From positions 9,400,125 through 9,464,124 of the forward strand of contig NZ_JHEG04000001.1 of assembly GCF_000760695.4 (NCBI RefSeq): a stretch of 64,000 bases of DNA, given 5' to 3'. The position numbers and the translations under genes are program-made. Below, one piece after another: positions 1 to 64,000 of the stretch; within the stretch, counting starts at the first letter, position 1, and each line of letters opens with the position of its first letter. Under the pieces are notes generated by a model that saw only the letters and a program-made list of their open reading frames with translations, was not told where the DNA came from and searched no databases. This stretch comes from Tolypothrix bouteillei VB521301. Its GTDB lineage: Bacteria > Cyanobacteriota > Cyanobacteriia > Cyanobacteriales > Nostocaceae.

Positions 1-1774
1 AAATGTCACATTCCCAAGAACCAGTTTTAAAGTTAAATTTTATTAACTCGTTTTCATTGAGAGATTTGAGAAAATAGTTAATAAAAAAAGGGGTTCCTTT
101 TGTCTTTTGATACACCAACTCCATAAGAGTTTCTGCTATTTCGGAAGAGCAGATAAGAGTATCAGCAATCAGATGTTTAATATGGCATTTTTTCAGAGTT
201 GATAGAGTTATTGTGTTGATAGTGACTGAGAGCTTACCAATCTCTTCTAAGGTCGCCAGAAGAGGATGTGCTGCGAAGACTTCATTATCTCGATAAGCAC
301 CAATAAGTAATAAATATCGAATGTCAAATTCACTCAGCAATAATTGTAATAGTTTTAGAGATGCTGAATCAGCCCATTGCAAATCATCGAGAAATATAAC
401 CAAAGGATGGTCTTGTGTAGTAAAAACTTGAATAAATTTTTTAAATAGTAAATTGAATCGATTGGTAGCTGCATTTCCTGAAAGTTCTATGACAGATGGT
501 TGTTCGCCAATTATATTTTCTAATTCGGGGATGACATCAATAATGACTTGTCCGTTTTCTCCTAAAGCTAATAAAAGTTTTGCTTTCCATTGTTGAAGTT
601 GTGCATCACTTTCACTCAGTAGTTGCTGGATTAGATCGCGAAAAGCTTGCACAAATGCAGAGAAGGGAATATTTTTTTGGAATTGGTCGTACTTCCCCCT
701 GATAAAGTAACCTCGTTGACGTACAATGGGTTTTTGAACGGCATTGACAACGACTGTTTTACCAATCCCTGAAAACCCCGCGACAAGCATGAATTCTGTC
801 TTTCCCGCACAGACTCTGTTAAAGGATTCAATAATAATGTCTACTTCCTTTTCCCTTCCATAGAGTTTTTCAGGAATCGCAAAGCGTTCTGAGATATCTT
901 GTTGTCCCAATTCAAAGATGTCAATAGACTGATTTTCTTGCCACTGATGCAAACATTTTTCTAGATCGTGCTTTAAGCCCAAAACGTTTTGATAGCGGTC
1001 TTCTGGATTTTTAGCTATCAGCTTGCTGATTATATTTGAGAGGACTAAAGGAATTTCTGGGTTAATGCTATGGGCTTTTGGTGGTTGTTTTGCCAGATGG
1101 CTGTAAACCAATTCTATTGGATCGCTTGAGCAGAAAGGTAGTTGTCCGGTAAGGAGTTCAAAGAAGGTCACACCTAAGGAGTAAAAGTCACTGCGCCAAT
1201 CAATTCCCCGGTTCATGCGCCCAGTTTGTTCTGGAGATAAATAGGGTAAAGTTCCTTCTAATAAGTTGGGGCTAATCAAGGTAGGATTTTCTCTAGGCAG
1301 CAGCGAAGCAAGACTGAAATCTATCAGTTTAACTTGGTGAGTGGTAGGATTAATTAGGATGTTTGAAGGTTTAATGTCTTTGTGAATAATTCGATGGCGA
1401 TACAATCCGTCTAAAGCTGTCACAAGCTGAAGAGCAATATGAAAAAATTCAGTTAAAAAAACGCTATTTCTTTCTAATCTCCAGTCAAATAGAGAAATTC
1501 CTCCAAAATCTTCCATGATGAGAGCATAACTATTTCGGTAGGTTTCCAGGCTGTAAGTCTGAATAATACCCTCAAGGTTCAAGTCTTTGGCGATGGTATA
1601 CTGATTGCGAAATTGAACCTGTTCGTTAAAGCTAGGATACTCGCTTCGCAGGAGCTTGATAACAACTGGTTTTTGGTCTGCGCTCCTAAGTCCTCGAAAA
1701 ACTAGAGTTTTTATACTGGAATAAATTGGCTCGTAAATTTGATAACCAGCTAGTTTCAGCACAAAGACTTCCAT
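1..1774 (-). CDS. Ser/Thr protein kinase with AAA ATPase region (partial, runs off window edge)
   Basis: About 591 codons are present, starting at the ATG at 1774; the C-terminus lies beyond position 1. The first ~270 residues form a eukaryotic-type kinase: HKDIKPSN catalytic loop and LIDFS in place of DFG, a variant I know from cyanobacterial multi-domain kinases of this type. From ~290 comes an AAA/NACHT-like ATPase: YGREKE entry, Walker A in GFSGIGKT, Walker B in VIFLDDLQWAD. In this family GAF and histidine kinase domains usually follow (Hstk-type), so the missing part probably holds those. Likely cytoplasmic signalling protein; signal unknown. The next gene upstream on the same strand is a separate histidine kinase, 73 bp away. 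Confidence 0.85.
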   Translation of the reverse strand, partial: MEVFVLKLAGYQIYEPIYSSIKTLVFRGLRSADQKPVVIKLLRSEYPSFNEQVQFRNQYTIAKDLNLEGIIQTYSLETYRNSYALIMEDFGGISLFDWRLERNSVFLTEFFHIALQLVTALDGLYRHRIIHKDIKPSNILINPTTHQVKLIDFSLASLLPRENPTLISPNLLEGTLPYLSPEQTGRMNRGIDWRSDFYSLGVTFFELLTGQLPFCSSDPIELVYSHLAKQPPKAHSINPEIPLVLSNIISKLIAKNPEDRYQNVLGLKHDLEKCLHQWQENQSIDIFELGQQDISERFAIPEKLYGREKEVDIIIESFNRVCAGKTEFMLVAGFSGIGKTVVVNAVQKPIVRQRGYFIRGKYDQFQKNIPFSAFVQAFRDLIQQLLSESDAQLQQWKAKLLLALGENGQVIIDVIPELENIIGEQPSVIELSGNAATNRFNLLFKKFIQVFTTQDHPLVIFLDDLQWADSASLKLLQLLLSEFDIRYLLLIGAYRDNEVFAAHPLLATLEEIGKLSVTINTITLSTLKKCHIKHLIADTLICSSEIAETLMELVYQKTKGTPFFINYFLKSLNENELIKFNFKTGSWECDI

Positions 1775-1847
1775 TTACATAACTTTTTTCTGCTTCCATA
1801 GCTTATAATTCCCATTTAGTTTGTGGAATTATCATTGGAGCAAAAAG

Positions 1848-3860
1848 TTACAAGGACTCAAGAACTGGCTGCTCGACGGGAATTTGAATGATGAATTCTG
1901 TTCCGCTCCCTGGTGTGGAAAGGCATTTCAACTGACCCCTATGTTTTTCAACAACGATTTGATAACTAATTGACAGTCCCATCCCCGTACCTTTGCCTAC
2001 AGGTTTTGTTGTAAAAAATGGGTTGAAAATTTTTTGACTAACCGTTTCAGACATTCCAACGCCGTTATCTGCAATGACAATTTTCACTTGTGACTTTGAG
2101 TCAAATTCCGTTGCGATCGCAATCCGACCGGGAGAGCAAGCTGTACCCGGCTTATTGCGGAAACGCCCTTCTACAGCATCAATTGCATTTGTCAGAATAT
2201 TCATAAACACCTGATTGAGTTGTCCGGCGTAGCATTCCACCAATGGCAGATCGCCGTAATGTTTAACAACCTCAATTTCTGGGTGTTCTGGTTTGGCTTT
2301 AAGCCGATGTTGTAGAATCAGCAACGTACTATCAATCCCAGAGTGCAGGTCAACGGGTTTGATCTCTGCCTCATCCATGCGCGAGAAGATGCGAAGCGAC
2401 TGTACAATTTCCCGGATACGCTCGGTTCCCATCTTCATTGAAGCTAGAATTTTGGGCAAATCTTTTTCAAGATACTCTAAATCGATCTCCACGAGGGTCT
2501 GTTCTATTTCTGAATCGGGTGGATACTTTTGCTGATAGGAATGAATCACGCAGAATAAATCTCTCATGTACTCGCTCAGATGAAAAACATTGCCGTGAAT
2601 AAAGTTCACCGGATTGTTGATTTCGTGGGCAATACCCGCTACTAACTCCCCCAGACTTGACATTTTCTCAGTTTGTACCAGATGAGATTGAGTTTGGGCA
2701 AGGTGTTGTAAGGTTTCTTGTAACTCCTGCGTTCGTTCTGCAACTCGTTGCTCTAGGCGATCGCGTGCTTCTTCTAGTTGGTGAGTGCGTTCTGCCACTT
2801 TCATCTCCAAAAATTGATTGGCAGTTTCAGCTTCAGCTTTGGCTTGCTTCAATCGGGATTGTTCGGCAGATTGCACGGACACCAAAACAGCAATAAGCAT
2901 CCCCGTCAAACTTACAACAGCAACTGCAATGCCATCCAACCAACTCAGTTTAGACTCAATATTTTCACGAGGAATGACCAAGGCAAGTGACCAGTTAGCA
3001 TGAGTCAGAGGCATGAAAGCAATGTACAACTGCTTGCTTTCCATTTGGACTAGCTCAATCCCTCGCTTGCGCTTTACCATCTTTTGTGCGATCCTCGCCA
3101 AACTTGGCTCCGATGATTCTACTAAACTGGGGGCAGGTTTTTCCTCAGTTGACATCAGGGCTCTATTTGGATGAACGATCGCCTGTCCTCTGGAATTGAG
3201 GGCAAAAGCATAGCTACCATGACCGTACTTTAAACTATTGACTGCCTGAGCTACGCGATCTACTGTTACTGCTCCATGCACAACACCAATAGGCGAACGC
3301 GCTAACTTTTTACTACTGTAAATGGGCGCAGAAATTGAAATGGACGGAAGCCCCGTTGCACGAGCAATCACCGGGTCATCAACATAAATTTCTCCCAACA
3401 TCGCCTTTTGGAACCACTGGCGATCTCGAACATTTGCCCGTAGGTTTGTAGCAGTACTATCACGCAAACCATCTGGGGTAGTTAGCCCGAATACGGAAAA
3501 ATCTTTGCTTCGAGCATCTTCCGCCTTTAAATAAGATTGAGCAACTGACCAATTTACCGAGCGAACTTGCTCTGTATAGGCTAACATATCAATTCTAGTT
3601 TTGAGAGTTGCCAGCCAACTATCAATTTCATCAGTGCCATGCTCAACCTTTAACAGAGCGTTTTGCTGCAAGTTTTCTAAGGTTAGCTTTCGCGTAACTT
3701 GGTAGCTGAAGAATGCTCCGACACTCACTCCCAACGCTGTACCACCCACAACAAGGTGAGACAGCAAATTGCGCCAGGATTTTACCCAGTTGTGTATAGC
3801 GAGAGATCGGCACGTTGACCGAGTTCTAGCAGTTAGTCGATCGGTTTTGGATGCAGGCAT
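1848..3860 (-). CDS. Membrane histidine kinase with Cache sensor domain
   Basis: 670 residues. A membrane helix at ~32-54, a periplasmic double-Cache-like sensor region to ~300, a second helix at ~308-330, a coiled coil with two AERT-type heptad stretches (~335-395), then the kinase core. H-box is HEINNPVNF with phospho-acceptor H412; N-box NILTNAIDAV (~554-563); G1 IADNGVGM; F-box FNPFFTTKP; G2 GKGTGMGLS. All catalytic motifs look intact, and no receiver domain is attached, so a separate response regulator is expected. Odd point: residues 569-578 (NKPGTACSPG), between the N-box and G1, are encoded by a palindromic repeat that also occurs in the truncated kinase at 15547-16308. Start is the ATG at 3860. 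Confidence 0.9.
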   Translation of the reverse strand: MPASKTDRLTARTRSTCRSLAIHNWVKSWRNLLSHLVVGGTALGVSVGAFFSYQVTRKLTLENLQQNALLKVEHGTDEIDSWLATLKTRIDMLAYTEQVRSVNWSVAQSYLKAEDARSKDFSVFGLTTPDGLRDSTATNLRANVRDRQWFQKAMLGEIYVDDPVIARATGLPSISISAPIYSSKKLARSPIGVVHGAVTVDRVAQAVNSLKYGHGSYAFALNSRGQAIVHPNRALMSTEEKPAPSLVESSEPSLARIAQKMVKRKRGIELVQMESKQLYIAFMPLTHANWSLALVIPRENIESKLSWLDGIAVAVVSLTGMLIAVLVSVQSAEQSRLKQAKAEAETANQFLEMKVAERTHQLEEARDRLEQRVAERTQELQETLQHLAQTQSHLVQTEKMSSLGELVAGIAHEINNPVNFIHGNVFHLSEYMRDLFCVIHSYQQKYPPDSEIEQTLVEIDLEYLEKDLPKILASMKMGTERIREIVQSLRIFSRMDEAEIKPVDLHSGIDSTLLILQHRLKAKPEHPEIEVVKHYGDLPLVECYAGQLNQVFMNILTNAIDAVEGRFRNKPGTACSPGRIAIATEFDSKSQVKIVIADNGVGMSETVSQKIFNPFFTTKPVGKGTGMGLSISYQIVVEKHRGQLKCLSTPGSGTEFIIQIPVEQPVLESL
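2134..2159 (-). repeat. Short palindromic repeat inside a kinase gene (copy 1)
   Basis: On the minus strand the core ATAAGCCGGGTACAGCTTGC (AAGC arms around a GGGTAC-type centre) matches the stretch at 16227-16246 in 19 of 20 bases. It is read in frame as KPGTAC in both kinase genes. A variant sharing GCGATAAGCCGG lies at 49460. Confidence 0.65.
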
Positions 3861-3986
3861 GGAGAGTTAAAGTTAAGCAGGCGCAATATGAACTACTCTT
3901 AAGATGCCCATGTCTCTCATCTTTCTAACTAACTTTTCATGTAATAGCTGTAAATAGAAAAGAATTGACTAAAAATATTCTCATAC

Positions 3987-4217
3987 CTAAAACTGCTTTT
4001 GCGCGAATAATAAAGCTCTCCTGCAATCCTCACAGACTCCTGTAGAGTCGAGATTCATGGGTCGGAAATGTTTAATCAAATGGTAGCGACCAAAAAACTG
4101 TTCGGGTGCTTCTCTTTGATACCCAATAGTTTGACACCAGACGCATTGAACCATCCATTTTCGTGTACGTGGGTCATTCAAATGCCATTGCGGATTTTTG
4201 TCTTGGCTTCTTGTCAT
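3987..4217 (-). CDS. Small protein with two CxxC pairs (zinc-ribbon-like)
   Basis: 76 residues from the ATG at 4217; an in-frame TTG lies six codons upstream at 4235. CVWC (near residue 25) and CEDC (near 62) are spaced as in small zinc ribbons. The rest is basic and Trp/His-containing (RKWMVQCVWC, GRYHLIKHF). No signal peptide or membrane segment. I do not recognise a named family. It could bind nucleic acid or be a metal-stabilised accessory protein; only the metal-site inference rests on sequence. Confidence 0.55.
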   Translation of the reverse strand: MTRSQDKNPQWHLNDPRTRKWMVQCVWCQTIGYQREAPEQFFGRYHLIKHFRPMNLDSTGVCEDCRRALLFAQKQF

Positions 4218-4367
4218 GCTGTTTTTTATTGCCAAATATCACTGCCGATCGAGAAAAAACTTTTGAAAAAGTAGATAACTGTAGTATGTTTTTGTAGTAT
4301 AACCGATAAAAGTCTTGTAAAGTAGTTGGGTTAAAGAAGAAAACCCAACCACATGGTTCTAACGATT

Positions 4368-5189
4368 CTAAGTCTGTTTCTGTGATGTGACTTGTGCTCG
4401 CTTGTTAACTTCCGACCAGTTCACCACGTTCCACCATTTCTCTAAGTACTCAGCACGACGGTTGCGATATTTGAGGTAATATGCATGTTCCCATACGTCA
4501 TTACCTATAATCGGGTAAGATCCCTCAGCAATTGGGTTGTCTTGATTGGGTGTCGATACAATTTGCAGTTGACCTTGGGGATTACGCACTAACCAAACCC
4601 AACCACTACCGAATTGCTTTGTTCCTGCTTCGTTAAATTGTTTTTTAAAAGCATCAAAACTACCAAAAGTTTGATTTATTTCTGTTGCGATTGCGCCTGT
4701 TGGTTCCCCACCACCTTGGGGACTCATAAGTTGCCAAAAAAGAGTGTGATTGAGATGTCCGCCTCCATTGTTACGTACTGTGTTACGAATATCCTCAGGT
4801 ACGCCGTTTAAGTCACGCAATAGAGATTCTACACTTTTGCTTTGCAGTTCGGGATGCTTCTTTAATGCATCGTTCAAGTTGTTGACATATGCTGCGTGGT
4901 GCTTGTCGTGATGCAGTTTCATGGTTTCTTCATCAATGACTTTCTCTAACGCGTCATAAGCATAGGGTAATGGCGGTAACTGTGCGGGGGTTTCTAGTTC
5001 GCGATCGACATAGGCTACAGGTAGAGTTTGTGTGGTTTGAGCTTGTGTTGCTGTTGGTGTTGCTCCCGGTGTCTCTGTAGAAGACTGTGAGTCAGCTGTT
5101 GGTGCTGTTGGTTGACAAGAAGCGAGTAGTGCAAACAGCATGATTCCTACCAAAAGGTAGCTGATTTGTTTCCACAAAAACCTCACCAT
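4368..5189 (-). CDS. sodA: Fe/Mn superoxide dismutase, membrane-anchored lipoprotein form
   Basis: 273 residues. The N-terminus is a lipoprotein signal (hydrophobic ~10-21, lipobox LLASC with Cys25), then a ~45-residue Thr/Gln/Pro-rich linker, then a full SOD fold. Metal-ligand motifs are visible: [21 protein letters not shown] and [11 protein letters not shown]. It converts superoxide to peroxide and oxygen; the lipobox places it on the outer face of the cytoplasmic (or thylakoid) membrane, as known for MnSOD of heterocystous cyanobacteria. Start supported by GGAG 6-8 bases upstream of the ATG at 5189. The Mn versus Fe choice is family inference. Confidence 0.92.
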
Positions 5190-5374
5190 ATTTAGGCTCC
5201 AAATCCATATATTAATACATCGCAGGCTGTGATTAGCACAACACTCAGTATATGATTCTTCGTTGTTTTACGATAAGTAAGTTTGCTCGAATCATCTTCA
5301 CCGATTTGTAGTTGCGCTATCTTTACAGACAACTACAAACCGAAGCCAACGATTTTAGGATTTGTTCTATAGTT

Positions 5375-5788
5375 TTATTGTTGATTCTTGTCTACTGAAC
5401 TCAAAGGAGTATTGCGATCGACTTTCACCTCAAATGTTTGACTGTTCACTGTCACAACACTTTCGACAATTGGTGTCGTGCCACCAGGCGCTGTACCCTT
5501 AAAGGTAAATGTCCAAGTTCCATCACCATTATCTACACAAGGGACTTGTTCAATAGGTCCGTGCATTGAGTTTTCTGCACGATAATTCTCGATCCCTCCA
5601 TTAGCGGCTTCCGCTGCTTGACGAGCAACATTTTTAGCTCGACCCAAAGCAAGGATTTTATTGGTAGCATCAGGTCCTATTCTTGCTTGAGCAGTGCAGC
5701 TACTATTCGATTGAGCGTGCGTTGGCAAAACATTAAAAGCTAAAGTCAAAAAGACAAATGTAGCAGAAATTGCACTAAATTTTCTCAT
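5375..5788 (-). CDS. Secreted hypothetical protein
   Basis: 137 residues with a clear Sec signal peptide (hydrophobic ~5-20, cleavage probably after THA near residue 25). The mature part has two cysteines (CTAQAR and VPCVDNGDGTW) that could form a disulfide, and ends in a beta-rich stretch (TWTFTFKGTAPGG...SVVTVNSQTFEVKV). Not recognised. It stands alone between sodA and the 6001 gene with ordinary intergenic gaps. Probably periplasmic. Confidence 0.7.
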   Translation of the reverse strand: MRKFSAISATFVFLTLAFNVLPTHAQSNSSCTAQARIGPDATNKILALGRAKNVARQAAEAANGGIENYRAENSMHGPIEQVPCVDNGDGTWTFTFKGTAPGGTTPIVESVVTVNSQTFEVKVDRNTPLSSVDKNQQ

Positions 5789-5937
5789 GACAGGAAGCAG
5801 GAAAATATTGAGTGTTGTTGATGTAATAAAAATAACATAATATTAGAAGGCTCTTATTTGATTTTTGAAATATACGTAGGGTCAGCATTGCCCACCCTAC
5901 ATTAAACCTTTTCATAAAAAAATAGCACTCCTCACTG

Positions 5938-6002
5938 AGTTACAAACACCTCTTCCTTGTCTCCCTTGTCTCCCTTGTTCTGACTCAAATAAGATTGCTA
6001 TC
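5938..6002 (+). repeat. Interspersed repeat family R2, copy 1
   Basis: Begins TTACAAACACCTCTTCC, followed by TTGTCTCCC units, and ends CTCAAATAAGATTGCTAT. The same arrangement occurs at 23413-23714 (split by an insertion), 35617-35679 (inverted) and 58001-58074. It abuts the stop codon of the 6001-7431 gene. Confidence 0.75.
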
Positions 6003-7431
6003 ACTTCTTCTTCTTTTTCTGCTTTCCCTTTGAAGACGTATTTCTATCAAACAGATCTGCTGCTTGCATGAGGGGAGACTTTCGCTTTTTGGGTGGCTTT
6101 TCTGGTTTTATATCGGGTGGCTCGAATAGTCTTGGATTTGGCAAAAATGGGGCTTCTTTGTTATCAGTTATATCTGAATTAAAGTCTTTAAATTGATTGT
6201 AAAAAGATTCAAGATTGCCTTTACCTGGTTCAGTGGCAAGAGGGGTTACTTTTTCAATACTGCTGGCAAACAAAGCAGCTTCAGCAGTGAAATCAGCCTC
6301 AACAACACTATCGGGAGGTAACCAACGATGGACAAAATCTAATTGCCACAAGTACCGCTCGAAAACCTCAATCATTTTTGGTTTCAGTACACTTGTCACA
6401 GCAATAACCTCTTGGTGTATTGCTTGTCCGATGACTTGCTTGTTCAATAAAAAGTCATAGACATAAGGAATTCCCCAAAGTACGGCTGCTGCTTCAACCT
6501 GACCATCAGATAACAGTCCCCCAATCAATTGGGCAATATGTTTGTCTAATGTTTCTTCAGAAAAAGTAAAGAAGCGATCGGGATAACCCAATTCGTTGCG
6601 CGGTAACTCTCGCGCACTCAAAAATTCAAAAACAGAGCCCCAAATTCTTTGGCTTGTGATAAAACTGACTTGTTTTTGAGCAGCCATATAAATAGAAAAC
6701 GCCAATGATAAAGCACGTAGATTATCATCCCGTTTCTGTTCTGATTTAAAATCAGTAAAAAATTGTTGGTTGATTTCTATTTCTTTAGTTAAGTTGCGAC
6801 GAACTTCCGCAATCCAAAGTTGAGGTTCTTCCGTTACATACTGCTTGGCTGCATCGCCAAATGCATCCCAATCAACTGCTCCACCTTGTTGTAACTCTCG
6901 GTAAACTGTTTCCATAAGATCGATTAGGATGACGCCTGCTAGTTCATCCTCTGTACCGGGAAGTACTTCTCGTGAATTTTTAATAGGCTGATAAGTACTC
7001 TTGCATAAATCAACGATTTCCCGCGTTGCACCATAAAATCGCAGATACTCAATAACGGAAGACATCATGCGATCGATACCGCTAACAGGATCGTTCTTAA
7101 ATTGAGCCAGACAAGATCTCAAGAGTTCTGGTTGCTTGGAAAAAAGGTAATACTTTACCCGCAGGCTATCCAGATATTGAAATTCGCGAGCATAAAGATC
7201 GGGTTGCTGGTGCTGCACTTTTTCAATCAGTGCTAGAGCATCTGAAATGAGATTATTGCTATCTATCTCATCAACGAGTTCTACAAGCAACATCCCCAAA
7301 TCGCATTCCTCAATCGCTCTTGGTGGAATTGCATTTTCTAGCGCCTCTACCATCAACAAATGTTTGTCTTTTGCAGAAGCTGCTTCGTAGTTCTTGCACC
7401 ACTGTTGGGTGTTGGTCAAAATTAAAGACAT
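6001..7431 (-). CDS. Hypothetical alpha-helical (solenoid-like) protein with basic tail
   Basis: 476 residues, no signal peptide or membrane helix. The bulk is helical and TPR-like in character (e.g. LLVELVDEIDSNNLISDALALIEKVQ), without a recognisable catalytic motif. The last ~50 residues are low-complexity and strongly basic, with proline and lysine runs (PEKPPKKRKSP, then GKQKKKKK at the end). It lies 130 bp downstream of the FHA-domain gene on the same strand, so the two may be co-transcribed. Function unknown; a scaffold or phosphoprotein partner is a guess from context. Confidence 0.75.
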   Translation of the reverse strand: MSLILTNTQQWCKNYEAASAKDKHLLMVEALENAIPPRAIEECDLGMLLVELVDEIDSNNLISDALALIEKVQHQQPDLYAREFQYLDSLRVKYYLFSKQPELLRSCLAQFKNDPVSGIDRMMSSVIEYLRFYGATREIVDLCKSTYQPIKNSREVLPGTEDELAGVILIDLMETVYRELQQGGAVDWDAFGDAAKQYVTEEPQLWIAEVRRNLTKEIEINQQFFTDFKSEQKRDDNLRALSLAFSIYMAAQKQVSFITSQRIWGSVFEFLSARELPRNELGYPDRFFTFSEETLDKHIAQLIGGLLSDGQVEAAAVLWGIPYVYDFLLNKQVIGQAIHQEVIAVTSVLKPKMIEVFERYLWQLDFVHRWLPPDSVVEADFTAEAALFASSIEKVTPLATEPGKGNLESFYNQFKDFNSDITDNKEAPFLPNPRLFEPPDIKPEKPPKKRKSPLMQAADLFDRNTSSKGKQKKKKK

Positions 7432-7437
7432 AATTTA

Positions 7438-7458
7438 AAAGGATAAAGGATAAAGGAT
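7438..7458 (+). repeat. Heptameric tandem repeat (AAAGGAT)x3
   Basis: Three perfect copies of AAAGGAT just upstream of the 7431 start codon. A related CATCCTT/TTATCCTT motif lies at ~7528-7557 and again at ~54961-54990. This is the short tandemly repeated repetitive sequence type known from filamentous cyanobacteria. Confidence 0.7.
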
Positions 7459-7561
7459 AAAAAAATTTACCTTTCATCTTCAAAAAAAATGAATATCAAT
7501 CCCCAAATTTGTTTATGTATTTACTCTACACTTCATCCTTCACACTTTATCCTTCAAGAAG

Positions 7562-8350
7562 TTATTTTTTTCGCATCTTGCCAGGGAAACTGAAATTCCA
7601 CAGTTTCTCGCTAGTATACAAGCGATATCCAGCTATTATCAGACTGGAACCTGCAAGGATAGCTAACAGGGGTATTGGTGCAAAGGCTTTTTCTGTAAAC
7701 AACATAATTGAGATTCCCAATCCCATCAAAAGCCATCCTACGTTCTGGTTGATACGTGGTAAAGATAACGCTCCTACGGCTACAGCGCACAGTATAACAC
7801 CAGGAAGACGCATTTTAATCCCAATGGGTATATTGATTGCTAAAATCACTACACCTAAAAGCATCACCATTACGCCTGCAAATTTGTTAGAACGCTCTAC
7901 AAGAGATGGCTTGCTGTTTGCCAACAATTCAACCTGAATCACTGTAGGTAAGTGGTTCAACGCAGTTTGCTCGGATTGGACAACCGGAGTCTGCTTATTC
8001 AAAAACAAAAATGTGACGTTCCCTCCCGATCCCAAATCGATTTTGTCACCAAAGTTGAGTTTGTGGCGCTTTCCTGGCTTCAGCCTGATGCTGTTGACAA
8101 ACGTACCATTTGCACTGTTCATATCTAGGAGATAATAAGTGCCTTTTTCTACATGAAGTTCCGCATGAAGACGAGAAACAAAGTCAGCATTGGGTAAGTT
8201 AACAACGTTGATATCTGGTGCTATTTGGTCTTTTGGTTTACCAATACGAAGAACAGTAAAATTTAATGGCAAGTCAAACGAAGTGTTCGTTTGAACGTGA
8301 AAAAGCTCTAAACTCAGTCCTGTAGGCTGTGCTCTTGTTGTATTGTGCAT
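7562..8350 (-). CDS. FHA-domain membrane protein
   Basis: 262 residues. The N-terminal ~125 residues are a forkhead-associated domain: RIGKPKDQ, then FVSRLHAELHVEKGTYYLLDMNSANGTFVNS, with the conserved R, S-R-H and N-G-T features that read phosphothreonine. The C-terminal half has about four hydrophobic segments (~160-250), ending in a short basic tail (FPGKMRKK). It probably recruits a Ser/Thr-phosphorylated partner to the membrane. The neighbouring solenoid protein at 6001 is the obvious candidate partner, and eukaryotic-type kinases are encoded in the same window. Confidence 0.85.
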   Translation of the reverse strand: MHNTTRAQPTGLSLELFHVQTNTSFDLPLNFTVLRIGKPKDQIAPDINVVNLPNADFVSRLHAELHVEKGTYYLLDMNSANGTFVNSIRLKPGKRHKLNFGDKIDLGSGGNVTFLFLNKQTPVVQSEQTALNHLPTVIQVELLANSKPSLVERSNKFAGVMVMLLGVVILAINIPIGIKMRLPGVILCAVAVGALSLPRINQNVGWLLMGLGISIMLFTEKAFAPIPLLAILAGSSLIIAGYRLYTSEKLWNFSFPGKMRKK

Positions 8351-8670
8351 AACTTGTTCTACGGCTTCATGTATTAATTCATTGAGAAATTCCGATTCAT
8401 GTGTCTCAATTGTAATACCTGCACTGCCTGTAAATTATTATATTTAGGTAATTTATTGTAGAAAACACGCAAAGTCAAGCACCTGGGTCAAAGGCTTGTA
8501 CCAACAAGCGTTCAGCTTAATTGCTAGACTGAGGCAGCTTGGGTTTTATCAAAACTTGATATAGACAAAGATTGTATAAATAAAAACTCATGCATGATCG
8601 AGGTCGATCGCGCCTCAGATATCAGCTAACAGAAGAAACGCCGAATCTGCCAACCTCATTCACAAGTCCC
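8351..8670. other. Gene-free stretch upstream of the FHA gene
   Basis: About 320 bases with no convincing coding sequence. It holds HIP1-like GATCG clusters near 8600-8612 and an AT-rich patch around 8570-8585, but no clear promoter or hairpin. It separates the FHA gene from the small membrane protein gene; both are on the minus strand. Confidence 0.5.
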
Positions 8671-8889
8671 TCAGTCACCACCACCGCAGTCACCACCACC
8701 GCAGTCACCACCACCGCAGTCGCCACCATCGCTACCGCCATCACTACTATCGCTACTACTCCAGTTTCCAAGATCGATACTCCACGAGCTGCTATCAGTA
8801 TGACCGATGTTGCTACGTTTTTTGTTGCCAACAATGCTTGTACCAGCCAAAATCGCTCCTACTATTAACAGTCCAATAACAAGCTCCAT
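8671..8889 (-). CDS. Small membrane protein with (GGGDC) repeat tail
   Basis: 72 residues from the ATG at 8889, which has GAAGAG 6-11 bases upstream; an ATG 12 codons earlier is possible. One N-terminal membrane helix (MELVIGLLIVGAILAG...), then a Ser/Asp-rich linker (SSSDSSDGGSDGG), then GGGDC repeated three times to the C-terminus. The regularly spaced cysteines and aspartates suggest metal binding or cross-linking, but no function is known to me. The repeats are encoded by a 15-bp tandem repeat, so copy number may vary. Confidence 0.55.
   Translation of the reverse strand: MELVIGLLIVGAILAGTSIVGNKKRSNIGHTDSSSWSIDLGNWSSSDSSDGGSDGGDCGGGDCGGGDCGGGD
8676..8720 (-). repeat. 15-bp coding tandem repeat, three units
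   Basis: CACCACCACCGCAGT occurs three times in perfect tandem (plus-strand reading) and encodes the GGGDC units at the C-terminus of the 8671-8889 protein. Confidence 0.85.
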
Positions 8890-9172
8890 TTTGATCTCTT
8901 CAATATAAATTGCTAAGGGGGACATATTATGACTTCAAAACAACCTATTCTCTTTTCGGAAAATATTATTTATTAAAAATCGCCCAAAATTGACAAATTG
9001 TAGAAAATTTTCTTTTAATCTAGTGGGCAATCCCCAACGCTACTCCTTGCTACAGGCTGTCGTCCCTTACGTAACCGATGGTCTGGTAACTGCGAGCCAA
9101 TGTCATAAATACAGTACTTAAATCAAGCAACCGTATATTAAACTTGAGACTTATGATGAATGAAGCGATAAG

Positions 9173-10345
9173 GTGGCTCAGGTGCAAAAGCAAAAAATTT
9201 CCATCAAAGCAAGTCAATTTACAGAATCGGTCATTCGTGAAATGACCCGAATTGCATTGCAACACAACGCTGTAAATTTAGCACAGGGCTTTCCTGATTT
9301 TCCCTGTCCGGAAGAATTGAAACAAGCTGCCTGTGACGCAATTACAGCAGATATTAACCAGTATGCCATCACTTGGGGCGATCGCGCTTTCCGTCATGCC
9401 TTGGCAGAAAAAGTTCGCTGGTATCTGGGTTTAGATATTGACCCCGAACGGCAAATTACAGTAACTTGTGGTTCGACAGAAGCCATGGCAGCTACAATGC
9501 TTGCTACTGTAAATCCAGGCGACGAGGTTATTATCTTTGAACCTTATTATGAAAATTACGGACCCGATGCAATCATAGCAAATGCCACTCCCCGTTACGT
9601 GTCCCTCAATCCACCTGATTGGACATTTGATGAAGCCGAATTGCGTCAGGCATTTAGCGATCGCACAAAAGCTATCATAATTAACACGCCCCACAATCCA
9701 ACGGGAAAAGTGTTTAGCCGTGAAGAGCTAACTTTAATTGCCGAACTTTGCCAAAAATGGGACGTACTGGCATTTACTGACGAAATTTACGAGCACATTC
9801 TCTACGACGGAAGCCAGCACATTGCAATAGCAACCTTACCGGGAATGGAAGAGCGGACAATCACCATTAATGGGTTGTCTAAAACTTATAGTGTAACGGG
9901 TTGGCGCGTCGGGTATATCATAGCAAATCCAGAATTAACTGGAGCCATTCGCAAAGTTCACGACTTTCTAACTGTCGGTTCCCCCGCACCCTTGCAACGG
10001 GCTGGGGTAGCAGCAATGAAACTACCAATTAGTTATTATCAAGAACTAGCAAACCTTTACCAGGAAAAGCGAAACAGTATAATCCAGATTTTAGATAAAG
10101 TAGGAATGCCTTACTTTATTCCTAAAGGAGCGTACTACATTTTTGCAGATATAACTTCCTTTACTAACAAAACTGCTATGGAATTTGCTACGTTTTTAAT
10201 TAAAGAAATTGGAGTAGCAGTAGTTCCCGGTTCTAGCTTTTTCTCCAAACCAGAGGCTGGACAAAAATACATTCGATTTTGTTTTAGTAAAAAACCTGAA
10301 ACTCTAGCTAAGGCGGGAAATCGTTTATTAAAATTGCGAGATTAG
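9173..10345 (+). CDS. PLP-dependent aminotransferase (class I/II, methionine/kynurenine aminotransferase type)
   Basis: 390 residues. PLP-site features: NTPHNPTGKVFS (Asn binding PLP), DEIYEHILYDG, the Schiff-base lysine in INGLSKTYSVTGWRVGY, and the carboxylate-binding Arg in KYIRFCFSK near the C-terminus. The N-terminal LAQGFPDFPCPEEL is typical of the YbdL/kynurenine-oxoglutarate aminotransferase subgroup. It may transaminate methionine or aromatic amino acids. The start is GTG at 9173; the nearby ATGs at 9153, 9156 and 9160 are out of frame. An acireductone-dioxygenase-like gene 2 kb away hints at methionine salvage, a weak contextual argument. Confidence 0.88.
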   Translation: MAQVQKQKISIKASQFTESVIREMTRIALQHNAVNLAQGFPDFPCPEELKQAACDAITADINQYAITWGDRAFRHALAEKVRWYLGLDIDPERQITVTCGSTEAMAATMLATVNPGDEVIIFEPYYENYGPDAIIANATPRYVSLNPPDWTFDEAELRQAFSDRTKAIIINTPHNPTGKVFSREELTLIAELCQKWDVLAFTDEIYEHILYDGSQHIAIATLPGMEERTITINGLSKTYSVTGWRVGYIIANPELTGAIRKVHDFLTVGSPAPLQRAGVAAMKLPISYYQELANLYQEKRNSIIQILDKVGMPYFIPKGAYYIFADITSFTNKTAMEFATFLIKEIGVAVVPGSSFFSKPEAGQKYIRFCFSKKPETLAKAGNRLLKLRD

Positions 10346-10369
10346 AAGAGTGGTCTTTATTGCAACTAT

Positions 10370-10398
10370 AATAAAGGCTTATGACTAAAGCCTTTATT
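10370..10398 (+). terminator. Hairpin after the aminotransferase gene
   Basis: Perfect 11-bp stem AATAAAGGCTT / AAGCCTTTATT with a 7-base loop, 25 bases after the stop codon. No long T-run follows, so termination is likely rather than certain. Confidence 0.55.
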
Positions 10399-10561
10399 CC
10401 AGGACTAAACTCTCCATCATAACCCGTCGGTAAAGATACTAAATAACCTGAAAGAAGTTCCTGACTTCGGCAGGTATCTACGTAATGCAGGAACAAGTGC
10501 GATCGCTTCCTTAGTGCTACCTGGCTTGTCTTTTATGCCAATGATAGCTACTACAGCAAAT

Positions 10562-10814
10562 CTAACGCTCCCCCTCTTTCAGACGTTGAGCAAGTAGACA
10601 GTCCTCAAAGCTCAACGCTTTTTGATCTAGAAAACGGGAGATTGCCCCGAGCGATTGTAGCTTTGAGGGAACATTCAAGTTCAGCAGACTTTTCCAAAAG
10701 TGCAGCTTTGATACGAGCGGGTAGGTCGTTGACAAGCCTTGCGATCTGCCCTCTGGGCAGGAGCGAAGCTATCGCTTCTGGAGTCATGTGTTGAGTCGTG
10801 AAGGCTTGATTCAT
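10562..10814 (-). pseudogene. Frameshifted small gene (two frames continue one protein)
   Basis: From the ATG at 10814 the frame reads MNQAFTTQHMTPEAIASLL... to about residue 50, then loses protein-like character and stops at 10605. From about the same point the neighbouring frame stays open and reads AISRFLDQKALSFEDCLLAQ and on to a stop at 10562. Together they give a coherent ~84-residue acidic helical protein. The span is 253 bases, one more than a multiple of three, so a single-base insertion around 10640-10665 explains it. I recall similar small cyanobacterial proteins but cannot name the family. Either a true pseudogene or a sequencing error. Confidence 0.6.
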
Positions 10815-11165
10815 AATTCTTTGGGGATTTTGACGTTGTACGGGGGATGGCTGCTTTGGAGAATAAGAATCACTAAAAACCTTACGTTTATTTAAGATTT
10901 GTATTATAAAAATCGCTTTTTATTTACGAAATAAACTCAATTGTCAAGAAAATCTTACAAAACATTCAACCTTAATTCCCATATATCCCAATCTTACAAT
11001 TTGTTCTACAAATCTCCTTACTTTAAGGGGAGATTTTTACCTTAAATTAGCAAGCCTTTGTCACGTGGTAATAGAAAAAGTACACTAAATTGTGTGAAAT
11101 TGAACATAAAATTCCCCTAAATTTATCGATAAAGTCATGTTTAAAATTCTGTCATAATTTCCTGA
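10815..11165. other. Gene-free, AT-rich stretch upstream of the copper-protein gene
   Basis: About 350 AT-rich bases with no convincing ORF. It contains a hairpin with a T-tract at 11010-11038 (listed separately) that no gene accounts for. Confidence 0.5.
11010..11038 (+). terminator. Orphan intrinsic-terminator-like hairpin
   Basis: Stem AAATCTCC / GGAGATTT with an 11-base loop, followed by further T residues, on the plus strand. No plus-strand gene lies upstream within 600 bases (the aminotransferase has its own hairpin), and the copper-protein promoter is ~130 bases downstream. It could end a small RNA. Confidence 0.45.
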
Positions 11166-11194
11166 TTGACATTTAAAAAAGACACGGTTAATGT
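11166..11194 (+). promoter_or_regulatory. Candidate sigma-70-type promoter for the copper-protein gene
   Basis: TTGACA (11166-11171) is a perfect -35 box; TAATGT (11189-11194) is a weak -10 at 17-base spacing. The distance to the start codon (~35 bases from the -10) is suitable. No metal-regulator operator was recognised. Confidence 0.45.
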
Positions 11195-11213
11195 ACGAAA
11201 TAAGTCCACTATC

Positions 11214-11220
11214 AGGAGGA
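11214..11220 (+). promoter_or_regulatory. Strong Shine-Dalgarno deciding the copper-protein start
   Basis: AGGAGGA lies 8 bases before the first of six ATG codons at 11229. This rules out the upstream TTG at 11166, which overlaps the candidate -35 box. Confidence 0.8.
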
Positions 11221-11228
11221 ATTTACTT

Positions 11229-11594
11229 ATGATGATGATGATGATGAATGAAAACATGACAGCTGAAATGCAAACTTGCATGCAGGCTTGCATGGACTGC
11301 CACAAAATGTGCATGGAAACCATGACTCACTGCATGACAAAAAGTGGCAAGCATATGGACATGGGCATGATGAGCATGATGCGTGATTGTTCTGAAATGT
11401 GCATGATGGCAATGAATATGATGATGAGTGGTTCTGAGTTCATGCATCGAACCTGTATGCTTTGTGCGGAAATGTGCGAGAAGTGTGCAATGATGTGCGA
11501 ACAAATGAGCGACGATTCCAAGATGATGGAATGTGCAGCTGCTTGTCGCAAATGCGCTGAACACTGCAAGATGATGGGAATGATGCACGCTTAA
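11229..11594 (+). CDS. Met/Cys-rich four-helix copper-binding protein (Csp/DUF326 type)
   Basis: 121 residues starting at the first of six consecutive ATG codons. By my count it has 39 Met and 16 Cys, plus six His, so nearly half the chain can ligate soft metals. The CxxxC-type spacing along helices (CMQACMDCHKMC; CMLCAEMCEKCAMMC; CAAACRKCAEHC) matches the copper storage proteins Csp, in which cysteines line a four-helix bundle and hold Cu(I). No signal peptide is visible, so it is probably cytosolic (Csp3-like). Typical Csp proteins are Cys-rich but far less Met-rich, which is the oddity here. A strong ribosome-binding site suggests high expression, probably under copper stress. No copper pump or CopZ-like chaperone was seen next to it. 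Confidence 0.85.
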   Translation: MMMMMMNENMTAEMQTCMQACMDCHKMCMETMTHCMTKSGKHMDMGMMSMMRDCSEMCMMAMNMMMSGSEFMHRTCMLCAEMCEKCAMMCEQMSDDSKMMECAAACRKCAEHCKMMGMMHA

Positions 11595-11635
11595 TGATTT
11601 CGACCTAGCAGAAGGTTATCTGCAACCTAATATTC

Positions 11636-11666
11636 AAGCGCCTGGGCTATTTTGGTCTGGGCGCTT
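11636..11666 (+). terminator. Inverted repeat between the copper-protein and CBS genes
   Basis: AAGCGCC (11636-11642) pairs with GGCGCTT (11660-11666), loop 17 bases. No T-run follows. It could be a weak terminator or attenuator; it overlaps a possible TTG start of the next gene, which argues for the later ATG. Confidence 0.4.
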
Positions 11667-11685
11667 GACGTTCGATCGCGTAAAA

Positions 11686-12480
11686 ATGAAACATTTAAAA
11701 TCTCGTTCTCAAGATTTAAGAAACCTGTTTGAAAACAGCATTACTATTGAATATGTGGCTGAACCCCTCAAAGCAGTTCCAGCAGATGCAGATGTAGCAG
11801 AAGTCTGGCATTGGATGGTCATACAAGATTTTGATGTCATTGGAGTAGAGTCAGAAGGTGCTGTTAGCGGTTATCTAGAACGGAACAGTTTGAGAGACAA
11901 ACAAGGTAAGTGCAGCGATTACCAGAAAGTTTTTCACCCAAAAGAATTAATTGCTATCTCTACACCTTTAATGAAGTTATTACCTATCTTGCAACAGACT
12001 TCCAGACTTTTTGTGCTTGATTGCAACAGAGTCAGTGGAATTGTCACCTATGGAGACTTGCAAAAAGCACCAGTCAGAATGCTCCTGTTTGGTTTGTTGA
12101 CCCTACTGGAGATGAATCTGCTTCGTTTGGTAAGACGTTACTACTCCCAAGATTCCTGGCAAAAAGTTCTAAAATCAGAGAGGGTAGAAATTGCCAGACG
12201 GCTGTGGCAAGAGAGTCAAGAAAGAAACGAAGCCACAGATTTACTTGATTACATTCAATTTTGTGACAAGCGGGAATTAGTTTTGCAGCAACCAGAACTA
12301 CTCAAACAGCTTGGGCTGAAATCCAAGCGTTCTGGAGAGCGTTTTTTAAAATCTGCCGAACACTTGCGAAACCGATTGGCTCATGCTCAAGATTTAGTCA
12401 GTGGTTCTTCTTGGACAGAGTTGATATCTTTGGCAGAAGCTATGGAACAGTTGTTAGTTCGATGTGAAGATATTGAATAA
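11686..12480 (+). CDS. CBS-pair-like protein with C-terminal HEPN-like domain
   Basis: 264 residues from the ATG at 11686; an in-frame TTG at 11665 falls in the upstream inverted repeat. The first ~130 residues look like a degenerate CBS pair (EYVAEPLKAVPADADVAEVWHWM... and ...LFVLDCNRVSGIVTYGDLQK), the adenosine-nucleotide-sensing fold. The C-terminal ~120 residues are helical and contain LRNRLAHAQD, the R-x4-H motif of HEPN domains (nucleotidyl or RNase-type helical bundles found in toxins and defence proteins). This domain pairing suggests a nucleotide-gated RNase or regulatory protein, which is inference. No antitoxin partner is adjacent. Confidence 0.6.
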   Translation: MKHLKSRSQDLRNLFENSITIEYVAEPLKAVPADADVAEVWHWMVIQDFDVIGVESEGAVSGYLERNSLRDKQGKCSDYQKVFHPKELIAISTPLMKLLPILQQTSRLFVLDCNRVSGIVTYGDLQKAPVRMLLFGLLTLLEMNLLRLVRRYYSQDSWQKVLKSERVEIARRLWQESQERNEATDLLDYIQFCDKRELVLQQPELLKQLGLKSKRSGERFLKSAEHLRNRLAHAQDLVSGSSWTELISLAEAMEQLLVRCEDIE

Positions 12481-12491
12481 TTGATTAGTTG

Positions 12492-13034
12492 TTAGTGGTC
12501 GCTGACTGCTGAAGTCCCGGTGTACTGTGGTACCCAACCGTCTGCAGTTGTGAAATAGCGTACTGCTTTGCAATGTAATGATGCGGATGGACTGGACCAA
12601 TGTTCTACTCTGGCTGGAATGTGAATGTAGTCTTGCGATCGCAATAAAAGCTGTACCTGGGTGCCATCAGGACGTACAAAGCCAAAAATCATTTCCCCTG
12701 CTAATATGTAGAGGGCTTCAGGAGCAGTATGTACGTGGTAACGGTTATAGGTGTCGATCAGCATCTGAAGTTGGGATAGCCCTGGATGCAGGGTTAGCAG
12801 GTCACTCCAAAGATAGTTTCCTTCTTGTTTGAGAAATTCAAAAAGACTGTCATGAATTTCTAAAATATAATCTTTCTCTTGATTTGTAAGAATTTCTTGT
12901 GAAATTAGGTCTGGCAAAAATACCGAAGTGCCTGGATCGTAGTGTTTGAGATATACCCCAAGTGGAGAGAGTTCTCGAGAGATTTCAACTAGATTGCTTT
13001 CGACTGTACCGTCTTCTAAGAGTAAGATAGCCAT
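12492..13034 (-). CDS. Acireductone dioxygenase-like cupin
   Basis: 180 residues, the usual size of ARD. Metal ligands are visible in RYHVHTAPEALYILAGE (two His and a Glu) and in IHIPARVEHW (His). The tail AVRYFTTADGWVPQYTG matches the ARD C-terminal signature. ARD cleaves acireductone in the methionine salvage pathway to formate and the methionine 2-oxo acid precursor, with Fe or Ni deciding the product. The next step in that pathway is a transamination, and an aminotransferase lies at 9173, but the two genes are not an operon. HVHTAPE differs from the usual HxHxxxE flanks, so a related cupin activity is possible. Confidence 0.78.
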   Translation of the reverse strand: MAILLLEDGTVESNLVEISRELSPLGVYLKHYDPGTSVFLPDLISQEILTNQEKDYILEIHDSLFEFLKQEGNYLWSDLLTLHPGLSQLQMLIDTYNRYHVHTAPEALYILAGEMIFGFVRPDGTQVQLLLRSQDYIHIPARVEHWSSPSASLHCKAVRYFTTADGWVPQYTGTSAVSDH

Positions 13035-13219
13035 TCTATAATTATTAAATTACTATAAAAATTATAATTAAATAAAAGCAAAAATTCCACTCATACCCGA
13101 TAGACTAAGTGCGGTTTCGATGGGTGAGCGACGATAGGCGAGAGCCTTGTCCTACGTTACTCATGACTCACTAATAACCAATAACTGTTAAGCTAGTACA
13201 GTCGAACTAGCCATTTGGG

Positions 13220-14680
13220 ATGACTGATTTAATTCTGTTTTGGCACCGCCGCGATTTACGCATTTCTGATAACACGGGACTTGCTGCAGCAAGACAAAAA
13301 AGCTCAAAGGTTGTGGGTGTTTTCTGTCTCGATCCAAATATTCTCGAAAGGGATGATGTTGCTGCAGTCAGAGTCACTTATATGATTGGCTGTTTGCGAT
13401 CGCTACAAGAGCGATATGCTCAAATGGGTAGCCAATTGCTGATTCTTCATGGCGAACCTACCCAAGCCATTCCAAAATTGGCAGAGGCTTTGGGTGCAAA
13501 GGCTGTCTTCTGGAATTGGGATGTAGAACCCTACTCTCAAGAACGCGATCGCGTCATAATAGACTCTTTAAAGGAAAACGGTATTGAGTTTCTTGAAAAA
13601 AACTGGGATCAGATATTACATCCTCCAGACAGTATACGCACTGGTTCAAATCAACCCTACACTGTATACACACCCTTTTGGAAAAATTGGAGTAGTAAAC
13701 CAAAACTATCCCCAGTAGAAATGAGAGATGGTGCGCCCCAAAACAATCTAGTAGGATTAACACAAGCCGAACGGGAAATAGCAAAGCAAGCCGGGGCAAT
13801 AGAGCTACCCACAGCAAAAGATTTGGGCAAACAATGGGATGGAGAATTAGTCATTGAACCCGGAGAAGCAGCAGCGCAAGAACGGTTAGAAGAATTTTGT
13901 ACCCGTGCTATTGAAGAATATAAAGAGCAGCGTAATTTTCCAGCCATTGACGGTACTTCCCGATTGAGTGCGGCTTTGAAATTTGGTGTTATTGGCATTC
14001 GCACTGTTTGGCAAGCAACCGTGGAAGCGTTAGAAAATAGTCGCAGCCAAGAAACAGAAACTAGCATTCGTGCATGGCAACAGGAGTTAGCGTGGCGGGA
14101 ATTTTATCAACACGCAATGTATAACTTCCCGGAACTAGCAGATGGGGCTTTTCGCCAACCCTTTAAAAACTTCCCCTATGATAATAACGAAGAACACTTT
14201 CAAGCTTGGTGCGAGGGAAGAACTGGTTACCCAATTGTTGATGCAGCCATGCGCCAAATGAACGAACTTGGTTGGATGCACAACCGATGTCGAATGATTG
14301 TCGCCAATTTCCTGACTAAAGATTTGCTCATCGATCCCAGAAGGGGAGAAAAATACTTTATGCAGAGGTTAATCGATGGCGATCTATCTGCAAATAATGG
14401 TGGTTGGCAGTGGAGTGCTTCTAGCGGGATGGACCCAAAACCCATACGAATATTCAACCCAGCTAGCCAAGCACAAAAGTTTGACGCCGAAGGCGAATAT
14501 ATAAGGACATGGGTTCCAGAATTGCGGTCTGTAGATACAGAATATTTAGTAACAGGTAAAATCACTCCTATAGAACGTCGTGCTGTTGGCTATTCCGACC
14601 CCATTGTGGATCACAACAAACAGCAACGACTCTTTAAAGAAAGATATCAAAGGCAAAAAGAGGGAGCGGTTAGTGGTTAG
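13220..14680 (+). CDS. phrA: Deoxyribodipyrimidine photo-lyase
   Basis: 486 residues, normal for class I photolyase. N-terminal alpha/beta antenna-binding domain begins [15 protein letters not shown]. The C-terminal helical FAD domain has the signature block [22 protein letters not shown] and the segment [19 protein letters not shown]. It repairs UV-induced cyclobutane pyrimidine dimers using blue light; cyanobacterial members typically carry an 8-HDF-type deazaflavin antenna. Start is the ATG at 13220. A single-gene unit followed by two hairpins. Confidence 0.95.
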
Positions 14681-14689
14681 TGGTTTAGG

Positions 14690-14735
14690 ACAGGCGTCTC
14701 GCCTGTTATTGTTAGTAGGGTGGGCACCGCCCACC
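14690..14735 (+). terminator. Two adjacent hairpins after the photolyase gene
   Basis: ACAGGCG-TCT-CGCCTGT (14690-14706), followed by TTATT, and GGTGGGC-ACC-GCCCACC (14719-14735). The first is well placed as a terminator; the second resembles palindromes scattered between genes in this genome type. Confidence 0.55.
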
Positions 14736-14834
14736 AACTATTTCCCGATAGGTTCTTGGTTTCTTCTTTAATTGTCCCTTTATCTGTTCATAAAGAGAAT
14801 CTATAATTCTTTCTGTCTGCTTTCTTGTTTGATT

Positions 14835-15342
14835 TCATAGTTCTAAGTCCGTCGGATAATTAATATCACTAGGTGCATAAGTTGCATCTAATATTAATTT
14901 TCCACGATTTTTAGGTTCACCCTCCAAGTTCGCCAGTCCAAAGAGTGGCTTTGGCACATATGTGGCATCATCACTTATTTCTCTTTCTTTTCCTTCTATT
15001 TTTTTTTCAGATGGTTGAGAAGATGTTGTTTCTAACATCCTTTTCACCATTTCTTGATTCACTTTATTTACTAGATTTACACTTATTCTTTCACGAAAGT
15101 AAACTAGCATTGATGCATCGAACGGAGCTTTATTACTATAAGACAATATTTCTATAAAGTAATTTAGATAAGGGTTTTCCTTGATTTGCTCTAGTGTGAG
15201 CGCGATCGCTTACTCCAAGTTTCTCTTTAATTATTAGTGCTCCTAATGCCATCCGAAATGATTTAGCCGATGCCCCCATTTCTTCATCAAATTTTGATGC
15301 ATATTCCTCTTCAAATTCCGATCGTAGTATTAGCCTTGCCAT
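14835..15342 (-). pseudogene. Remnant of an IS5/IS1182-type transposase (frameshifted, truncated)
   Basis: Two minus-strand frames join into one N-terminal transposase half. The frame from 15342 reads MARLILRSEFEEEYASKFDEE... to GVSDRA near 15200; the next frame then continues as TLEQIKENPYLNYFIEILSY and SNKAPFDASMLVYFRERISV, down to GKLILDATYAPSDINYPTDL, a block I associate with IS1182/IS5-type DDE transposases (first catalytic Asp in DATYAP). It stops at 14835, so the remaining catalytic half is missing. The frameshift coincides with a HIP1-like GCGATCGC site. A dead fragment with no terminal repeats recognised. Confidence 0.75.
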
Positions 15343-15546
15343 TATTACCCAACGATTATCAGAAGATAATTTTCACTTCATAGGAAGTTCAAAGTTTTGC
15401 GGTGGAATTGGCGGTTGCTCTTATTTTACGTATATAGTATTTATTATACTGTTTGTACTGATTAACCATAATTATGCAAGGATTTTGACCGTAAGGTTGT
15501 TGTCGGTTAAATTTAAAAGCCCAGTTGCTGAAGCACATCTGGGCTA

Positions 15547-16308
15547 TTGCTTTGCCATAATGCGATCGCGATGCTGTTTGGTTGGCGCGATCCGCATACG
15601 ACTGTCCCAGCAGCCTATGCTTTGGGCATATTCTATACAGTGTTGATTTGCTTAATAGCCGATGTTGGCATATTTTTATATGAGCGCTCGTTGCAACGTG
15701 AATTTGAATTACGTCAACGACTGCGGATTTTTCTTCATGCCGTGTCTCACGATTTACGCAATCCTGTCATTGGTATGGTGATGACTTTAAAGACTTTTGG
15801 GCAGAGCGAGCAACAAACAATACAGATTCCCCAAGAATTACTCAAACAAATGATTGAGAGTGGGGAGCGACAAGTTGCTTTAATTAACTCGCTGTTAGAG
15901 GCACACGAAACTGAAGTCCATGGAATTGTACTGCATTACCAAAGCGTGAACTTGCACGAGCTGGTGCAATCCGTAATTGGCGATTTCCAACCGTTTATTC
16001 AGCAAGCAAATGCTACAGTAACAGCTACGATTCCCACTCATTTACCTCCTGTGAATGCCGATGCGCTACATCTGCGGCGAGTGTATGAAAATTTGCTTTT
16101 AAATGCACTGCGTTATAACCGACCGGGGGTAAAGTTGACATTGGATGCTGTTTGTGAAAATGTCAAAAACCAAATCCGTTGCACTGTTCGAGATGATGGT
16201 GTAGGGATGACACAACAACAGTGCGATAAGCCGGGTACGGCTTGCGCCAAGGGCGATCGCTCACAGCTTTCCCTGCATTATTACGAACTCTATCAGCAAC
16301 CCTGGTAA
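15547..16308 (+). pseudogene. Truncated sensor histidine kinase
   Basis: About 250 codons (TTG at 15547; the first ATG is at 15571). One membrane helix (~25-45), then a HisKA domain with FLHAVSHDLRNPVIG (phospho-acceptor His), N-box YENLLLNALRYNRPG, and G1 VRDDGVGM. Immediately after G1 the kinase sequence ends and a palindromic repeat takes over (DKPGTACAKGD), followed by ~15 unrelated codons. The F and G2 boxes are absent, so ATP binding should be lost. The N-terminus also looks clipped, because the hydrophobic segment starts almost at once. Interpreted as an inactivated kinase. Confidence 0.7.
16223..16246 (+). repeat. Short palindromic repeat (copy 2), at the breakpoint of the truncated kinase
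   Basis: GCGATAAGCC, then GGGTAC, then GGCTTGCG; AAGCC/GGCTT arms. It matches the complement of 2134-2159 almost perfectly and is read in the same frame (DKPGTAC). Confidence 0.65.
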
Positions 16309-16346
16309 TGTCTTCTGTAAACCCATCAAAATCTCCTATGTGGTAA

Positions 16347-17387
16347 TCACTCTTTTGTTAGTATTCCCAAATTGGGAGAGGAGCTCGGCTGGGCAAGCCG
16401 AAACTCACTGGGAGAGGTACCTGTCCACCGTTTGAATGCCCGATGAAACGCACTGCTTTCTGAGAAACCCAGCAGAAACGCAATTTCACTGATGGCGATG
16501 GGCGCTTCTTGCAAGTAATGCACTGAAAGCTGATGCCGCATCCGATCCAGCAAATCGGTATAAGATGTGCCCGATTCCTTGAGTTTACGTTGGAAAGTAC
16601 GGGGAGTGTAGCTCAGACGTTTAGCGATCGCCTCCATTCCCACATCTCCACACCGGAACCCCTCACTGATTGCCCAATGCACGCTATCCACAAACGTGTT
16701 TGACTTCGGCAACCGAGCGATCAATTCTTTGACATGACGATTGAGAATAGCATCCAGCCCTGGGTCGGCTTTCAACAATGGCAGCTGGAGTAGCTCTCCA
16801 TCTAACACCAGTTCATCAACTGAGCAGTCAAACTCCAGAGGAGCGCGAAAGAAGTCACGGTATGCAGAAATATCGGGGGGGTGAGGATGCTGAAACTTAA
16901 CCTGCAAAGGCACCCAATTCACTCCTGTTGCCTGACGAAAACTCCAGACGATATTTGCCACCGCCCATTGTCCCAACACTGTCGGCACGGGTACAGGGGA
17001 AGTCGGAATGGCATGGGTGAATCGTGCCACCTTGTCCTCAACGACAAAAGCGAGTTCAACGCCCATGTGCAACAAGGGAATATATTGCACCATTCGTTCC
17101 AGCGCTCTACCTAAATTGGGACTATTGAGAACGGCATAGCCAAACACATACCAGCTTTCGCGTTGCGTAAATTCTGGCAACCGCAAACCAATGTAGGGGT
17201 CACCCGAGCGCCGGGTAATTTCCTGCCAGAGTGTACAGAGCATTTCATGGGATATTCGTCCATCCGGGTCATTAAATAGATTTAAATCGAGTCCGAGCGC
17301 TGCTACCACCTTCTCGACCTGCACGCTGCAATGGCTGGCGGCATCCAAAATCCCCTGTACAGTTTTGATGGAGACGGCGTTTTGCAT
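16347..17387 (-). CDS. AraC-family transcriptional regulator
   Basis: 346 residues. The N-terminal ~200 residues resemble the arabinose-binding-like domain of the OruR/ArgR-type subgroup (GDPYIGLRLPEFTQRESWYVFGYAV). The C-terminal AraC double helix-turn-helix spans ~245-335: AIAKRLSYTPRTFQRKLKESG (first HTH) and ISEIAFLLGFSESSAFHRAFKRWTG (second). Transcribed divergently from the Coq4-like gene at 17492 with only ~105 bases between starts, so it probably regulates that gene and itself. Ligand unknown. Confidence 0.88.
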   Translation of the reverse strand: MQNAVSIKTVQGILDAASHCSVQVEKVVAALGLDLNLFNDPDGRISHEMLCTLWQEITRRSGDPYIGLRLPEFTQRESWYVFGYAVLNSPNLGRALERMVQYIPLLHMGVELAFVVEDKVARFTHAIPTSPVPVPTVLGQWAVANIVWSFRQATGVNWVPLQVKFQHPHPPDISAYRDFFRAPLEFDCSVDELVLDGELLQLPLLKADPGLDAILNRHVKELIARLPKSNTFVDSVHWAISEGFRCGDVGMEAIAKRLSYTPRTFQRKLKESGTSYTDLLDRMRHQLSVHYLQEAPIAISEIAFLLGFSESSAFHRAFKRWTGTSPSEFRLAQPSSSPNLGILTKE

Positions 17388-17480
17388 AGTGGCATCTTAG
17401 GTCAACAAGGTTGTCGCCTTGGGGCATGACTCACCCACTGATTCAGCAGTACTTTGAAAGAACAAACAGATTTCTGCCAA

Positions 17481-17486
17481 AGGAGA
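17481..17486 (+). promoter_or_regulatory. Shine-Dalgarno deciding the Coq4-like start
   Basis: AGGAGA five bases before the ATG at 17492. It favours this start over the in-frame TTG (17411) and ATG (17426), which would also crowd the divergent promoter region. Confidence 0.65.
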
Positions 17487-17491
17487 CTTGT

Positions 17492-18160
17492 ATGATAACT
17501 TTAGAACACCCCGTAGACCTTCGTCCAGAGCAAGCAGTCGCGTTGAAATCATTTATTAAACTTGCAGAAGATCCCAGCCAAACCCTCGCCGTTTTCGAGA
17601 TGGCTAAAAGCATCAATCAAACGGAAATGTACGACCTGGGAATTGAGTATCTCAAGTCCAATCCCGACATTGAGGCACTGGTTCGGGAACGATATATTGC
17701 TCCTACTCCTGATATGGATGCCCTGTTGCAGCTCCCTCAAGATTCTCTAGGCTACTGCTATGCCACCCACATGAAGCGGCTGAATTTCGACCCCAACTTT
17801 TTCCCCCATGTTGAGGTGACAGACGATAGCTCTTGTCTGGAATTACGAATCAAACAGACGCATGATATCTGGCATATTTTGACTGGGTTTGGCACCGATG
17901 AAGTCGGAGAGTTTGGCTTACAAGGATTTACCCTGGCGCAAACTCATTTGCCTGTGTCTGTTGCCATTGCCACCGCAGGCGTTTTCCACACTCTGCTCAA
18001 GTACCCCGCTCGCTTAAATGAAGTGTTGGGGGTAATTCAGCGAGGCTATGCCATGGGAGTAAAGGCAAAACCATTCCTAGCGCAGAAGTGGGAAGAACAC
18101 TGGGAGAAGCCATTGGCAGAATGGCAGTCTGAACTAGGTGTTAAACCTGTTTTTGCTTGA
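17492..18160 (+). CDS. Coq4-family protein
   Basis: 222 residues. The conserved zinc motif HDIWH (residues 124-128, the HDxxH of Coq4) is followed by the acidic cluster TDEVGEFGLQ. In mitochondria and proteobacteria Coq4 organises, or catalyses a step in, ubiquinone biosynthesis. Cyanobacteria make plastoquinone rather than ubiquinone, so the role here is open: binding another quinone or hydrophobic isoprenoid is a family-based guess. Paired with the divergent AraC regulator, which suggests inducible expression rather than a housekeeping role. Confidence 0.82.
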   Translation: MITLEHPVDLRPEQAVALKSFIKLAEDPSQTLAVFEMAKSINQTEMYDLGIEYLKSNPDIEALVRERYIAPTPDMDALLQLPQDSLGYCYATHMKRLNFDPNFFPHVEVTDDSSCLELRIKQTHDIWHILTGFGTDEVGEFGLQGFTLAQTHLPVSVAIATAGVFHTLLKYPARLNEVLGVIQRGYAMGVKAKPFLAQKWEEHWEKPLAEWQSELGVKPVFA

Positions 18161-18217
18161 GTGTAGTCATTAGATCCAGAATGTTTAGTTCTGCGCTCGC
18201 TCTACTTTTTGGATGCC

Positions 18218-18259
18218 AGTTAGGTCGAGGGGGAGTATTATCTCCCCCTCGACCTAACT
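18218..18259. terminator. Long perfect hairpin between convergent genes
   Basis: 18-bp perfect stem (arms 18218-18235 and 18242-18259, starting AGTTAGGTCGAGG) with a 6-base loop. It lies between the plus-strand Coq4-like gene and the minus-strand 18324 gene, so it can serve both strands. No T-tract. Confidence 0.65.
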
Positions 18260-18323
18260 AGCGCCCAGATGAGGTGAGTGCATGGTATTCCTCATTATGG
18301 CAAGCGATCGCTTCAGCGACTTG

Positions 18324-18719
18324 TCAATAAGATTTGCCATCGCTACCAAAGTATTCCCGATAGCTGCAAATTTTATTCCCCTGCACATCAAAAGAAACAG
18401 CCACACGGTTTTTATAAGGTTCGCCAAATAACTTCCCTTCATCCCGAAATTCAAAAACCACAGTTGTTTCATTGCTCGTCACGCGCTCTAAAGTCACAGC
18501 CAGCCCACCTTTGAAAGCTTCAGCAACATATTGAAAAAATTCTCTTGCTTTTTCTTTTCCCTCATGCAAGCCGTGATATTTTCCCATGGGAAACCAGAAA
18601 CTAAAGTCATCGGTAACCATATCTAAAAACTGGTTCCAATCCCCTGTTGTCAAACCGTGCTTAAAATGTTCAAATGCTTGATGAGCAACTTTTAAAGTAG
18701 TTTCTAGCTCTTGTGTCAT
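18324..18719 (-). CDS. SnoaL/NTF2-like protein
   Basis: 131 residues, the size of a single NTF2-like (SnoaL/ketosteroid isomerase) barrel: N-terminal helices with TTGDWNQFLDMVTDDFSFWFPMG, then LHEGKEKAREFFQYV and beta strands ending YREYFG. These pockets bind or isomerise small hydrophobic molecules; no catalytic residue can be assigned. Divergent from the methyltransferase operon at 18868 (~150 bases between starts), which contains a second NTF2-like gene, so the proteins may act together. Confidence 0.75.
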   Translation of the reverse strand: MTQELETTLKVAHQAFEHFKHGLTTGDWNQFLDMVTDDFSFWFPMGKYHGLHEGKEKAREFFQYVAEAFKGGLAVTLERVTSNETTVVFEFRDEGKLFGEPYKNRVAVSFDVQGNKICSYREYFGSDGKSY

Positions 18720-18867
18720 TGTAGCTCTCTTAAAGCGCTAACCTAAGCTTACATGACTTAATTATGCAATTTTTTCAACATTGTAAAAAAATTTGTGATA
18801 TTTGCTCTCAACGTTATCCTAGTAGAAGAAGTTATTTATGACTTAAATACTTGTAACAAAAATAACC

Positions 18868-20058
18868 ATGTATCGAGATAATCTACCTCCTGTTTGGAAT
18901 AGAGTAGGAAAACATGCAGTGTTTCCAGAAGCTACGCATGACGAAATTGCTCGTTATAATTTTCTAGCAAATTTGAACCGTCACCTTGCAACTGTTGTAT
19001 CTCCCGGTAACAGGATTGCGTATGAAAAAGAAGTTCTTCCACATTTTCGACAGACACACGGGCGGGAATTTGAAAACCGGGAAGAATTACATGAAGCTAT
19101 GAAGAAGAATTCACATTATCAGATGTGGAGCGCCTTACGTCGATCTGCTATGGAAATGAGACAACAAGCAGGTCGTTCAATGGTGCTGCGTCAAGCAAAT
19201 GAACTAGCAGAAAAGGCTCATCGTTGGAATCAGAATAAAGATACTCTTAAACTGAATCCAGATCAAAAAATTCCCTACTACGTTCAAGCAGTAGATCATC
19301 ATTGTATGCCTGGTAGTTACTACACAGAACTCATAGAAGGAGATGTAACAGCTGCGGCTAATTATGATTCTGGTCTTTTTGTGACAACAGCTGGCTTACT
19401 GGGACGCCTGAGTGATGGAGGAGGTAGAGCGATCGCGCAATGGCTAAAAACCCAGCATCCAGAATTTCAACCAAAACGCATACTGGATATTGGCTGTGGA
19501 TTGGGTCATAACGTTATTCCCATAGCGCAAGCCTATCCCAATGCTGAGGCGATCGCCATTGATGTTGCAGCCCCAATGTTAAGATACGGGCATGCTCGTG
19601 CTCAAAGTCTTGGTGTCCAAAATCTTACTTTTATCCAAATGGATGGTGCAAATACAGGATTTGCAGATGAATCGTTTGATTGGATACAAACCACCATGTT
19701 TCTACATGAAACTTCCTACACAACCCTTCATCAGATTATAAAAGAAATTTATCGGATGCTGAACTTTAGTGGTATTACTCTTCATATTGAACAACCCCAG
19801 TACACTCCAGATATGGATTTATACGAGCAGTTTATTCGTGATTGGGATGCCTATTATAATAATGAACCTTTTTGGTCTCAGATGCACGATATAGATATGA
19901 AAAAACTTATGATTCAAGCTGGTTTTCCGGAAAAATCGTGTATTCAAATAGGTATTAAAGCGGTCAATGACATAGAGGAAGGTCAACAAGCAAATGAAAC
20001 AATAGAAGATTTTGGTCGTTCACCTATTTGGAATGTATTTGGTGCATGGAAAGCTTAG
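18868..20058 (+). CDS. SAM-dependent methyltransferase with N-terminal extension
   Basis: 396 residues. Class I methyltransferase core from ~200: motif I ILDIGCGLGHN (205-215), acidic residue ending strand 2 (AIAIDVAAPM), motif near QMDGANTGFADESFD, post-motif YRMLNFSGITLHIEQ. The first ~190 residues are a helical extension with no family I recognise. Likely a small-molecule methyltransferase. It heads an operon: the next two genes follow after gaps of 25 and 8 bases. Substrate unknown. Confidence 0.83.
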   Translation: MYRDNLPPVWNRVGKHAVFPEATHDEIARYNFLANLNRHLATVVSPGNRIAYEKEVLPHFRQTHGREFENREELHEAMKKNSHYQMWSALRRSAMEMRQQAGRSMVLRQANELAEKAHRWNQNKDTLKLNPDQKIPYYVQAVDHHCMPGSYYTELIEGDVTAAANYDSGLFVTTAGLLGRLSDGGGRAIAQWLKTQHPEFQPKRILDIGCGLGHNVIPIAQAYPNAEAIAIDVAAPMLRYGHARAQSLGVQNLTFIQMDGANTGFADESFDWIQTTMFLHETSYTTLHQIIKEIYRMLNFSGITLHIEQPQYTPDMDLYEQFIRDWDAYYNNEPFWSQMHDIDMKKLMIQAGFPEKSCIQIGIKAVNDIEEGQQANETIEDFGRSPIWNVFGAWKA

Positions 20059-20083
20059 GTTACAGACAGTAAAGTCAGCAATT

Positions 20084-20446
20084 ATGCAAGATATTAATGA
20101 CATCTTATTAGCAAGCAACAAAAGTAAAGGCAAACGCCCCTATTTTTTTGACGATCCAGCCGTTGAACGGGTATTAAACATAACGATGGCGATCGCAATG
20201 GAACACGCAGTGACACGAGAACGGTTAGATACCATAGAACGCCTTTTAGCCGCTAAAGGTATACTGAGCAAATCAGAAATTGATTCTTATGAACCTACTA
20301 AAATAGTTGCTGAGGAACGCCAGCGATGGCATGCAGAATATATTTCTCGCATACTTCGTATTATTCAGCAAGAACTTGAGGCATTAGAAAATCCAGAACA
20401 TAACCGAGATATAAAAGATATTGCAGAAGAGTTAGGCAGTAGCTAA
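20084..20446 (+). CDS. Hypothetical helical protein in the methyltransferase operon
   Basis: 120 residues from the ATG at 20084; a longer frame exists upstream but overlaps the methyltransferase. Predominantly helical and charged: RPYFFDDPAVERVLNITMAIAMEHAVTRERLDTIERLLAAKG and HAEYISRILRIIQQELEALENPEHN. No signal peptide. Not recognised. Tight spacing to both neighbours means it is part of the same operon and probably the same pathway or complex. Confidence 0.72.
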   Translation: MQDINDILLASNKSKGKRPYFFDDPAVERVLNITMAIAMEHAVTRERLDTIERLLAAKGILSKSEIDSYEPTKIVAEERQRWHAEYISRILRIIQQELEALENPEHNRDIKDIAEELGSS

Positions 20447-20454
20447 AGACTAAA

Positions 20455-20889
20455 ATGACAAGTGCTGTAAATCAAATTGACAACTTTTATCGTGCCATAC
20501 TTCGGCAAGAAGTGAGGAATATTTGTCAAAGTTACGTTCCTCAAGAAGATACATACGTTTTTGTCGAAGGACCTCGTTACTCTACTATTGGCTATAGCAA
20601 AATTGCAAAAGGCTGGCAGGATTTTTGTAATTCCACAGTAAAATTAGAAAAAATTGAGTGGATAGAGGGACCCTTTACTGAAGAAATTGAAAATCTAGCT
20701 TGGGTAGCGGGAATAGTGTTATTAACTGTAACTGTCAAAGCTCGATCTATCCAACGAACATTTAGGGCTACTTTTGTCCTTAACAAAAATGAAGCAGGAT
20801 CTTGGCAGATTCGACACGAGCATCTCTCCGCCCCACTAGACGATCCATATGGTATCGGAGATTGGTTAAATAAAAATGAACAACCCTAG
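20455..20889 (+). CDS. SnoaL/NTF2-like protein, operon member
   Basis: 144 residues, one NTF2-like fold: helices (VNQIDNFYRAILRQEVRNICQSYV), PRYSTIGYSKIAKGWQDF, and strands LEKIEWIEGPF, AGIVLLTVTVKARS and QIRHEHLSAPL, a common ending in SnoaL-like proteins with a His in the pocket. Third gene of the operon begun by the methyltransferase (8-base gap). Could be an isomerase, cyclase or binding subunit; nothing in the sequence decides this. Confidence 0.75.
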   Translation: MTSAVNQIDNFYRAILRQEVRNICQSYVPQEDTYVFVEGPRYSTIGYSKIAKGWQDFCNSTVKLEKIEWIEGPFTEEIENLAWVAGIVLLTVTVKARSIQRTFRATFVLNKNEAGSWQIRHEHLSAPLDDPYGIGDWLNKNEQP

Positions 20890-20961
20890 TGTCATTTTTA
20901 CCGAACTGTTGATTTTTATTACGATACAATAGGAATAGCACTTAAGGGTCGTATTTCAAAA

Positions 20962-21318
20962 ATGGTTACACTAAATGTACTACAGTCCCAACCATCCGCA
21001 AATCTGAAAGTAACGATTCTACTAGAAAATCTTGCCTCCGGATATTTTGCTGCTTCTGTATTTGAGTTGCCCGACTGTCGAGTAGAAGCACCAAACAGAG
21101 AAGAAGCTATTACCCAAATTAAAGCTGCATTTTTAGAACGGCTTAAGCATATTGAAACAATCTCATGGGATGTCCCAGTTCAGGCTTCAGAACCAGCTTG
21201 GATGAAATTTGCGGGTGTTTTCAAAGACGATTCAGATTTTGAGGAAATTATGCAGACCATTCGAGCCGAGCGAAATAGTAATGATGAATCTGAAGTTGAC
21301 CCTTCTTATTATTTGTAA
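20962..21318 (+). CDS. HicB-like antitoxin (partner of PIN toxin)
   Basis: 118 residues. The N-terminal ~60 residues fit a HicB-like fold: VTILLENLASGYFAASVFELPDCRVEAPNREEAITQIKAAFLERLKH, with strand-strand-helix order and an internal pro-drug-like ELPDCR turn typical of HicB. The C-terminal ~50 residues are acidic and probably disordered until they bind the toxin. It lies 11 bases upstream of the PIN-domain gene, the classical antitoxin-first order. A -10-like TACAAT near 20925-20930 could be the promoter. Confidence 0.68.
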   Translation: MVTLNVLQSQPSANLKVTILLENLASGYFAASVFELPDCRVEAPNREEAITQIKAAFLERLKHIETISWDVPVQASEPAWMKFAGVFKDDSDFEEIMQTIRAERNSNDESEVDPSYYL

Positions 21319-21329
21319 AGGGAGTTTTA

Positions 21330-21752
21330 GTGTCTCTACATATTTTGGATACTGACCATGTTTCATTAATTTTGTACAATCATCCCTTAGTTATCGCCAA
21401 CGCGGCTCAACATCAAATTGCAGTTACGGTGATTACGGTTCAAGAACTTTTCAATGGGTGGATCGGCAGAATTAATGACCCGTCACTAGTAAATAATTTG
21501 CCAGATCTCTACACAAAACTTTGGACAACCGTAAAATATCTTCAGACGGTTGAGATGCTAAATTTCACCCCAGAAGCTGACACTTGCCTCAAGCAATTGC
21601 TAAAAGATAAGCCACCTCTGCGAAAAAATCGCCTGCAAAAAGATATGCGAATTGCAGCAATTGCGTTATCGCTCAATGCTACAGTTGTCACGTGCAACCA
21701 ACGAGACTATGAGCAAGTACCCGGCCTCGCAATTACAGATTGGACACATTAA
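21330..21752 (+). CDS. vapC: VapC-type PIN-domain toxin
   Basis: 140 residues, GTG start with GGGAG upstream. PIN-domain acidic residues: first Asp in HILDTDHVSLIL, Glu in VTVQELFNGW, Asp pair in KDMRIAAIALSLNATVVTCNQRDYEQV. These coordinate Mg for single-strand RNA cleavage (commonly tRNA or rRNA in VapC). Paired with the HicB-like antitoxin, an uncommon combination since VapC usually pairs with VapB/AbrB- or RHH-type antitoxins. Confidence 0.85.
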   Translation: MSLHILDTDHVSLILYNHPLVIANAAQHQIAVTVITVQELFNGWIGRINDPSLVNNLPDLYTKLWTTVKYLQTVEMLNFTPEADTCLKQLLKDKPPLRKNRLQKDMRIAAIALSLNATVVTCNQRDYEQVPGLAITDWTH

Positions 21753-21778
21753 ATTGTAAGTCCATACCATGTTTGGTA

Positions 21779-21802
21779 GGAGCATCCCAATTTGGAAAAA
21801 AC
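21779..21802 (-). repeat. Solitary end of the MITE-like repeat family R1
   Basis: GGAGCATCCCAATTTGG followed by A residues matches the complement of the right ends at 23649-23659 and 41920-41937. No opposite end is found nearby, so it is a remnant. Confidence 0.6.
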
Positions 21803-21825
21803 CTGGGAACAGTGGGAGCTAATTT

Positions 21826-21868
21826 CTGTAAGTTCTTTGATTTTGAATCAAAATCAAAGAACTTACAG
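21826..21868. terminator. 21-bp perfect hairpin between convergent vapC and hisS
   Basis: Arms 21826-21846 and 21848-21868 are perfect inverted repeats (starting CTGTAAGTTCTTTGA) around a single base. Placed between a plus-strand and a minus-strand gene, it probably ends both transcripts. Confidence 0.65.
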
Positions 21869-21944
21869 TAAGAACGTAGAGCAATAAGAAAAGAGCCAAA
21901 TCTCTGCTCCTCACAACCGAGGAGGAGTTAAAATCAGGGCGCTA

Positions 21945-23333
21945 CTACACCAATCTACTTCTAATTTCCTCAGCCAAATTTTCCAACGAAACTTCTATTT
22001 GCTCTCGTGTTTTCAAATCCTTGAGAGCCGCTTTTTGTGCTGCTGCTTCCTCAGAACCAATAATGACACAAAATTGAATTCCCTGTTTTTCAGCTTGTTG
22101 GAATTGTTTGCCCAAAGGTCGTTGCTCAAAGTTTGTAACAACATTAATTCCAGCTTTACGTAACTTTTGAGATACATTGAGATATACAGGCATCAAATCC
22201 TCTTGCAAGTTTACCACGATCGCCTGAGTGGGAGTTGGCGTCAGTGGGTTCAGAATACCGGCTTTTAACAAACGACTAATTAAGCGAGTTAAACCAATGG
22301 AAATGCCTACACCGGGCATTTTTTCACCTAAAAATACACCCACTAATTCTTCATACCTACCACCGGAACAAATGCTTCCTAAAGCTTCATGTCCAACTAA
22401 ACTTGTTTCGTAAACAGTCCCTGTATAGTAATCAAGACCGCGAGCAATAGATAAATCGATACAGAAACGATTTTCTCCAACACCTAAATTGCGAACGCCA
22501 GAAATAACTGTTTCTAATTCCGTAACTCCCAAGTTAAATATCTCAGCTTCTGATGCCGATTGCGCTAAGTATTTAAGTTTATCTAAGATTTCGTCAGCCG
22601 TTCCCTTAATATTAATAAAATCAATAATTTTTTGCGCTTGCTCTACTAAAACTCCTTCTTTTTCCAACTCCTGCTTAACCTTCGCCTCACCAACTTTTTC
22701 TAAAGTATCAATAATACCGATACAAGATTTAATTTTCTCAGCTTCTACACCTACCGATTTAAAGAACCCCGTAAGTACCTTACGATTATTAATACGTATG
22801 AGAAAATCTCCAATGTTAATCGCTTCAAATATCTCAGCAATAATAGCAGGCATTTGAGCATCGTAAAACAAGCTGAGTTCGCGACGCCCTACAACATCAA
22901 TATCACATTGTCTAAACTGACGGAAACGTCCATCTTTTGCCCTCTCTCCTCGAAAAACAATATCCATTTGGTAACGGGCAAAAGGAAAAGTTAAATTATT
23001 AAGGTTACGGGCAATATATGCTGCTAAAGGAACCGTTTGGTCGAATTTTAAAGCTCGTGCTTCCGAACCCGTTTCTCCTGCTTTATCCTTTTCTGCTTGC
23101 CGATTGGGTGGCAAGATAGGATTAATACTGTAGATTATATTATCACCTTGATTGCCTTTTGCTTGTAAAACTTCCAAACGTTCTACAGCCGGAGTTTCTA
23201 TAGGTGTAAATCCATAACTTTCATAAACTTTCCGGATTGTATCAAGTAAGTATACTTCCAAACGTTTCTCACCGGGAAGAAATTCTGGAAAACCACTGGG
23301 AGTCGAAAAGTTAATTTTTTCAGATTTTGCCAT
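21945..23333 (-). CDS. hisS: Histidyl-tRNA synthetase
   Basis: 462 residues from the ATG at 23333 (a TTG eight codons upstream is less likely). Class II synthetase: motif 1 region with PVERLEVLQ-like helix, motif 2 FRGERAKDGRFRQFRQCDIDVVG, the HisRS-specific ARGLDYYTGTVYE, motif 3 GVGISIGLTRLI, and a C-terminal anticodon-binding domain (QAIVVNLQEDL... QRPLGKQFQQAEK). It charges tRNA-His. Essential housekeeping gene sitting between accessory genes. Confidence 0.95.
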   Translation of the reverse strand: MAKSEKINFSTPSGFPEFLPGEKRLEVYLLDTIRKVYESYGFTPIETPAVERLEVLQAKGNQGDNIIYSINPILPPNRQAEKDKAGETGSEARALKFDQTVPLAAYIARNLNNLTFPFARYQMDIVFRGERAKDGRFRQFRQCDIDVVGRRELSLFYDAQMPAIIAEIFEAINIGDFLIRINNRKVLTGFFKSVGVEAEKIKSCIGIIDTLEKVGEAKVKQELEKEGVLVEQAQKIIDFINIKGTADEILDKLKYLAQSASEAEIFNLGVTELETVISGVRNLGVGENRFCIDLSIARGLDYYTGTVYETSLVGHEALGSICSGGRYEELVGVFLGEKMPGVGISIGLTRLISRLLKAGILNPLTPTPTQAIVVNLQEDLMPVYLNVSQKLRKAGINVVTNFEQRPLGKQFQQAEKQGIQFCVIIGSEEAAAQKAALKDLKTREQIEVSLENLAEEIRSRLV

Positions 23334-23412
23334 ACAAATATTTTGGTCGAGACTCAAGAATCTATATTAAACAATTATTAAAGATAATACCAAAGGCGAG
23401 TAATATAGCAGC

Positions 23413-23714
23413 CCTAAATGATTTACAAACACCTCTTCCGGGAGCGTCCCAAAGAGCGCAATTGCCCTCAGAATAGAATTCTAGGGCTACACAAACGCTC
23501 GTCCCTTCGGGTTCACCAGTCGCCAGGGCGTGGGAAACCCGCCTGCAGCCCTGAACTCACCACCTACGTAGACTTCTTATTAAGTCCGCGCAGGCGGACT
23601 TTGTTTGTATAGGCGTGATTTCAATCACAAGCATATTTTTTACAAATTGGGATGCTCCCCCTCTTCCTTGTCTCCCTTGTCTGTCTTGTTTAGATCTCAA
23701 ATAGGATTGCTATA
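23413..23714 (+). repeat. Interspersed repeat family R2, copy 2 (interrupted)
   Basis: Left part CTAAATGATTTACAAACACC (to 23439); right part CTTCCTTGTCTCCCTTGTC ... CTCAAATAGGATTGCTATA (23660-23714). Removing 23440-23667 restores the uninterrupted form seen at 5938. Confidence 0.78.
23440..23659. mobile_element. MITE-like element R1 with 8-bp target duplication
   Basis: 220 bp. Left end GGGAGCGTCCCAA; right end, complemented, GGGAGCATCCCAA: 13-bp terminal inverted repeats with one mismatch. Flanked by perfect direct repeats CCTCTTCC (23432-23439 and 23660-23667), a unit present once in uninterrupted R2 copies. No transposase ORF inside, so movement would need an enzyme encoded elsewhere. Interior includes a GCG-rich block (GTGGGAAACCCGCC) shared with repeats at 25990 and 56440. 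Confidence 0.82.
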
Positions 23715-23882
23715 TCTTTAATGAATACTTGTACTGAGTTTTTAGTTCCACTTTAACGAGATGGCAAAACTGGGAGCTAATTTAAGAGCTAATTATTTAA
23801 CAAGTCATTAAACGGGTATGGTAGAACTTAGCAAATTGTATAACTTCTTGCCCGCTTATATTAGAACCAAGTTTTGCTTGTT

Positions 23883-24329
23883 TCAACGCAAACGTTCTTC
23901 TTGAATTAAAGTTCGTTGGAAGAGTTGATGATCTTTAAACCAGTGCCAAGTCCGGGAACGATAGTTATTGCAGGGGCTGAGATTAATCATTTCATATAAA
24001 TACATACCCGGTGCAGTTTTATAAGAAAACCACAAAATAATTGTTGCATTGTCAATTTCCCAAGCTTTTCCATCAATACGTTCTGTATTAAACCATAATG
24101 CTTTGTCTCGATAAGTGCCTGGAAACTGATGCTCTTCTTGTTTACCATTAGCCCACTTATAACGATTAATTTGATAGTAGGAATAAGCATCATCGTCAGG
24201 AAACTGGCACGTCAAATGAGACTCATGCTTATCTATGATTTTTCCTTCTACGTCAACTACTGTATACGTACCCAGCCAATCTCCTTCATGACGTACCAGA
24301 ACAGGCATTTCTTCTCGAATCAGTGACAT
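23883..24329 (-). CDS. Calycin-like hypothetical protein (resembles DUF3598 N-domain)
   Basis: 148 residues; ATG at 24329 with GAAGGAG upstream. Beta-rich, with RHEGDWLGTYTVVDVEGKIIDKHESHLTC, YSYYQINRYKWANGKQEEHQFPGTYRDKALWF and IILWFSYKTAPGMYLYEMINLS; this resembles the cyanobacterial DUF3598/lipocalin-like fold, which binds small hydrophobic ligands. It lies 72 bases downstream of the aldehyde dehydrogenase gene on the same strand, so probably the same transcript. Substrate unknown. Confidence 0.68.
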   Translation of the reverse strand: MSLIREEMPVLVRHEGDWLGTYTVVDVEGKIIDKHESHLTCQFPDDDAYSYYQINRYKWANGKQEEHQFPGTYRDKALWFNTERIDGKAWEIDNATIILWFSYKTAPGMYLYEMINLSPCNNYRSRTWHWFKDHQLFQRTLIQEERLR

Positions 24330-24401
24330 GACAAAACTCCTTCTATTATTGATTTTGGATTGTTGTACTCATAACTAACAACTAACCACGAACCACTAAT
24401 T

Positions 24402-25820
24402 CTATTTATTATCAAACCACCAAGGGTCACTCCCAGAGTTAGTTTTCACTAAAAAAGCTTTTTTTCGCATAAAACGTGTCAGTCCTGTTTTTCCCATACG
24501 CGATCCGCCTAAACCAGAAAACTTAAAAGAATTTTTTTCGCCCTCATGCACCAAAGCAGTTAGAGAAGCATCATTAATACTAATACCACCTGCATCTATT
24601 TGACGGGCAACTTCTATCGCTTCTGCATCCGATCCTGCAAAAACTGCTGCACTTAATCCGTATATAGAATCATTAGCCAAAGTTATTGCTTCTTCAACTG
24701 TGGAAAAAGACATTACGGGCATAATGGGACCAAATGTTTCTTCAGTCATAACTTTCATAGTATGGTTAACTTGAGTCAGAACTGTAGGACGACACCACCA
24801 TCCTCCTCCATGGGTCTCAATTTCACCACCACAATGCACAACAGCACCCAGTTCTGCTGCATCTAACAAATGGTCGCTCACGATCGCCGCTTGTCTTTCT
24901 GCAATTATAGGACCGATTTCCCCGCTCTCTGCTGTGGGATAAGCTAATTTAAGACGTTGCGCTTTGTCTACAAGTTGTTTAACAAATGGTTCCATTATAG
25001 ATTCAGCAACATAAATTCGCTCGATAGATTGACAGGACTGTCCGGTATTCACAACCGAACCCCATAAAATAGCTGATGTTGCCAAATCTAAATCGGCTGA
25101 TTCTAAAACGATTGCGGGGTCTTTCCCTCCCAATTCCAGAAAAGCCGGTATAAAGTATTTAGCCGCAGTTTCAGCAACTTTTCTCCCCGTTTCTACACCT
25201 CCGGTAAAACAAACCAAATCTACATTCTCTATCAGAGCAGATCCCGTTTCTGCTGCTCCCTCTACAAAATTTAATACATCTCTTAGCTTTGGAACGTTAT
25301 TGAGTGCAGCTAATAGAGGTGCGACAAACCGAGGTGCTATTTCACTAGGTTTAACAATAACAGCACAACCAGCTAACAAGGCGGGAATAGTATCAATTGT
25401 TGAAAGCAAAAGGGGAAAATTCCACGGGCTAATGACACCTACTAAAGGATAGGGAACTGCTGTTTGTTTCAATTCAATAAAAGGAATAGCTGTATTTTTT
25501 TGCGATTCTTGGAGCAATTCTGGAGCTACTTTACACCAGCGATCGATACTAGAAACGAATGAATCAATTTCCATAACTGATATCGATACCCTTCCGGTAT
25601 CATTCACCAAAGCTTCCGTCAGCTTCTCCCGCCCAGATGAGATCACTTGCTTCCACTGCTGAAGGGCTTCGACTCTACCTTCTATACCAAGTTGTTGCCA
25701 ACTTTTTTGCGATCGCCGCAAGCGACTGCATTGCTGTGCGAGAAGCTTTGCGGGTGGAGGTATAATCACGTAATCAAACTTTCCAGTCCGAGGATTGCGG
25801 ACATCTATTGCTTTAGACAT
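24402..25820 (-). CDS. NAD(P)-dependent aldehyde dehydrogenase
   Basis: 472 residues. Catalytic residues intact: SPWNFPLLL (oxyanion Asn), ELGGKDPAIVL (general base Glu) and NTGQSCQSIERIYV (nucleophile Cys). EETFGPIMPVM is the conserved distal block. It oxidises an aldehyde to an acid. The C-terminus is unusually basic (GSRMGKTGLTRFMRKKAF), a tail that in many family members marks membrane association. Placed between the calycin-like and nitrilase-like genes on one strand, implying a shared pathway; substrate not readable. Confidence 0.9.
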   Translation of the reverse strand: MSKAIDVRNPRTGKFDYVIIPPPAKLLAQQCSRLRRSQKSWQQLGIEGRVEALQQWKQVISSGREKLTEALVNDTGRVSISVMEIDSFVSSIDRWCKVAPELLQESQKNTAIPFIELKQTAVPYPLVGVISPWNFPLLLSTIDTIPALLAGCAVIVKPSEIAPRFVAPLLAALNNVPKLRDVLNFVEGAAETGSALIENVDLVCFTGGVETGRKVAETAAKYFIPAFLELGGKDPAIVLESADLDLATSAILWGSVVNTGQSCQSIERIYVAESIMEPFVKQLVDKAQRLKLAYPTAESGEIGPIIAERQAAIVSDHLLDAAELGAVVHCGGEIETHGGGWWCRPTVLTQVNHTMKVMTEETFGPIMPVMSFSTVEEAITLANDSIYGLSAAVFAGSDAEAIEVARQIDAGGISINDASLTALVHEGEKNSFKFSGLGGSRMGKTGLTRFMRKKAFLVKTNSGSDPWWFDNK

Positions 25821-25830
25821 AATTAATTTT

Positions 25831-25879
25831 GCTAATTGCTAATAGCTAATGGCTAATTGCTAATAGCTAATGGCTAATT
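25831..25879 (+). repeat. Heptameric tandem repeat, seven units
   Basis: GCTAATT-GCTAATA-GCTAATG-GCTAATT-GCTAATA-GCTAATG-GCTAATT: seven heptamers in register, in the 21-bp higher-order order T-A-G. Confidence 0.85.
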
Positions 25880-25896
25880 GTTAATTGTTCATGGTG

Positions 25897-26055
25897 AGAC
25901 CAGAGAAAGCAGGCGGGTTTCCCGCCTGTAGGGTTAGACTCACCATTAGTCATTAGTCATTAGCCCTCCCTTGTTCGCCAGTTGCCAGAGTGCGGGAAAC
26001 CCGCCTACAGCACTGGTCTCACCGTTAGCCATCAGCCATTACCCATTAGCCATTA
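25897..26055. repeat. Composite repeat: inverted GGGTTTCCCGCC blocks with heptamers
   Basis: An inverted copy (GCGGGTTTCCCGCC, 25914-25927) and a direct copy (GCGGGAAACCCGCC, 25992-26005) of the R4 repeat flank CATTAGT heptamers, and more CCATTAG-type heptamers follow to 26055. Related R4 copies are at 23513-23548 and 56419-56463. Confidence 0.7.
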
Positions 26056-26063
26056 GCATACCC

Positions 26064-27107
26064 CTATATAACTCCCAATTTTGCTAACCTTTCTATAGTT
26101 TCTTGCTGAGTTTGGATAAAATGTTTGCGGTCTACTTGTTTATCCAACATAGTATTTGCTGGGTAGAAGTGAGATTGAGAATAACTTTGTGCGTAGAGTT
26201 CCAAACGCTGTCGGGAAAGTAAATTATTTAACCCCGGTCGGCGACGATAGCGACGTAAAGCTGCTAGATCGATCTCTGCAAATGCTGCCATGCTTTCCCC
26301 TGAAGCAGTTTCCGCTAAAACCAATCCCCTATAGTCAAGAATTTTTGAGCCACCGTCAGTAGAAGCGCTGGGAATAGCAGTGTTAGCAATACCTGCACTA
26401 TTTGCGGAAACTACATATGCCATATTCTCTACTGCGCGGCAGATTTTTGCTGCTTCTTTGGGTGTACGTTCTTTGCCATAAACTTCTGAAGTTGAATGCA
26501 GAAAAATTTCTGCCCCCCGCATTGTCAGACATCGCGCCACTTCTGGATATAAAATCTCTTCTGAAGCAAGCGCAGCCAAATTACCAATTGCTGTTTTCGC
26601 AACGGGAAAAACACCTTCTAGTCCGTAGCAGTCGAGATACTTATCCCAAACATCATGGGGAGTTGGAGCAAACATGGAATTTAGCCGCCGATAGCGCAAG
26701 ATAACTGTTCCAGAGGGGTCGATGACAAAGCAAGTTTGAAAGTAAAGCCCTGGAAAGTTTGGGTCAACCTCGTAAGCGTTACCTGCTAGAAAAATTTTAT
26801 ACTGCTGTGCAATTTTACCAAGCGCTTCATATTCTGCACCCGCCATTTCAAGACATGCTTTTTCTTTCCAAACAGCTAGTGATTCTCCCATGGGAAAACC
26901 TGTAAGGAAATATTCTGGTAGAACAATCAAACGACAGTCACTACCAATAAACGCAATACTAGCAGCAATTTGTTTTGCCAGACGGTTGATAGTGTCTTGC
27001 ATCAACAAGCCTACTTCTTGACGGTCAGTTAGCTGGTTAATAGCATGACAAGTCACTTGCAGTGCTAAGGCTCGAAATGATTCTATGGTTTCGCGATCGG
27101 CTACCAT
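26064..27107 (-). CDS. Nitrilase-superfamily protein lacking the catalytic Cys and Lys
   Basis: 347 residues with the nitrilase (carbon-nitrogen hydrolase) fold throughout. Glu65 is kept (RLIVLPEYFLTGFPMG). The Lys position is Arg (ILRYRRLNSMF, about R141) and the nucleophile block reads GNLAALASEEILYPE, with Ser182 (codon 26562-26564, TCA) where the family has Cys in ICYDxxFPE. With the Cys-Glu-Lys triad reduced to Glu, normal amide or nitrile hydrolysis is unlikely. It may be a regulatory or structural subunit, or use a changed chemistry. Same strand as the aldehyde dehydrogenase downstream, but 243 repeat-filled bases lie between. Confidence 0.8.
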   Translation of the reverse strand: MVADRETIESFRALALQVTCHAINQLTDRQEVGLLMQDTINRLAKQIAASIAFIGSDCRLIVLPEYFLTGFPMGESLAVWKEKACLEMAGAEYEALGKIAQQYKIFLAGNAYEVDPNFPGLYFQTCFVIDPSGTVILRYRRLNSMFAPTPHDVWDKYLDCYGLEGVFPVAKTAIGNLAALASEEILYPEVARCLTMRGAEIFLHSTSEVYGKERTPKEAAKICRAVENMAYVVSANSAGIANTAIPSASTDGGSKILDYRGLVLAETASGESMAAFAEIDLAALRRYRRRPGLNNLLSRQRLELYAQSYSQSHFYPANTMLDKQVDRKHFIQTQQETIERLAKLGVI

Positions 27108-27500
27108 ACTCTGCTTTGTCTGTATTTTTACTCATTTTACGTTGTCAGTGGTGGTAAGCGATCGCTTGCTACTTCATTATTTTTATGTTCCAAAAGTTAG
27201 ATATAGTCATGCTATCAAAGTTGTATGATGAGAAATTAGCATAATTATTTGTTCTTTATGCTTAATCTTTCTCAGCCATAAATTATTGTTTTTAATTAAG
27301 AAAACTTGTATAGAAATTATTGGAATAGAGCACTTTATTTAAATTTACATAAGAATCTAACTTTGATTTTAGAAATATTAAGTCGGATGGGCATTGCAGG
27401 TCTGACTGCAAGTTTTTCAAAAATCCTTCAAAACTCCTAAATTGATTTAAAAACTTTCAACCTCAGTTATTGTCTGCTTGAAAAGCAAGAATAAGAGATT
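27108..27500. other. Gene-free divergent promoter region
   Basis: About 390 AT-rich bases between the divergent nitrilase-like and HMA-like genes. No hairpin or repeat stands out; it presumably carries both promoters but no convincing -35/-10 pair was found. Confidence 0.5.
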
Positions 27501-28151
27501 ATGAATTCTAGAAAAAGAGATAATTCTGGCAAAAATCCTATTTTCCATCAATCCCAGCAAGCTAGCAAAACCAATTCAAGTGTAGCTCATAAAACTACGC
27601 AACCTGAAAGGATATCTTATAGTGTTGCTCACGCAATTCCCGGACGCATTCGTTTTCGCATTCCTCGGCTAGTGAAGGATTCTACCTATGCCAAGAAACT
27701 GCAGCAGGTTATGGAATTTGACTCGAAAATTAAGAAAGTACGTGTTAACCCTGCTGCAGCATCGATTGTTATCGATTATTCGAGAGAGATGGTAAGAGAT
27801 GAGGAAATGCGATCGCATCTAATTCATCTGATACAAACGGCTCCTAATATAGCGATCCCAGTCGGAGTCACAGCTAAATCAATTGTGGGAACTATTTTTG
27901 ATGCTGCTATCCACCTCATCGACACAACACGTAATATTAACCAAGCACGCAATGCTATTAAGTACCAAAGATTTAGAAAAGATACTTGGGAGCGGGTTCT
28001 TTCCACCACAAGAAATATCATCAAAAGGCTAAAATCTGCTACCATGTTAATCCTGCCTAACAAACGATGGCAACGGCGCAGCCAGTCCGATGAGATAGGT
28101 GGTTTGCAGCCTTTAAAATTGCAAACTGTTGGGGAGGGTGACTTAGTTTAG
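27501..28151 (+). CDS. HMA-like domain protein
   Basis: 216 residues. The region ~38-100 (SYSVAHAIPGRIRFRIPRLVKDSTYAKKLQQVMEF... VRVNPAAASIVIDYSREMV) has the ferredoxin-like beta-alpha-beta pattern of the metal-domain-like N-terminus of some P-type ATPases, but no CxxC copper site, so metal transfer is doubtful. A hydrophobic stretch follows at ~118-140 (IPVGVTAKSIVGTIFDAAIH) and the C-terminus is basic. It lies 19 bases upstream of the PAP2 gene, which carries a similar N-terminal domain: clearly one operon. Confidence 0.72.
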   Translation: MNSRKRDNSGKNPIFHQSQQASKTNSSVAHKTTQPERISYSVAHAIPGRIRFRIPRLVKDSTYAKKLQQVMEFDSKIKKVRVNPAAASIVIDYSREMVRDEEMRSHLIHLIQTAPNIAIPVGVTAKSIVGTIFDAAIHLIDTTRNINQARNAIKYQRFRKDTWERVLSTTRNIIKRLKSATMLILPNKRWQRRSQSDEIGGLQPLKLQTVGEGDLV

Positions 28152-28170
28152 CCTTTGATGAAGTAGAAAA

Positions 28171-29259
28171 ATGGGAATTCCTCATTTCAACAAACTCCCC
28201 GAGCAAAATCCTTTAGTTCAAGCACTACACACTGCTGTCAAAGGAAGAGCAAGGTATAAAGTTAATGGGCTTTACCGTTCGGAAGCTTTTAAAAGGTACC
28301 TTGAACTTAGATTGTTAAATGAAAAAGGCATTCAGCAAGTGAGCGCCAATCACTATACAGGAAATGTTCTTGTTCTTTTTCCTTCCAATCGCAGCCCAAA
28401 GTCCATTGCATCACTTATCCAAAATATAGTCTTTGATTACAGACAACAGATTGAAAAATCATTCATCAAAACGGAAGCAGAAAAAAAACAAGACGTTGCA
28501 AGGAAAGCGATATTAGCAGAAACACCCTTGCAGCAACCAATAGACAAAGCGGGAAGACAACTTATTTTGCTATCGGGAACGGCAGTTAGTACTCTAATTG
28601 TAAGTACTTTTTTGCTGCACCGATTTGGTCTTGACGAAAGTATTTTGCTGGCAATTCAAAGATTGCATACGCCACTTCTCGATCGCATTATGATTGGGAT
28701 AACTTCTCTTGGTGGCTCAGTCGGTTTGCCATGGATTTGTTTGGCATTTGCAACTAGCCCGATCTATAACAACCGTCGTTCAGAAGCGACAACTTTTGGT
28801 ATAGCTACAGTTGGTGCGATCGGCTTAAATTATTTGTTGAAAGAACGCTTTGGTAGAGCACGTCCAGCATTGTGGGACTGGATTGTAAATGTGGGTCATT
28901 ACAGCTTTCCTAGCGGACATGCAATGATGTCGATGGTGATTTATGGCTTTATTGCCTATACTTTAGCAAAACAATTTCCTCACCACAGAAAGCAAATTTT
29001 TGCCTTGACCATTCTCTTAATTGCGGCGATTGGGTTTAGTAGACTTTATTTAGGTGTACATTGGCCTACTGATGTTGCAGCTGGTTATGCTGTCGGTTTG
29101 CTATGGTTAATTGCCTGTATCTTTGGCTTTAATCTGTTGCGAAAATACCGCTTATTACAACAGCTTCAAAAAGATGAAAATATACCGATTGAAGGTCTCC
29201 CCAATCTGCAATTTCCTCTTAGAGAAAATTCAGCTATAGCAGTCATAGATGAAATATAA
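28171..29259 (+). CDS. HMA-like domain fused to PAP2 phosphatase
   Basis: 362 residues. N-terminal ~100: GRARYKVNGLYRSEAFKRYLELRLL... VSANHYTGNVLVLF, a second HMA-like domain without CxxC. From ~130: membrane PAP2 (lipid phosphatase) with motif C1 KERFGRARP, C2 SFPSGHAMMSM and C3 SRLYLGVHWPTDVAAG, all catalytic residues intact, and about five or six membrane helices. It probably dephosphorylates a lipid phosphate or isoprenyl pyrophosphate. The fused domain and the preceding gene may sense or recruit a substrate. Confidence 0.85.
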   Translation: MGIPHFNKLPEQNPLVQALHTAVKGRARYKVNGLYRSEAFKRYLELRLLNEKGIQQVSANHYTGNVLVLFPSNRSPKSIASLIQNIVFDYRQQIEKSFIKTEAEKKQDVARKAILAETPLQQPIDKAGRQLILLSGTAVSTLIVSTFLLHRFGLDESILLAIQRLHTPLLDRIMIGITSLGGSVGLPWICLAFATSPIYNNRRSEATTFGIATVGAIGLNYLLKERFGRARPALWDWIVNVGHYSFPSGHAMMSMVIYGFIAYTLAKQFPHHRKQIFALTILLIAAIGFSRLYLGVHWPTDVAAGYAVGLLWLIACIFGFNLLRKYRLLQQLQKDENIPIEGLPNLQFPLRENSAIAVIDEI

Positions 29260-29269
29260 AAATAAGAGT

Positions 29270-29340
29270 GAAAATTGCTAATAACTAATACCTAATTGCT
29301 TTTTGACCATTAGCTATTAACCATTAGCTATTAGCAATCC
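29270..29340 (+). repeat. Heptamer-type repeat (CATTAGCTATTAG) between genes
   Basis: TAACTAATACCTAATTG followed by CCATTAGCTATTAACCATTAGCTATTAGC-type heptamers. Same family as 25831 and 56330. No gene here. Confidence 0.6.
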
Positions 29341-29397
29341 AAATTATTTTCGGGTGCAACAGGAGCAAGCATATCAATTGCCTTGTTTTTCTGATGC

Positions 29398-30183
29398 TTA
29401 TAAAGCTTTATCCCATTCTAGTTGATGTGCTAAACCATACTTAATAAAATCTTCTTCTTTAGCTTTATCACTTTTACCAAATACACCCAAACTATAAGGG
29501 TTGTCTTGCATTCTTTGTGTAACGAGTTCTTTTTCAAATCCTATTGCTTCTTCTCTAGGCTGCTCCGGTTTAAAAAAGTCTATAACTAAGACTGTTCTGT
29601 CATAATTGGTGTAATTATGCGGACAGTGTGGAAAGCTATGGTCTAAAACCATAACTTCGCCTTCATACCAGTAAAGTTGCTCGTGACATATTTTCATCGC
29701 CACATCCCCTTCTGGTACGATCAATCCCAAATAACCGCGATTCATATGTGGGTTATAGTTCACGTGCAATTTGATATCTAAACCGGGATGAAATGTACCA
29801 AAATATACGTTTCTAATAATATCATCACTGCTAATTTCTATGATATTCGTTAAATTTGGGAAATATTTCTCTCTTAAAGCAAGTGCTTTTTCTGATGCTT
29901 CATACGAATTATAATCTGGATATTGTATTTGATGCAATTTAATATATTCTTCAATAAAGATGCCTTGAAATAAAATCCCAAATGCGCTGTATTTGGAATT
30001 TCCCTTAGTTTTAATTGTTTTATTTTTTGGTCCCAGAACTTCGTAAGTAAATTTTAACTCTTCATCAGAGGCATCGCGATTAAAACGTGTAAATTCATCT
30101 CGGATCGCTCGCCAATTATCTTGAAAACTGTTGAGAAAAGGAAATTGCTTTGGATCTAGATGGTACTCATTAAAACTTTCCAT
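29398..30183 (-). CDS. Aspartyl/asparaginyl beta-hydroxylase-like protein
   Basis: 261 residues; ATG at 30183 with a strong AGGAGG. The double-stranded beta-helix core shows LDIKLHVNYNPHMNRGYLGLIVPEGDV and WYEGEVMVLDHSFPHCPHNYTNYDRTVLVIDFF, matching the family pattern with the two Fe-binding histidines (HVNY and SFPH) and the 2-oxoglutarate-binding Arg (DRTVLV). Family members hydroxylate Asp or Asn side chains or free small molecules using Fe(II) and 2-oxoglutarate. Divergent from the dihydropyrimidinase gene. The target is unknown. Confidence 0.85.
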   Translation of the reverse strand: MESFNEYHLDPKQFPFLNSFQDNWRAIRDEFTRFNRDASDEELKFTYEVLGPKNKTIKTKGNSKYSAFGILFQGIFIEEYIKLHQIQYPDYNSYEASEKALALREKYFPNLTNIIEISSDDIIRNVYFGTFHPGLDIKLHVNYNPHMNRGYLGLIVPEGDVAMKICHEQLYWYEGEVMVLDHSFPHCPHNYTNYDRTVLVIDFFKPEQPREEAIGFEKELVTQRMQDNPYSLGVFGKSDKAKEEDFIKYGLAHQLEWDKAL

Positions 30184-30190
30184 TGTTTTT

Positions 30191-30196
30191 CCTCCT
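30191..30196 (-). promoter_or_regulatory. Shine-Dalgarno deciding the beta-hydroxylase start
   Basis: AGGAGG (minus strand), seven bases before the ATG at 30183. It excludes the in-frame upstream start at 30219. Confidence 0.75.
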
Positions 30197-30410
30197 AAAA
30201 TAATTGTATTAAAAAACATTACGCAATGTTGAAATTCAGTCTGTGCCCTAGAAGGATGCTAAAATTCCTAAATAAACTGGGGTATTCATTTCATCCACGT
30301 AGAAGTTGCACATTTTTCATGAGGACTGTTATTGGTTAGTTACTCAGCATTTCACCATTAACCAGTAACCACTAACTACTAACAGCCTTCACGCCAAATA
30401 TGTAAATTCA

Positions 30411-31913
30411 ATGCGTAACAACTATTTTAACGTGAGGTCTACTGTGTCTGAGGTTCCCGTATTAGATCTAATTATTAAAAATGTGCGGGTAGTGCTTCCC
30501 CATCAGGAGGGTGTTGAATTGCTAGATTTGGGTATTAAGGATGGGAAATTTGCCCAAATTGCTCCTCATATTAGCCCAGATACAAGCAAAGAAGTATTTG
30601 ATGCTCAAAATTTGCTGGGCTTTCCTGGGGTTGTGGATGCTCACATGCATATAGGGATCTATCAACCTCTGGACCGAGATGCTCTGACTGAAACTAAAGC
30701 AGCCGCTATGGGAGGAGTGACTACCAGCCTGAATTACATTCGTACAGGGCAGTATTATCTCAATAAGGGCGGTTCCTATAAAGATTTTTTTCCAGAAGTG
30801 CTGGGACTTTCGCAGGGAAATTTTTTTGTTGATTACGGCTATCATATTGCCCCAATTAGCGCTCAACATATTGATGAGATGCAGATGCTATTTGAGGAGT
30901 ATGGAATTGGCTCGTTCAAAATCTTTATGTTTTACGGGGGCTATGGTTTGCACGGTCTTTCTGACCAACAAAATCTTTTCCTGATGATTAACAAAGAGGA
31001 AAGGTACGACTTAGCTCACTTTGAATTTATTATGCGCGGTCTGAGCAAGCTGAGGGAAAGCCACCCAGAAGCAAGCGATCGCATTAGCCTGAGTCTTCAT
31101 TGTGAAGTCGCTGATATCCTCAACGCCTACACTAAAATTGTCCAACAGGATACCACGCTTACGGGTTTAAAAGCATACAGCGCTGCTCGTCCGCCCCATT
31201 CTGAAGGGTTAGCCATCTGCATTGCTTCCTACTTGGCACACGAAACCAATTGTTTCAATATAAATCTATTACATCTCAGTTCTCGCAAAGCAGTGGAAGC
31301 TGCTTTAATGATGCAAACAGTCTTTCCTCACATCAATTTCCGACGGGAAGTCACTGTTGGACACCTTTTGTTAGATATAGATACACCTACAGGCAAATGG
31401 GCTAAGGTTAACCCTCCAATCCGTTCCCGTGCAGACGTAGAATACTTGTGGCATGCTGTACTCAATCGCCAAATAGATTGGATTGTCAGCGATCACGCTT
31501 GTTGTTCCGCCGAACAAAAAGTTAATCTGAAAGACCCAAATAACATTTGGCTAGCCAAATCCGGATTTGGTGGTACGGAGTACCTCCTTTCTGGTGTTTT
31601 TAGCGAAGGTAGCAAGCGCGGTATGTCCTACAATCACATGGCAGAGTTACTCAGCTCCAATCCCGCCCAAAGGTTTGGTTTGCGTTCAAAAGGTAACATT
31701 GCCATTGGTTATGATGCTGATTTAGCACTGCTAGACCCTAATGAGACTTTTGTTGTGCGTGCGACAGAATCAGAGTCACAGCAAGGCTATACCCCCTTTG
31801 AAGGATTGGAGTTAACGGGACGGGTGAAAACAACTTTTTTACGTGGAAACAAAATTTGCGATCGCGGACAAGTCATTGGTGCGCCCATAGGACGTTTTTG
31901 TAGTGGTTCTTAG
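30411..31913 (+). CDS. Dihydropyrimidinase / D-hydantoinase family amidohydrolase
   Basis: 500 residues. Binuclear metal site: DAHMHIG (HxH), carboxylated Lys in GSFKIFMF, His in LSLHCEVAD and LLHLSS, and Asp in IVSDHACC. These enzymes open cyclic ureides (dihydrouracil, hydantoin, allantoin or dihydroorotate). The N-terminal LLDLGIKDGKFAQIA and C-terminal small beta domain are normal. ATG at 30411 lacks a strong SD; a GTG at 30444 has GAGG at 6 bases and gives a start at VSEVPV. Tail-to-tail with hyuB (4-base overlap of stop codons). Confidence 0.88.
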   Translation: MRNNYFNVRSTVSEVPVLDLIIKNVRVVLPHQEGVELLDLGIKDGKFAQIAPHISPDTSKEVFDAQNLLGFPGVVDAHMHIGIYQPLDRDALTETKAAAMGGVTTSLNYIRTGQYYLNKGGSYKDFFPEVLGLSQGNFFVDYGYHIAPISAQHIDEMQMLFEEYGIGSFKIFMFYGGYGLHGLSDQQNLFLMINKEERYDLAHFEFIMRGLSKLRESHPEASDRISLSLHCEVADILNAYTKIVQQDTTLTGLKAYSAARPPHSEGLAICIASYLAHETNCFNINLLHLSSRKAVEAALMMQTVFPHINFRREVTVGHLLLDIDTPTGKWAKVNPPIRSRADVEYLWHAVLNRQIDWIVSDHACCSAEQKVNLKDPNNIWLAKSGFGGTEYLLSGVFSEGSKRGMSYNHMAELLSSNPAQRFGLRSKGNIAIGYDADLALLDPNETFVVRATESESQQGYTPFEGLELTGRVKTTFLRGNKICDRGQVIGAPIGRFCSGS

Positions 31914-33460
31914 CGGGCTTTCCCGAAACCTCCTCCTCCTGGGGTTTCTATAACAAAAACATCTCCAGGTTGCATCTCTACTGTTGCAGTACTGTCCAAA
32001 TTCTCTTCAGTTCCATCCTGACGCTGTATCCAGTTACGTCCTACCTGTCCCGCTTCACCGCCATTTAATCCAAAAGGAGGAACAAGCCGATGGTTGGAGA
32101 GAATATTAGCTGTCATGGGTTCTAAAAACCGAATGCGGCGGGTAACTCCATCACCACCGGAATGTTTTCCTTTTCCACCGCTATTGGAACGAAGAGTAAA
32201 GCTTTCTACTTGTACGGGATAGCGAGATTCTAACACTTCTGGGTCTGTCAAGCGAGAGTTAGTCATGTGGGAATGAACGCCGTCAGTTCCATCGAAATCA
32301 ATTCCCGCACCAGAACCACCGCAGATGGTTTCATAATATTGATAGCGATCGCTCCCGAAAGTCAAGTTATTCATTGTGCCTTGAGAAGCAGCCATCACAC
32401 CCAAAGCCCCATACAAAGCATCGACAATGGTTTGAGAAGTCTCGACATTACCAGCTACGACAGCGGCTGGGTAAGTTGGGTTAAGCATACAGCCTTTGGG
32501 AATGATAATTTCGAGTGGGTTAAGACACCCAGCATTCAGGGGAATATTATCATCCACCAGAGTTCGGAAGACGTATAAGACTGCTGCTTGAGTTACGGCT
32601 TTAGGAGCATTAAAGTTACTCTGAAGTTGTTGAGAAGTGCCAGTAAAATCAATAGTAGCACTGCGATTTTGTCGGTGAATTGTTATTTTCACTTGAATCC
32701 GTGCTTTGTTATCCATTTCATAGATAAAAGAGCCATCTTGAAGAACATCAATAGCTCTTCTCACTGCTTCTTCAGCATTATCTTGCACAAATTTCATGTA
32801 AGTTTGAACTGTTTCAAGCCCGTATTGTGATACCATTTTATGAAGTTCTTGAACTCCTCTTTCATTAGCAGCAATTTGTGCTTTAAAATCAGCTAAATTT
32901 TGTTCGAGATTGCGGGCGGGGTAAGAATGATTTAAGAGTACATTACGGACTTCAGTTTCCCGAAAATTGCCTTGTTCAACTAAGAGAAAATTATCAAAAA
33001 GAATGCCTTCTTCTTCTACTGTAATGCTGTGAGAAGGCATGGAACCGGGAGCAATCCCGCCAATATCGGCTTGGTGTCCGCGAGAAGCAACGTAGAAAAG
33101 GGGAGTATAAAATGTATCTAAAAACACGGGGGTAATTGCAGTCACGTCAGGAAGATGGGTTCCCCCGTTATAGGGATTGTTCGATAGATAGACGTTTCCC
33201 GGTTTTATTGTGTCGCCTTTATCGTGAATTAAACTGCGGACGCTTTCGCTCATCGAGCCTAAGTGTACGGGAATGTGGGGAGCGTTAGCGACTAAGGAGC
33301 CGGTTTGGTCGAAAATAGCACAGGAGAAATCTAGCCTCTCTTTGATGTTTACCGATGCTGCTGTGTTTTGCAGGACAATTCCCATTTGTTCGGCGTTAAA
33401 TTGAAAGAGGTTTTTGAAGATTTCTAAGCGGACGGGGTCGGGTTGAGATATTGCGTGCAT
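31910..33460 (-). CDS. hyuB: Hydantoinase B/oxoprolinase beta subunit
   Basis: 516 residues, usual for HyuB. Family blocks: NMGIVLQNTAASVNIKERLDFSCAIFD, LIANAPHIPVHLGSMSESV, NPYNGGTHLPDVTAITPVF, GSGAGIDFDGTDGVHSHMTNSRLTDPE and the Gly-rich QPGDVFVIETPGGGGFG end. With HyuA it hydrolyses 5-oxoproline, N-methylhydantoin or related lactams with ATP. Downstream of hyuA with 28 bases between the genes: one operon. Its stop overlaps that of the dihydropyrimidinase. Confidence 0.9.
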   Translation of the reverse strand: MHAISQPDPVRLEIFKNLFQFNAEQMGIVLQNTAASVNIKERLDFSCAIFDQTGSLVANAPHIPVHLGSMSESVRSLIHDKGDTIKPGNVYLSNNPYNGGTHLPDVTAITPVFLDTFYTPLFYVASRGHQADIGGIAPGSMPSHSITVEEEGILFDNFLLVEQGNFRETEVRNVLLNHSYPARNLEQNLADFKAQIAANERGVQELHKMVSQYGLETVQTYMKFVQDNAEEAVRRAIDVLQDGSFIYEMDNKARIQVKITIHRQNRSATIDFTGTSQQLQSNFNAPKAVTQAAVLYVFRTLVDDNIPLNAGCLNPLEIIIPKGCMLNPTYPAAVVAGNVETSQTIVDALYGALGVMAASQGTMNNLTFGSDRYQYYETICGGSGAGIDFDGTDGVHSHMTNSRLTDPEVLESRYPVQVESFTLRSNSGGKGKHSGGDGVTRRIRFLEPMTANILSNHRLVPPFGLNGGEAGQVGRNWIQRQDGTEENLDSTATVEMQPGDVFVIETPGGGGFGKAR

Positions 33461-33488
33461 TTTGGTTTTCGTTTTATTATCACGACGC

Positions 33489-35585
33489 TCATCGACGTTC
33501 TAAAATGAGATGATTGCATTCTGTTAATCTGGCTTCCCAGTTCGGTTCAACGACAATTGTGCTAATTTGCTCTACAACGATCGCAGGTCCAATAATGCAA
33601 TCGCCTGGTTCTAAATGTTCCCTCCTATAAACAGGGGTATCATGCCATTGTTGTGCGGCAAACATTTGGACTGTTTCAACAGATGAAGGTGCTTGTTCTG
33701 TGGAACGAGTACGCACGAGTAAGGGTTCTTCGAGAGTCTCCATCTTTAAGATAACTTCGACTGAGGCAGATTCAACAATTAAGTTTTTTTCTAATTGAAT
33801 GAAACCATATCGAGATTTGTGTTCTCCCTCAAATTCTTGTCGCATCACTGCTACATTATCAGCAAAATTGACTGTCAAGGTAGAATTTGTCCCTTCATAT
33901 TTTAAATGAACTTTCTGAATGATTTCTTCTTCATTATTAGTTTCATTGGATATGAGTTCTCTGCTAGCTTGGGTTTCTAAAGACTTCATTAACTCTACTA
34001 GTTTGGGGATTAACGCTTGAGTCAGGGGTTCTTCTACTGCACCTTCTCGAATCGCCCGCACATCTGCCAATCCCATGCCATAAGCTGAGAGAACTCCAGC
34101 ATAAGGGTGAAGAAATATTTTTTTCATCCCTAAAGTATTGGCAATTAAACAAGCAACTTGTCCTCCTGCACCCCCAAAACAACAAAGAACGTATTGGGTG
34201 ACATCATAACCCCGTTGCAAGCTAATCTTTTTAATTGCGTTTGCCATATTCTCTACAGCAATAGTGATAAATCCATCAGCGACTTGTTCGGGAGTGGAGG
34301 GATTTCCCGCAGTCGCTGCAATCTCTTGGGCTAATTTTGTAAATTTCTGAATGACAATATCTTTATCTAGGGGCAAATTGCCATCAAGTCCAAACACAGA
34401 GGGAAAATATTGCGGGTGAATTTTCCCTAACATGACATTAGCATCAGTCACTGCTAAGGGTCCGCCACGTCGGTAACAAGCAGGTCCGGGATTTGACCGG
34501 GCTGATTCAGGTCCGACACGGTAACTCGAACCATCAAAAGATAGAATTGAACCGCCCCCAGCAGCAATGGTATTAATTGCTAACACGGGGACTCGCATCC
34601 GCGCTCCAGCAATTTCTGAATCTAGTTGTCGTTCGTATTCTCCTTTAAAGTGAGCAACATCCGTACTTGTCCCTCCCATATCAAAGGTAATGACTAACTC
34701 AAAACCAGCCCTCTTGCTCGTTTGAACTGCGCCAACAATACCTCCAGCCGGACCGCTCAAAATACTATCTTTTCCCTGAAATTGTTGGGCTGCAACTAAA
34801 CCCCCGTCAGATTTCATAAACATTAATCTGACTCCGAGTAACTGACTGGCTACTTGGTTAATATAGCGCTTAAGAATAGGAGTTAAATAAGCATCGACAA
34901 CTGTTGTATCTCCTCGACTCACCAATTTCATCAAAGGGCTAACTTGATGAGATACAGAAATTTGCGTAAATCCAAGAGCTTGGGCTAGTTGTGCAACTTG
35001 TTGTTCGTGATTGGGATAGCGATAGCTATGCATAAAAACAATGGCACAGCTGCGAATTCCCGTATCGTAAGCTGCTTGCAAGTCACGTTTGACTTGTTCG
35101 ATATTGACGGGAGTTAGTTCATTTCCGCTAGCATCATACCGTTCGTCAACCTCTAACACCCTTTCATAAAGCATGGTAGGTAAAATAATATGGCGGGCAA
35201 AGATGTTAGGACGGTTTTGGTAACCAATTCGCAGGGCATCTTTAAATCCCTTAGTAATAACAAGCACTACGCGATCGCCATTCCTTTCTAGGAGTGCATT
35301 TGTTGCTACTGTTGTCCCCATTTTTACCACTTCTATGGCATCGCTAGGAATGGGATCTTTGCTGGAAAGACCTATAATGTCCCGAATACCTTGAATCACT
35401 GCATCTTGATATTGTTCGGGATTTTCTGAAAGTAATTTGTATACGATCGCCCACTGTCCTTTGGAAAGAGGGGCGATGAGAAAACGTTCGGCATTGCTTG
35501 AGAGTCGGTCTGCGATCGCGCGATCGTTTGTAACAGCAACAATATCAGTAAATGTACCGCCGCGATCGGCGAAAACTTTTAACAT
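33489..35585 (-). CDS. hyuA: Hydantoinase A/oxoprolinase alpha subunit
   Basis: 698 residues from the ATG at 35585 (a GTG one codon upstream is equally possible). ASKHA-type ATPase: FADRGGTFTDIVAV (phosphate loop), FDMGGTSTDVAHFKGEYER, CFGGAGGQVA and the GPAIVVEQISTIVVEP end. It phosphorylates the lactam carbonyl before ring opening by HyuB. First gene of the hyuAB operon. The split subunits are the N-methylhydantoinase style, whereas many 5-oxoprolinases are single chains. The substrate remains open. Confidence 0.9.
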   Translation of the reverse strand: MLKVFADRGGTFTDIVAVTNDRAIADRLSSNAERFLIAPLSKGQWAIVYKLLSENPEQYQDAVIQGIRDIIGLSSKDPIPSDAIEVVKMGTTVATNALLERNGDRVVLVITKGFKDALRIGYQNRPNIFARHIILPTMLYERVLEVDERYDASGNELTPVNIEQVKRDLQAAYDTGIRSCAIVFMHSYRYPNHEQQVAQLAQALGFTQISVSHQVSPLMKLVSRGDTTVVDAYLTPILKRYINQVASQLLGVRLMFMKSDGGLVAAQQFQGKDSILSGPAGGIVGAVQTSKRAGFELVITFDMGGTSTDVAHFKGEYERQLDSEIAGARMRVPVLAINTIAAGGGSILSFDGSSYRVGPESARSNPGPACYRRGGPLAVTDANVMLGKIHPQYFPSVFGLDGNLPLDKDIVIQKFTKLAQEIAATAGNPSTPEQVADGFITIAVENMANAIKKISLQRGYDVTQYVLCCFGGAGGQVACLIANTLGMKKIFLHPYAGVLSAYGMGLADVRAIREGAVEEPLTQALIPKLVELMKSLETQASRELISNETNNEEEIIQKVHLKYEGTNSTLTVNFADNVAVMRQEFEGEHKSRYGFIQLEKNLIVESASVEVILKMETLEEPLLVRTRSTEQAPSSVETVQMFAAQQWHDTPVYRREHLEPGDCIIGPAIVVEQISTIVVEPNWEARLTECNHLILERR

Positions 35586-35616
35586 CACTCCATTTCCTTA
35601 ATGCCCTTAAGGTTAA

Positions 35617-35679
35617 TATAGCAATCAATCCTATTTGAGATCCGAACAAGGGAGACAAGGAAGAGGTGTTTGTAACTCC
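35617..35679 (-). repeat. Interspersed repeat family R2, copy 3 (inverted)
   Basis: Complement of the R2 pattern: ATAGCAATCAATCCTATTTGAG, then GGGAGACAAGGAAGAGGTGT, then TTTGTAA. Confidence 0.75.
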
Positions 35680-35715
35680 TATACAGAATGCTGTATGCAA
35701 ATTGTCCCAAACGCA

Positions 35716-35749
35716 AAAAGCGCCCTCCTTTTAGGAGAGCGCCTTTTAT
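35716..35749 (-). terminator. psbA transcription terminator
   Basis: On the minus strand GGCGCTCTCC pairs with GGAGGGCGC around a TAAAA-like loop, followed by TTTTTGCG; 35-60 bases after the psbA stop. Good stem and U-tract. Confidence 0.75.
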
Positions 35750-35783
35750 CTAGTATTGTCTCTTTGTAGTAAACCTTCTACAA

Positions 35784-36866
35784 CTAACCGTTGATAGCAG
35801 GAGCGCTGATTGCAACAGGAGCAACTTCAGTTGCAGCCAAGTCGAGAGGGAAGTTGTGAGCGTTGCGCTCGTGCATCACTTCCATACCGAGGTTAGCGCG
35901 GTTGAGGATGTCTGCCCAGGTGCCGATGGCGCGACCTTGAGAGTCAATCACGGATTGGTTGAAGTTGAAGCCGTTGAGGTTGAACGCCATGGTGCTGATG
36001 CCAAGTGCGGTGAACCAGATGCCTACCACTGGCCATGCTGCCAAGAAGAAGTGCAAACTGCGGCTGTTGTTGAATGATGCGTATTGGAAGATAAGCCTTC
36101 CGAAGTAGCCGTGTGCTGCGACGATGTTGTAGGTTTCTTCTTCTTGTCCGAACTTGTAACCGTAGTTCTGTGATTCGGTTTCGGTTGTTTCACGTACCAA
36201 GGAAGAAGTTACCAAGGAACCGTGCATTGCACTGAATAAGGAGCCACCGAATACACCTGCTACACCCAACTGGTGGAAGGGGTGCATGAGGATGTTGTGC
36301 TCTGCTTGGAACACCAACATGAAGTTGAAGGTTCCAGAGATTCCTAAAGGCATACCGTCAGAGAAGGAACCTTGACCGATGGGGTAGATCAAGAACACTG
36401 CGGTAGCTGCTGCTACAGGTGCGCTGAACGCTACGCAGATCCAAGGACGCATACCCAAGCGGTAGGACAATTCCCACTCACGACCCAAGTAGCAGAATAC
36501 GCCAATCAGGAAGTGGAAAATCACCAACTGGTATGGACCACCGTTGTACAACCACTCATCTAAAGAAGCGGCTTCCCAGATGGGGTAGAAGTGAAGACCG
36601 ATGGCGTTGGAAGAAGGAACAACTGCACCGGAGATGATGTTGTTACCGTAGAGCAAAGAACCTGCAACGGGTTCGCGGATACCATCGATGTCTACAGGGG
36701 GAGCAGCGATGAAGGCGATGATGAAGCAGATGGCTGCGGAGAGCAGTGTAGGGATCATCAGTACGCCGAACCAGCCGACATAAAGGCGGTTTTCGGTGGA
36801 GGTGATCCAGTTACAGAACTGCTCCCATACGTTGGCGCTGCGAGCGCGTTGTAAGGTTGCTGTCAT
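35784..36866 (-). CDS. psbA: Photosystem II D1 protein, high-light (E130) form
   Basis: 360 residues, exactly the D1 length. It binds P680 chlorophylls, pheophytin, QB and the oxygen-evolving Mn cluster in the thylakoid. Residue 130 is Glu (CYLGREWEL), the form associated with high-light D1 rather than the Gln130 low-light form. Mn ligands are present: H332/E333, H337 and D342 in [15 protein letters not shown]. The C-terminal 16-residue extension after A344 (ATEVAP...) is normally removed by CtpA. D1 genes usually come in families in cyanobacteria; only this copy is in the window. Confidence 0.98.
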
Positions 36867-36926
36867 GGTTTTATAATTGCGGTTGTTTTGTATGAATTAT
36901 GGGGCTTTCTTTGTGCCCTCATCTTT

Positions 36927-36955
36927 AAATTACAACTGTTTACTTAACTTTACAA
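36927..36955 (-). promoter_or_regulatory. Candidate psbA promoter
   Basis: Minus strand TTGTAA (36950-36955) and TAATTT (36927-36932) with 17-base spacing, giving a ~60-base leader before the ATG at 36866. Weak matches to consensus; position is plausible. Confidence 0.35.
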
Positions 36956-37030
36956 TAGACTGACAGTGAGTAAAAGTGATTTAAGATATTAGCCTAAGTT
37001 ATGAATCGCAAGCCAGCTCGCAAAAAGCAA

Positions 37031-37053
37031 ATGCTCCCATATCAAGGGAGCAT
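37031..37053 (-). terminator. Terminator of the glycosyltransferase gene
   Basis: Stem ATGCTCCC/GGGAGCAT with a 7-base loop. On the minus strand it is preceded by AAAA and followed by TTTGCTTTTTG. Located 38-60 bases after the 37091 stop. Confidence 0.65.
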
Positions 37054-37090
37054 TTTGATTAATCAAACAAAAAAATCAAACAAAAAGTCG

Positions 37091-38182
37091 TTAACGCCTA
37101 AATGCTGTAATTGATTCCAACGAATTTCTCAAAGCAGAATTGAACCAGCTCCTAAAGTTGCGTTCTCCAACAATTTTCTCATAAATTGCCTCATACCCAT
37201 CAACCATTTGGGTAACGCTAAATTTACTCTCCACGTGTTCTCGGCATTTCTGGCGATCGAGTTCCAATGCTTTTGGTATCATCGCCGCCATCTCTTCATA
37301 GCTTTGGCAAACAAAACCCGTCTCTCCATGAGCAATGACTTCGGATACAGAACCCATATTCATCGCAATAACAGGTGTACCTGTTGCCATAGATTCAGCC
37401 ATCACCAACCCAAAAGGTTCGCACCAGGTGATGGGGAACAAAGTCACCGCCGCATTTCCCAAAAGTTCAGATTTTTGTTCGTGATTGACCTCACCCAAAA
37501 ATTCGATTTGCTTACCATCAATGTGGGGAGCAATTTCTTCTTCAAAAAACTTCTTGTCTACAACATCCACTTTTCCAGCCATCTTCAAATGCCACCCTGT
37601 TTGCTTGGCAATATTAATGGCGTGTTGCGGTCCTTTTTCTGGCGAGAAGCGCCCTAAAAATGCCAGATAGGATGGTTCTTGGGGTTTGGCAAAAAATGGA
37701 AACGCAGAGACGTTAATACCGTTGTAAACTGTGCCAACGTAATTTATGTTTAACAAACGTTGGGCGTCACTGATACTGATATATGGTTGCGTGTGGTAAC
37801 GCCTAAAGACTTTGCTGTTATCACGAGTAAAGATACCGTGAAGGGTATGTACTGTTGGCGTTGAAACCGTACTCGCCCAAGGTAATGACCAAACTCCTAT
37901 ATGGGAATGGATAATATCGAATTCAGTAGCCCGTTCGTAAGCTTGGCTGGCGTGCAAGATATCATACATTACGGGTTCTTTAATGCTTTTATCCAAGCGT
38001 AATGCATGGGGACTACCCGCTTCCAAACGAGCTAGGGTTGTAGAATCGCCTGAAGCAAACAACGTGACATCGTGACCTCTACGTACCAACTCATCAGTCA
38101 AACGACTCACAACTAGCTCGGTGCCTCCATAGGTGGTAGGCGGAACTTGTTCCCACAAGGGGGCAATTTGTGCGATTTTCAT
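37091..38182 (-). CDS. Family 4 glycosyltransferase
   Basis: 363 residues. GT-B fold: N-terminal IAQIAPLWEQVPPTTYGGTELVVSRLTDELVRRGHDVTLFASG; sugar-nucleotide domain LGRFSPEKGPQHAINIAK and the donor-binding EPFGLVMAESMATGTPVIAMNMGSVSEVI (E-x7-E). No signal peptide, cytosolic or membrane-associated. It would add a sugar to a polysaccharide or glycolipid precursor; donor and acceptor cannot be read. Stands alone, not in a polysaccharide cluster. Confidence 0.88.
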   Translation of the reverse strand: MKIAQIAPLWEQVPPTTYGGTELVVSRLTDELVRRGHDVTLFASGDSTTLARLEAGSPHALRLDKSIKEPVMYDILHASQAYERATEFDIIHSHIGVWSLPWASTVSTPTVHTLHGIFTRDNSKVFRRYHTQPYISISDAQRLLNINYVGTVYNGINVSAFPFFAKPQEPSYLAFLGRFSPEKGPQHAINIAKQTGWHLKMAGKVDVVDKKFFEEEIAPHIDGKQIEFLGEVNHEQKSELLGNAAVTLFPITWCEPFGLVMAESMATGTPVIAMNMGSVSEVIAHGETGFVCQSYEEMAAMIPKALELDRQKCREHVESKFSVTQMVDGYEAIYEKIVGERNFRSWFNSALRNSLESITAFRR

Positions 38183-38433
38183 AATATGTATGGTTCACCA
38201 GTTATAAACCCTTTATTTTGGGTTGTTTTCAGATAATGGTAGAGAATTCTCTATCAACATCTGCACTCAACTGTCACCTGGCTTGTAGTTACCTACGCAG
38301 CTTTAGTGAATCGAACCGAAAAACTCATCTCCAATGAGTGTTGTACATTTACTACACTCTATAGTAAGGCTGGATTAAGATGAAGGAATCTATCTTAAGG
38401 ATGCTTTTTTGTAAAGTTTTGTTGACAAAGTCG

Positions 38434-40416
38434 CTATTTGGAATGCATTCGCGAGCACGATCTGTACTCGTTGGGCGAGTAGACGTGGTTGACCTCTTGG
38501 GCAAGCAAAGCTTCTACTGCTGATGCTTCTTGTGGCTTAGAAAAGAAGTACCCCTGTCCGTATTTGCATTTGAGTGATCTCAGTTTTTCGCGTTGCTCCA
38601 AAGTTTCTATCCCTTCTGCTATGACATCCATGCCTAAATTATGAGCTAGTGTGACGATCGCCAGCACAATTTCTGAGTTCTCGCTCCTATTAACAAAGGA
38701 GCGGTCAATTTTTAAAACACTCAGTGGAAATTGGTGCAGATAACTCAGAGATGAATAGCCAGTCCCAAAGTCATCTATGTGTAATTCAATCCCTAATTCT
38801 TTCAGTTGCCATAGCATTTTAGTTGCCATAGCAGTGTTTTCCATCATTATGCTTTCGGTGATCTCCACCTTTAAACTTCGTGGATCTAAGCGAGTTGACT
38901 GTAAAGTTTCGTAGATCCGCTCATTGAGATTTGGTTGTGAAAATTGTTTGCTAGAAAGATTGACGTTGATTGTCAAACCTCTGTCTTGAAATTGGTGCTG
39001 CCACAAGTACATCTGGCGGCATGCTTCTCGAAGTACCCAATAATCAATAGGTACTATCAGCCCAGTTTCTTCTGCTACTGAAATAAACTCCGATGGCAAC
39101 ACCAGACCGCGCTTGGGATGTTGCCAGCGCAAGAGAGCCTCAAACCCAATAATCTTGTTGGTTGACAGCGAAACAATTGGTTGGTAGTAAATCCGAAATT
39201 CTTGACGCTCAACAGCACGTCGCAGGTCTGTTTCTAACTGCAACAGCTTTTTACTTTCAGTATACATGGCTCGGTCAAATATCTTGTAACGCGCCTTCCC
39301 CAAAGCTTTAGCGCGATACATTGCAATATCGGCGTCGCGCAAAAGATTCTCCGGTCGCTCGTATCCTAAGGTACTGAACGTAATGCCAATACTTAAAGTG
39401 GTAAACACTTCGTATCCCTGAATATAGAAAGGCAGTATCAGCGCTTGTTGGAGCCGCTCGGCAAGTTGCACGGCATCGTTGATAGACTTTATTTCCTCTG
39501 TTAGGATGGCAAACTCATCGCCTCCAAGACGTGCTAATAAATCTCCAGACCGCAAACACTTTTGAAGTCGATCTGCGATCGCAATTAGCAATCGATCCCC
39601 AATCGTATGCCCCAGACTATCGTTAACCACCTTGAAGCGATCTACATCTAGAAAAAGAACGGCAAACAAATCCTCACCCGTGCAAGCACGTTTGAGTTTC
39701 TGTCCCAACCGTTCCATGAATAAAGTTCGATTCGGTAGCCCTGTCAAAGAGTCATGAAAAGCAAGATGGAGCAATTGTTTTTCTACCCGTTGACGCTCGA
39801 CAACTTCAGCTTCTAATTGGGCATTCTTCACCAGCAATTCTTTGGTCTGTCGCCGATTGAGCAATAGAGCAGCCGCAGTAAAGTCTGCTAAACTTGTCAT
39901 CACGCGAACATCTTCTAAGTCAAAATGTTGCTGCTCGTCATGAGACACAATCCAGATAGTGCCGAGAGCATGACCCTCGGCAATAAGCGGTAATACCAAT
40001 CCTTCGACGAAGGGAGTATTTGTGGCTTGGAAATAAGTAAAATACCGTTCGGGGTAGGAATAAAGCTGAGGTCCACCGCGATCGAGACAGGTACCACAAG
40101 GGCTAAAGTTGCGGGGCGTAGTACCGCCGACGTACTGTTGCAGGGTTCCAGCTAATACATCCCAGCGAAAGACTTCCTCACCACTGGGCGTTACGTCAAG
40201 CAAGCTGACTCCTGCTGTCCCTGCATGACATAAGGCGATCGCTATTTCAACCAGGCTTTTAAGCATCGTTTCTGGCTGGTTCACCATCTGTCGCGCTAAC
40301 GTATGCATTGCCTGATTTTCTGAGAGCAAGTTTGGAGGACGAGGCAATCGTCGAGATAACTCCACCGTAATCACAACATTGTCTAAAGTCACTGTTTCTT
40401 CTGGAGGTCGTTGCAT
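38434..40416 (-). CDS. GAF-GGDEF-EAL c-di-GMP signalling protein
   Basis: About 660 residues from the ATG at 40416 (a TTG three codons upstream also fits). GAF domain ~50-195 with FSPCGTCLDRGG, resembling GAF domains that could bind a cofactor, then a short coiled coil, GGDEF ~235-395 with intact LGGDEFAIL (cyclase active site), and EAL ~405-650 with FEALLRW, DDFGTGYSS and KIDRSFV. Both catalytic halves look functional, so the protein may make or degrade c-di-GMP in response to the GAF signal. No membrane helices. Confidence 0.92.
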   Translation of the reverse strand: MQRPPEETVTLDNVVITVELSRRLPRPPNLLSENQAMHTLARQMVNQPETMLKSLVEIAIALCHAGTAGVSLLDVTPSGEEVFRWDVLAGTLQQYVGGTTPRNFSPCGTCLDRGGPQLYSYPERYFTYFQATNTPFVEGLVLPLIAEGHALGTIWIVSHDEQQHFDLEDVRVMTSLADFTAAALLLNRRQTKELLVKNAQLEAEVVERQRVEKQLLHLAFHDSLTGLPNRTLFMERLGQKLKRACTGEDLFAVLFLDVDRFKVVNDSLGHTIGDRLLIAIADRLQKCLRSGDLLARLGGDEFAILTEEIKSINDAVQLAERLQQALILPFYIQGYEVFTTLSIGITFSTLGYERPENLLRDADIAMYRAKALGKARYKIFDRAMYTESKKLLQLETDLRRAVERQEFRIYYQPIVSLSTNKIIGFEALLRWQHPKRGLVLPSEFISVAEETGLIVPIDYWVLREACRQMYLWQHQFQDRGLTINVNLSSKQFSQPNLNERIYETLQSTRLDPRSLKVEITESIMMENTAMATKMLWQLKELGIELHIDDFGTGYSSLSYLHQFPLSVLKIDRSFVNRSENSEIVLAIVTLAHNLGMDVIAEGIETLEQREKLRSLKCKYGQGYFFSKPQEASAVEALLAQEVNHVYSPNEYRSCSRMHSK

Positions 40417-40657
40417 CGTTTTCAATTAAAGTTGTTTAAGAGAAAATACTGATAACTGCTATCATTGGTTTTTTTGATATATTTCAGTAATTTCAATTGA
40501 TTTGTTCGTTAAACGGTTAATTTAATCAAAAATCTTGTCTTTACAGTCATCAGCAAAACTTCGTACATTAAAGCTTTCATAAAGAAGTCATCAATTTTTA
40601 CTCATCTTAAAAAGTACTAATTTTATGTAATTTATTATATTACAGCAAATTCCGATG

Positions 40658-41320
40658 TTATGAGGTACAATAACAGCACTTAGTGAACCAATTTTTTAAA
40701 TGTTGAGGATTCATCAAGTCGAGAGCAACAGAGATAACTTTATCAACCATTTCGGTTGTAGTTGGAGAAAAAGTACGTAAAAAAGATTTAAGTTGTGACC
40801 ACCATAATTCAATGGGATTAAAATCAGGAGAATATGGAGATAAACACAAGACTTTTGCACCTACAGATTCAATCATTGGTTCGATTGATGCTAGTTTATG
40901 TGCCGGTAAATTATCCATAACTACTACTGCTCCCGGCCATAATTGAGGCAATAAGAACTTCTCAATAAATCCTTCAAAAGCTAGGCTATCCATTGAGTTA
41001 TTTATTGTCATTAATGCCACAACTTTTTTAAGACTTATTGCTCCAATCACCGTAACTTTTGCTCCCCGGTAAAATGGCTTCATTTCATATACTCTTGTTC
41101 CCTTTTGTGAACGTGCATGCGTTCTTGCTAAACCCAGTATTACCCCTGTTTCATCTAAAAATACCAAGTTTTCTGGCTCTATCTCCTTGACTTTTTCCCA
41201 ATATTCTACTCTGAGTTTTTGAACTCTTGGAGTTGCTGCTTGGCTACTCCGCAATGTTTTTTTTTGCGATTTAATCCTAATTTTTGTAAAGAACGACACA
41301 TTGCCGTCTGACTCACCCAA
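40658..41320 (-). CDS. IS630 transposase, orfB (DDE catalytic part)
   Basis: Catalytic domain: VFLDETGVIL (first Asp), VVVMDNLPAHK (second Asp) and FNPIELWWSQLK (Glu), the DDE triad of IS630/Tc1 enzymes. Listed from its first in-frame start, but it is probably made only by a -1 frameshift from orfA at an A-run near 41257-41265, so there may be no independent start. The C-terminus is complete, ending inside the left inverted repeat. Confidence 0.85.
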   Translation of the reverse strand: MGESDGNVSFFTKIRIKSQKKTLRSSQAATPRVQKLRVEYWEKVKEIEPENLVFLDETGVILGLARTHARSQKGTRVYEMKPFYRGAKVTVIGAISLKKVVALMTINNSMDSLAFEGFIEKFLLPQLWPGAVVVMDNLPAHKLASIEPMIESVGAKVLCLSPYSPDFNPIELWWSQLKSFLRTFSPTTTEMVDKVISVALDLMNPQHLKNWFTKCCYCTS

Positions 41321-41604
41321 TTACCTGTCTTTGCCGCAAATAATTCACAGAATTCCACTATTGTTGCATCCGGATTCTCTGACACTAGTTCTCTTAACTC
41401 TAATTCCGCATTTGTCAGATGACTAAATCGTGGCTTACCCGGTTTTAATGGTTGTAAATTACCATGACTTTTTTGTTGCTTTACTAGCTTTTGTACTAAA
41501 CTTTTGCTCACTGCAAATCTGAGTGCTACTTGACGAATCGAGATTTTTTCCTCAATATGCGCTGCCACTATTTTTTCTCGAATATCTACTGAATATGCTT
41601 TCAT
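41206..41604 (-). CDS. IS630 transposase, orfA (DNA-binding part)
   Basis: 132 residues. Helix-turn-helix domain MKAYSVDIREKIVAAHIEEKISIRQVALRFAVSKSLVQKLVKQ, then a second winged helix (LVSENPDATIVEFCELFAAKTGNWVSQTAMCRSLQKLGL). This is the end-binding half of the transposase. ATG at 41604, just inside the right inverted repeat. Confidence 0.85.
   Translation of the reverse strand: MKAYSVDIREKIVAAHIEEKISIRQVALRFAVSKSLVQKLVKQQKSHGNLQPLKPGKPRFSHLTNAELELRELVSENPDATIVEFCELFAAKTGNWVSQTAMCRSLQKLGLNRKKKHCGVAKQQLQEFKNSE
41257..41265 (-). other. A9 slippery run for the transposase frameshift
   Basis: Nine A residues (minus strand). orfA reads CGC AAA AAA AAA CAT; orfB continues in the -1 frame as CAA AAA AAA ACA. 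This fits programmed -1 frameshifting or transcript slippage, known in IS630-type elements. Confidence 0.65.
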
Positions 41605-41781
41605 GACAGTATTATCTTTTGATTTTATTAATACTAACTGTACCTCATAACATCGGAAACTGCTGTATTTAAAATATAATGATTGTAAGCTTCAAATTTG
41701 AGTTTTTTGTGAAGGCAGTTTTGCAATCACCAGATCCTTGATTTCCTCAATAAAATCGGAAATTTAGCAGTTTCTTGAAGT

Positions 41782-41937
41782 GGGAGCATCCCAAAGAGTG
41801 CCAAGTGCCCGCAGAATAGAATTCTGGCTATACAAACAAAGCTATGCAGGCTTTAAATAAAGTCCTCGCAGTCAAACTTGGTCTGTATAGGTATGATTTC
41901 AATCACAAGCGTGTTTTTTCCAAATTGTGATGCTCCC
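41782..41937. mobile_element. MITE-like element R1, copy 2
   Basis: 156 bp with left end GGGAGCATCCCAAAG and right end TTGTGATGCTCCC. Internal phrases match copy 1 (CAGAATAGAATTCT, ATTTCAATCACAAGC). Flanks CTTGAAGT and CTTAAAGC are a degenerate 8-bp target duplication (6 of 8). Shorter inside than copy 1. Confidence 0.72.
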
Positions 41938-42146
41938 CTTAAAGCTTGTGTGACAGACCGCTATAGGTCCGCCACTTAAATTTAGATTTAAAATGATATT
42001 AATAATCATATTTTTGCTCTTCCTCCGAGCCCTTTGCACCTCTGCGGTTTTTTCAATCACATCTCAAAGTAAATGTGGTAAACCCTTGCTACCACAGCTA
42101 AATAGGAAAAATTCGAGCGTCAACGTCATTCTTTTTAGAAAATACA

Positions 42147-42233
42147 CTTAAGCAGACAAGTGCAAAAAAACCAAAGCATACAACAAAAAGTAAAGTTGTC
42201 TAAAAATCTCTTCTCTTCTGCTGTCTGCTTAAG
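42147..42233. repeat. Spaced 12-bp inverted repeat
   Basis: CTTAAGCAGACA (42147-42158) and TGTCTGCTTAAG (42222-42233) are perfect inverted repeats 63 bases apart. The pairing extends imperfectly outward (CGTCAT / ATGACG). Could be a folded RNA or a repeat remnant. Confidence 0.5.
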
Positions 42234-42730
42234 ATGACGGCAATTTTTAACGCTGACTACTTAGAATACAATATGCGTCATTTAAAGTTGTGACAATTAC
42301 CATCAACTTGTGTAGACTCAGACTTCAGACTAAATAATAAAAAGACCTATTAAGTGCGCTCTCTTAAAAAGACACGTGCAAGCAGAAATTCTGAAAAAAA
42401 GCATTGTGATTAACATCTATTATCAACATTCAATTCTATGATGGCTAGGTAGCTGACTTAGGAATTTTCAAACAAAACTTTCCCCAAATTCTGGAGTAAT
42501 TTAAGTAGGTGGGTGCTAAAAAACACAACTACATTAAGAAATGTAAATCATTTAAAAGCTTAATCTTTAAAGCATTTGTGACACTTTACATAAGTTTATA
42601 TAGTTCGGTTTAATTGTGCCTACCTACTTATCTCCGAGAAAGCCTAAGGTTATTGCTTTGCCTGAGAAAAAGAAAAAATCTTCAAGTTTCACTTCTGCTT
42701 GAGCATTCATAAGAAAGGAGAAAGGCAGAG

Positions 42731-43582
42731 ATGGAAGTAAAACCACTTCTTACACCGATACAACTAGCCGAAATTATACTTCAAAAATCAACTGTTGTTA
42801 TTGATACCCGCACCTTACAAGAATATGCTGTTTCTCATATTCCCGGTGCAATCAATATTCACGAAATTTTCACCTATTTGGCTTCTTCTACACCATTTGG
42901 TTTATCTAACTTGCAGTCAAATTTTGCAGATTTATTAGGTGCAGCTGGAATCTCAGGTACCGAGCAGATTGTCATTTACGAAGATGCCATGAACTCTGGC
43001 TACGGACAGTCTTGTCGGGGTTACTTTTTGCTCAAGTACCTCGGTTGTTCTAACGTTTCTATTTTACACGGTGGTTATAAAGCATGGTTAGCAGCCCAAA
43101 TGCCAACGACTGTAGAAACGATCGATCGCAATCGCAAAATCTTCTTGCTTAACATAGATTCCTCAATTCTGGTAACTACAGAGCAAATGTTGCAGGCTCT
43201 CGATCGACCGGAAATCGTTAAGCTAGATGTTAGAGATTACGATGAGTGGATCGGAATAAGTTCTTCTCCATATGGAGTGGATTTTTGCCCCCGTAAAGGT
43301 AGGATTCCCGGCGCAGTTTGGATTGAATGGTATCGAATGATGATACCCAATTCTGAAATTCCGATGTTCCGTCCAGTTGAAGAAATCTTAGAGATTTGTC
43401 AGTCTGTAGGTATTATGCCAGAGTCAACGGTATACGTTTACTGCTTCAAAGGGTCTAGAGCCGCCAATACCCTCATTGCCTTAAAAGAAGCAGGAATCAA
43501 AGATGTCAGGAACTATTTTGGTTCTTGGAACGAATGGTCTCGTGATTTCTCACTACCTGTTGAAACTCGGTTGTCTGACTAG
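42731..43582 (+). CDS. Two-domain rhodanese (thiosulfate/3-mercaptopyruvate sulfurtransferase)
   Basis: 283 residues, normal size. N-terminal inactive rhodanese domain (VIDTRTLQEYAVSHIPGAINI; SCRGYFLL) and C-terminal active one (KLDVRDYDEWIG... VYVYCFKGSRAANTLI) with active-site Cys in the CFKGSRA loop. It transfers sulfane sulfur to a thiol or cyanide. The loop CFKGSR is nearer thiosulfate sulfurtransferase (CRKG-type) than mercaptopyruvate type (CGSGVTA). RBS AAAGGAG ~10 bases upstream. Single gene. Confidence 0.88.
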   Translation: MEVKPLLTPIQLAEIILQKSTVVIDTRTLQEYAVSHIPGAINIHEIFTYLASSTPFGLSNLQSNFADLLGAAGISGTEQIVIYEDAMNSGYGQSCRGYFLLKYLGCSNVSILHGGYKAWLAAQMPTTVETIDRNRKIFLLNIDSSILVTTEQMLQALDRPEIVKLDVRDYDEWIGISSSPYGVDFCPRKGRIPGAVWIEWYRMMIPNSEIPMFRPVEEILEICQSVGIMPESTVYVYCFKGSRAANTLIALKEAGIKDVRNYFGSWNEWSRDFSLPVETRLSD

Positions 43583-43590
43583 GAGTTGCC

Positions 43591-43623
43591 AGAACCTCGA
43601 CTTCTTTAAGAAGTCAGGGTTCT
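43591..43623 (+). terminator. Hairpin after the rhodanese gene
   Basis: AGAACC..GACTTCTT pairs with AAGAAGTC..GGTTCT just after the stop codon. No T-run. Confidence 0.5.
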
Positions 43624-43772
43624 AACCGCAAAGCAAAAATAATTCAAAATTAATAATAAACTTTATATATTAACTATCTATAATTTTTCAGAACAACCTA
43701 GTATAGAGGACTAGGAGCGGTAGTGGTTTGTAAGTACAAGGTACTTTAACGACCGTTCACCTTCACAATTGT

Positions 43773-46310
43773 ATGACTTACTGTATCAATCCCAGATGTA
43801 GAAATCCTTATAACCCTGATGGTAGGCTGTTTTGCTGTACCTGTGGTTCAGAATTGCTTTTAGAAGGTCGCTATCGAGTTGTTGAAGTTCTGGAAAAACG
43901 ACCATACACAGCAGTTTATGAAGTTTTAGAAAAGGGAAGAATTAAAATCCTTAAAGTACTAGAACAACCCCAGAACAAATTGGTGGAGTTATTTGAGAAA
44001 GAAGCTAAAGTTTTGCAATCTATTAATTATCCCGGTATTCCTAAAGGATATAGCTACTTTCTATTCAAAGGAAAAGATAGCAGTAGTCTATACCCTTGCT
44101 TTGTAATGGAGAAAATTGAGGGATTAAATCTACAAGACTATTTAAAACAAAGAGAATCTCGTCCTATTCAGGAAGAATTAGCAGTTGAGTGGTTGTTTAA
44201 GTTAGCAAATATCGTAGATATAGTCCATGAGAAAAGACTGTTTCATAGAGATATTAAACCATCAAACATTATGTTGAGATCTGATGGAGAACTTGTGCTA
44301 ATAGACTTTGGCGCAGTGAGAGAAATGACAGATACTTATTCTGAAGCTTTAGCCAAAGAAGAGGTAACGACAATTTCTTCACAAGGGTATACTGCACCAG
44401 AACAATGCCAAGGTCAAGCGGTTCCTCAATCAGATTTTTTTGCTTTAGGTCGTACATTTGTTTATCTACTAACAGGTAAAGAACCTTACGAGCTTCCTCC
44501 AGATCCTAAAGATAGAGAAAGAAAAATTTGGCGCAACGAAATACAAATTTCTGAAAATTTAGGAAATTTTATTGATAATTTAATGGACCCATTGCCTAAA
44601 AAACGCCCGCAAAATACAAAAATCCTTTTGCATCAATTAGTAGAACTACAGAAAAGTTACGGGCTTCAGTTGGAGGAACGAGGCGAAATCAACATCGGAT
44701 ATCGAACAACAGAAAATTTAAAAAATATCTTATCTGAACCAACCTGCGTTCAATCTACTTATTATGACAATAACGGTCACGATACCGCTTCAGCCGAGAA
44801 GCCGGAAGCTTATCGCAGTCTTGATGTGAACCTTATTGATACTTTAGTAAACTCCCATCTGAAAGAAAACGGTCATGAGAGGGCTTATAAAGCTCAGAAA
44901 AGAATACCAATAAAAAAGCTGTTAGCGGGTGCAGCTGTCTTTGCTACCGTTTTAGTTGGAGGACTTGTTTTATCTTTTGTCCATCGAGTGGATGGGTGTT
45001 CCAAGAGTACTTTTAGCAAATTTGCAACCGATGACAACATAAGTTGTGGAGAACAAATTATTATTACTCAAAGTATAAATGAGGAGAAAGAAGAAGGAGT
45101 CAAAGCATTTGCAGCAGGAAGGTATGAGACTGCTATCGGTTTGCTAGAGAAGTCATGGAAAAAAAACTCCGATCCTGAAACCTTAATTTACTTAAATAAT
45201 GCTCGAATTTTTCAACAAGTACCAAAAAGCTACACGTTTGCTGTTGTTGTTCCCATGACAAACAATAACGATAGTATCAATGTCAGTAAAGAAATGTTGC
45301 GGGGAGTGGCTCAAGCTCAAGATGAATTTAATAAAAATCCTAAAACTAACTACAAAATCAAGATTCTCATTGCTACTGACAACAATAACTCCTACCAAGC
45401 TAAGAAAATAGCGGAAGCTTTAGTAAAAAAACAAGATGTTCTGGGTGTTGTAGGTCATTTTACCAGCGATACCACGATTAGTGCTGTCGGTATCTACCAA
45501 CAGCACAAGTTACCATTAATCTCTTCCACTGCTACCTCAAAAGATTTATCAACCGTGTGCAGGCAATCCTATTGTTATTTTCGCCGAATAGCTTATAGCG
45601 ACAGGGATATTGCCCAAAATTTAGCAAGCTATATGCTGACAAACGCTAAGAAAAGAAAAGCAGCCGTTTTTTTTAATGAAACAAGCAACTACAGTTTTTC
45701 TATGCGAGACACATTAGAAAGAAGCTTTACTGCAGGTGGTGGGACAGTTGTTAAAGAGTTCGATTTATCAGCACCCAATTTTAATCCCAGTCAAGCTATA
45801 AGTGAAGTTCGAGCAACAAATGCTGATGTAATTGTGTTACTCCCCAATAATGATGGTCTGATTTCTGAAACTGTGTTTCGCTTGATTCGCGCCAATCGGT
45901 TACGCTACCCTATTGTGGGCGGAGATAGTCTTTTTATGCCGAATATTCTAGAAGGTGTCGGTAATAATGCAGAAGGAATGGTCGTTGGGATACCCTGGCA
46001 TCACTTAAGCAGCCCTAACAGACAATATACACAAGCTACCATTAAACTTTGGGGGGAACCAGTTAATTGGCGTACTGCATTGTCATATGATGCAACGCGT
46101 GTATTTGTAGCGGCTACTGAAAAACTTTCATTTGTGAGTCGCGAGAATTTAGAACAAACAATGGCAGAGCCGAATTTTACAGTAAAGGGTGCTACAGGAG
46201 ACATTTCTTTTCTCTATAATGGCGATCGCAAACAACTTAACATTCAACAATTAGTGACAGTTAAAGCCCATCCCAGTACGGGACAATTACAATTTGTGCC
46301 TCTTAAGTAA
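43773..46310 (+). CDS. Receptor-like Ser/Thr kinase: zinc ribbon, kinase, membrane helix, ABC-type ligand-binding domain
   Basis: 845 residues. Residues 4-25 carry CxxxxC and CxxC (CINPRC, CCTCGS), a probable zinc ribbon. Kinase ~33-300: HRDIKPSN (158-165), LIDFGAV (177-182), GYTAPEQ and RPQNT; all key motifs intact. One membrane helix at ~383-403. After a short TPR-like stretch (GVKAFAAGRYETAIGLLEKSWKKNSDPE), residues ~485-845 form a leucine/branched-chain-amino-acid-type periplasmic binding fold (YTFAVVVPM..., VLGVVGHFTSDTTISAVGIYQQHKLPLISSTAT, VVIVLLPNNDG-like strand, GGDSLFMPN). Topology: kinase inside, ligand domain outside. A one-protein ligand-sensing kinase; ligand unknown, an amino acid is likely by family. 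Confidence 0.9.
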   Translation: MTYCINPRCRNPYNPDGRLFCCTCGSELLLEGRYRVVEVLEKRPYTAVYEVLEKGRIKILKVLEQPQNKLVELFEKEAKVLQSINYPGIPKGYSYFLFKGKDSSSLYPCFVMEKIEGLNLQDYLKQRESRPIQEELAVEWLFKLANIVDIVHEKRLFHRDIKPSNIMLRSDGELVLIDFGAVREMTDTYSEALAKEEVTTISSQGYTAPEQCQGQAVPQSDFFALGRTFVYLLTGKEPYELPPDPKDRERKIWRNEIQISENLGNFIDNLMDPLPKKRPQNTKILLHQLVELQKSYGLQLEERGEINIGYRTTENLKNILSEPTCVQSTYYDNNGHDTASAEKPEAYRSLDVNLIDTLVNSHLKENGHERAYKAQKRIPIKKLLAGAAVFATVLVGGLVLSFVHRVDGCSKSTFSKFATDDNISCGEQIIITQSINEEKEEGVKAFAAGRYETAIGLLEKSWKKNSDPETLIYLNNARIFQQVPKSYTFAVVVPMTNNNDSINVSKEMLRGVAQAQDEFNKNPKTNYKIKILIATDNNNSYQAKKIAEALVKKQDVLGVVGHFTSDTTISAVGIYQQHKLPLISSTATSKDLSTVCRQSYCYFRRIAYSDRDIAQNLASYMLTNAKKRKAAVFFNETSNYSFSMRDTLERSFTAGGGTVVKEFDLSAPNFNPSQAISEVRATNADVIVLLPNNDGLISETVFRLIRANRLRYPIVGGDSLFMPNILEGVGNNAEGMVVGIPWHHLSSPNRQYTQATIKLWGEPVNWRTALSYDATRVFVAATEKLSFVSRENLEQTMAEPNFTVKGATGDISFLYNGDRKQLNIQQLVTVKAHPSTGQLQFVPLK

Positions 46311-46420
46311 TACCATGAGTAGATTTGAGATTGAGAAAGTTAAGTCTGGGCTTGATTTAGACCAACTCACTGTCGCATTTTTGTTTCAAATTTGTAGAAA
46401 TTTTGTTGAATGCAAAATTT

Positions 46421-46636
46421 TTACGAGCCTCCCCTTAACATTTTTTGTAAAGTTTCTGGTAATTTTGTAAATTCGTGTAACAGATCTTCAGGAGTAAACC
46501 CAAAAACAGCCAAGATAACCACAATGATAAAAAGAGCGATCGCAGTACTAATAACTGTTTTAAAGACATTAAATAATGCCTTAAAAACCAACAAAGCTAC
46601 AATTAATGCAGCGACTAGAATGATTAAAGATGACAT
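46421..46636 (-). CDS. Small two-helix membrane protein
   Basis: 71 residues; ATG at 46636 with AAGGA upstream. Two hydrophobic helices (IILVAALIVALLVFKALF and VISTAIALFIIVVILAVFG), then a short amphipathic tail (TPEDLLHEFTKLPETLQKML). Not recognised. Convergent with the kinase gene, single gene. Confidence 0.6.
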   Translation of the reverse strand: MSSLIILVAALIVALLVFKALFNVFKTVISTAIALFIIVVILAVFGFTPEDLLHEFTKLPETLQKMLRGGS

Positions 46637-46826
46637 ATTTTTCCTTTAGCCTCGCTCCTCCACGATCTTTTTACAGAAATAGCAACATTGTATCCGATAG
46701 GAATAGAAAATCTTCATAAAATTTTATCTTCAAAATGAATTGGGTGATGGTTTTGCTCCGCTCGCATTTGTTAATCTTTACAAAGAAGGTTTTTGCTATC
46801 TGTGTAACAGTGTAACAAAGCAACTA

Positions 46827-47888
46827 ATGCCAAATAAAAATGATTGCAGTAATAAGTCCAATCTCAAAATTTTAGACGCAACGTTGCGTGAAGGCGAACA
46901 GCAAGCAGGAATTCGTTTTAGCAGTCAAGATAAAATCAAAATTCTTCATCTATTAGAAGAATTTCAAATTGACTGTGTGGAAGTAGGTCATCCAGGGATT
47001 TCAGCAGAAGATGAAAGGATTTGTTTGGAAGTTGCTCGTGCAGCCCGTTCCACACAAATACTGATGCATGCTAGAGCAAATGTTGAAGAAATACAAGCAG
47101 CGAAACGAGCTAAAGCGGATTGGGTAGGTATTTGGGCTTCAGTCAATCATTTAGCCACTGAAACTAAGTTTGTTAACCGCAACAAAGAATACATTAGCCA
47201 GAAAATACAAGTTGCGCTCGCAGAAGCAAAAAAATTAGGTTTAAAAGTCCGTTTTACAATTGAAGATGCATCTCGAACGGTGTGGGATGATATTGAGTGG
47301 CTAACTGATATAGCGCTCGTAGCAGGAGCAGAACGTATAAGCTTAGCTGATACAGTTGGTATTTTAGAACCATTAACTTGTGACACACTTGTATCGAAAT
47401 TTGTCAGCACTTTTAGTTGTGAATTAGAAATACATTTGCACAATGATTTTGGTTTAGCAGTAGCAAATGCACTTGTAGCTATTGATGCTGGAGCCTCCGT
47501 TATAGATACATCGATTTTAGGAATTGGGGAAAGAACGGGTATCACAGATTTACTTCAACTAGCGGTTATTCTTCACCAGAAGAGAGGAGAAAACCGCTTT
47601 CCCCTAGAACAAATTCCTAAATTAGCCTGCGCCGTACAACGAGTAACGGGCTACCAACCAGACGAACTCAGACCTGTGGTTGGGAAAAACGCTTTTACTC
47701 ACACTTCAAAGTACCACGTGCAAGCTGTGGAGCGTAATCCCAAGTCCTATGAAGCGTATCCACCCGAATTAGTGGGTCGAGTCCGAAGAGTTGAAAAGCA
47801 ACGTCCACCAGTTAATGGGCATGCAGTTATAGAACTGAATGAGGAATGGAATGTTCGTTCCCAAACTGTACTGGACTCCACAACTTAA
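46827..47888 (+). CDS. nifV: Homocitrate synthase (NifV type)
   Basis: 353 residues from the ATG at 46827; a TTG at 46740 would add an unlikely N-terminus. TIM-barrel of the isopropylmalate/homocitrate synthase family: LDATLREGEQQAGIRFS (metal and 2-oxo acid site), VEVGHPGISAEDE, LHNDFGLAVANALVAIDAGA (HxH metal ligands) and GIGERTGITDL. NifV condenses acetyl-CoA with 2-oxoglutarate to make the homocitrate of the nitrogenase FeMo-cofactor. No nif structural genes are nearby, which is common in cyanobacteria. An isopropylmalate or citramalate synthase is the alternative. Confidence 0.82.
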   Translation: MPNKNDCSNKSNLKILDATLREGEQQAGIRFSSQDKIKILHLLEEFQIDCVEVGHPGISAEDERICLEVARAARSTQILMHARANVEEIQAAKRAKADWVGIWASVNHLATETKFVNRNKEYISQKIQVALAEAKKLGLKVRFTIEDASRTVWDDIEWLTDIALVAGAERISLADTVGILEPLTCDTLVSKFVSTFSCELEIHLHNDFGLAVANALVAIDAGASVIDTSILGIGERTGITDLLQLAVILHQKRGENRFPLEQIPKLACAVQRVTGYQPDELRPVVGKNAFTHTSKYHVQAVERNPKSYEAYPPELVGRVRRVEKQRPPVNGHAVIELNEEWNVRSQTVLDSTT

Positions 47889-47966
47889 ACATTTTGCAAC
47901 AGCAAAATAAACGCACTTTCAATCGGTGCGCTGTTAAGACGGTGAACAGCCGATTTAATCGCAATC

Positions 47967-48578
47967 CTAAAAAATCTTCTGCTCTAAACGTTCAAAATCT
48001 CGCTGCACCTCAATCCACAAAGTTCTGTTATTGGGATCGGTCTTTAGAGCTTTTTTGAGATAAATCCTAGCTTTCAAGGGTTGGTTATCTGCAATGAGCG
48101 ATCGCCCCCAAAGTTGATATGCAATAGCTTGCCATTGGCGGACTTCTGCATCATCAGGGAGACGCTGAGCCAGTGCTTCCGCCAGAGCTGTCGCTTGCGG
48201 GAAACGCTTTTGCTTCAAAAACTGTTGCAATTGCTCGTAAGTACGCCACTTCAACCGCCTTTCTATTTCCACAACATTAGGCGGTTTTGGTTTGGGTTTT
48301 GGTTTTTCCTTCTTTGGAGGTTCCGGACGCGAAGAAGTTTCCTGACGTTCAACAGTTTGTGACTGAGTTCCTTGTCGAAATGTGTTTTCTTGAGGAACTA
48401 CCTGCAACAGGAGTTTATATGCCTCAGTTACGGCAATAAACTTTTCTTTCGCTTTTTTGTCATCTGGGTTGATATCAGGATGATACAGCTGCGCCAAGCG
48501 ACGGTATGACAATTTGATGTCGGAAAACGAGGCTCCCGACCTGAGACCTAATAAACGGTAGCAATCTCCTAGATCCAT
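47967..48578 (-). CDS. J-domain (DnaJ-like) protein
   Basis: 203 residues. The N-terminal J domain (residues ~4-65) has DIKLSYRRLAQLYHPDINPDD with the HPD motif at 33-35, so it can stimulate DnaK ATPase. No Gly/Phe or zinc-finger region: type III J protein. A basic Pro/Lys linker (RPEPPKKEKPKPKPKPP) leads to a helical TPR-like C-terminus (FPQATALAEALAQRLPDDAEVRQWQAIAYQLWGRSL). Client unknown. Confidence 0.85.
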   Translation of the reverse strand: MDLGDCYRLLGLRSGASFSDIKLSYRRLAQLYHPDINPDDKKAKEKFIAVTEAYKLLLQVVPQENTFRQGTQSQTVERQETSSRPEPPKKEKPKPKPKPPNVVEIERRLKWRTYEQLQQFLKQKRFPQATALAEALAQRLPDDAEVRQWQAIAYQLWGRSLIADNQPLKARIYLKKALKTDPNNRTLWIEVQRDFERLEQKIF

Positions 48579-48736
48579 CTGAGCTATCAGCGTGAGACGA
48601 ATATCAGCTATTAGCTTAAAGCCTAAGCGTGAAGTTTTTATGATGATAATGACTCAATTTCTGGTTTAAAGTCCATAATTTACATTTTTGTTAATAGAGA
48701 ACTGGGGATTGGGGATACGTGGATTAGAGATTGGGC

Positions 48737-48809
48737 ATTGGAGAATCGGTTACTCATACTTCTCCCTGTCCCCTTGTCCCTCTTCTCTCCCTTTTCCCCA
48801 TTCTCCAAT
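48737..48809. repeat. Inverted repeat in low-complexity intergenic DNA
   Basis: ATTGGAGAAT (48737-48746) and ATTCTCCAAT (48800-48809), embedded in GGGGATTGGGGA and CCTGTCCCCTTGTCCC low-complexity stretches. Can form a stem downstream of clpP. Confidence 0.5.
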
Positions 48810-48821
48810 CCCCACCACGCG

Positions 48822-49412
48822 CTACCGTTCTTCAATGACACGGTCAATCAAACCGTATTCCTTCGCTTCTTGAGCTGACATCCAGTAGTCGCGGTCGGTA
48901 TCTTTTTGAATTTTCTCTATAGGTTGACCCGTGCGAGCTGCTAACATTTCATTGAGTTGCTGCCGCATTCTAAGAATTTGCTTAGCTTCAATTTCAATAT
49001 CAGTAGCTTGACCCTGAGCACCGCCAAGAGGTTGGTGAATGAGAATTCGAGTATTGGGCAAAGCCAGACGTTTGCCCTTTGTTCCTGCAGCTAAGAGGAA
49101 CGATCCCATGGAAGCTGCCATACCTACGCAAATTGTTACAACATTTGCTTTGATATGCTGCATTGTATCGTAGATAGCAAGCCCTGCTGTCACTGAACCA
49201 CCAGGGGAGTTGATGTAAATACTAATATCCTTAGTTGGATCGTCAGAATCCATGTAAAGCAGTCTGGCGATAATAGCATTAGCCATACCATCGGTGACTT
49301 CTCCACTGAGGAAAATGATTCGTTCCAAGGCAAGGCGTTCGTAAATATTAATCCACTGGGTATAAGGTTCCCCAGGAAAACGATAAGGGACTCTAGGAAC
49401 ACCAATCGGCAT
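48822..49412 (-). CDS. clpP: ATP-dependent Clp protease proteolytic subunit
   Basis: 196 residues, full length. Catalytic triad intact: Ser101 (GMAASMGSF), His126 (ILIHQPLG) and Asp175 (DTDRDYWM). It forms the proteolytic barrel with ClpC/ClpX chaperones. Sits 97 bases downstream of clpR on the same strand, the clpR-clpP3 arrangement known from cyanobacteria, where ClpP3 and ClpR form mixed heptamers that pair with ClpC. The gap between them holds a palindromic repeat. Confidence 0.95.
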
Positions 49413-49459
49413 AATAGTTCAAAATTCTCGTATTCAAAGTTTAAGCTGGAAGAAACACT

Positions 49460-49498
49460 GCGATAAGCCGGAGGCTTAACGGAGTACAGCCGTATCGC
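49460..49498 (-). repeat. Palindromic repeat between clpR and clpP
   Basis: GCGATAAGCCGG ... GTATCGC; outer arms GCGATA/TATCGC and inner AAGCC-GGA-GGCTT. Shares GCGATAAGCCGG with 16223. Confidence 0.6.
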
Positions 49499-49509
49499 AA
49501 CTTACCTAT

Positions 49510-50214
49510 TTAAGATTTAACAGGAAGGGCAGCCGACACAACTTGAGGAAGTTCTTTTGTACTTTCTAATACCCGGTCAATCAAGCCGTATTCTTTAGCT
49601 TCTTGAGGAGTCATATAGTACATGCGATCCATATCTTTAGAAATTTTTTCAGGAGGTTGTCCCGTATTCTTAGAGAGAATTGACAGGATCATTTGCTTGT
49701 TGGTGAGCACCTCTTGTGCTTGGATTTGAATGTCTGTTGCTTGACCGTAACCAGTGCGGCGTTTTGCCTGGTGCAAGACAATTGACCCATTGGGGAGACT
49801 TGCACGGTAACCCTTGGTTCCTGCAGATAGGATCATAGCTGCCGTACCCATTGCCTGACCAATACAGATGGTGTGGACGGGTGGCTTAATGTAGTTCAGG
49901 GTATCGCAAATAGCAAATGCTTCCGTTTCAGCACCAATTGCATCTCCGGTGTACCAAGAAGTACCCGTAGAGTTGATGTAAATATAAATTGGCTTTTCCG
50001 GATCGTCGTACTGTAGGTAGAGAAGCTGAGCAATGATCAGTTCCGTTACGTCTACTCCCAGTTGCTGTTTATACTCATCCGGTGAAACCAAAGGCAGTCC
50101 CAAGTAAATGATCCGTTCCTTCAACATGAGCGAAGGTAAATCGGGTGGCGGAGATCGGTAGAAGCTGTCGCCATAATATGGGGCTTGAACAGCCTTGATG
50201 GGGGAGGTTTCCAT
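49510..50214 (-). CDS. clpR: ClpR, catalytically inactive Clp subunit
   Basis: 234 residues of ClpP fold. The nucleophile block reads CIGQAMGTAAM where ClpP has VGMAASMGS, so the catalytic Ser is Gly (about residue 124). The Asp of the triad is also lost (DMDRMYYM versus DTDRDYWM); His148 remains. This is the expected ClpR signature, a structural subunit in the ClpP3/R core. The Gly/Tyr-rich insert near 78-95 (INSTGTSWYTGDAIGAETEAF) is typical. First gene of the operon. Confidence 0.93.
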   Translation of the reverse strand: METSPIKAVQAPYYGDSFYRSPPPDLPSLMLKERIIYLGLPLVSPDEYKQQLGVDVTELIIAQLLYLQYDDPEKPIYIYINSTGTSWYTGDAIGAETEAFAICDTLNYIKPPVHTICIGQAMGTAAMILSAGTKGYRASLPNGSIVLHQAKRRTGYGQATDIQIQAQEVLTNKQMILSILSKNTGQPPEKISKDMDRMYYMTPQEAKEYGLIDRVLESTKELPQVVSAALPVKS

Positions 50215-50525
50215 AGCAACTGTTGCTCAATTAATTCCGTTAACTGTACTACATCCTAGCGCGATGCTAGCTCTATTGGGGGTGTGGATTTCTCTCTAGG
50301 GGATTAGGGCATGGGGACAAGGGAGACAAGGGGGACAAGGGAGACAAGGGGAAAGTACTCATAACTTAATCTTTAATTCCCAATCGCCAGTCCCCAGTTC
50401 TAAGTCCCTAATAACTTATGAAGCGATTGTTAAAGTTCTTGTCACAAAGATTTTCCGAAGAACAGAAATGGCGGTTTGAAGTTATCTATAAATAAGTATA
50501 ACCCGTGTGAAACGTTTGGGGGATT
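50215..50525. other. Gene-free divergent region with purine-rich tandem units
   Basis: About 310 bases between divergent clpR and the VWA gene. 50308-50355 holds GGGACAAGGGAGACAAGG-type tandem units, as in the R2 core. The rest presumably carries the two promoters; none was identified with confidence. Confidence 0.5.
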
Positions 50526-51773
50526 ATGAAGGTTAGCTTGCAGCCAGCTCTCAATGATGGCAATTTAGATGCAAATCAATCTAATAGTCAACGTCAGTTG
50601 GCAATTTCCATTTCTGCAAAGCCAGAAATGATGGATCGTAACGTCCCTCTGAATTTATGCCTGATTCTCGACCACAGTGGTTCTATGAGTGGACGACCAC
50701 TGGAAATTGTCAAAAAAGCAGCAATCCGCTTAGTTGACAGACTCAGTCCTGGCGATCGCCTCAGTGTTGTTGTTTTCGATCACCGCGCCAAAGTTCTAGT
50801 TTCCAATCAATTACTGGAAAATCCAGAACGTGTTAAGCAACAAATTAACCGTCTTGCTGCTGATGGCGGAACTGCAATTGATGAGGGGTTGCGTTTGGGT
50901 ATAGAGGAACTGGCAAAAGGAAAAAAAGAAACTATTTCCCAAGCCTTCTTGTTAACTGACGGTGAAAACGAACACGGTGACAACAACCGTTGTTTAAAAT
51001 TTGCCCAATTGGCTGCAGGCTATAGTTTAACTTTGAACACCTTAGGATTCGGTGATAATTGGAACCAAGATGTTCTGGAAAAAATTGCTGATGCTGGTGG
51101 TGGAACTTTATCTTACATCCAGCAACCGGAACAGGTCGTAGATGAGTTTGGTCGTTTGTTTACCCGCATTCAAACTGTGGGATTGACCAATGCTTACTTG
51201 CTTTTCTCACTCGTACCTAATGTGCGTCTTGCAGAACTAAAACCTGTCGCCCAAGTCGCCCCAGACACCATTGAATTGCCAGTACAACTGGAAATGGATG
51301 GACGGTTTTCCGTGCGTTTGGGCGATTTGATGAAGGATTCAGAGCGCGTTGTGCTAGCAAATATTTATTTGGGACAGTTACCAGAAGGTAGGCAAACCAT
51401 CGCTAAAGTTCAGGTTCGCTACGACGATCCAGCTCAGGACAAAACAGGATTGCTCTCAGAAACAATTCCTGTTGAGGCAAATATTGTTCGTTCCTACCAA
51501 CCGGCTGCTGATGCTCAAGTACAGCAACATATTTTGGCACTTGCTAAGTATCGACAAACACAACTTGCAGAGGCAAAATTGCAACAAGGCGATCGCGCTG
51601 GCGCTGCTACGATGTTGCAAACTGCTGCTAAAACTGCCCTGCAAATGGGCGATACTGGCGCTGCGACTGTCTTGCAAACCTCTGCTACTCGCCTGCAAGC
51701 AGGAGAAGAGTTATCAGAGAGCGATCGTAAGAAAACCCGGATTGTTTCTAAGACTGTTTTGCAAGATTCTTAG
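50526..51773 (+). CDS. VWA-domain protein
   Basis: 415 residues. MIDAS metal-binding motif DHSGSMSG (Asp49, Ser51, Ser53) with the Thr in DGGTAIDEG and Asp in LLTDGENEHG, i.e. an intact metal-dependent adhesion site. After the VWA domain come beta strands (TNAYLLFSLVPNVRLAEL; MDGRFSVRLGDL) and a helical repeat-like C-terminus (AEAKLQQGDRAGAATMLQTAAKTALQMGDTGAATVLQTSATRL). No signal peptide. Cytoplasmic VWA proteins usually assemble or regulate complexes with AAA ATPases or kinases; none is adjacent. Confidence 0.85.
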   Translation: MKVSLQPALNDGNLDANQSNSQRQLAISISAKPEMMDRNVPLNLCLILDHSGSMSGRPLEIVKKAAIRLVDRLSPGDRLSVVVFDHRAKVLVSNQLLENPERVKQQINRLAADGGTAIDEGLRLGIEELAKGKKETISQAFLLTDGENEHGDNNRCLKFAQLAAGYSLTLNTLGFGDNWNQDVLEKIADAGGGTLSYIQQPEQVVDEFGRLFTRIQTVGLTNAYLLFSLVPNVRLAELKPVAQVAPDTIELPVQLEMDGRFSVRLGDLMKDSERVVLANIYLGQLPEGRQTIAKVQVRYDDPAQDKTGLLSETIPVEANIVRSYQPAADAQVQQHILALAKYRQTQLAEAKLQQGDRAGAATMLQTAAKTALQMGDTGAATVLQTSATRLQAGEELSESDRKKTRIVSKTVLQDS

Positions 51774-51878
51774 TTTGTGGGTAGGGGAGTTTGCGGTTTA
51801 AAATCCTTGAAAGTTGTATCGACCTCTTTCCCAGGCTCCACCTGGGAAAGCCTAGCCTCTTCTCTAACCCCAAAAATT

Positions 51879-52268
51879 ATGAAAACAACTGGAATTCATC
51901 ATGTGGCAATTATCTGTTCGGATTACGAGCGCTCCAAAAAGTTTTATGTAGAAGTTTTAGGTTTTTCTATTATTAAAGAAACCTTTCGGACTCATAGAAA
52001 TTCTTATAAGTTAGATTTACGAGTTGGAGAACACGACCAGATCGAGCTATTTTCGTTTCCATCACCCCCCAAAAGAACCAGTACTCCCGAAGCTTGTGGT
52101 TTAAGACATTTAGCTTTTCAAGTAGATAATATTGAACAAACTGTTAGTGATTTAATCTCTCAAGGAATAGAAGTAGAAGACATCAGAATTGATGAAATAA
52201 CGGGCAAAAAGTTTACTTTTTTCAAAGACCCCGATGATTTGCCCTTAGAAATTTATGAAAATGAGTAG
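51879..52268 (+). CDS. Glyoxalase/VOC-superfamily protein (YaeR-like)
   Basis: 129 residues from the ATG at 51879; an upstream frame from 51777 lacks family character. Metal ligands as in VOC lyases: IHHVAIICSDYERSKKFYVEVLGF, IELFSF, LRHLAFQVDNIEQTV and LPLEIYENE. Resembles the GloA2/YaeR subgroup, close to glyoxalase I but without an assigned substrate. Single gene. Confidence 0.85.
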   Translation: MKTTGIHHVAIICSDYERSKKFYVEVLGFSIIKETFRTHRNSYKLDLRVGEHDQIELFSFPSPPKRTSTPEACGLRHLAFQVDNIEQTVSDLISQGIEVEDIRIDEITGKKFTFFKDPDDLPLEIYENE

Positions 52269-52364
52269 GTTGGATCGAGGAACGAAACCCAACAATAAGG
52301 ATTCAATGTTAGATTCTAAATCCATTGACGCGCTATAACGTTACTACAAAGCAAAACCAACGTG

Positions 52365-53483
52365 CTAGCTATTATTTAGGGCAAAAATTAGAGGAAGTCT
52401 AACACTTGTGCGTCTAAGCTCTTTATACCTGAGAAATTCGGCAGAATTTTCTTCATACAAACTAGCGATCGCCTTAAATATTTTCCGTCCGGGTTGAGAA
52501 TTAGCTTCTAAAACAAGAGGTCCTCGATCCAAAGTCAATAAAATATCAAAACCAACTTCAGCAAAATTACCAAATTTTGCATGAAGTTTGTAGGAGCATT
52601 CCAAACACATATCTGTTATCCTAACAATTTCTGAATCAATACTCTTACCGTAATATTTTTGATAAAATTCCCTCAATTCGTAAATCGACAGGGCTTTGCC
52701 ATCACCATTTATATTTGTAATCCAAGAATTTTTGCTACCAATTCTTACCCCCATACCTGTTACTTGATAATTTGCATTGCCAGAGTTTTGAACAATTACT
52801 CTGACATCAAAATGAGAATTCTCTAACTCAACCACCTTTGCTTTTGGCTGGAGCAAACAAGAGGTTGAATTGAATTGTGTTTTCAGCGTTTCTAATAAGT
52901 GTTTTCTTTGAATCACCCTACAACTTTCGGTCATTAAATATAATGATTCTTGATTGTCTTGGCTCTGCTTAACAATAGCAATATCCTTTCCTCCATGACC
53001 CTTAATAGGCTTTATGTATATACAGTTACTGTATGTTAAAAAACTGTCTACCACTTCTTCAGAAGCATCTTTGATAAGAACAGATTGAATTGTAGGAATA
53101 TTGTTTTCCAGTAAAAAATTATAAAATTTAAATTTATCTTGTAGTAAAAAAACTAGCTCGAAAGGAATTAATAAATTAAAATTATTTTGTCTTAAAAAGT
53201 ATTGAAAATCACCAATAAATTTTTTCTCATTAGCCTGAGAAATAAATCTATAATAGAGAAGATTGGGGATAATTTGTCTGTTAGCAACCCAAGCACCGTC
53301 ACAAAAGCGATACCCGTTAATTTCCAATCTTCCTGGCTGCCAAGCCAAGGGAGAAAATACTACCAATTCGATTGCAAGATTCTGAGCTTCTATTGCCATC
53401 TCTTGCAAGAAAGGGGTTCTTGCTCCAAAAAGAGCAGTATTTCCATGGTACTCTCTAGCTATAACACCAATTGTTTTTTTCAT
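52365..53483 (-). CDS. YheC/YheD-like ATP-grasp protein
   Basis: 372 residues. N-terminal MKKTIGVIAREYHGNTALFGARTPFLQEM, PGRLEINGYRFCDGAWVANRQIIPNLLYYRF; ATP-grasp core YIKPIKGHGGKDIAIV, HFDVRVIVQNSG, GNFAEVGFDILLTLDRGPLVLEANSQPGRK (Mg-binding Glu/Asn). Matches the YheC/YheD family known in Bacillus spore coat work. ATP-grasp enzymes join an acid to an amine or thiol using ATP; the substrates here are unknown, and a spore role is impossible in a cyanobacterium. AT-rich with a slightly different feel from neighbours. Confidence 0.78.
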   Translation of the reverse strand: MKKTIGVIAREYHGNTALFGARTPFLQEMAIEAQNLAIELVVFSPLAWQPGRLEINGYRFCDGAWVANRQIIPNLLYYRFISQANEKKFIGDFQYFLRQNNFNLLIPFELVFLLQDKFKFYNFLLENNIPTIQSVLIKDASEEVVDSFLTYSNCIYIKPIKGHGGKDIAIVKQSQDNQESLYLMTESCRVIQRKHLLETLKTQFNSTSCLLQPKAKVVELENSHFDVRVIVQNSGNANYQVTGMGVRIGSKNSWITNINGDGKALSIYELREFYQKYYGKSIDSEIVRITDMCLECSYKLHAKFGNFAEVGFDILLTLDRGPLVLEANSQPGRKIFKAIASLYEENSAEFLRYKELRRTSVRLPLIFALNNS

Positions 53484-53518
53484 AATTTAGATAAAGACTG
53501 AAACCAAAAATATTTGGT

Positions 53519-53701
53519 TCAATTTTTCTTCTTTGCTTTCCACGTTCCTCCATAGACGTAAAATGGGTTATCTTGACTTACTTTTTCCCAACAATGAGAA
53601 CAAACAAAAACCCATTGTCCATCCTCTTCATATTTCACCCGATAAAGAACCGATGCGGTTAATCCACATCGGCTGCAAAGTTTAACTCTAATTCTTGTCA
53701 T
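53519..53701 (-). CDS. Small zinc-ribbon protein
   Basis: 60 residues from the ATG at 53701; an earlier start at 53740 would overlap the PIN-TRAM gene. CSRCGLTASVLYRV and FVCSHCWEKVS give two CxxC pairs of a zinc ribbon, with a conserved-looking end YVYGGTWKAKKK. Eight bases after the PIN-TRAM stop: likely same operon. No function assigned. Confidence 0.7.
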   Translation of the reverse strand: MTRIRVKLCSRCGLTASVLYRVKYEEDGQWVFVCSHCWEKVSQDNPFYVYGGTWKAKKKN

Positions 53702-53708
53702 CTTGATG

Positions 53709-54785
53709 TCATGCGATCGCAGAAGCTTGTGGTTTGGCAAAAATCATCCTTCCTGCAGAAGTTTGCAAAGCACTTGTGACAACTACCCGGATTTCGCCTC
53801 CTACATAACCGCTTCCTTCTTCAACCACAACCATTGTGCCATCATCAAGATAGCCAATGCCTTGGCTTGGTTCTTTCCCTTCTTTAAGTACCTTAATGTC
53901 AATATTATCACCAGGTAAGTAAGTGGGACGAACTGCGTTCACTAAGTCATTCACATTGAGTACCGGAACTTTCTGTACGCTAGCCACTTTTGATAAGTTG
54001 TAATCATTAGTCAGTAACGTACCGTTAATTTCTTGAGCAAATCGAACTAACTTCGCATCAACAGTTGTAATGTCTTCATAATCAGTGAGGTTAATTACGA
54101 TGCGCTCTGGGTAAGTCCCTTTGATTCTGTTAAGAATTTCCAGTCCCCGTCTTCCCCTGACTCGCTTTTGGTCTTTACTCGCATCAGCGACTTGCTGCAA
54201 TTCTTGCAGGACAAACTGGGGTACGAGCAACTGTCCTTCTAAAAACCCAGTTTCCAGCAGTGATTCAATACGACCGTCTATAATACAGCTAGTATCTAAA
54301 ACTTTAGTACTGGCTGGTTTCAAAGTCCCTTCCGCAATCATTGTCTCTACGGTATTGGGACTGATTAGGCGCAACAGCCCCCGTCCGTGGGAGTCCGCTA
54401 AATTCATGCCCGTATATGACAGAACTATACTACCTACAACAGCGACCAAAGGTTTAATAAAGCTAAAATCCGCTGGAATTGGTAGTAAAAACAACGGAGC
54501 AAGCATCAAGTTAGCTATCAGAAGCCCGACAACCAAGCCAATGGCACGAGTTAGAATTACATCAAATGGTAATTCCCGGACTTGTGTTTCCAAGCGTCGG
54601 TATCCTGTCTGGAACCTTAATCCTACTGCACCGCCAATGATAGCAGTGAAAGCAGCAAAGACTAAGCGTAAAGCTTCTTGGTTGCTAACATTAGCCAGAA
54701 CTCCTCTTGGGAAGAGGTCTATACTGTAGTAACCTATGCCCGTTGCTGCCAGGACAAATGAGAAAATAATAATTGCATCAACCAT
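53709..54785 (-). CDS. Membrane PIN-TRAM domain protein (YacL-like)
   Basis: 358 residues. Four membrane helices (~3-22, 40-56, 80-100, 108-125), then a PIN nuclease-like domain: KVLDTSCIIDGRIESLLETGF, QFVLQELQQVADAS, RGLEILNRI, DYEDITTVDAKLVRFA and TNDYNLSK, with the acidic residues of the active site present. A TRAM domain ends the chain (VLKEGKEPSQGIGYLDDGTMVVVEEGSGYVGGEIRVVV), which binds RNA. Known YacL-like family, probably membrane-tethered RNase or RNA-binding. Co-transcribed with the zinc-ribbon gene. Confidence 0.9.
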   Translation of the reverse strand: MVDAIIIFSFVLAATGIGYYSIDLFPRGVLANVSNQEALRLVFAAFTAIIGGAVGLRFQTGYRRLETQVRELPFDVILTRAIGLVVGLLIANLMLAPLFLLPIPADFSFIKPLVAVVGSIVLSYTGMNLADSHGRGLLRLISPNTVETMIAEGTLKPASTKVLDTSCIIDGRIESLLETGFLEGQLLVPQFVLQELQQVADASKDQKRVRGRRGLEILNRIKGTYPERIVINLTDYEDITTVDAKLVRFAQEINGTLLTNDYNLSKVASVQKVPVLNVNDLVNAVRPTYLPGDNIDIKVLKEGKEPSQGIGYLDDGTMVVVEEGSGYVGGEIRVVVTSALQTSAGRMIFAKPQASAIA

Positions 54786-55148
54786 GATTGTGTTGTTTTC
54801 CTGGAACTGTGTTAACCGAGCAAATAAGGTATTTTTTATTTCCTCGGTAAGATAGATTTAGACATAAGCATAAAGTGTGAAGTATGACGTATAAAGTGAA
54901 ATCCCTTTATGAATTTATCCAGGAGATTGTCCCCCTTCTAGAATGTGTATAAAATTTTTTCATCCTTTATCCCTCATCCTTCATACTTTCTAAGAGTTTT
55001 GTCTGACAAGATATGCACTCATTATAACCAAAGAGTTTTATGCTTTATCTTTTTCATCTTTTTGTTGTAAAACGATAAAAAAATCCAAAAAACAGAGTAA
55101 TTTTCATTATTTGTAACCCTTCGATTAATAATTTAAATCTTTATTAAA
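54786..55148. other. Gene-free divergent region
   Basis: About 360 AT-rich bases between the divergent PIN-TRAM and hemW genes. CATCCTTTATCCCTCATCCTTC (54961-54982) is a heptamer-type repeat like that at 7438. No other structure seen. Confidence 0.5.
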
Positions 55149-56324
55149 ATGGATTATCCAGTCAACGCGATCGGCTCTCCTTCCTCTGCTTATGTTCACA
55201 TTCCCTTCTGCAGGCGGCGATGCTTCTACTGCGATTTTCCCGTATCAGTGGTCGGAGATCGCTTGCGGGGTGAAACATCGGGCACTATTTCTCAGTACGT
55301 TAGCGCTTTGTGTCATGAAATCACCATCACACCTACTTTCTGTCAACCATTGCAAACAATTTTTTTTGGTGGCGGTACTCCCTCCCTTCTCTCTATAGAA
55401 CAGTTAGAAACAATATTGACGGCGTTAGATAAACAGTTTGGTATATCGCCTGATGCAGAAATTTCCATGGAAATGGACCCAGGCACTTTTGACTTAGCCC
55501 ATATACAAGGCTACCGTGCAGCAGGCACAAACCGGATCAGTTTGGGCGTGCAAGCTTTTCAGGATGATTTATTGAAAGCGAGTGGGCGATCGCACGCCGT
55601 CTCAGACATTTTCGCAGCCGTGGATTTAATCCGACTAGTCGCGGTTCCCGAATTCAGCATAGATTTAATATCGGGATTGCCGCATCAAACTTTAGATAGG
55701 TGGGAAGAATCTTTAGAAAAAGCGATCGCCCTATCACCCACGCATATATCTATTTATGACTTGACAATTGAGCCACAAACTCCTTTTGGGCGGTATTACA
55801 AACCTGGGGATCGACCTTTACCAACAGATGAAACAACAGTGGAAATGTATCGCATAGCACAGAAATTTTTAAAAAATTCAGGTTACGAACATTATGAAAT
55901 TTCTAACTACGCCCGACCGGGACATCAATGCCGCCACAATCGAGTTTACTGGGAGAACCGCCCTTATTATGGCTTTGGGATGGGTGCAGCAAGTTATATT
56001 GGTGGAAAACGCTTCAACCGCCCTCGTACCACCAAGGAATATTATGGGTGGGTGCAAAATGGAGCGATTGTAGATTGTGATGTGACACCACCAGATGAAA
56101 TTTTATTAGAAACTTTAATGTTAGGGTTGAGGTTGGCAGAAGGAGTCAGCTTAGCTGCTTTGGCAGAACGTTTCGGCAAAGACAAGGTAAAAGAGATAGA
56201 GCAGCGTTGTGCAACTTATTATGAGAAAGGTTGGGTAGAAGTTGTCGGTGGAAGGTTGCGACTCACCGACCCAGAAGGTTTTTTATTCTCTAATGTAGTC
56301 TTAGCAGAATTATTCAGGGGGTAG
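55149..56324 (+). CDS. hemW: Radical SAM HemW-type protein
   Basis: 391 residues. The 4Fe-4S binding CxxxCxxC is AYVHIPFCRRRCFYCDFPV (Cys21, 25, 28), followed by FFGGGTPSLL, the SAM region, QAFQDDLLKASGRSHAV and YEISNYARPGHQCRHNRVYWENRPYYGFGMGAAS. This is the HemW type, a heme chaperone that inserts heme into respiratory enzymes, often mislabelled HemN; the absence of the N-terminal HemN extra cysteine supports this. ATG at 55149. Single gene. Confidence 0.88.
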   Translation: MDYPVNAIGSPSSAYVHIPFCRRRCFYCDFPVSVVGDRLRGETSGTISQYVSALCHEITITPTFCQPLQTIFFGGGTPSLLSIEQLETILTALDKQFGISPDAEISMEMDPGTFDLAHIQGYRAAGTNRISLGVQAFQDDLLKASGRSHAVSDIFAAVDLIRLVAVPEFSIDLISGLPHQTLDRWEESLEKAIALSPTHISIYDLTIEPQTPFGRYYKPGDRPLPTDETTVEMYRIAQKFLKNSGYEHYEISNYARPGHQCRHNRVYWENRPYYGFGMGAASYIGGKRFNRPRTTKEYYGWVQNGAIVDCDVTPPDEILLETLMLGLRLAEGVSLAALAERFGKDKVKEIEQRCATYYEKGWVEVVGGRLRLTDPEGFLFSNVVLAELFRG

Positions 56325-56329
56325 GGAGT

Positions 56330-56490
56330 AGCAATTAGCAATTAGCCATTAGCCATTAGCCCTATCTCTTTACGGAGACGCTATGTGCAAGGCACACGCT
56401 TCGCGAACGCGAACGGGTTCGCCAGTTCCCAGGGCGCGGGAAACCCGCCTACAGGACTGGACTTACCATTAGCCATTAGCAATTAGCGCG
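56330..56490 (+). repeat. Heptamers flanking an R4-type block
   Basis: CAATTAG, CAATTAG, CCATTAG and CCATTAG heptamers, then 56419-56463 matching the R4 block (GTTCGCCAGTTCC ... GCGGGAAACCCGCCTACAG), then more CCATTAG/CAATTAG heptamers. Confidence 0.75.
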
Positions 56491-56558
56491 TTGATAACTC
56501 ATAGACCTATGTCAAAATGAAAGTGATACAGTCAAGTCGGAAGGATTGACTCCAAGCA

Positions 56559-57227
56559 ATGGCAGAAGAAACCAATCACAATCAAGCAGGAGAAGTTGCT
56601 CCCAGCACTGTCGATAAGCAAGCCCCCAGTGTCGCTGAAGAAAACGCTCCCAGCACTGATTCACCTGAAGCGACCAGCATTCCAACTGCCAACGCTCCAG
56701 ACCCCAAAACGGCAAACCCAGAAACTAATCCCAATGCGGCAAAATCCAAAACTGCGCCACCCAAACGGGAAAAGCCAGCGGATAAAGCTGCAGGGGATGC
56801 TGAGGAAAAACCTGCCGCAGCTGCTAAGGCTGGGGCAAAAAAAGAGAAAGCACCTGGTGTTGAAGATAAGCCCTTTGTAGAGTTTATACAGCAAGACTAC
56901 TTGCCGGCTTTACAAAAAGCGATCGCAAAAGAAGGGGTACAAGATTTACAATTATCTTTTGCCAAACAGAAGCTTCCCATCATTGGCTATGAAAAAGCTG
57001 AAGACTGTTGGCAAATAGCAGGTAGTTGGCAAAACGGGCTGCGCCAGTTTAACCTATATTTTCCTGAAGAAGACATTCAAGGGAAAAAAGCTTTTTCCTG
57101 TCATGAAGGGAAAAAGCCCAGTACTCTTGAATCTTTTCTTATAGACGAGCGCAAAATCACACTCGATCTTTTAGTGTTTGGTATTGTGCAGCGTTTGAAC
57201 GGTCAAAAGTGGTTGGGAAGAAACTAG
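56559..57227 (+). CDS. DUF2996 protein with disordered N-terminus
   Basis: 222 residues. The first ~110 are low-complexity (Ala/Pro/Lys/Glu, e.g. NAAKSKTAPPKREKPADKAAGDAEEKPAAAAKAGAKKEK), and the C-terminal ~110 form a compact domain: FVEFIQQDYLPALQKAIAKEGVQDLQLSFAKQKLPIIGYEKAEDCWQIAGSWQNGLRQFNLYFPEEDIQGKKAFSC. This matches the cyanobacterial DUF2996 family. No function assigned. Stop codon overlaps that of the convergent TM2 gene by four bases. Confidence 0.75.
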   Translation: MAEETNHNQAGEVAPSTVDKQAPSVAEENAPSTDSPEATSIPTANAPDPKTANPETNPNAAKSKTAPPKREKPADKAAGDAEEKPAAAAKAGAKKEKAPGVEDKPFVEFIQQDYLPALQKAIAKEGVQDLQLSFAKQKLPIIGYEKAEDCWQIAGSWQNGLRQFNLYFPEEDIQGKKAFSCHEGKKPSTLESFLIDERKITLDLLVFGIVQRLNGQKWLGRN

Positions 57228-57736
57228 CCAAGCTCGTGAAAGTGGTAGGTAACAGCTCCTGTAATGGGGTCGTTATCTACTGCTACATAACCAGATTTCA
57301 GCATTTCCTTGAGCGTTGCTTCCACTTCCGTAAAGCCAGCCCCCGTTTCCATGACTCCTTGAGTCACAGTGAGTCTGCCATTTCTTTTTTCCGCCACTTT
57401 CAGCAGTTGTATCATCAGTTTTTCTTGAGGCGATTTGTAAACTTGAGTTGTTGCAGGCGGTTGATTTAAAGGTACGCCAAAGGGAGACACCCCTGCTTTT
57501 AGCCTGAGTTTCATTTCGTGCTCGTTAACCATGTTAGGGATGAGAAACAAATCAACAACTTGTCCGACCCCCAGCAAACCAAAAGTACACATCCATAACA
57601 TACCTGTTCCGACCTTGCCGTTGTATAAACGGTGCAACCCACTAAGCAGACCAAAAAATCCAATTACATTTAAGATGTAAGAGACAAGAAGACGATCTTG
57701 ATGTTCTTTGTTTGTGTTATTAGTTTCCGCATTCAT
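57224..57736 (-). CDS. TM2-domain protein
   Basis: 170 residues from the ATG at 57736 (an ATG at 57787 would add 17 residues). TM2 domain: LVSYILNVIGFFGLLSGLHRLYNGKVGTGMLWMCTFGLLGVGQVVDLFLIPNMV, two helices joined by the DRF-like turn (GLHRLYNG), then a soluble C-terminus (KLMIQLLKVAEKRNGRLTVTQGVMETGAGFTEVEATLKEMLKSGYVAVDNDPITG) with winged-helix-like character. Roles of TM2 proteins are poorly known. Convergent with DUF2996. Confidence 0.8.
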   Translation of the reverse strand: MNAETNNTNKEHQDRLLVSYILNVIGFFGLLSGLHRLYNGKVGTGMLWMCTFGLLGVGQVVDLFLIPNMVNEHEMKLRLKAGVSPFGVPLNQPPATTQVYKSPQEKLMIQLLKVAEKRNGRLTVTQGVMETGAGFTEVEATLKEMLKSGYVAVDNDPITGAVTYHFHELG

Positions 57737-58297
57737 CCCGTGCCAACCCCTCAGATTCGTGCTTGTTTTTCCAGACGGCTTTCCCATACTGTTTTGTTTC
57801 AAACCATGGTAGGTAGCGATTCAAAAATCATGCATTCAAAAAATCAGTAAGAGAAATTTCATAAGTGTGACATTTTATATAGAGAAATTTAGTTCAATTT
57901 TTACAGACCTCTTTTTCTCCGTGCAACTTTACAGTTCATTATAAAGATTCATAATTCTAATAACATTCCCATAAACAACACAAACACGATTTGTTCATCA
58001 GTCCTAAATGATTTACAAACACCTGTTCCTTGTCTCCCCTGTCCCCCTTGTGCGGCTCTTAAATAGGATTTTATATCTCTAGGATAGTTCGGAAAAATGC
58101 AATTGCACTTCACCCACTAGGATCGTTAGTTGAAGTATTGTTGCAAGTCTTAACGTTTTAGGCGTCTGTTATTACCCCTAGCCTTGGTAGACTGAACTAT
58201 ACAAATAAAATACTGTCTTCTGTCAATGTTCGCGAGCGCATTGCTTATGGCTTTGACGGAAACCACGGAATAATAAGACATTCATGGCAATCAGGAC
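57737..58297. other. Gene-free stretch upstream of acsF
   Basis: About 560 bases. Contains R2 copy 4 (58001-58074) and otherwise AT-rich DNA with no coding sequence. A regulatory leader for acsF is expected here but no specific site was identified. Confidence 0.55.
58001..58074 (+). repeat. Interspersed repeat family R2, copy 4
   Basis: CTAAATGATTTACAAACACC, then TGTTCCTTGTCTCCCCTGTC, ending CTTAAATAGGATTTTATATC. Confidence 0.75.
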
Positions 58298-59374
58298 ATG
58301 GTAGATTCCCTAAAAAAACCAGGCTTTGAAGAAATACGGCCAGGGATTAAAGTCCCAGCGAAGGAAACCCTGCTGACACCCCGATTCTACACAACTGACT
58401 TCGATGAGATGGCACGGATGGACATTTCCGTCAACGAAGATGAGTTGCAAGCCATCCTAGAAGAGTTTCGTGCGGACTACAACCGCCATCACTTTGTTCG
58501 GGATTCCGAGTTTGAACAATCCTGGGATCGTATTGATGGGGAAACTCGTCGGTTGTTCGTTGAATTTTTGGAACGTTCCTGTACGGCAGAATTTTCCGGA
58601 TTTTTGTTGTACAAAGAACTCGGTCGTCGTTTAAAGGATAAAAGCCCCGTTCTAGCAGAGTGCTTTAATCTCATGTCTCGGGATGAAGCACGTCACGCTG
58701 GGTTCCTTAACAAAGCACTCTCAGATTTTAATCTGTCGCTAGATTTAGGGTTTTTAACAAAGAGCCGCAAGTACACTTTCTTTAAACCAAAATTTATCTT
58801 CTACGCAACCTATCTTTCAGAAAAGATTGGTTATTGGCGGTATATCACTATTTACCGCCACTTAGAAGCACACCCAGAAGACCGGATTTATCCAATTTTC
58901 CGTTGGTTCGAGAACTGGTGTCAGGATGAAAATCGCCACGGTGATTTCTTTGATGCCATTATGAAATCTCAGCCACAAATGCTGAACGATTGGAAAGCAC
59001 GGTTGTGGTGTCGGTTCTTCCTGCTGTCAGTCTTTGCCACTATGTATCTCAATGACGTGCAACGCAAAGACTTTTATGCCTCAATTGGTTTAGATGCACG
59101 GGAATATGATAAGTACGTCATTGAAAAAACCAATGAAACAGCAGGGCGAGTCTTCCCCGTTATGCTAGATATTGAGCGTCCGGAGTTCTACGAGCGTTTG
59201 GAAGTTTGTGTCAAGAACAACGAGAAGTTGACTGCGATCGCGAACTCCAATACTCCAAAATTCCTGCAATTCTTCCAGAAGCTACCCTACTACATCTCCA
59301 ATGCTTGGCAAGTAGTGCAGTTGTACTTCATCAAACCAATTGATGCTGAAGCAACTCGATATGTTGTGCGGTAG
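58298..59374 (+). CDS. acsF: Mg-protoporphyrin IX monomethyl ester cyclase (aerobic, AcsF/ChlA type)
   Basis: 358 residues, the usual length. Di-iron carboxylate motifs: DEARHAGFL and [11 protein letters not shown], with earlier Glu in [14 protein letters not shown] and [16 protein letters not shown] helix. It forms the fifth (isocyclic) ring of chlorophyll using O2, iron and NADPH, in the cytoplasm/thylakoid interface. ATG at 58298. Single gene followed by a very strong terminator. Presence supports an oxygenic phototroph with aerobic chlorophyll synthesis; the anaerobic BchE route is not in the window. Confidence 0.95.
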
Positions 59375-59383
59375 ATACAGTCC

Positions 59384-59425
59384 ATAAAATAGAGAGACGT
59401 TATATATAACGTCTCTCTATTTTAT
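59384..59425 (+). terminator. acsF terminator, perfect 19-bp hairpin
   Basis: Arms 59384-59402 and 59407-59425, each containing AGAGAGACGTTA / TAACGTCTCTCT, loop TATA, followed by T-rich sequence. Strong intrinsic terminator. Confidence 0.88.
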
Positions 59426-59476
59426 TTATGCTATCAATAGATTCTAGAGAATTTTTCTGTTGAATTGGGCAATTGT

Positions 59477-59632
59477 TTAATTAGAAAACGGTTTCCTATT
59501 TTTCCTGTCGCGATGCATTTTTCTGGCTTCTGATTTTTCTTTTGCCTTGCTCAAACCAACCGCTACAAGATAGGTCATTTCTGCTGCCATTTGATACGCT
59601 GAGTGAATATTGGCTTTTTCTTGCTCGCTCAT
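59477..59632 (-). CDS. Small charged hypothetical protein
   Basis: 51 residues from the ATG at 59632, which has GAGG five bases upstream. Helical then very basic (SEARKMHRDRKNRKPFSN). A longer frame to 59791 has no such start support. Not recognised; may be a real small protein but evidence is limited. Confidence 0.4.
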   Translation of the reverse strand: MSEQEKANIHSAYQMAAEMTYLVAVGLSKAKEKSEARKMHRDRKNRKPFSN

Positions 59633-60264
59633 GAGAACCTCGCAAAGATTAGGGAAATCCGGGACGACTAATTCAGAAACAAAGATGATACTTAAGATTT
59701 GCAGTCCGAATTCCTTGTTATTCGTTCGTCTTTCGTTACAAAATAAGAATATAGTGAAGAGAGATTGCCAGACTTCATCCAATTGGGTCACCCGATCGGG
59801 TGATAGAGAGCAATTATAAAATATTAATTAGGTTTAAAGCCTAAGGCGTAGGAACTGCTTGCAATTTTGCAGCAAAACCCTCAAGAGAATCCTCAGACCT
59901 TGATAAAAAACTAAAAGCACCCAGAGAAAACTCTGAGTGCGAAAGCTTGAGGTTGAATCTCGTGATGTTTTTACTTTAATTTATTCATTAGACTTTGACG
60001 GTTAGAAAATGTCATAAAAAGTCTTTTGTTTTTCTAAAAATTTTTACTCAAAAAATAAGTTTAAGTCAGACTTTTTCATACCAAAATCTTAAATTTCAAA
60101 TCCAAAATAGTCTTATCTTTAAGTTTTGTGAAAAAATAGCGGATTTGCCTGAAAATATATGCAACCTATTAAGGGAGTTTGCAAAAAGTCATTTTAATTA
60201 CCAGTAATTAATTAACGTGTAGCAAAATTGTTATTCGGTCACTGCTGTTTCTTTGACAAACGGA
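59633..60264. other. Gene-free AT-rich stretch upstream of the exoprotein gene
   Basis: About 630 bases, AT-rich, no convincing gene. It holds an orphan hairpin at 59917-59940 (listed separately). Short frames present have no ribosome-binding site or family character. Confidence 0.5.
59917..59940 (-). terminator. Orphan intrinsic-terminator-like hairpin
   Basis: On the minus strand GCACTCAGAG-TTTT-CTCTGGGTGC (one mismatch), followed by TTTTAGTTTTTT. No minus-strand gene lies upstream for over 3 kb, so it may end a small RNA. Confidence 0.55.
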
Positions 60265-63087
60265 ATGTCCAAAAAAAGTAAGCATAACCTGTTTTTGAGC
60301 CTTTTTACAAAAGTGGGGACACTAGGCTTGTGTACGTACTCATTCGGTACAAATTATGCTATTGCTCAAGAACTCAAGCTAGTGCCAGACAACACCTTAG
60401 GTACTGAAAGTTCTACAGTTACGGAAATAGACTCCCAAACCTATAAAATTGAGGGTGGAGCAACTCGCGGAGTTAACCTATTTCACAGCTTTTCACAATT
60501 TCATGTTGGTGAAGGACAACAAGTCTACTTCGCCAACCCATCCGGTATTGAGAACATTTTGAGCCGAGTTACGGGAATTGACCCTTCCAAAATTTTTGGG
60601 AAGCTTGGTGTTGAGGGTAATGCCAATTTGTTTTTGATGAACCCTAACGGAATTATTTTTGGGAAAAATGCCAGCTTAGATGTGAGAGGTTCATTTGTTG
60701 CAACAACAGCTAATGCCATTGAGTTTGGCGATCGCGGTTTTTTCAGTGCTTCAAATCCCAATACTCCCCCGTTACTGACCATCAATCCATCAGCCTTTCT
60801 ATTCAATCAAATAAATCCTAAACCAATAGTTGTCGATCGCTCCGTCGGACCGATCCCAGTCACAATTTCCTCTCAGGACATTTCCTCTCAGGACATTTCC
60901 TCTCAGGACGCTCCTGAATTAATTACAATATTTTCTGCAATTGCACCACTCTCATCAACCGATCCATTAGATTTTTCTCCAGTAACAACACCAGAAGTAC
61001 TGAGAGAAGTACCACCTGTAGCCGAACAACCCGTTGCACCGCCACCCGTTGCACCACCCATCGTACCACTACCAAAAAGACCTGAATCAAATTCAACTGG
61101 TTTGCGTGTTGGAGACGGTAAGAGTTTGTTATTCGTTGCTGGAAGTATTATTCTCGATGGTGGCTCTCTCAGCGCTCCTGGTGGAAGAGTGGAGTTGGGA
61201 GGATTGGCAGAAGCAGGAACGGTGGGGTTAAACATGAGCGGCGACCAGCTCAGTTTAAGTTTTCCAAAAAGTGTTGCCCTAGCTAATGTATCTCTCAGCA
61301 ATTTCTCGGCTATAGATGTACGTGCATCCAATGGGGGTAGTATTGCCATCAACGCTCACTCCCTAAAAATATCAGATAGCCGTCTCAATGCTGGTATCGG
61401 GCAAGGGCTGGGGACAAACAGCAGCAAAGCGGGGGATATTGTACTTAATGCTACAGGTGATACTGAGATGTCTAGAAGTTCCGTCTCCAATGCAGTGGAA
61501 TCTGAAGCAGTTGGTAATAGTGGTAGTATTCTCATCAAAGCAAGATCCTTAAGCCTCAGCAATAATACTGAAGTCGTTGCCAGTACATTTGGACAAGGAA
61601 ATGCAGGAAATATCTATATTTGGGTAGATGACTTCATCTCGATTGTTAATTCAAACAAAGAATTTCCAGATGTGCCTTTTTCCTTTATGGAAGACGATTC
61701 TTCAGCACCCACTGAAGTTGCGATCGCAAGACTTGACAGTAGTACTGGTCTCTTTAGCACGGTAGAAAAGGGCGCTGTTGGTAATGCAGGTGATATTGAA
61801 ATTTATTCGCGCACTCTTTCTTTGTCTGATGGAGCGGAAATTCAATCTCTCACCCGTGGAAATGGCAAAGCAGGAAATATTCGCGTTAATGCTTCAGAAT
61901 CCGTAAATCTTTCTGGTTTTTCTCCAAAAGGATTTTCCAGTGGGTTGATAAGTTCCACCGAGCAAGGCGCAACCGACTCGGGAGGTGATGTTACTGTAAC
62001 TACTGGCACCTTACGCATATCTAATGGAGCAGTTCTGAGTGCTAGAACGAGAAGTGGCAAAAATGGCGGTAATATCACTGTTAACACCAACACTCTTCAG
62101 TTAACAGACGGCGGACAAATTTTAACTAGTAGTTTTAGTAGTGGCAGTGCAGGTAACATAACTGTTAATGCCACCGATAGCGTCCATATCTCTGGAAGCG
62201 ATGGCACTTTCAGTGCTCGACGCGAACAATTTGGTGGTGAGACAGTTGATAATGATGGCTCTAATAGCGGATTATTTGCTCGTGTGCGAGGCGATGAAAC
62301 TGCCAATGCAGGCAAAATTGAAGTGAATGCTCGCTCTATCGAGCTTAACAATCAAGGCACTATTTCAACAGAAACAACCTCAGGCGAAGGTGGAAATATC
62401 AAACTCACAGCCAGAAGTATTTTATTACGTAATAGCAGCATAACTGCTACTGCAGGAACTGCTCAAGCTGAGGGGAATGGAGGCAATATCAATATTGACT
62501 CGGAGATATTAGTCTCTTTAGAGAACAGTTACATTACAGCTAATGCAGCTAAAGGGAGAGGAGGTAACATAACCATCAATACTCGGGGAATTTTGCTATC
62601 TCCTGATAGTGATATTACTGCCAGTTCTGAATTTGGCATAGATGGTGTTGTTGAAATTAACACTCCAGACATCGATCCCAATCGCGGGTTAACCAAACTA
62701 CCACAAGCACCACCAACGGATACTCAAGTAGCCCAAGCTTGTCAGGATGATACAGATACACAACAGAGTGAATTTGTGATTACAGGACGTGGAGGAATTG
62801 CACCCAGCCCTTACCAAATGTTAGCAGCTGATAATGTGCAGGTGGGGTGGGTATCACTTTCAAACCCGGAGATAAATGTACTTTCTACTCAAAAACCAAG
62901 AAATACGCATCAATTGAAAATTCAAAATTCAAAATTCAAAAGTGAAAATGTCTCCCTGTCTCCCAGTCAAATTGTCGAAGCTCAAGGATGGGTTGTGGAT
63001 AAGAATGGTGAAGTCACTCTCATTGCTCAACCACCCAAGGTAAATCCTCACAGTCCATGGCAAAACACTGCTTCGTGTCACTCGTAA
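60265..63087 (+). CDS. Two-partner-secretion exoprotein (filamentous-haemagglutinin-type, TpsA)
   Basis: About 940 residues from the ATG at 60265 (TTG at 60253 is also possible). Signal peptide ~10-35 ending AIAQ; then the TPS domain: YKIEGGATRGVNLFHSFSQFHVGEGQQVYFANPSGIENILSRVTG, NLFLMNPNGIIFGKNASLDVRGSF. A Pro/Val-rich linker (~255-290) precedes a long parallel beta-helix of N-G-x-G-I/V repeats (GNAGNIYI..., GNGKAGNIRVNASESVNLSG). It is exported across the outer membrane by a TpsB partner, not in the window, and acts in adhesion or surface structure. No CHAT domain or S-layer domain was recognised at the C-terminus, though the end is short. Confidence 0.85.
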   Translation: MSKKSKHNLFLSLFTKVGTLGLCTYSFGTNYAIAQELKLVPDNTLGTESSTVTEIDSQTYKIEGGATRGVNLFHSFSQFHVGEGQQVYFANPSGIENILSRVTGIDPSKIFGKLGVEGNANLFLMNPNGIIFGKNASLDVRGSFVATTANAIEFGDRGFFSASNPNTPPLLTINPSAFLFNQINPKPIVVDRSVGPIPVTISSQDISSQDISSQDAPELITIFSAIAPLSSTDPLDFSPVTTPEVLREVPPVAEQPVAPPPVAPPIVPLPKRPESNSTGLRVGDGKSLLFVAGSIILDGGSLSAPGGRVELGGLAEAGTVGLNMSGDQLSLSFPKSVALANVSLSNFSAIDVRASNGGSIAINAHSLKISDSRLNAGIGQGLGTNSSKAGDIVLNATGDTEMSRSSVSNAVESEAVGNSGSILIKARSLSLSNNTEVVASTFGQGNAGNIYIWVDDFISIVNSNKEFPDVPFSFMEDDSSAPTEVAIARLDSSTGLFSTVEKGAVGNAGDIEIYSRTLSLSDGAEIQSLTRGNGKAGNIRVNASESVNLSGFSPKGFSSGLISSTEQGATDSGGDVTVTTGTLRISNGAVLSARTRSGKNGGNITVNTNTLQLTDGGQILTSSFSSGSAGNITVNATDSVHISGSDGTFSARREQFGGETVDNDGSNSGLFARVRGDETANAGKIEVNARSIELNNQGTISTETTSGEGGNIKLTARSILLRNSSITATAGTAQAEGNGGNINIDSEILVSLENSYITANAAKGRGGNITINTRGILLSPDSDITASSEFGIDGVVEINTPDIDPNRGLTKLPQAPPTDTQVAQACQDDTDTQQSEFVITGRGGIAPSPYQMLAADNVQVGWVSLSNPEINVLSTQKPRNTHQLKIQNSKFKSENVSLSPSQIVEAQGWVVDKNGEVTLIAQPPKVNPHSPWQNTASCHS
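60865..60909 (+). repeat. 15-bp coding tandem repeat in the exoprotein, three units
   Basis: ATTTCCTCTCAGGAC three times in perfect tandem, encoding ISSQD x3 just after the secretion domain. Confidence 0.85.
62917..62941 (+). repeat. Heptamer repeat (AAAATTC)x3 inside the exoprotein gene
   Basis: AAAATTC x3 plus AAA, read in frame (KIQNSKFKS), followed by GTCTCCCTGTCTCCCAG, also of intergenic-repeat type. This suggests a non-coding-type repeat has been taken into the coding sequence. Confidence 0.75.
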
Positions 63088-63147
63088 AAGCCGTTTCTTT
63101 GCTTCTGTTTGCCTTGTGTCTCCTCTGTTTGTCCAGCCAGTTGGGAA

Positions 63148-63873
63148 TTACCATCTTAAATACTGCTGAGGGTGCAACAACTCATCCAACCAATTTTCAA
63201 CTTGCAAGCGCAAGCGGAAGCTCGGTTCTCCTTTTTTGGAACCATAAGAAGGTAGGTAAGTTAAAGCACGACGGTAATCAGCGATCGCACAATTCCAATC
63301 GCCCCAGAGATGATATGTTCTGCCTCTCTCTGCTATGATGTGTCCCTCTAAGTCACCAAAAAGTAGAGCCGCCTCAAAATCTTCTATTGCTTCCTCATAT
63401 TGCCCCAAGTCTCGGAAAGTAATACCTCGGTTAATCCATGCTCTCACGTGACCCGGATTCAAATCCAACGCCCGGTCGTAATCTTCGAGTGCTGCTTCTA
63501 ATTTTCCGGTAGCAGCATAATAATTGGCTCGGTTATTGTAAGCGCTTACCAATTTAGGATTGAGTTCTAGAGCTGTATTGTAATCACAAAGAGCTTTTTC
63601 CGTTTCACCGCTTTGATAATAAATCAGCCCTCTGTTGTTGTAATCTACAGCATTGAGGGGATGGCGAGCAATCAATTGATTCAACAACTCAATTGCTGCG
63701 ACGTACTGTCCTTGTTGAGCCATTGTCAGAGCACGAGAGCGCAAGTAGCTATCTCCTACAGAGGATTCGTCTCTACCGTTAGCCTCTTGCTCTCGCGATG
63801 CATTTCTATTTAGTGCAAATGGGTGGAGGTGATTTTGCTGGTCACCAGAAGCTAAAAATGAGTGACTGTTCAT
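63148..63873 (-). CDS. TPR-repeat protein
   Basis: 241 residues. Four to five tetratricopeptide repeats from ~50: AQQGQYVAAIELLNQLIARHPLNAVDYNNRGLIYYQSGETEKALCDYNTALELNPKLVSAYNNRANYYAATGKLEAALEDYDRALDLNPGHVRAWINRGITFRDLGQYEEAIEDFEAALLF, with the canonical G/A/P pattern, then one decayed repeat. No signal peptide. A protein-binding scaffold; partner unknown. Confidence 0.88.
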   Translation of the reverse strand: MNSHSFLASGDQQNHLHPFALNRNASREQEANGRDESSVGDSYLRSRALTMAQQGQYVAAIELLNQLIARHPLNAVDYNNRGLIYYQSGETEKALCDYNTALELNPKLVSAYNNRANYYAATGKLEAALEDYDRALDLNPGHVRAWINRGITFRDLGQYEEAIEDFEAALLFGDLEGHIIAERGRTYHLWGDWNCAIADYRRALTYLPSYGSKKGEPSFRLRLQVENWLDELLHPQQYLRW

Positions 63874-64000
63874 AGTTTCCTGCCTGAGCTGCTTGCTCGT
63901 GTGAGATCAACTTATAGGTTTCACCGTGCTTGTGGTTTTGCCCCTGTGTCACTTGTTAAGGTGTCTGTAAGTACTTGGGCGCAAGCATCCAAGCCGGACT

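Follow-up and report, generated by a model that had tools for sequence, protein, structure and literature searches.

The window analysed here, a stretch of 64,000 nucleotides from Tolypothrix bouteillei VB521301, contains a 220-bp non-autonomous element (MITE) that inserted into a copy of another repeat, R2, with duplication of 8 bp of the target, and that is one of a family dispersed in the host genome (Table 1). We estimate at roughly 0.87 the probability that this insertion took place by DDE-type transposition, with an ISKra4-family transposase that recognises GGGAGCRTCCCAA-type ends acting on the MITE in trans. Under this scheme, the MITE would have inserted into an existing R2, leaving the 8-bp duplication; the transposase moving it would come from an ISKra4 lineage with a gene divided between two ORFs, an arrangement shared with the ISMich2 group; and the insertion sequence (IS) would have been lost from the host, where its passenger MITEs remain. 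We infer mobilisation by an ISKra4-family transposase because IS of this family present in other cyanobacteria have identical ends and the same duplication length. MITEs are a known kind of element; the assignment to a parent, the hairpin slot near the ends and the conserved extra ORF in a 1.77-kb IS are new.

Table 1 Features of the nested insertion, of R2 and of a second MITE copy in the window.
Feature	Position	Strand	Basis
Left part of the interrupted R2	23404..23439	+	compared with 30 aligned R2 loci
Left copy of the 8-bp target duplication, CCTCTTCC	23432..23439		sequence
Non-autonomous element (MITE), 220 bp	23440..23659		sequence, BLAST, end-pair counts
Left terminal inverted repeat, 13 bp, GGGAGCGTCCCAA	23440..23452	+	sequence
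Left subterminal hairpin, GCCCTCAGAATAGAATTCTAGGGC	23464..23487		predicted fold, position from sequence
Inner palindrome, AAGTCCGCGCAGGCGGACTT	23582..23601		sequence
Right subterminal palindrome, GTGATTTCAATCAC	23615..23628		sequence; pairing absent from the whole-copy minimum-energy fold
Right terminal inverted repeat, 13 bp, GGGAGCATCCCAA	23647..23659	-	sequence (reverse complement)
Right copy of the 8-bp target duplication, CCTCTTCC	23660..23667		sequence
Right part of the interrupted R2	23668..23714	+	compared with 30 aligned R2 loci
Uninterrupted R2 copy (target octamer 5949-5956)	5922..6001	+	sequence, 20-mer matches, 30-locus alignment
Second, more diverged copy of the MITE family (flanks CTTGAAGT / CTTAAAGC, alike at 6 of 8 bases)	41782..41937		end search, sequence

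The 220-bp segment is short, lacks a transposase gene, encodes nothing recognisable and is bounded by terminal inverted repeats, of the form GGGAGCRTCCCAA with a single G/A difference between them, and by a target duplication. A preliminary description of this DNA, which reported a perfect 8-bp duplication and 13-bp inverted ends around 220 bp, was correct base for base. When the first CCTCTTCC is joined to the bases past the second one, the sequence at 5940-5970 is obtained, and the R2 20-mer spanning the insertion point has 53 genomic matches, of which 25 are exact and 28 have one or two mismatches (the reversed control has none), a number that refers to uninterrupted copies only, as a junction-spanning 20-mer gives no count of interrupted ones. 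This shows that the empty state of the site is common, in agreement with the nesting originally described, and it contradicts the possibility that the segment is an invariant part of R2. An alignment of 30 of the 53 places shows that R2 itself is short, that its inverted ends are imperfect (TATAGCARTCCTA ... TAGGATTGCTATA) and that it contains a run of TTGTCTCCC-like units that varies. The genes on either side of the MITE are a DUF3598 gene (23883-24329, minus strand) and a histidyl-tRNA-synthetase-like gene (21945-23357, minus strand), the latter with its start towards the MITE. In G018, the only other genome of the same genus in our draw, the orthologous intergenic region has neither the R2 20-mer nor a 13-bp end at up to three mismatches; unrelated sequence stands there in place of R2 and the MITE (G018:C1:156903-157628).

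The exact end 13-mer occurs 61 times in the 9.95-Mb host genome, against 0 for the reversed pattern, and the extended 17-mer occurs 158 times with up to two mismatches, against 12 for its reversed control. The excess is weaker within the window alone, where the 13-mer with up to two mismatches has 7 matches for 1.53 expected, a number reached in one of 100 shuffles. BLAST of the segment against the host gave at least 84 matches including itself, the others being partial and, among the 40 of 368 candidates that were scored, forming a mosaic of orders and orientations. Ends were paired in a sample of 80 host segments (252,905 bases) holding 60 of the 61 exact ends and part of the ends with one or two mismatches, a candidate pair having one end with at most one mismatch and the other with at most four, 60-700 bp apart. 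Twelve of the 98 pairs have a perfect 8-bp duplication and seven a duplication with one mismatch, versus 0.24 and 0.20 with shuffled partners. These 19 elements (about 0.4 expected) are 132 to 315 bp long and carry 19 different duplication sequences. The other 79 pairs have no duplication, and 18 of the 60 exact ends lie inside the 19 elements; the 42 outside them may be decayed, nested, solo or mispaired. Given the 61 exact ends and the 19 of 98 pairs with a duplication, the segment is therefore one of a dispersed MITE family, and the genome-wide search suggested in the preliminary description bears out its view of a MITE-like element with further copies that have the same ends and their own duplications. 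The second copy in the window (Table 1) is near an IS630-family transposase in two overlapping frames (40658-41601), one part of which scores above and the other below the family cut-off.

These counts also bear on whether the segment is an ordinary structured intergenic repeat of the REP type, its 8-bp flanks being a coincidence or part of R2. A palindrome-rich, apparently non-coding and highly variable interior is what such a repeat would have; nevertheless, R2 reads straight through the site at its 53 matches, and 19 different duplications around 19 elements far exceed expectation, which makes this explanation very improbable.

The ends are not restricted to the host. The 17-mer GGGAGCRTCCCAAWKWG is present in 43 of 145 genomes of the same family, host counted, and in 9 of 120 genomes drawn from the order, two of which belong to the same family (the host and G031), so that the other families of the order account for 7 of 114 genomes; the reversed 17-mer was found in none of the genomes of either draw. 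Exact copies number 50 in the host and 27 in G018. Relatives yielded 17 elements of 120-215 bp in a scan, made with no shuffle control, whose output was restricted to pairs with one mismatch at most; in 13 of the 17 the duplication is perfect. Thirteen of the first 20 relative loci gave no element with a duplication, two of these through a contig end. In the plasmid collection no record covers 80% of the segment, and two Trichormus plasmids match bases 64-128; a comparison of three loci with Rfam gave three matches, all under the gathering score. In the draft genome G119, a contig start is found no more than 55 bases away from 31 of the 33 reverse-strand ends, a pattern that assembly breaks at a many-copy element would produce.

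The same ends are found on ISKra4-family IS of relatives. The first pointer to this family was L116, a copy of 1496 bp that lacks a duplication and whose transposase is broken. IS of 1.77-1.79 kb that have GGGAGCATCCCAA at either end and are flanked by a perfect 8-bp duplication occur in Calothrix membranacea (L167/L255), Pelatocladus (L163/L260) and Nostoc (L256 and L258); among the first four 1.77-kb IS to be studied, L170 and L171 lack a duplication, which is perfect in L163 and L167. The IS of about 1.77 kb have their terminal 13-18 bp in common with the MITE: 18 bases, GGGAGCATCCCAATTTGG, stand at both ends of L258 and are common to many host MITE ends, and the last 24 bp of the MITE (23636-23659) agree at 23 of 24 bases with an end of the 1.78-kb IS in L163, the similarity ending after about 24 bp. 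Three transposases of these IS score 271-281 bits, versus an NCBI ISKra4 cut-off of 205. Their gene lies over two frames in a -1 relation, with a run of T8-T9 in the overlap, in L255, L256 and L258 and also in L260, although OrfB of L163/L260 is broken, the layout expected of two ORFs that would be joined by a -1 frameshift.

The association of ends and transposase extends to other loci. Among the best 80 of 100 loci of transposase relatives in a named collection, some of them copies within one genome, 54 have an inward end pair, and perfect duplications of 8 bp and of 9 bp are present at 28 and 6 loci, respectively; the 72 candidate pairs at these loci include 34 perfect duplications, versus 0.56 with shuffled partners. 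A second type of IS, of about 1.17-1.2 kb, has GGGAGCATC-type ends and 8- or 9-bp duplications; a 7-bp duplication considered for some 1.2-kb IS was rejected, these duplications being of 9 bp. In four ISKra4-family IS of 1.18-1.2 kb (L148, L152, L155 and L157) the duplication is a perfect one of 9 bp whose first and last bases are G or C, a rule to which not all other 9-bp cases conform. Many other ISKra4 loci that were fetched (e.g. L128-L137) have no such ends, which therefore mark part of the ISKra4 family. The ISKra4 model has matches in 97 of the 145 family genomes, above cut-off in 45, and was matched in 37 of the 43 genomes with the 17-mer and 60 of the 102 without it (p = 0.0018, uncorrected for kinship, and IS ends may themselves contain the 17-mer).

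The host itself has one ISKra4 match, a fragment covering model positions 308-420 of 422, whose 3.3-kb locus has no end-like sequence nearer than three mismatches. This sole match falls outside the window, in line with the earlier remark that no matching transposase is inside it. The full-length IS with the same ends that had been proposed as a target of search was thus found in other cyanobacteria, but none was found in the host with the ISKra4 model; likewise, G018 has no ISKra4 match at E 1e-3. Since the host has only a fragment and G018 none, yet both have many 17-mers, the host copies look orphaned, their parent IS being lost from the host or absent from the assembly, and they are probably immobile unless a transposase arrives from outside.

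That no intact ISKra4 transposase was detected in the host is also what one would expect if a transposase of another family with similar ends had mobilised these MITEs. We regard this as unlikely, given that ISKra4-family elements match in both end sequence and duplication length, and that the only other family searched genome-wide in the host, PF14706 (Tnp_DNA_bind), was rejected as a parent: its three full-length host frames, of 457 aa, lie in loci without a pair of such ends. A fourth PF14706 match is a fragment, and its locus has two end-like 13-mers, each with two mismatches.

The putative ISKra4-family parent resembles the ISMich2 group (p-MULT 4, Mutator-like DDE), described as having a transposase over two ORFs and only simple IS among the elements treated (PMC3942029). 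The likeness consists of an NCBIfam ISKra4 score above cut-off and two ORFs in -1 relation with the T8-T9 run; we use the group name for this resemblance, rather than as a tree-based placement. In contrast to those simple IS, the 1.77-kb IS has an extra 136-aa ORF, and the MITE of the window differs from the group in encoding nothing recognisable. The type II MITEs of Anabaena sp. 90 are about 100-300 bp long, have no parent IS in their genome and include a sample group predicted to fold with three inverted-repeat sets (PMC3542288). Compared by description, the MITE of the window is similar in size, nostocalean host, three-hairpin fold and parentless genome. A parent found only outside the host genome would give a plainer account of parentless MITEs such as those of Anabaena: the IS is lost and the passengers stay. 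No mention of GGGAGCATCCCAA was found in the literature searched.

Nezha is reportedly also a MITE of cyanobacteria.

The conserved 136-aa ORF follows the transposase in the 1.77-kb ISKra4-family IS (L167:994-1401, minus strand; L255:3054-3461; L258:3052-3459). Two examples that were searched have no Pfam or NCBIfam match, and 204 related proteins were found at E 1e-3, several of them called transposase by their source. Its dN/dS is 0.07-0.21 in the 8 of 10 pairs that allowed a calculation, dS being saturated in some. Weak relatives occur in other ISKra4 loci (L150, L151, L154 and L286), and L073 has a fragment of this ORF near a MITE-type end, which may belong to a decayed IS; a frame in L073 that looks like an IS4/IS50-type transposase had prompted the PF14706 search of the host.

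Besides their tips, the ends have hairpins in common. Host, relatives and IS together provided 215 distinct ends of 75 nt, of which we kept the 91 with a CTAYRY landmark; 38 of the 124 dropped contain the IS-type TCGCGA. A hairpin of at least 5 bp ends at the landmark in 69 of the 91, versus a mean of 13.5 and a largest value of 21 in 20 shuffles, with a median span of bases 30-46 in MITE-type ends. The hairpins comprise 39 distinct sequences and have 16 distinct innermost stems of 5 bp, whose 5' arms differ at 4 or 5 of 5 positions in 67 of 120 comparisons, which measures variety rather than covariation as the stems were preselected for pairing. In six IS, 10 of 12 ends show an 8-12 bp hairpin at about positions 38-71 (no shuffle control): every left end has one, and so do the right ends except those of L259 and L260.

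A subterminal hairpin at both kinds of end is what would be seen if, as a refinement of the ISKra4-family explanation, the MITE had arisen from one 1.77-kb IS by internal deletion and its hairpins were what is left of the subterminal hairpins of that IS. Shortening of such an IS does occur, as a 1407-bp copy with a perfect 8-bp duplication is found in Richelia sinica (L293). However, the hairpin sequences are unrelated, TTCGCGA-type in the IS and AGAATAGAATTCT, GCGATTGAAATCGC and others in the MITEs, and the hairpins occupy nearby rather than identical positions, so this origin is possible but doubtful. We also put forward, as a speculative and rather unlikely idea, that the ends are a two-part device, in which a fixed GGGAGCRTCCCAA tip is accompanied by a free-sequence hairpin in a subterminal slot, selected for its shape. 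If so, MITE and IS would keep the shape, and stems could be swapped or rebuilt without loss of mobility. Our hypothesis is that the hairpins have a role, be it in docking of the transposase, in the folding of the ends or in insulating transcription, and stems that are paired but unrelated make transposase recognition a testable question. In the relatives L062, L066 and L081 the same tips enclose just one long predicted hairpin, and the three-hairpin layout is therefore not universal.
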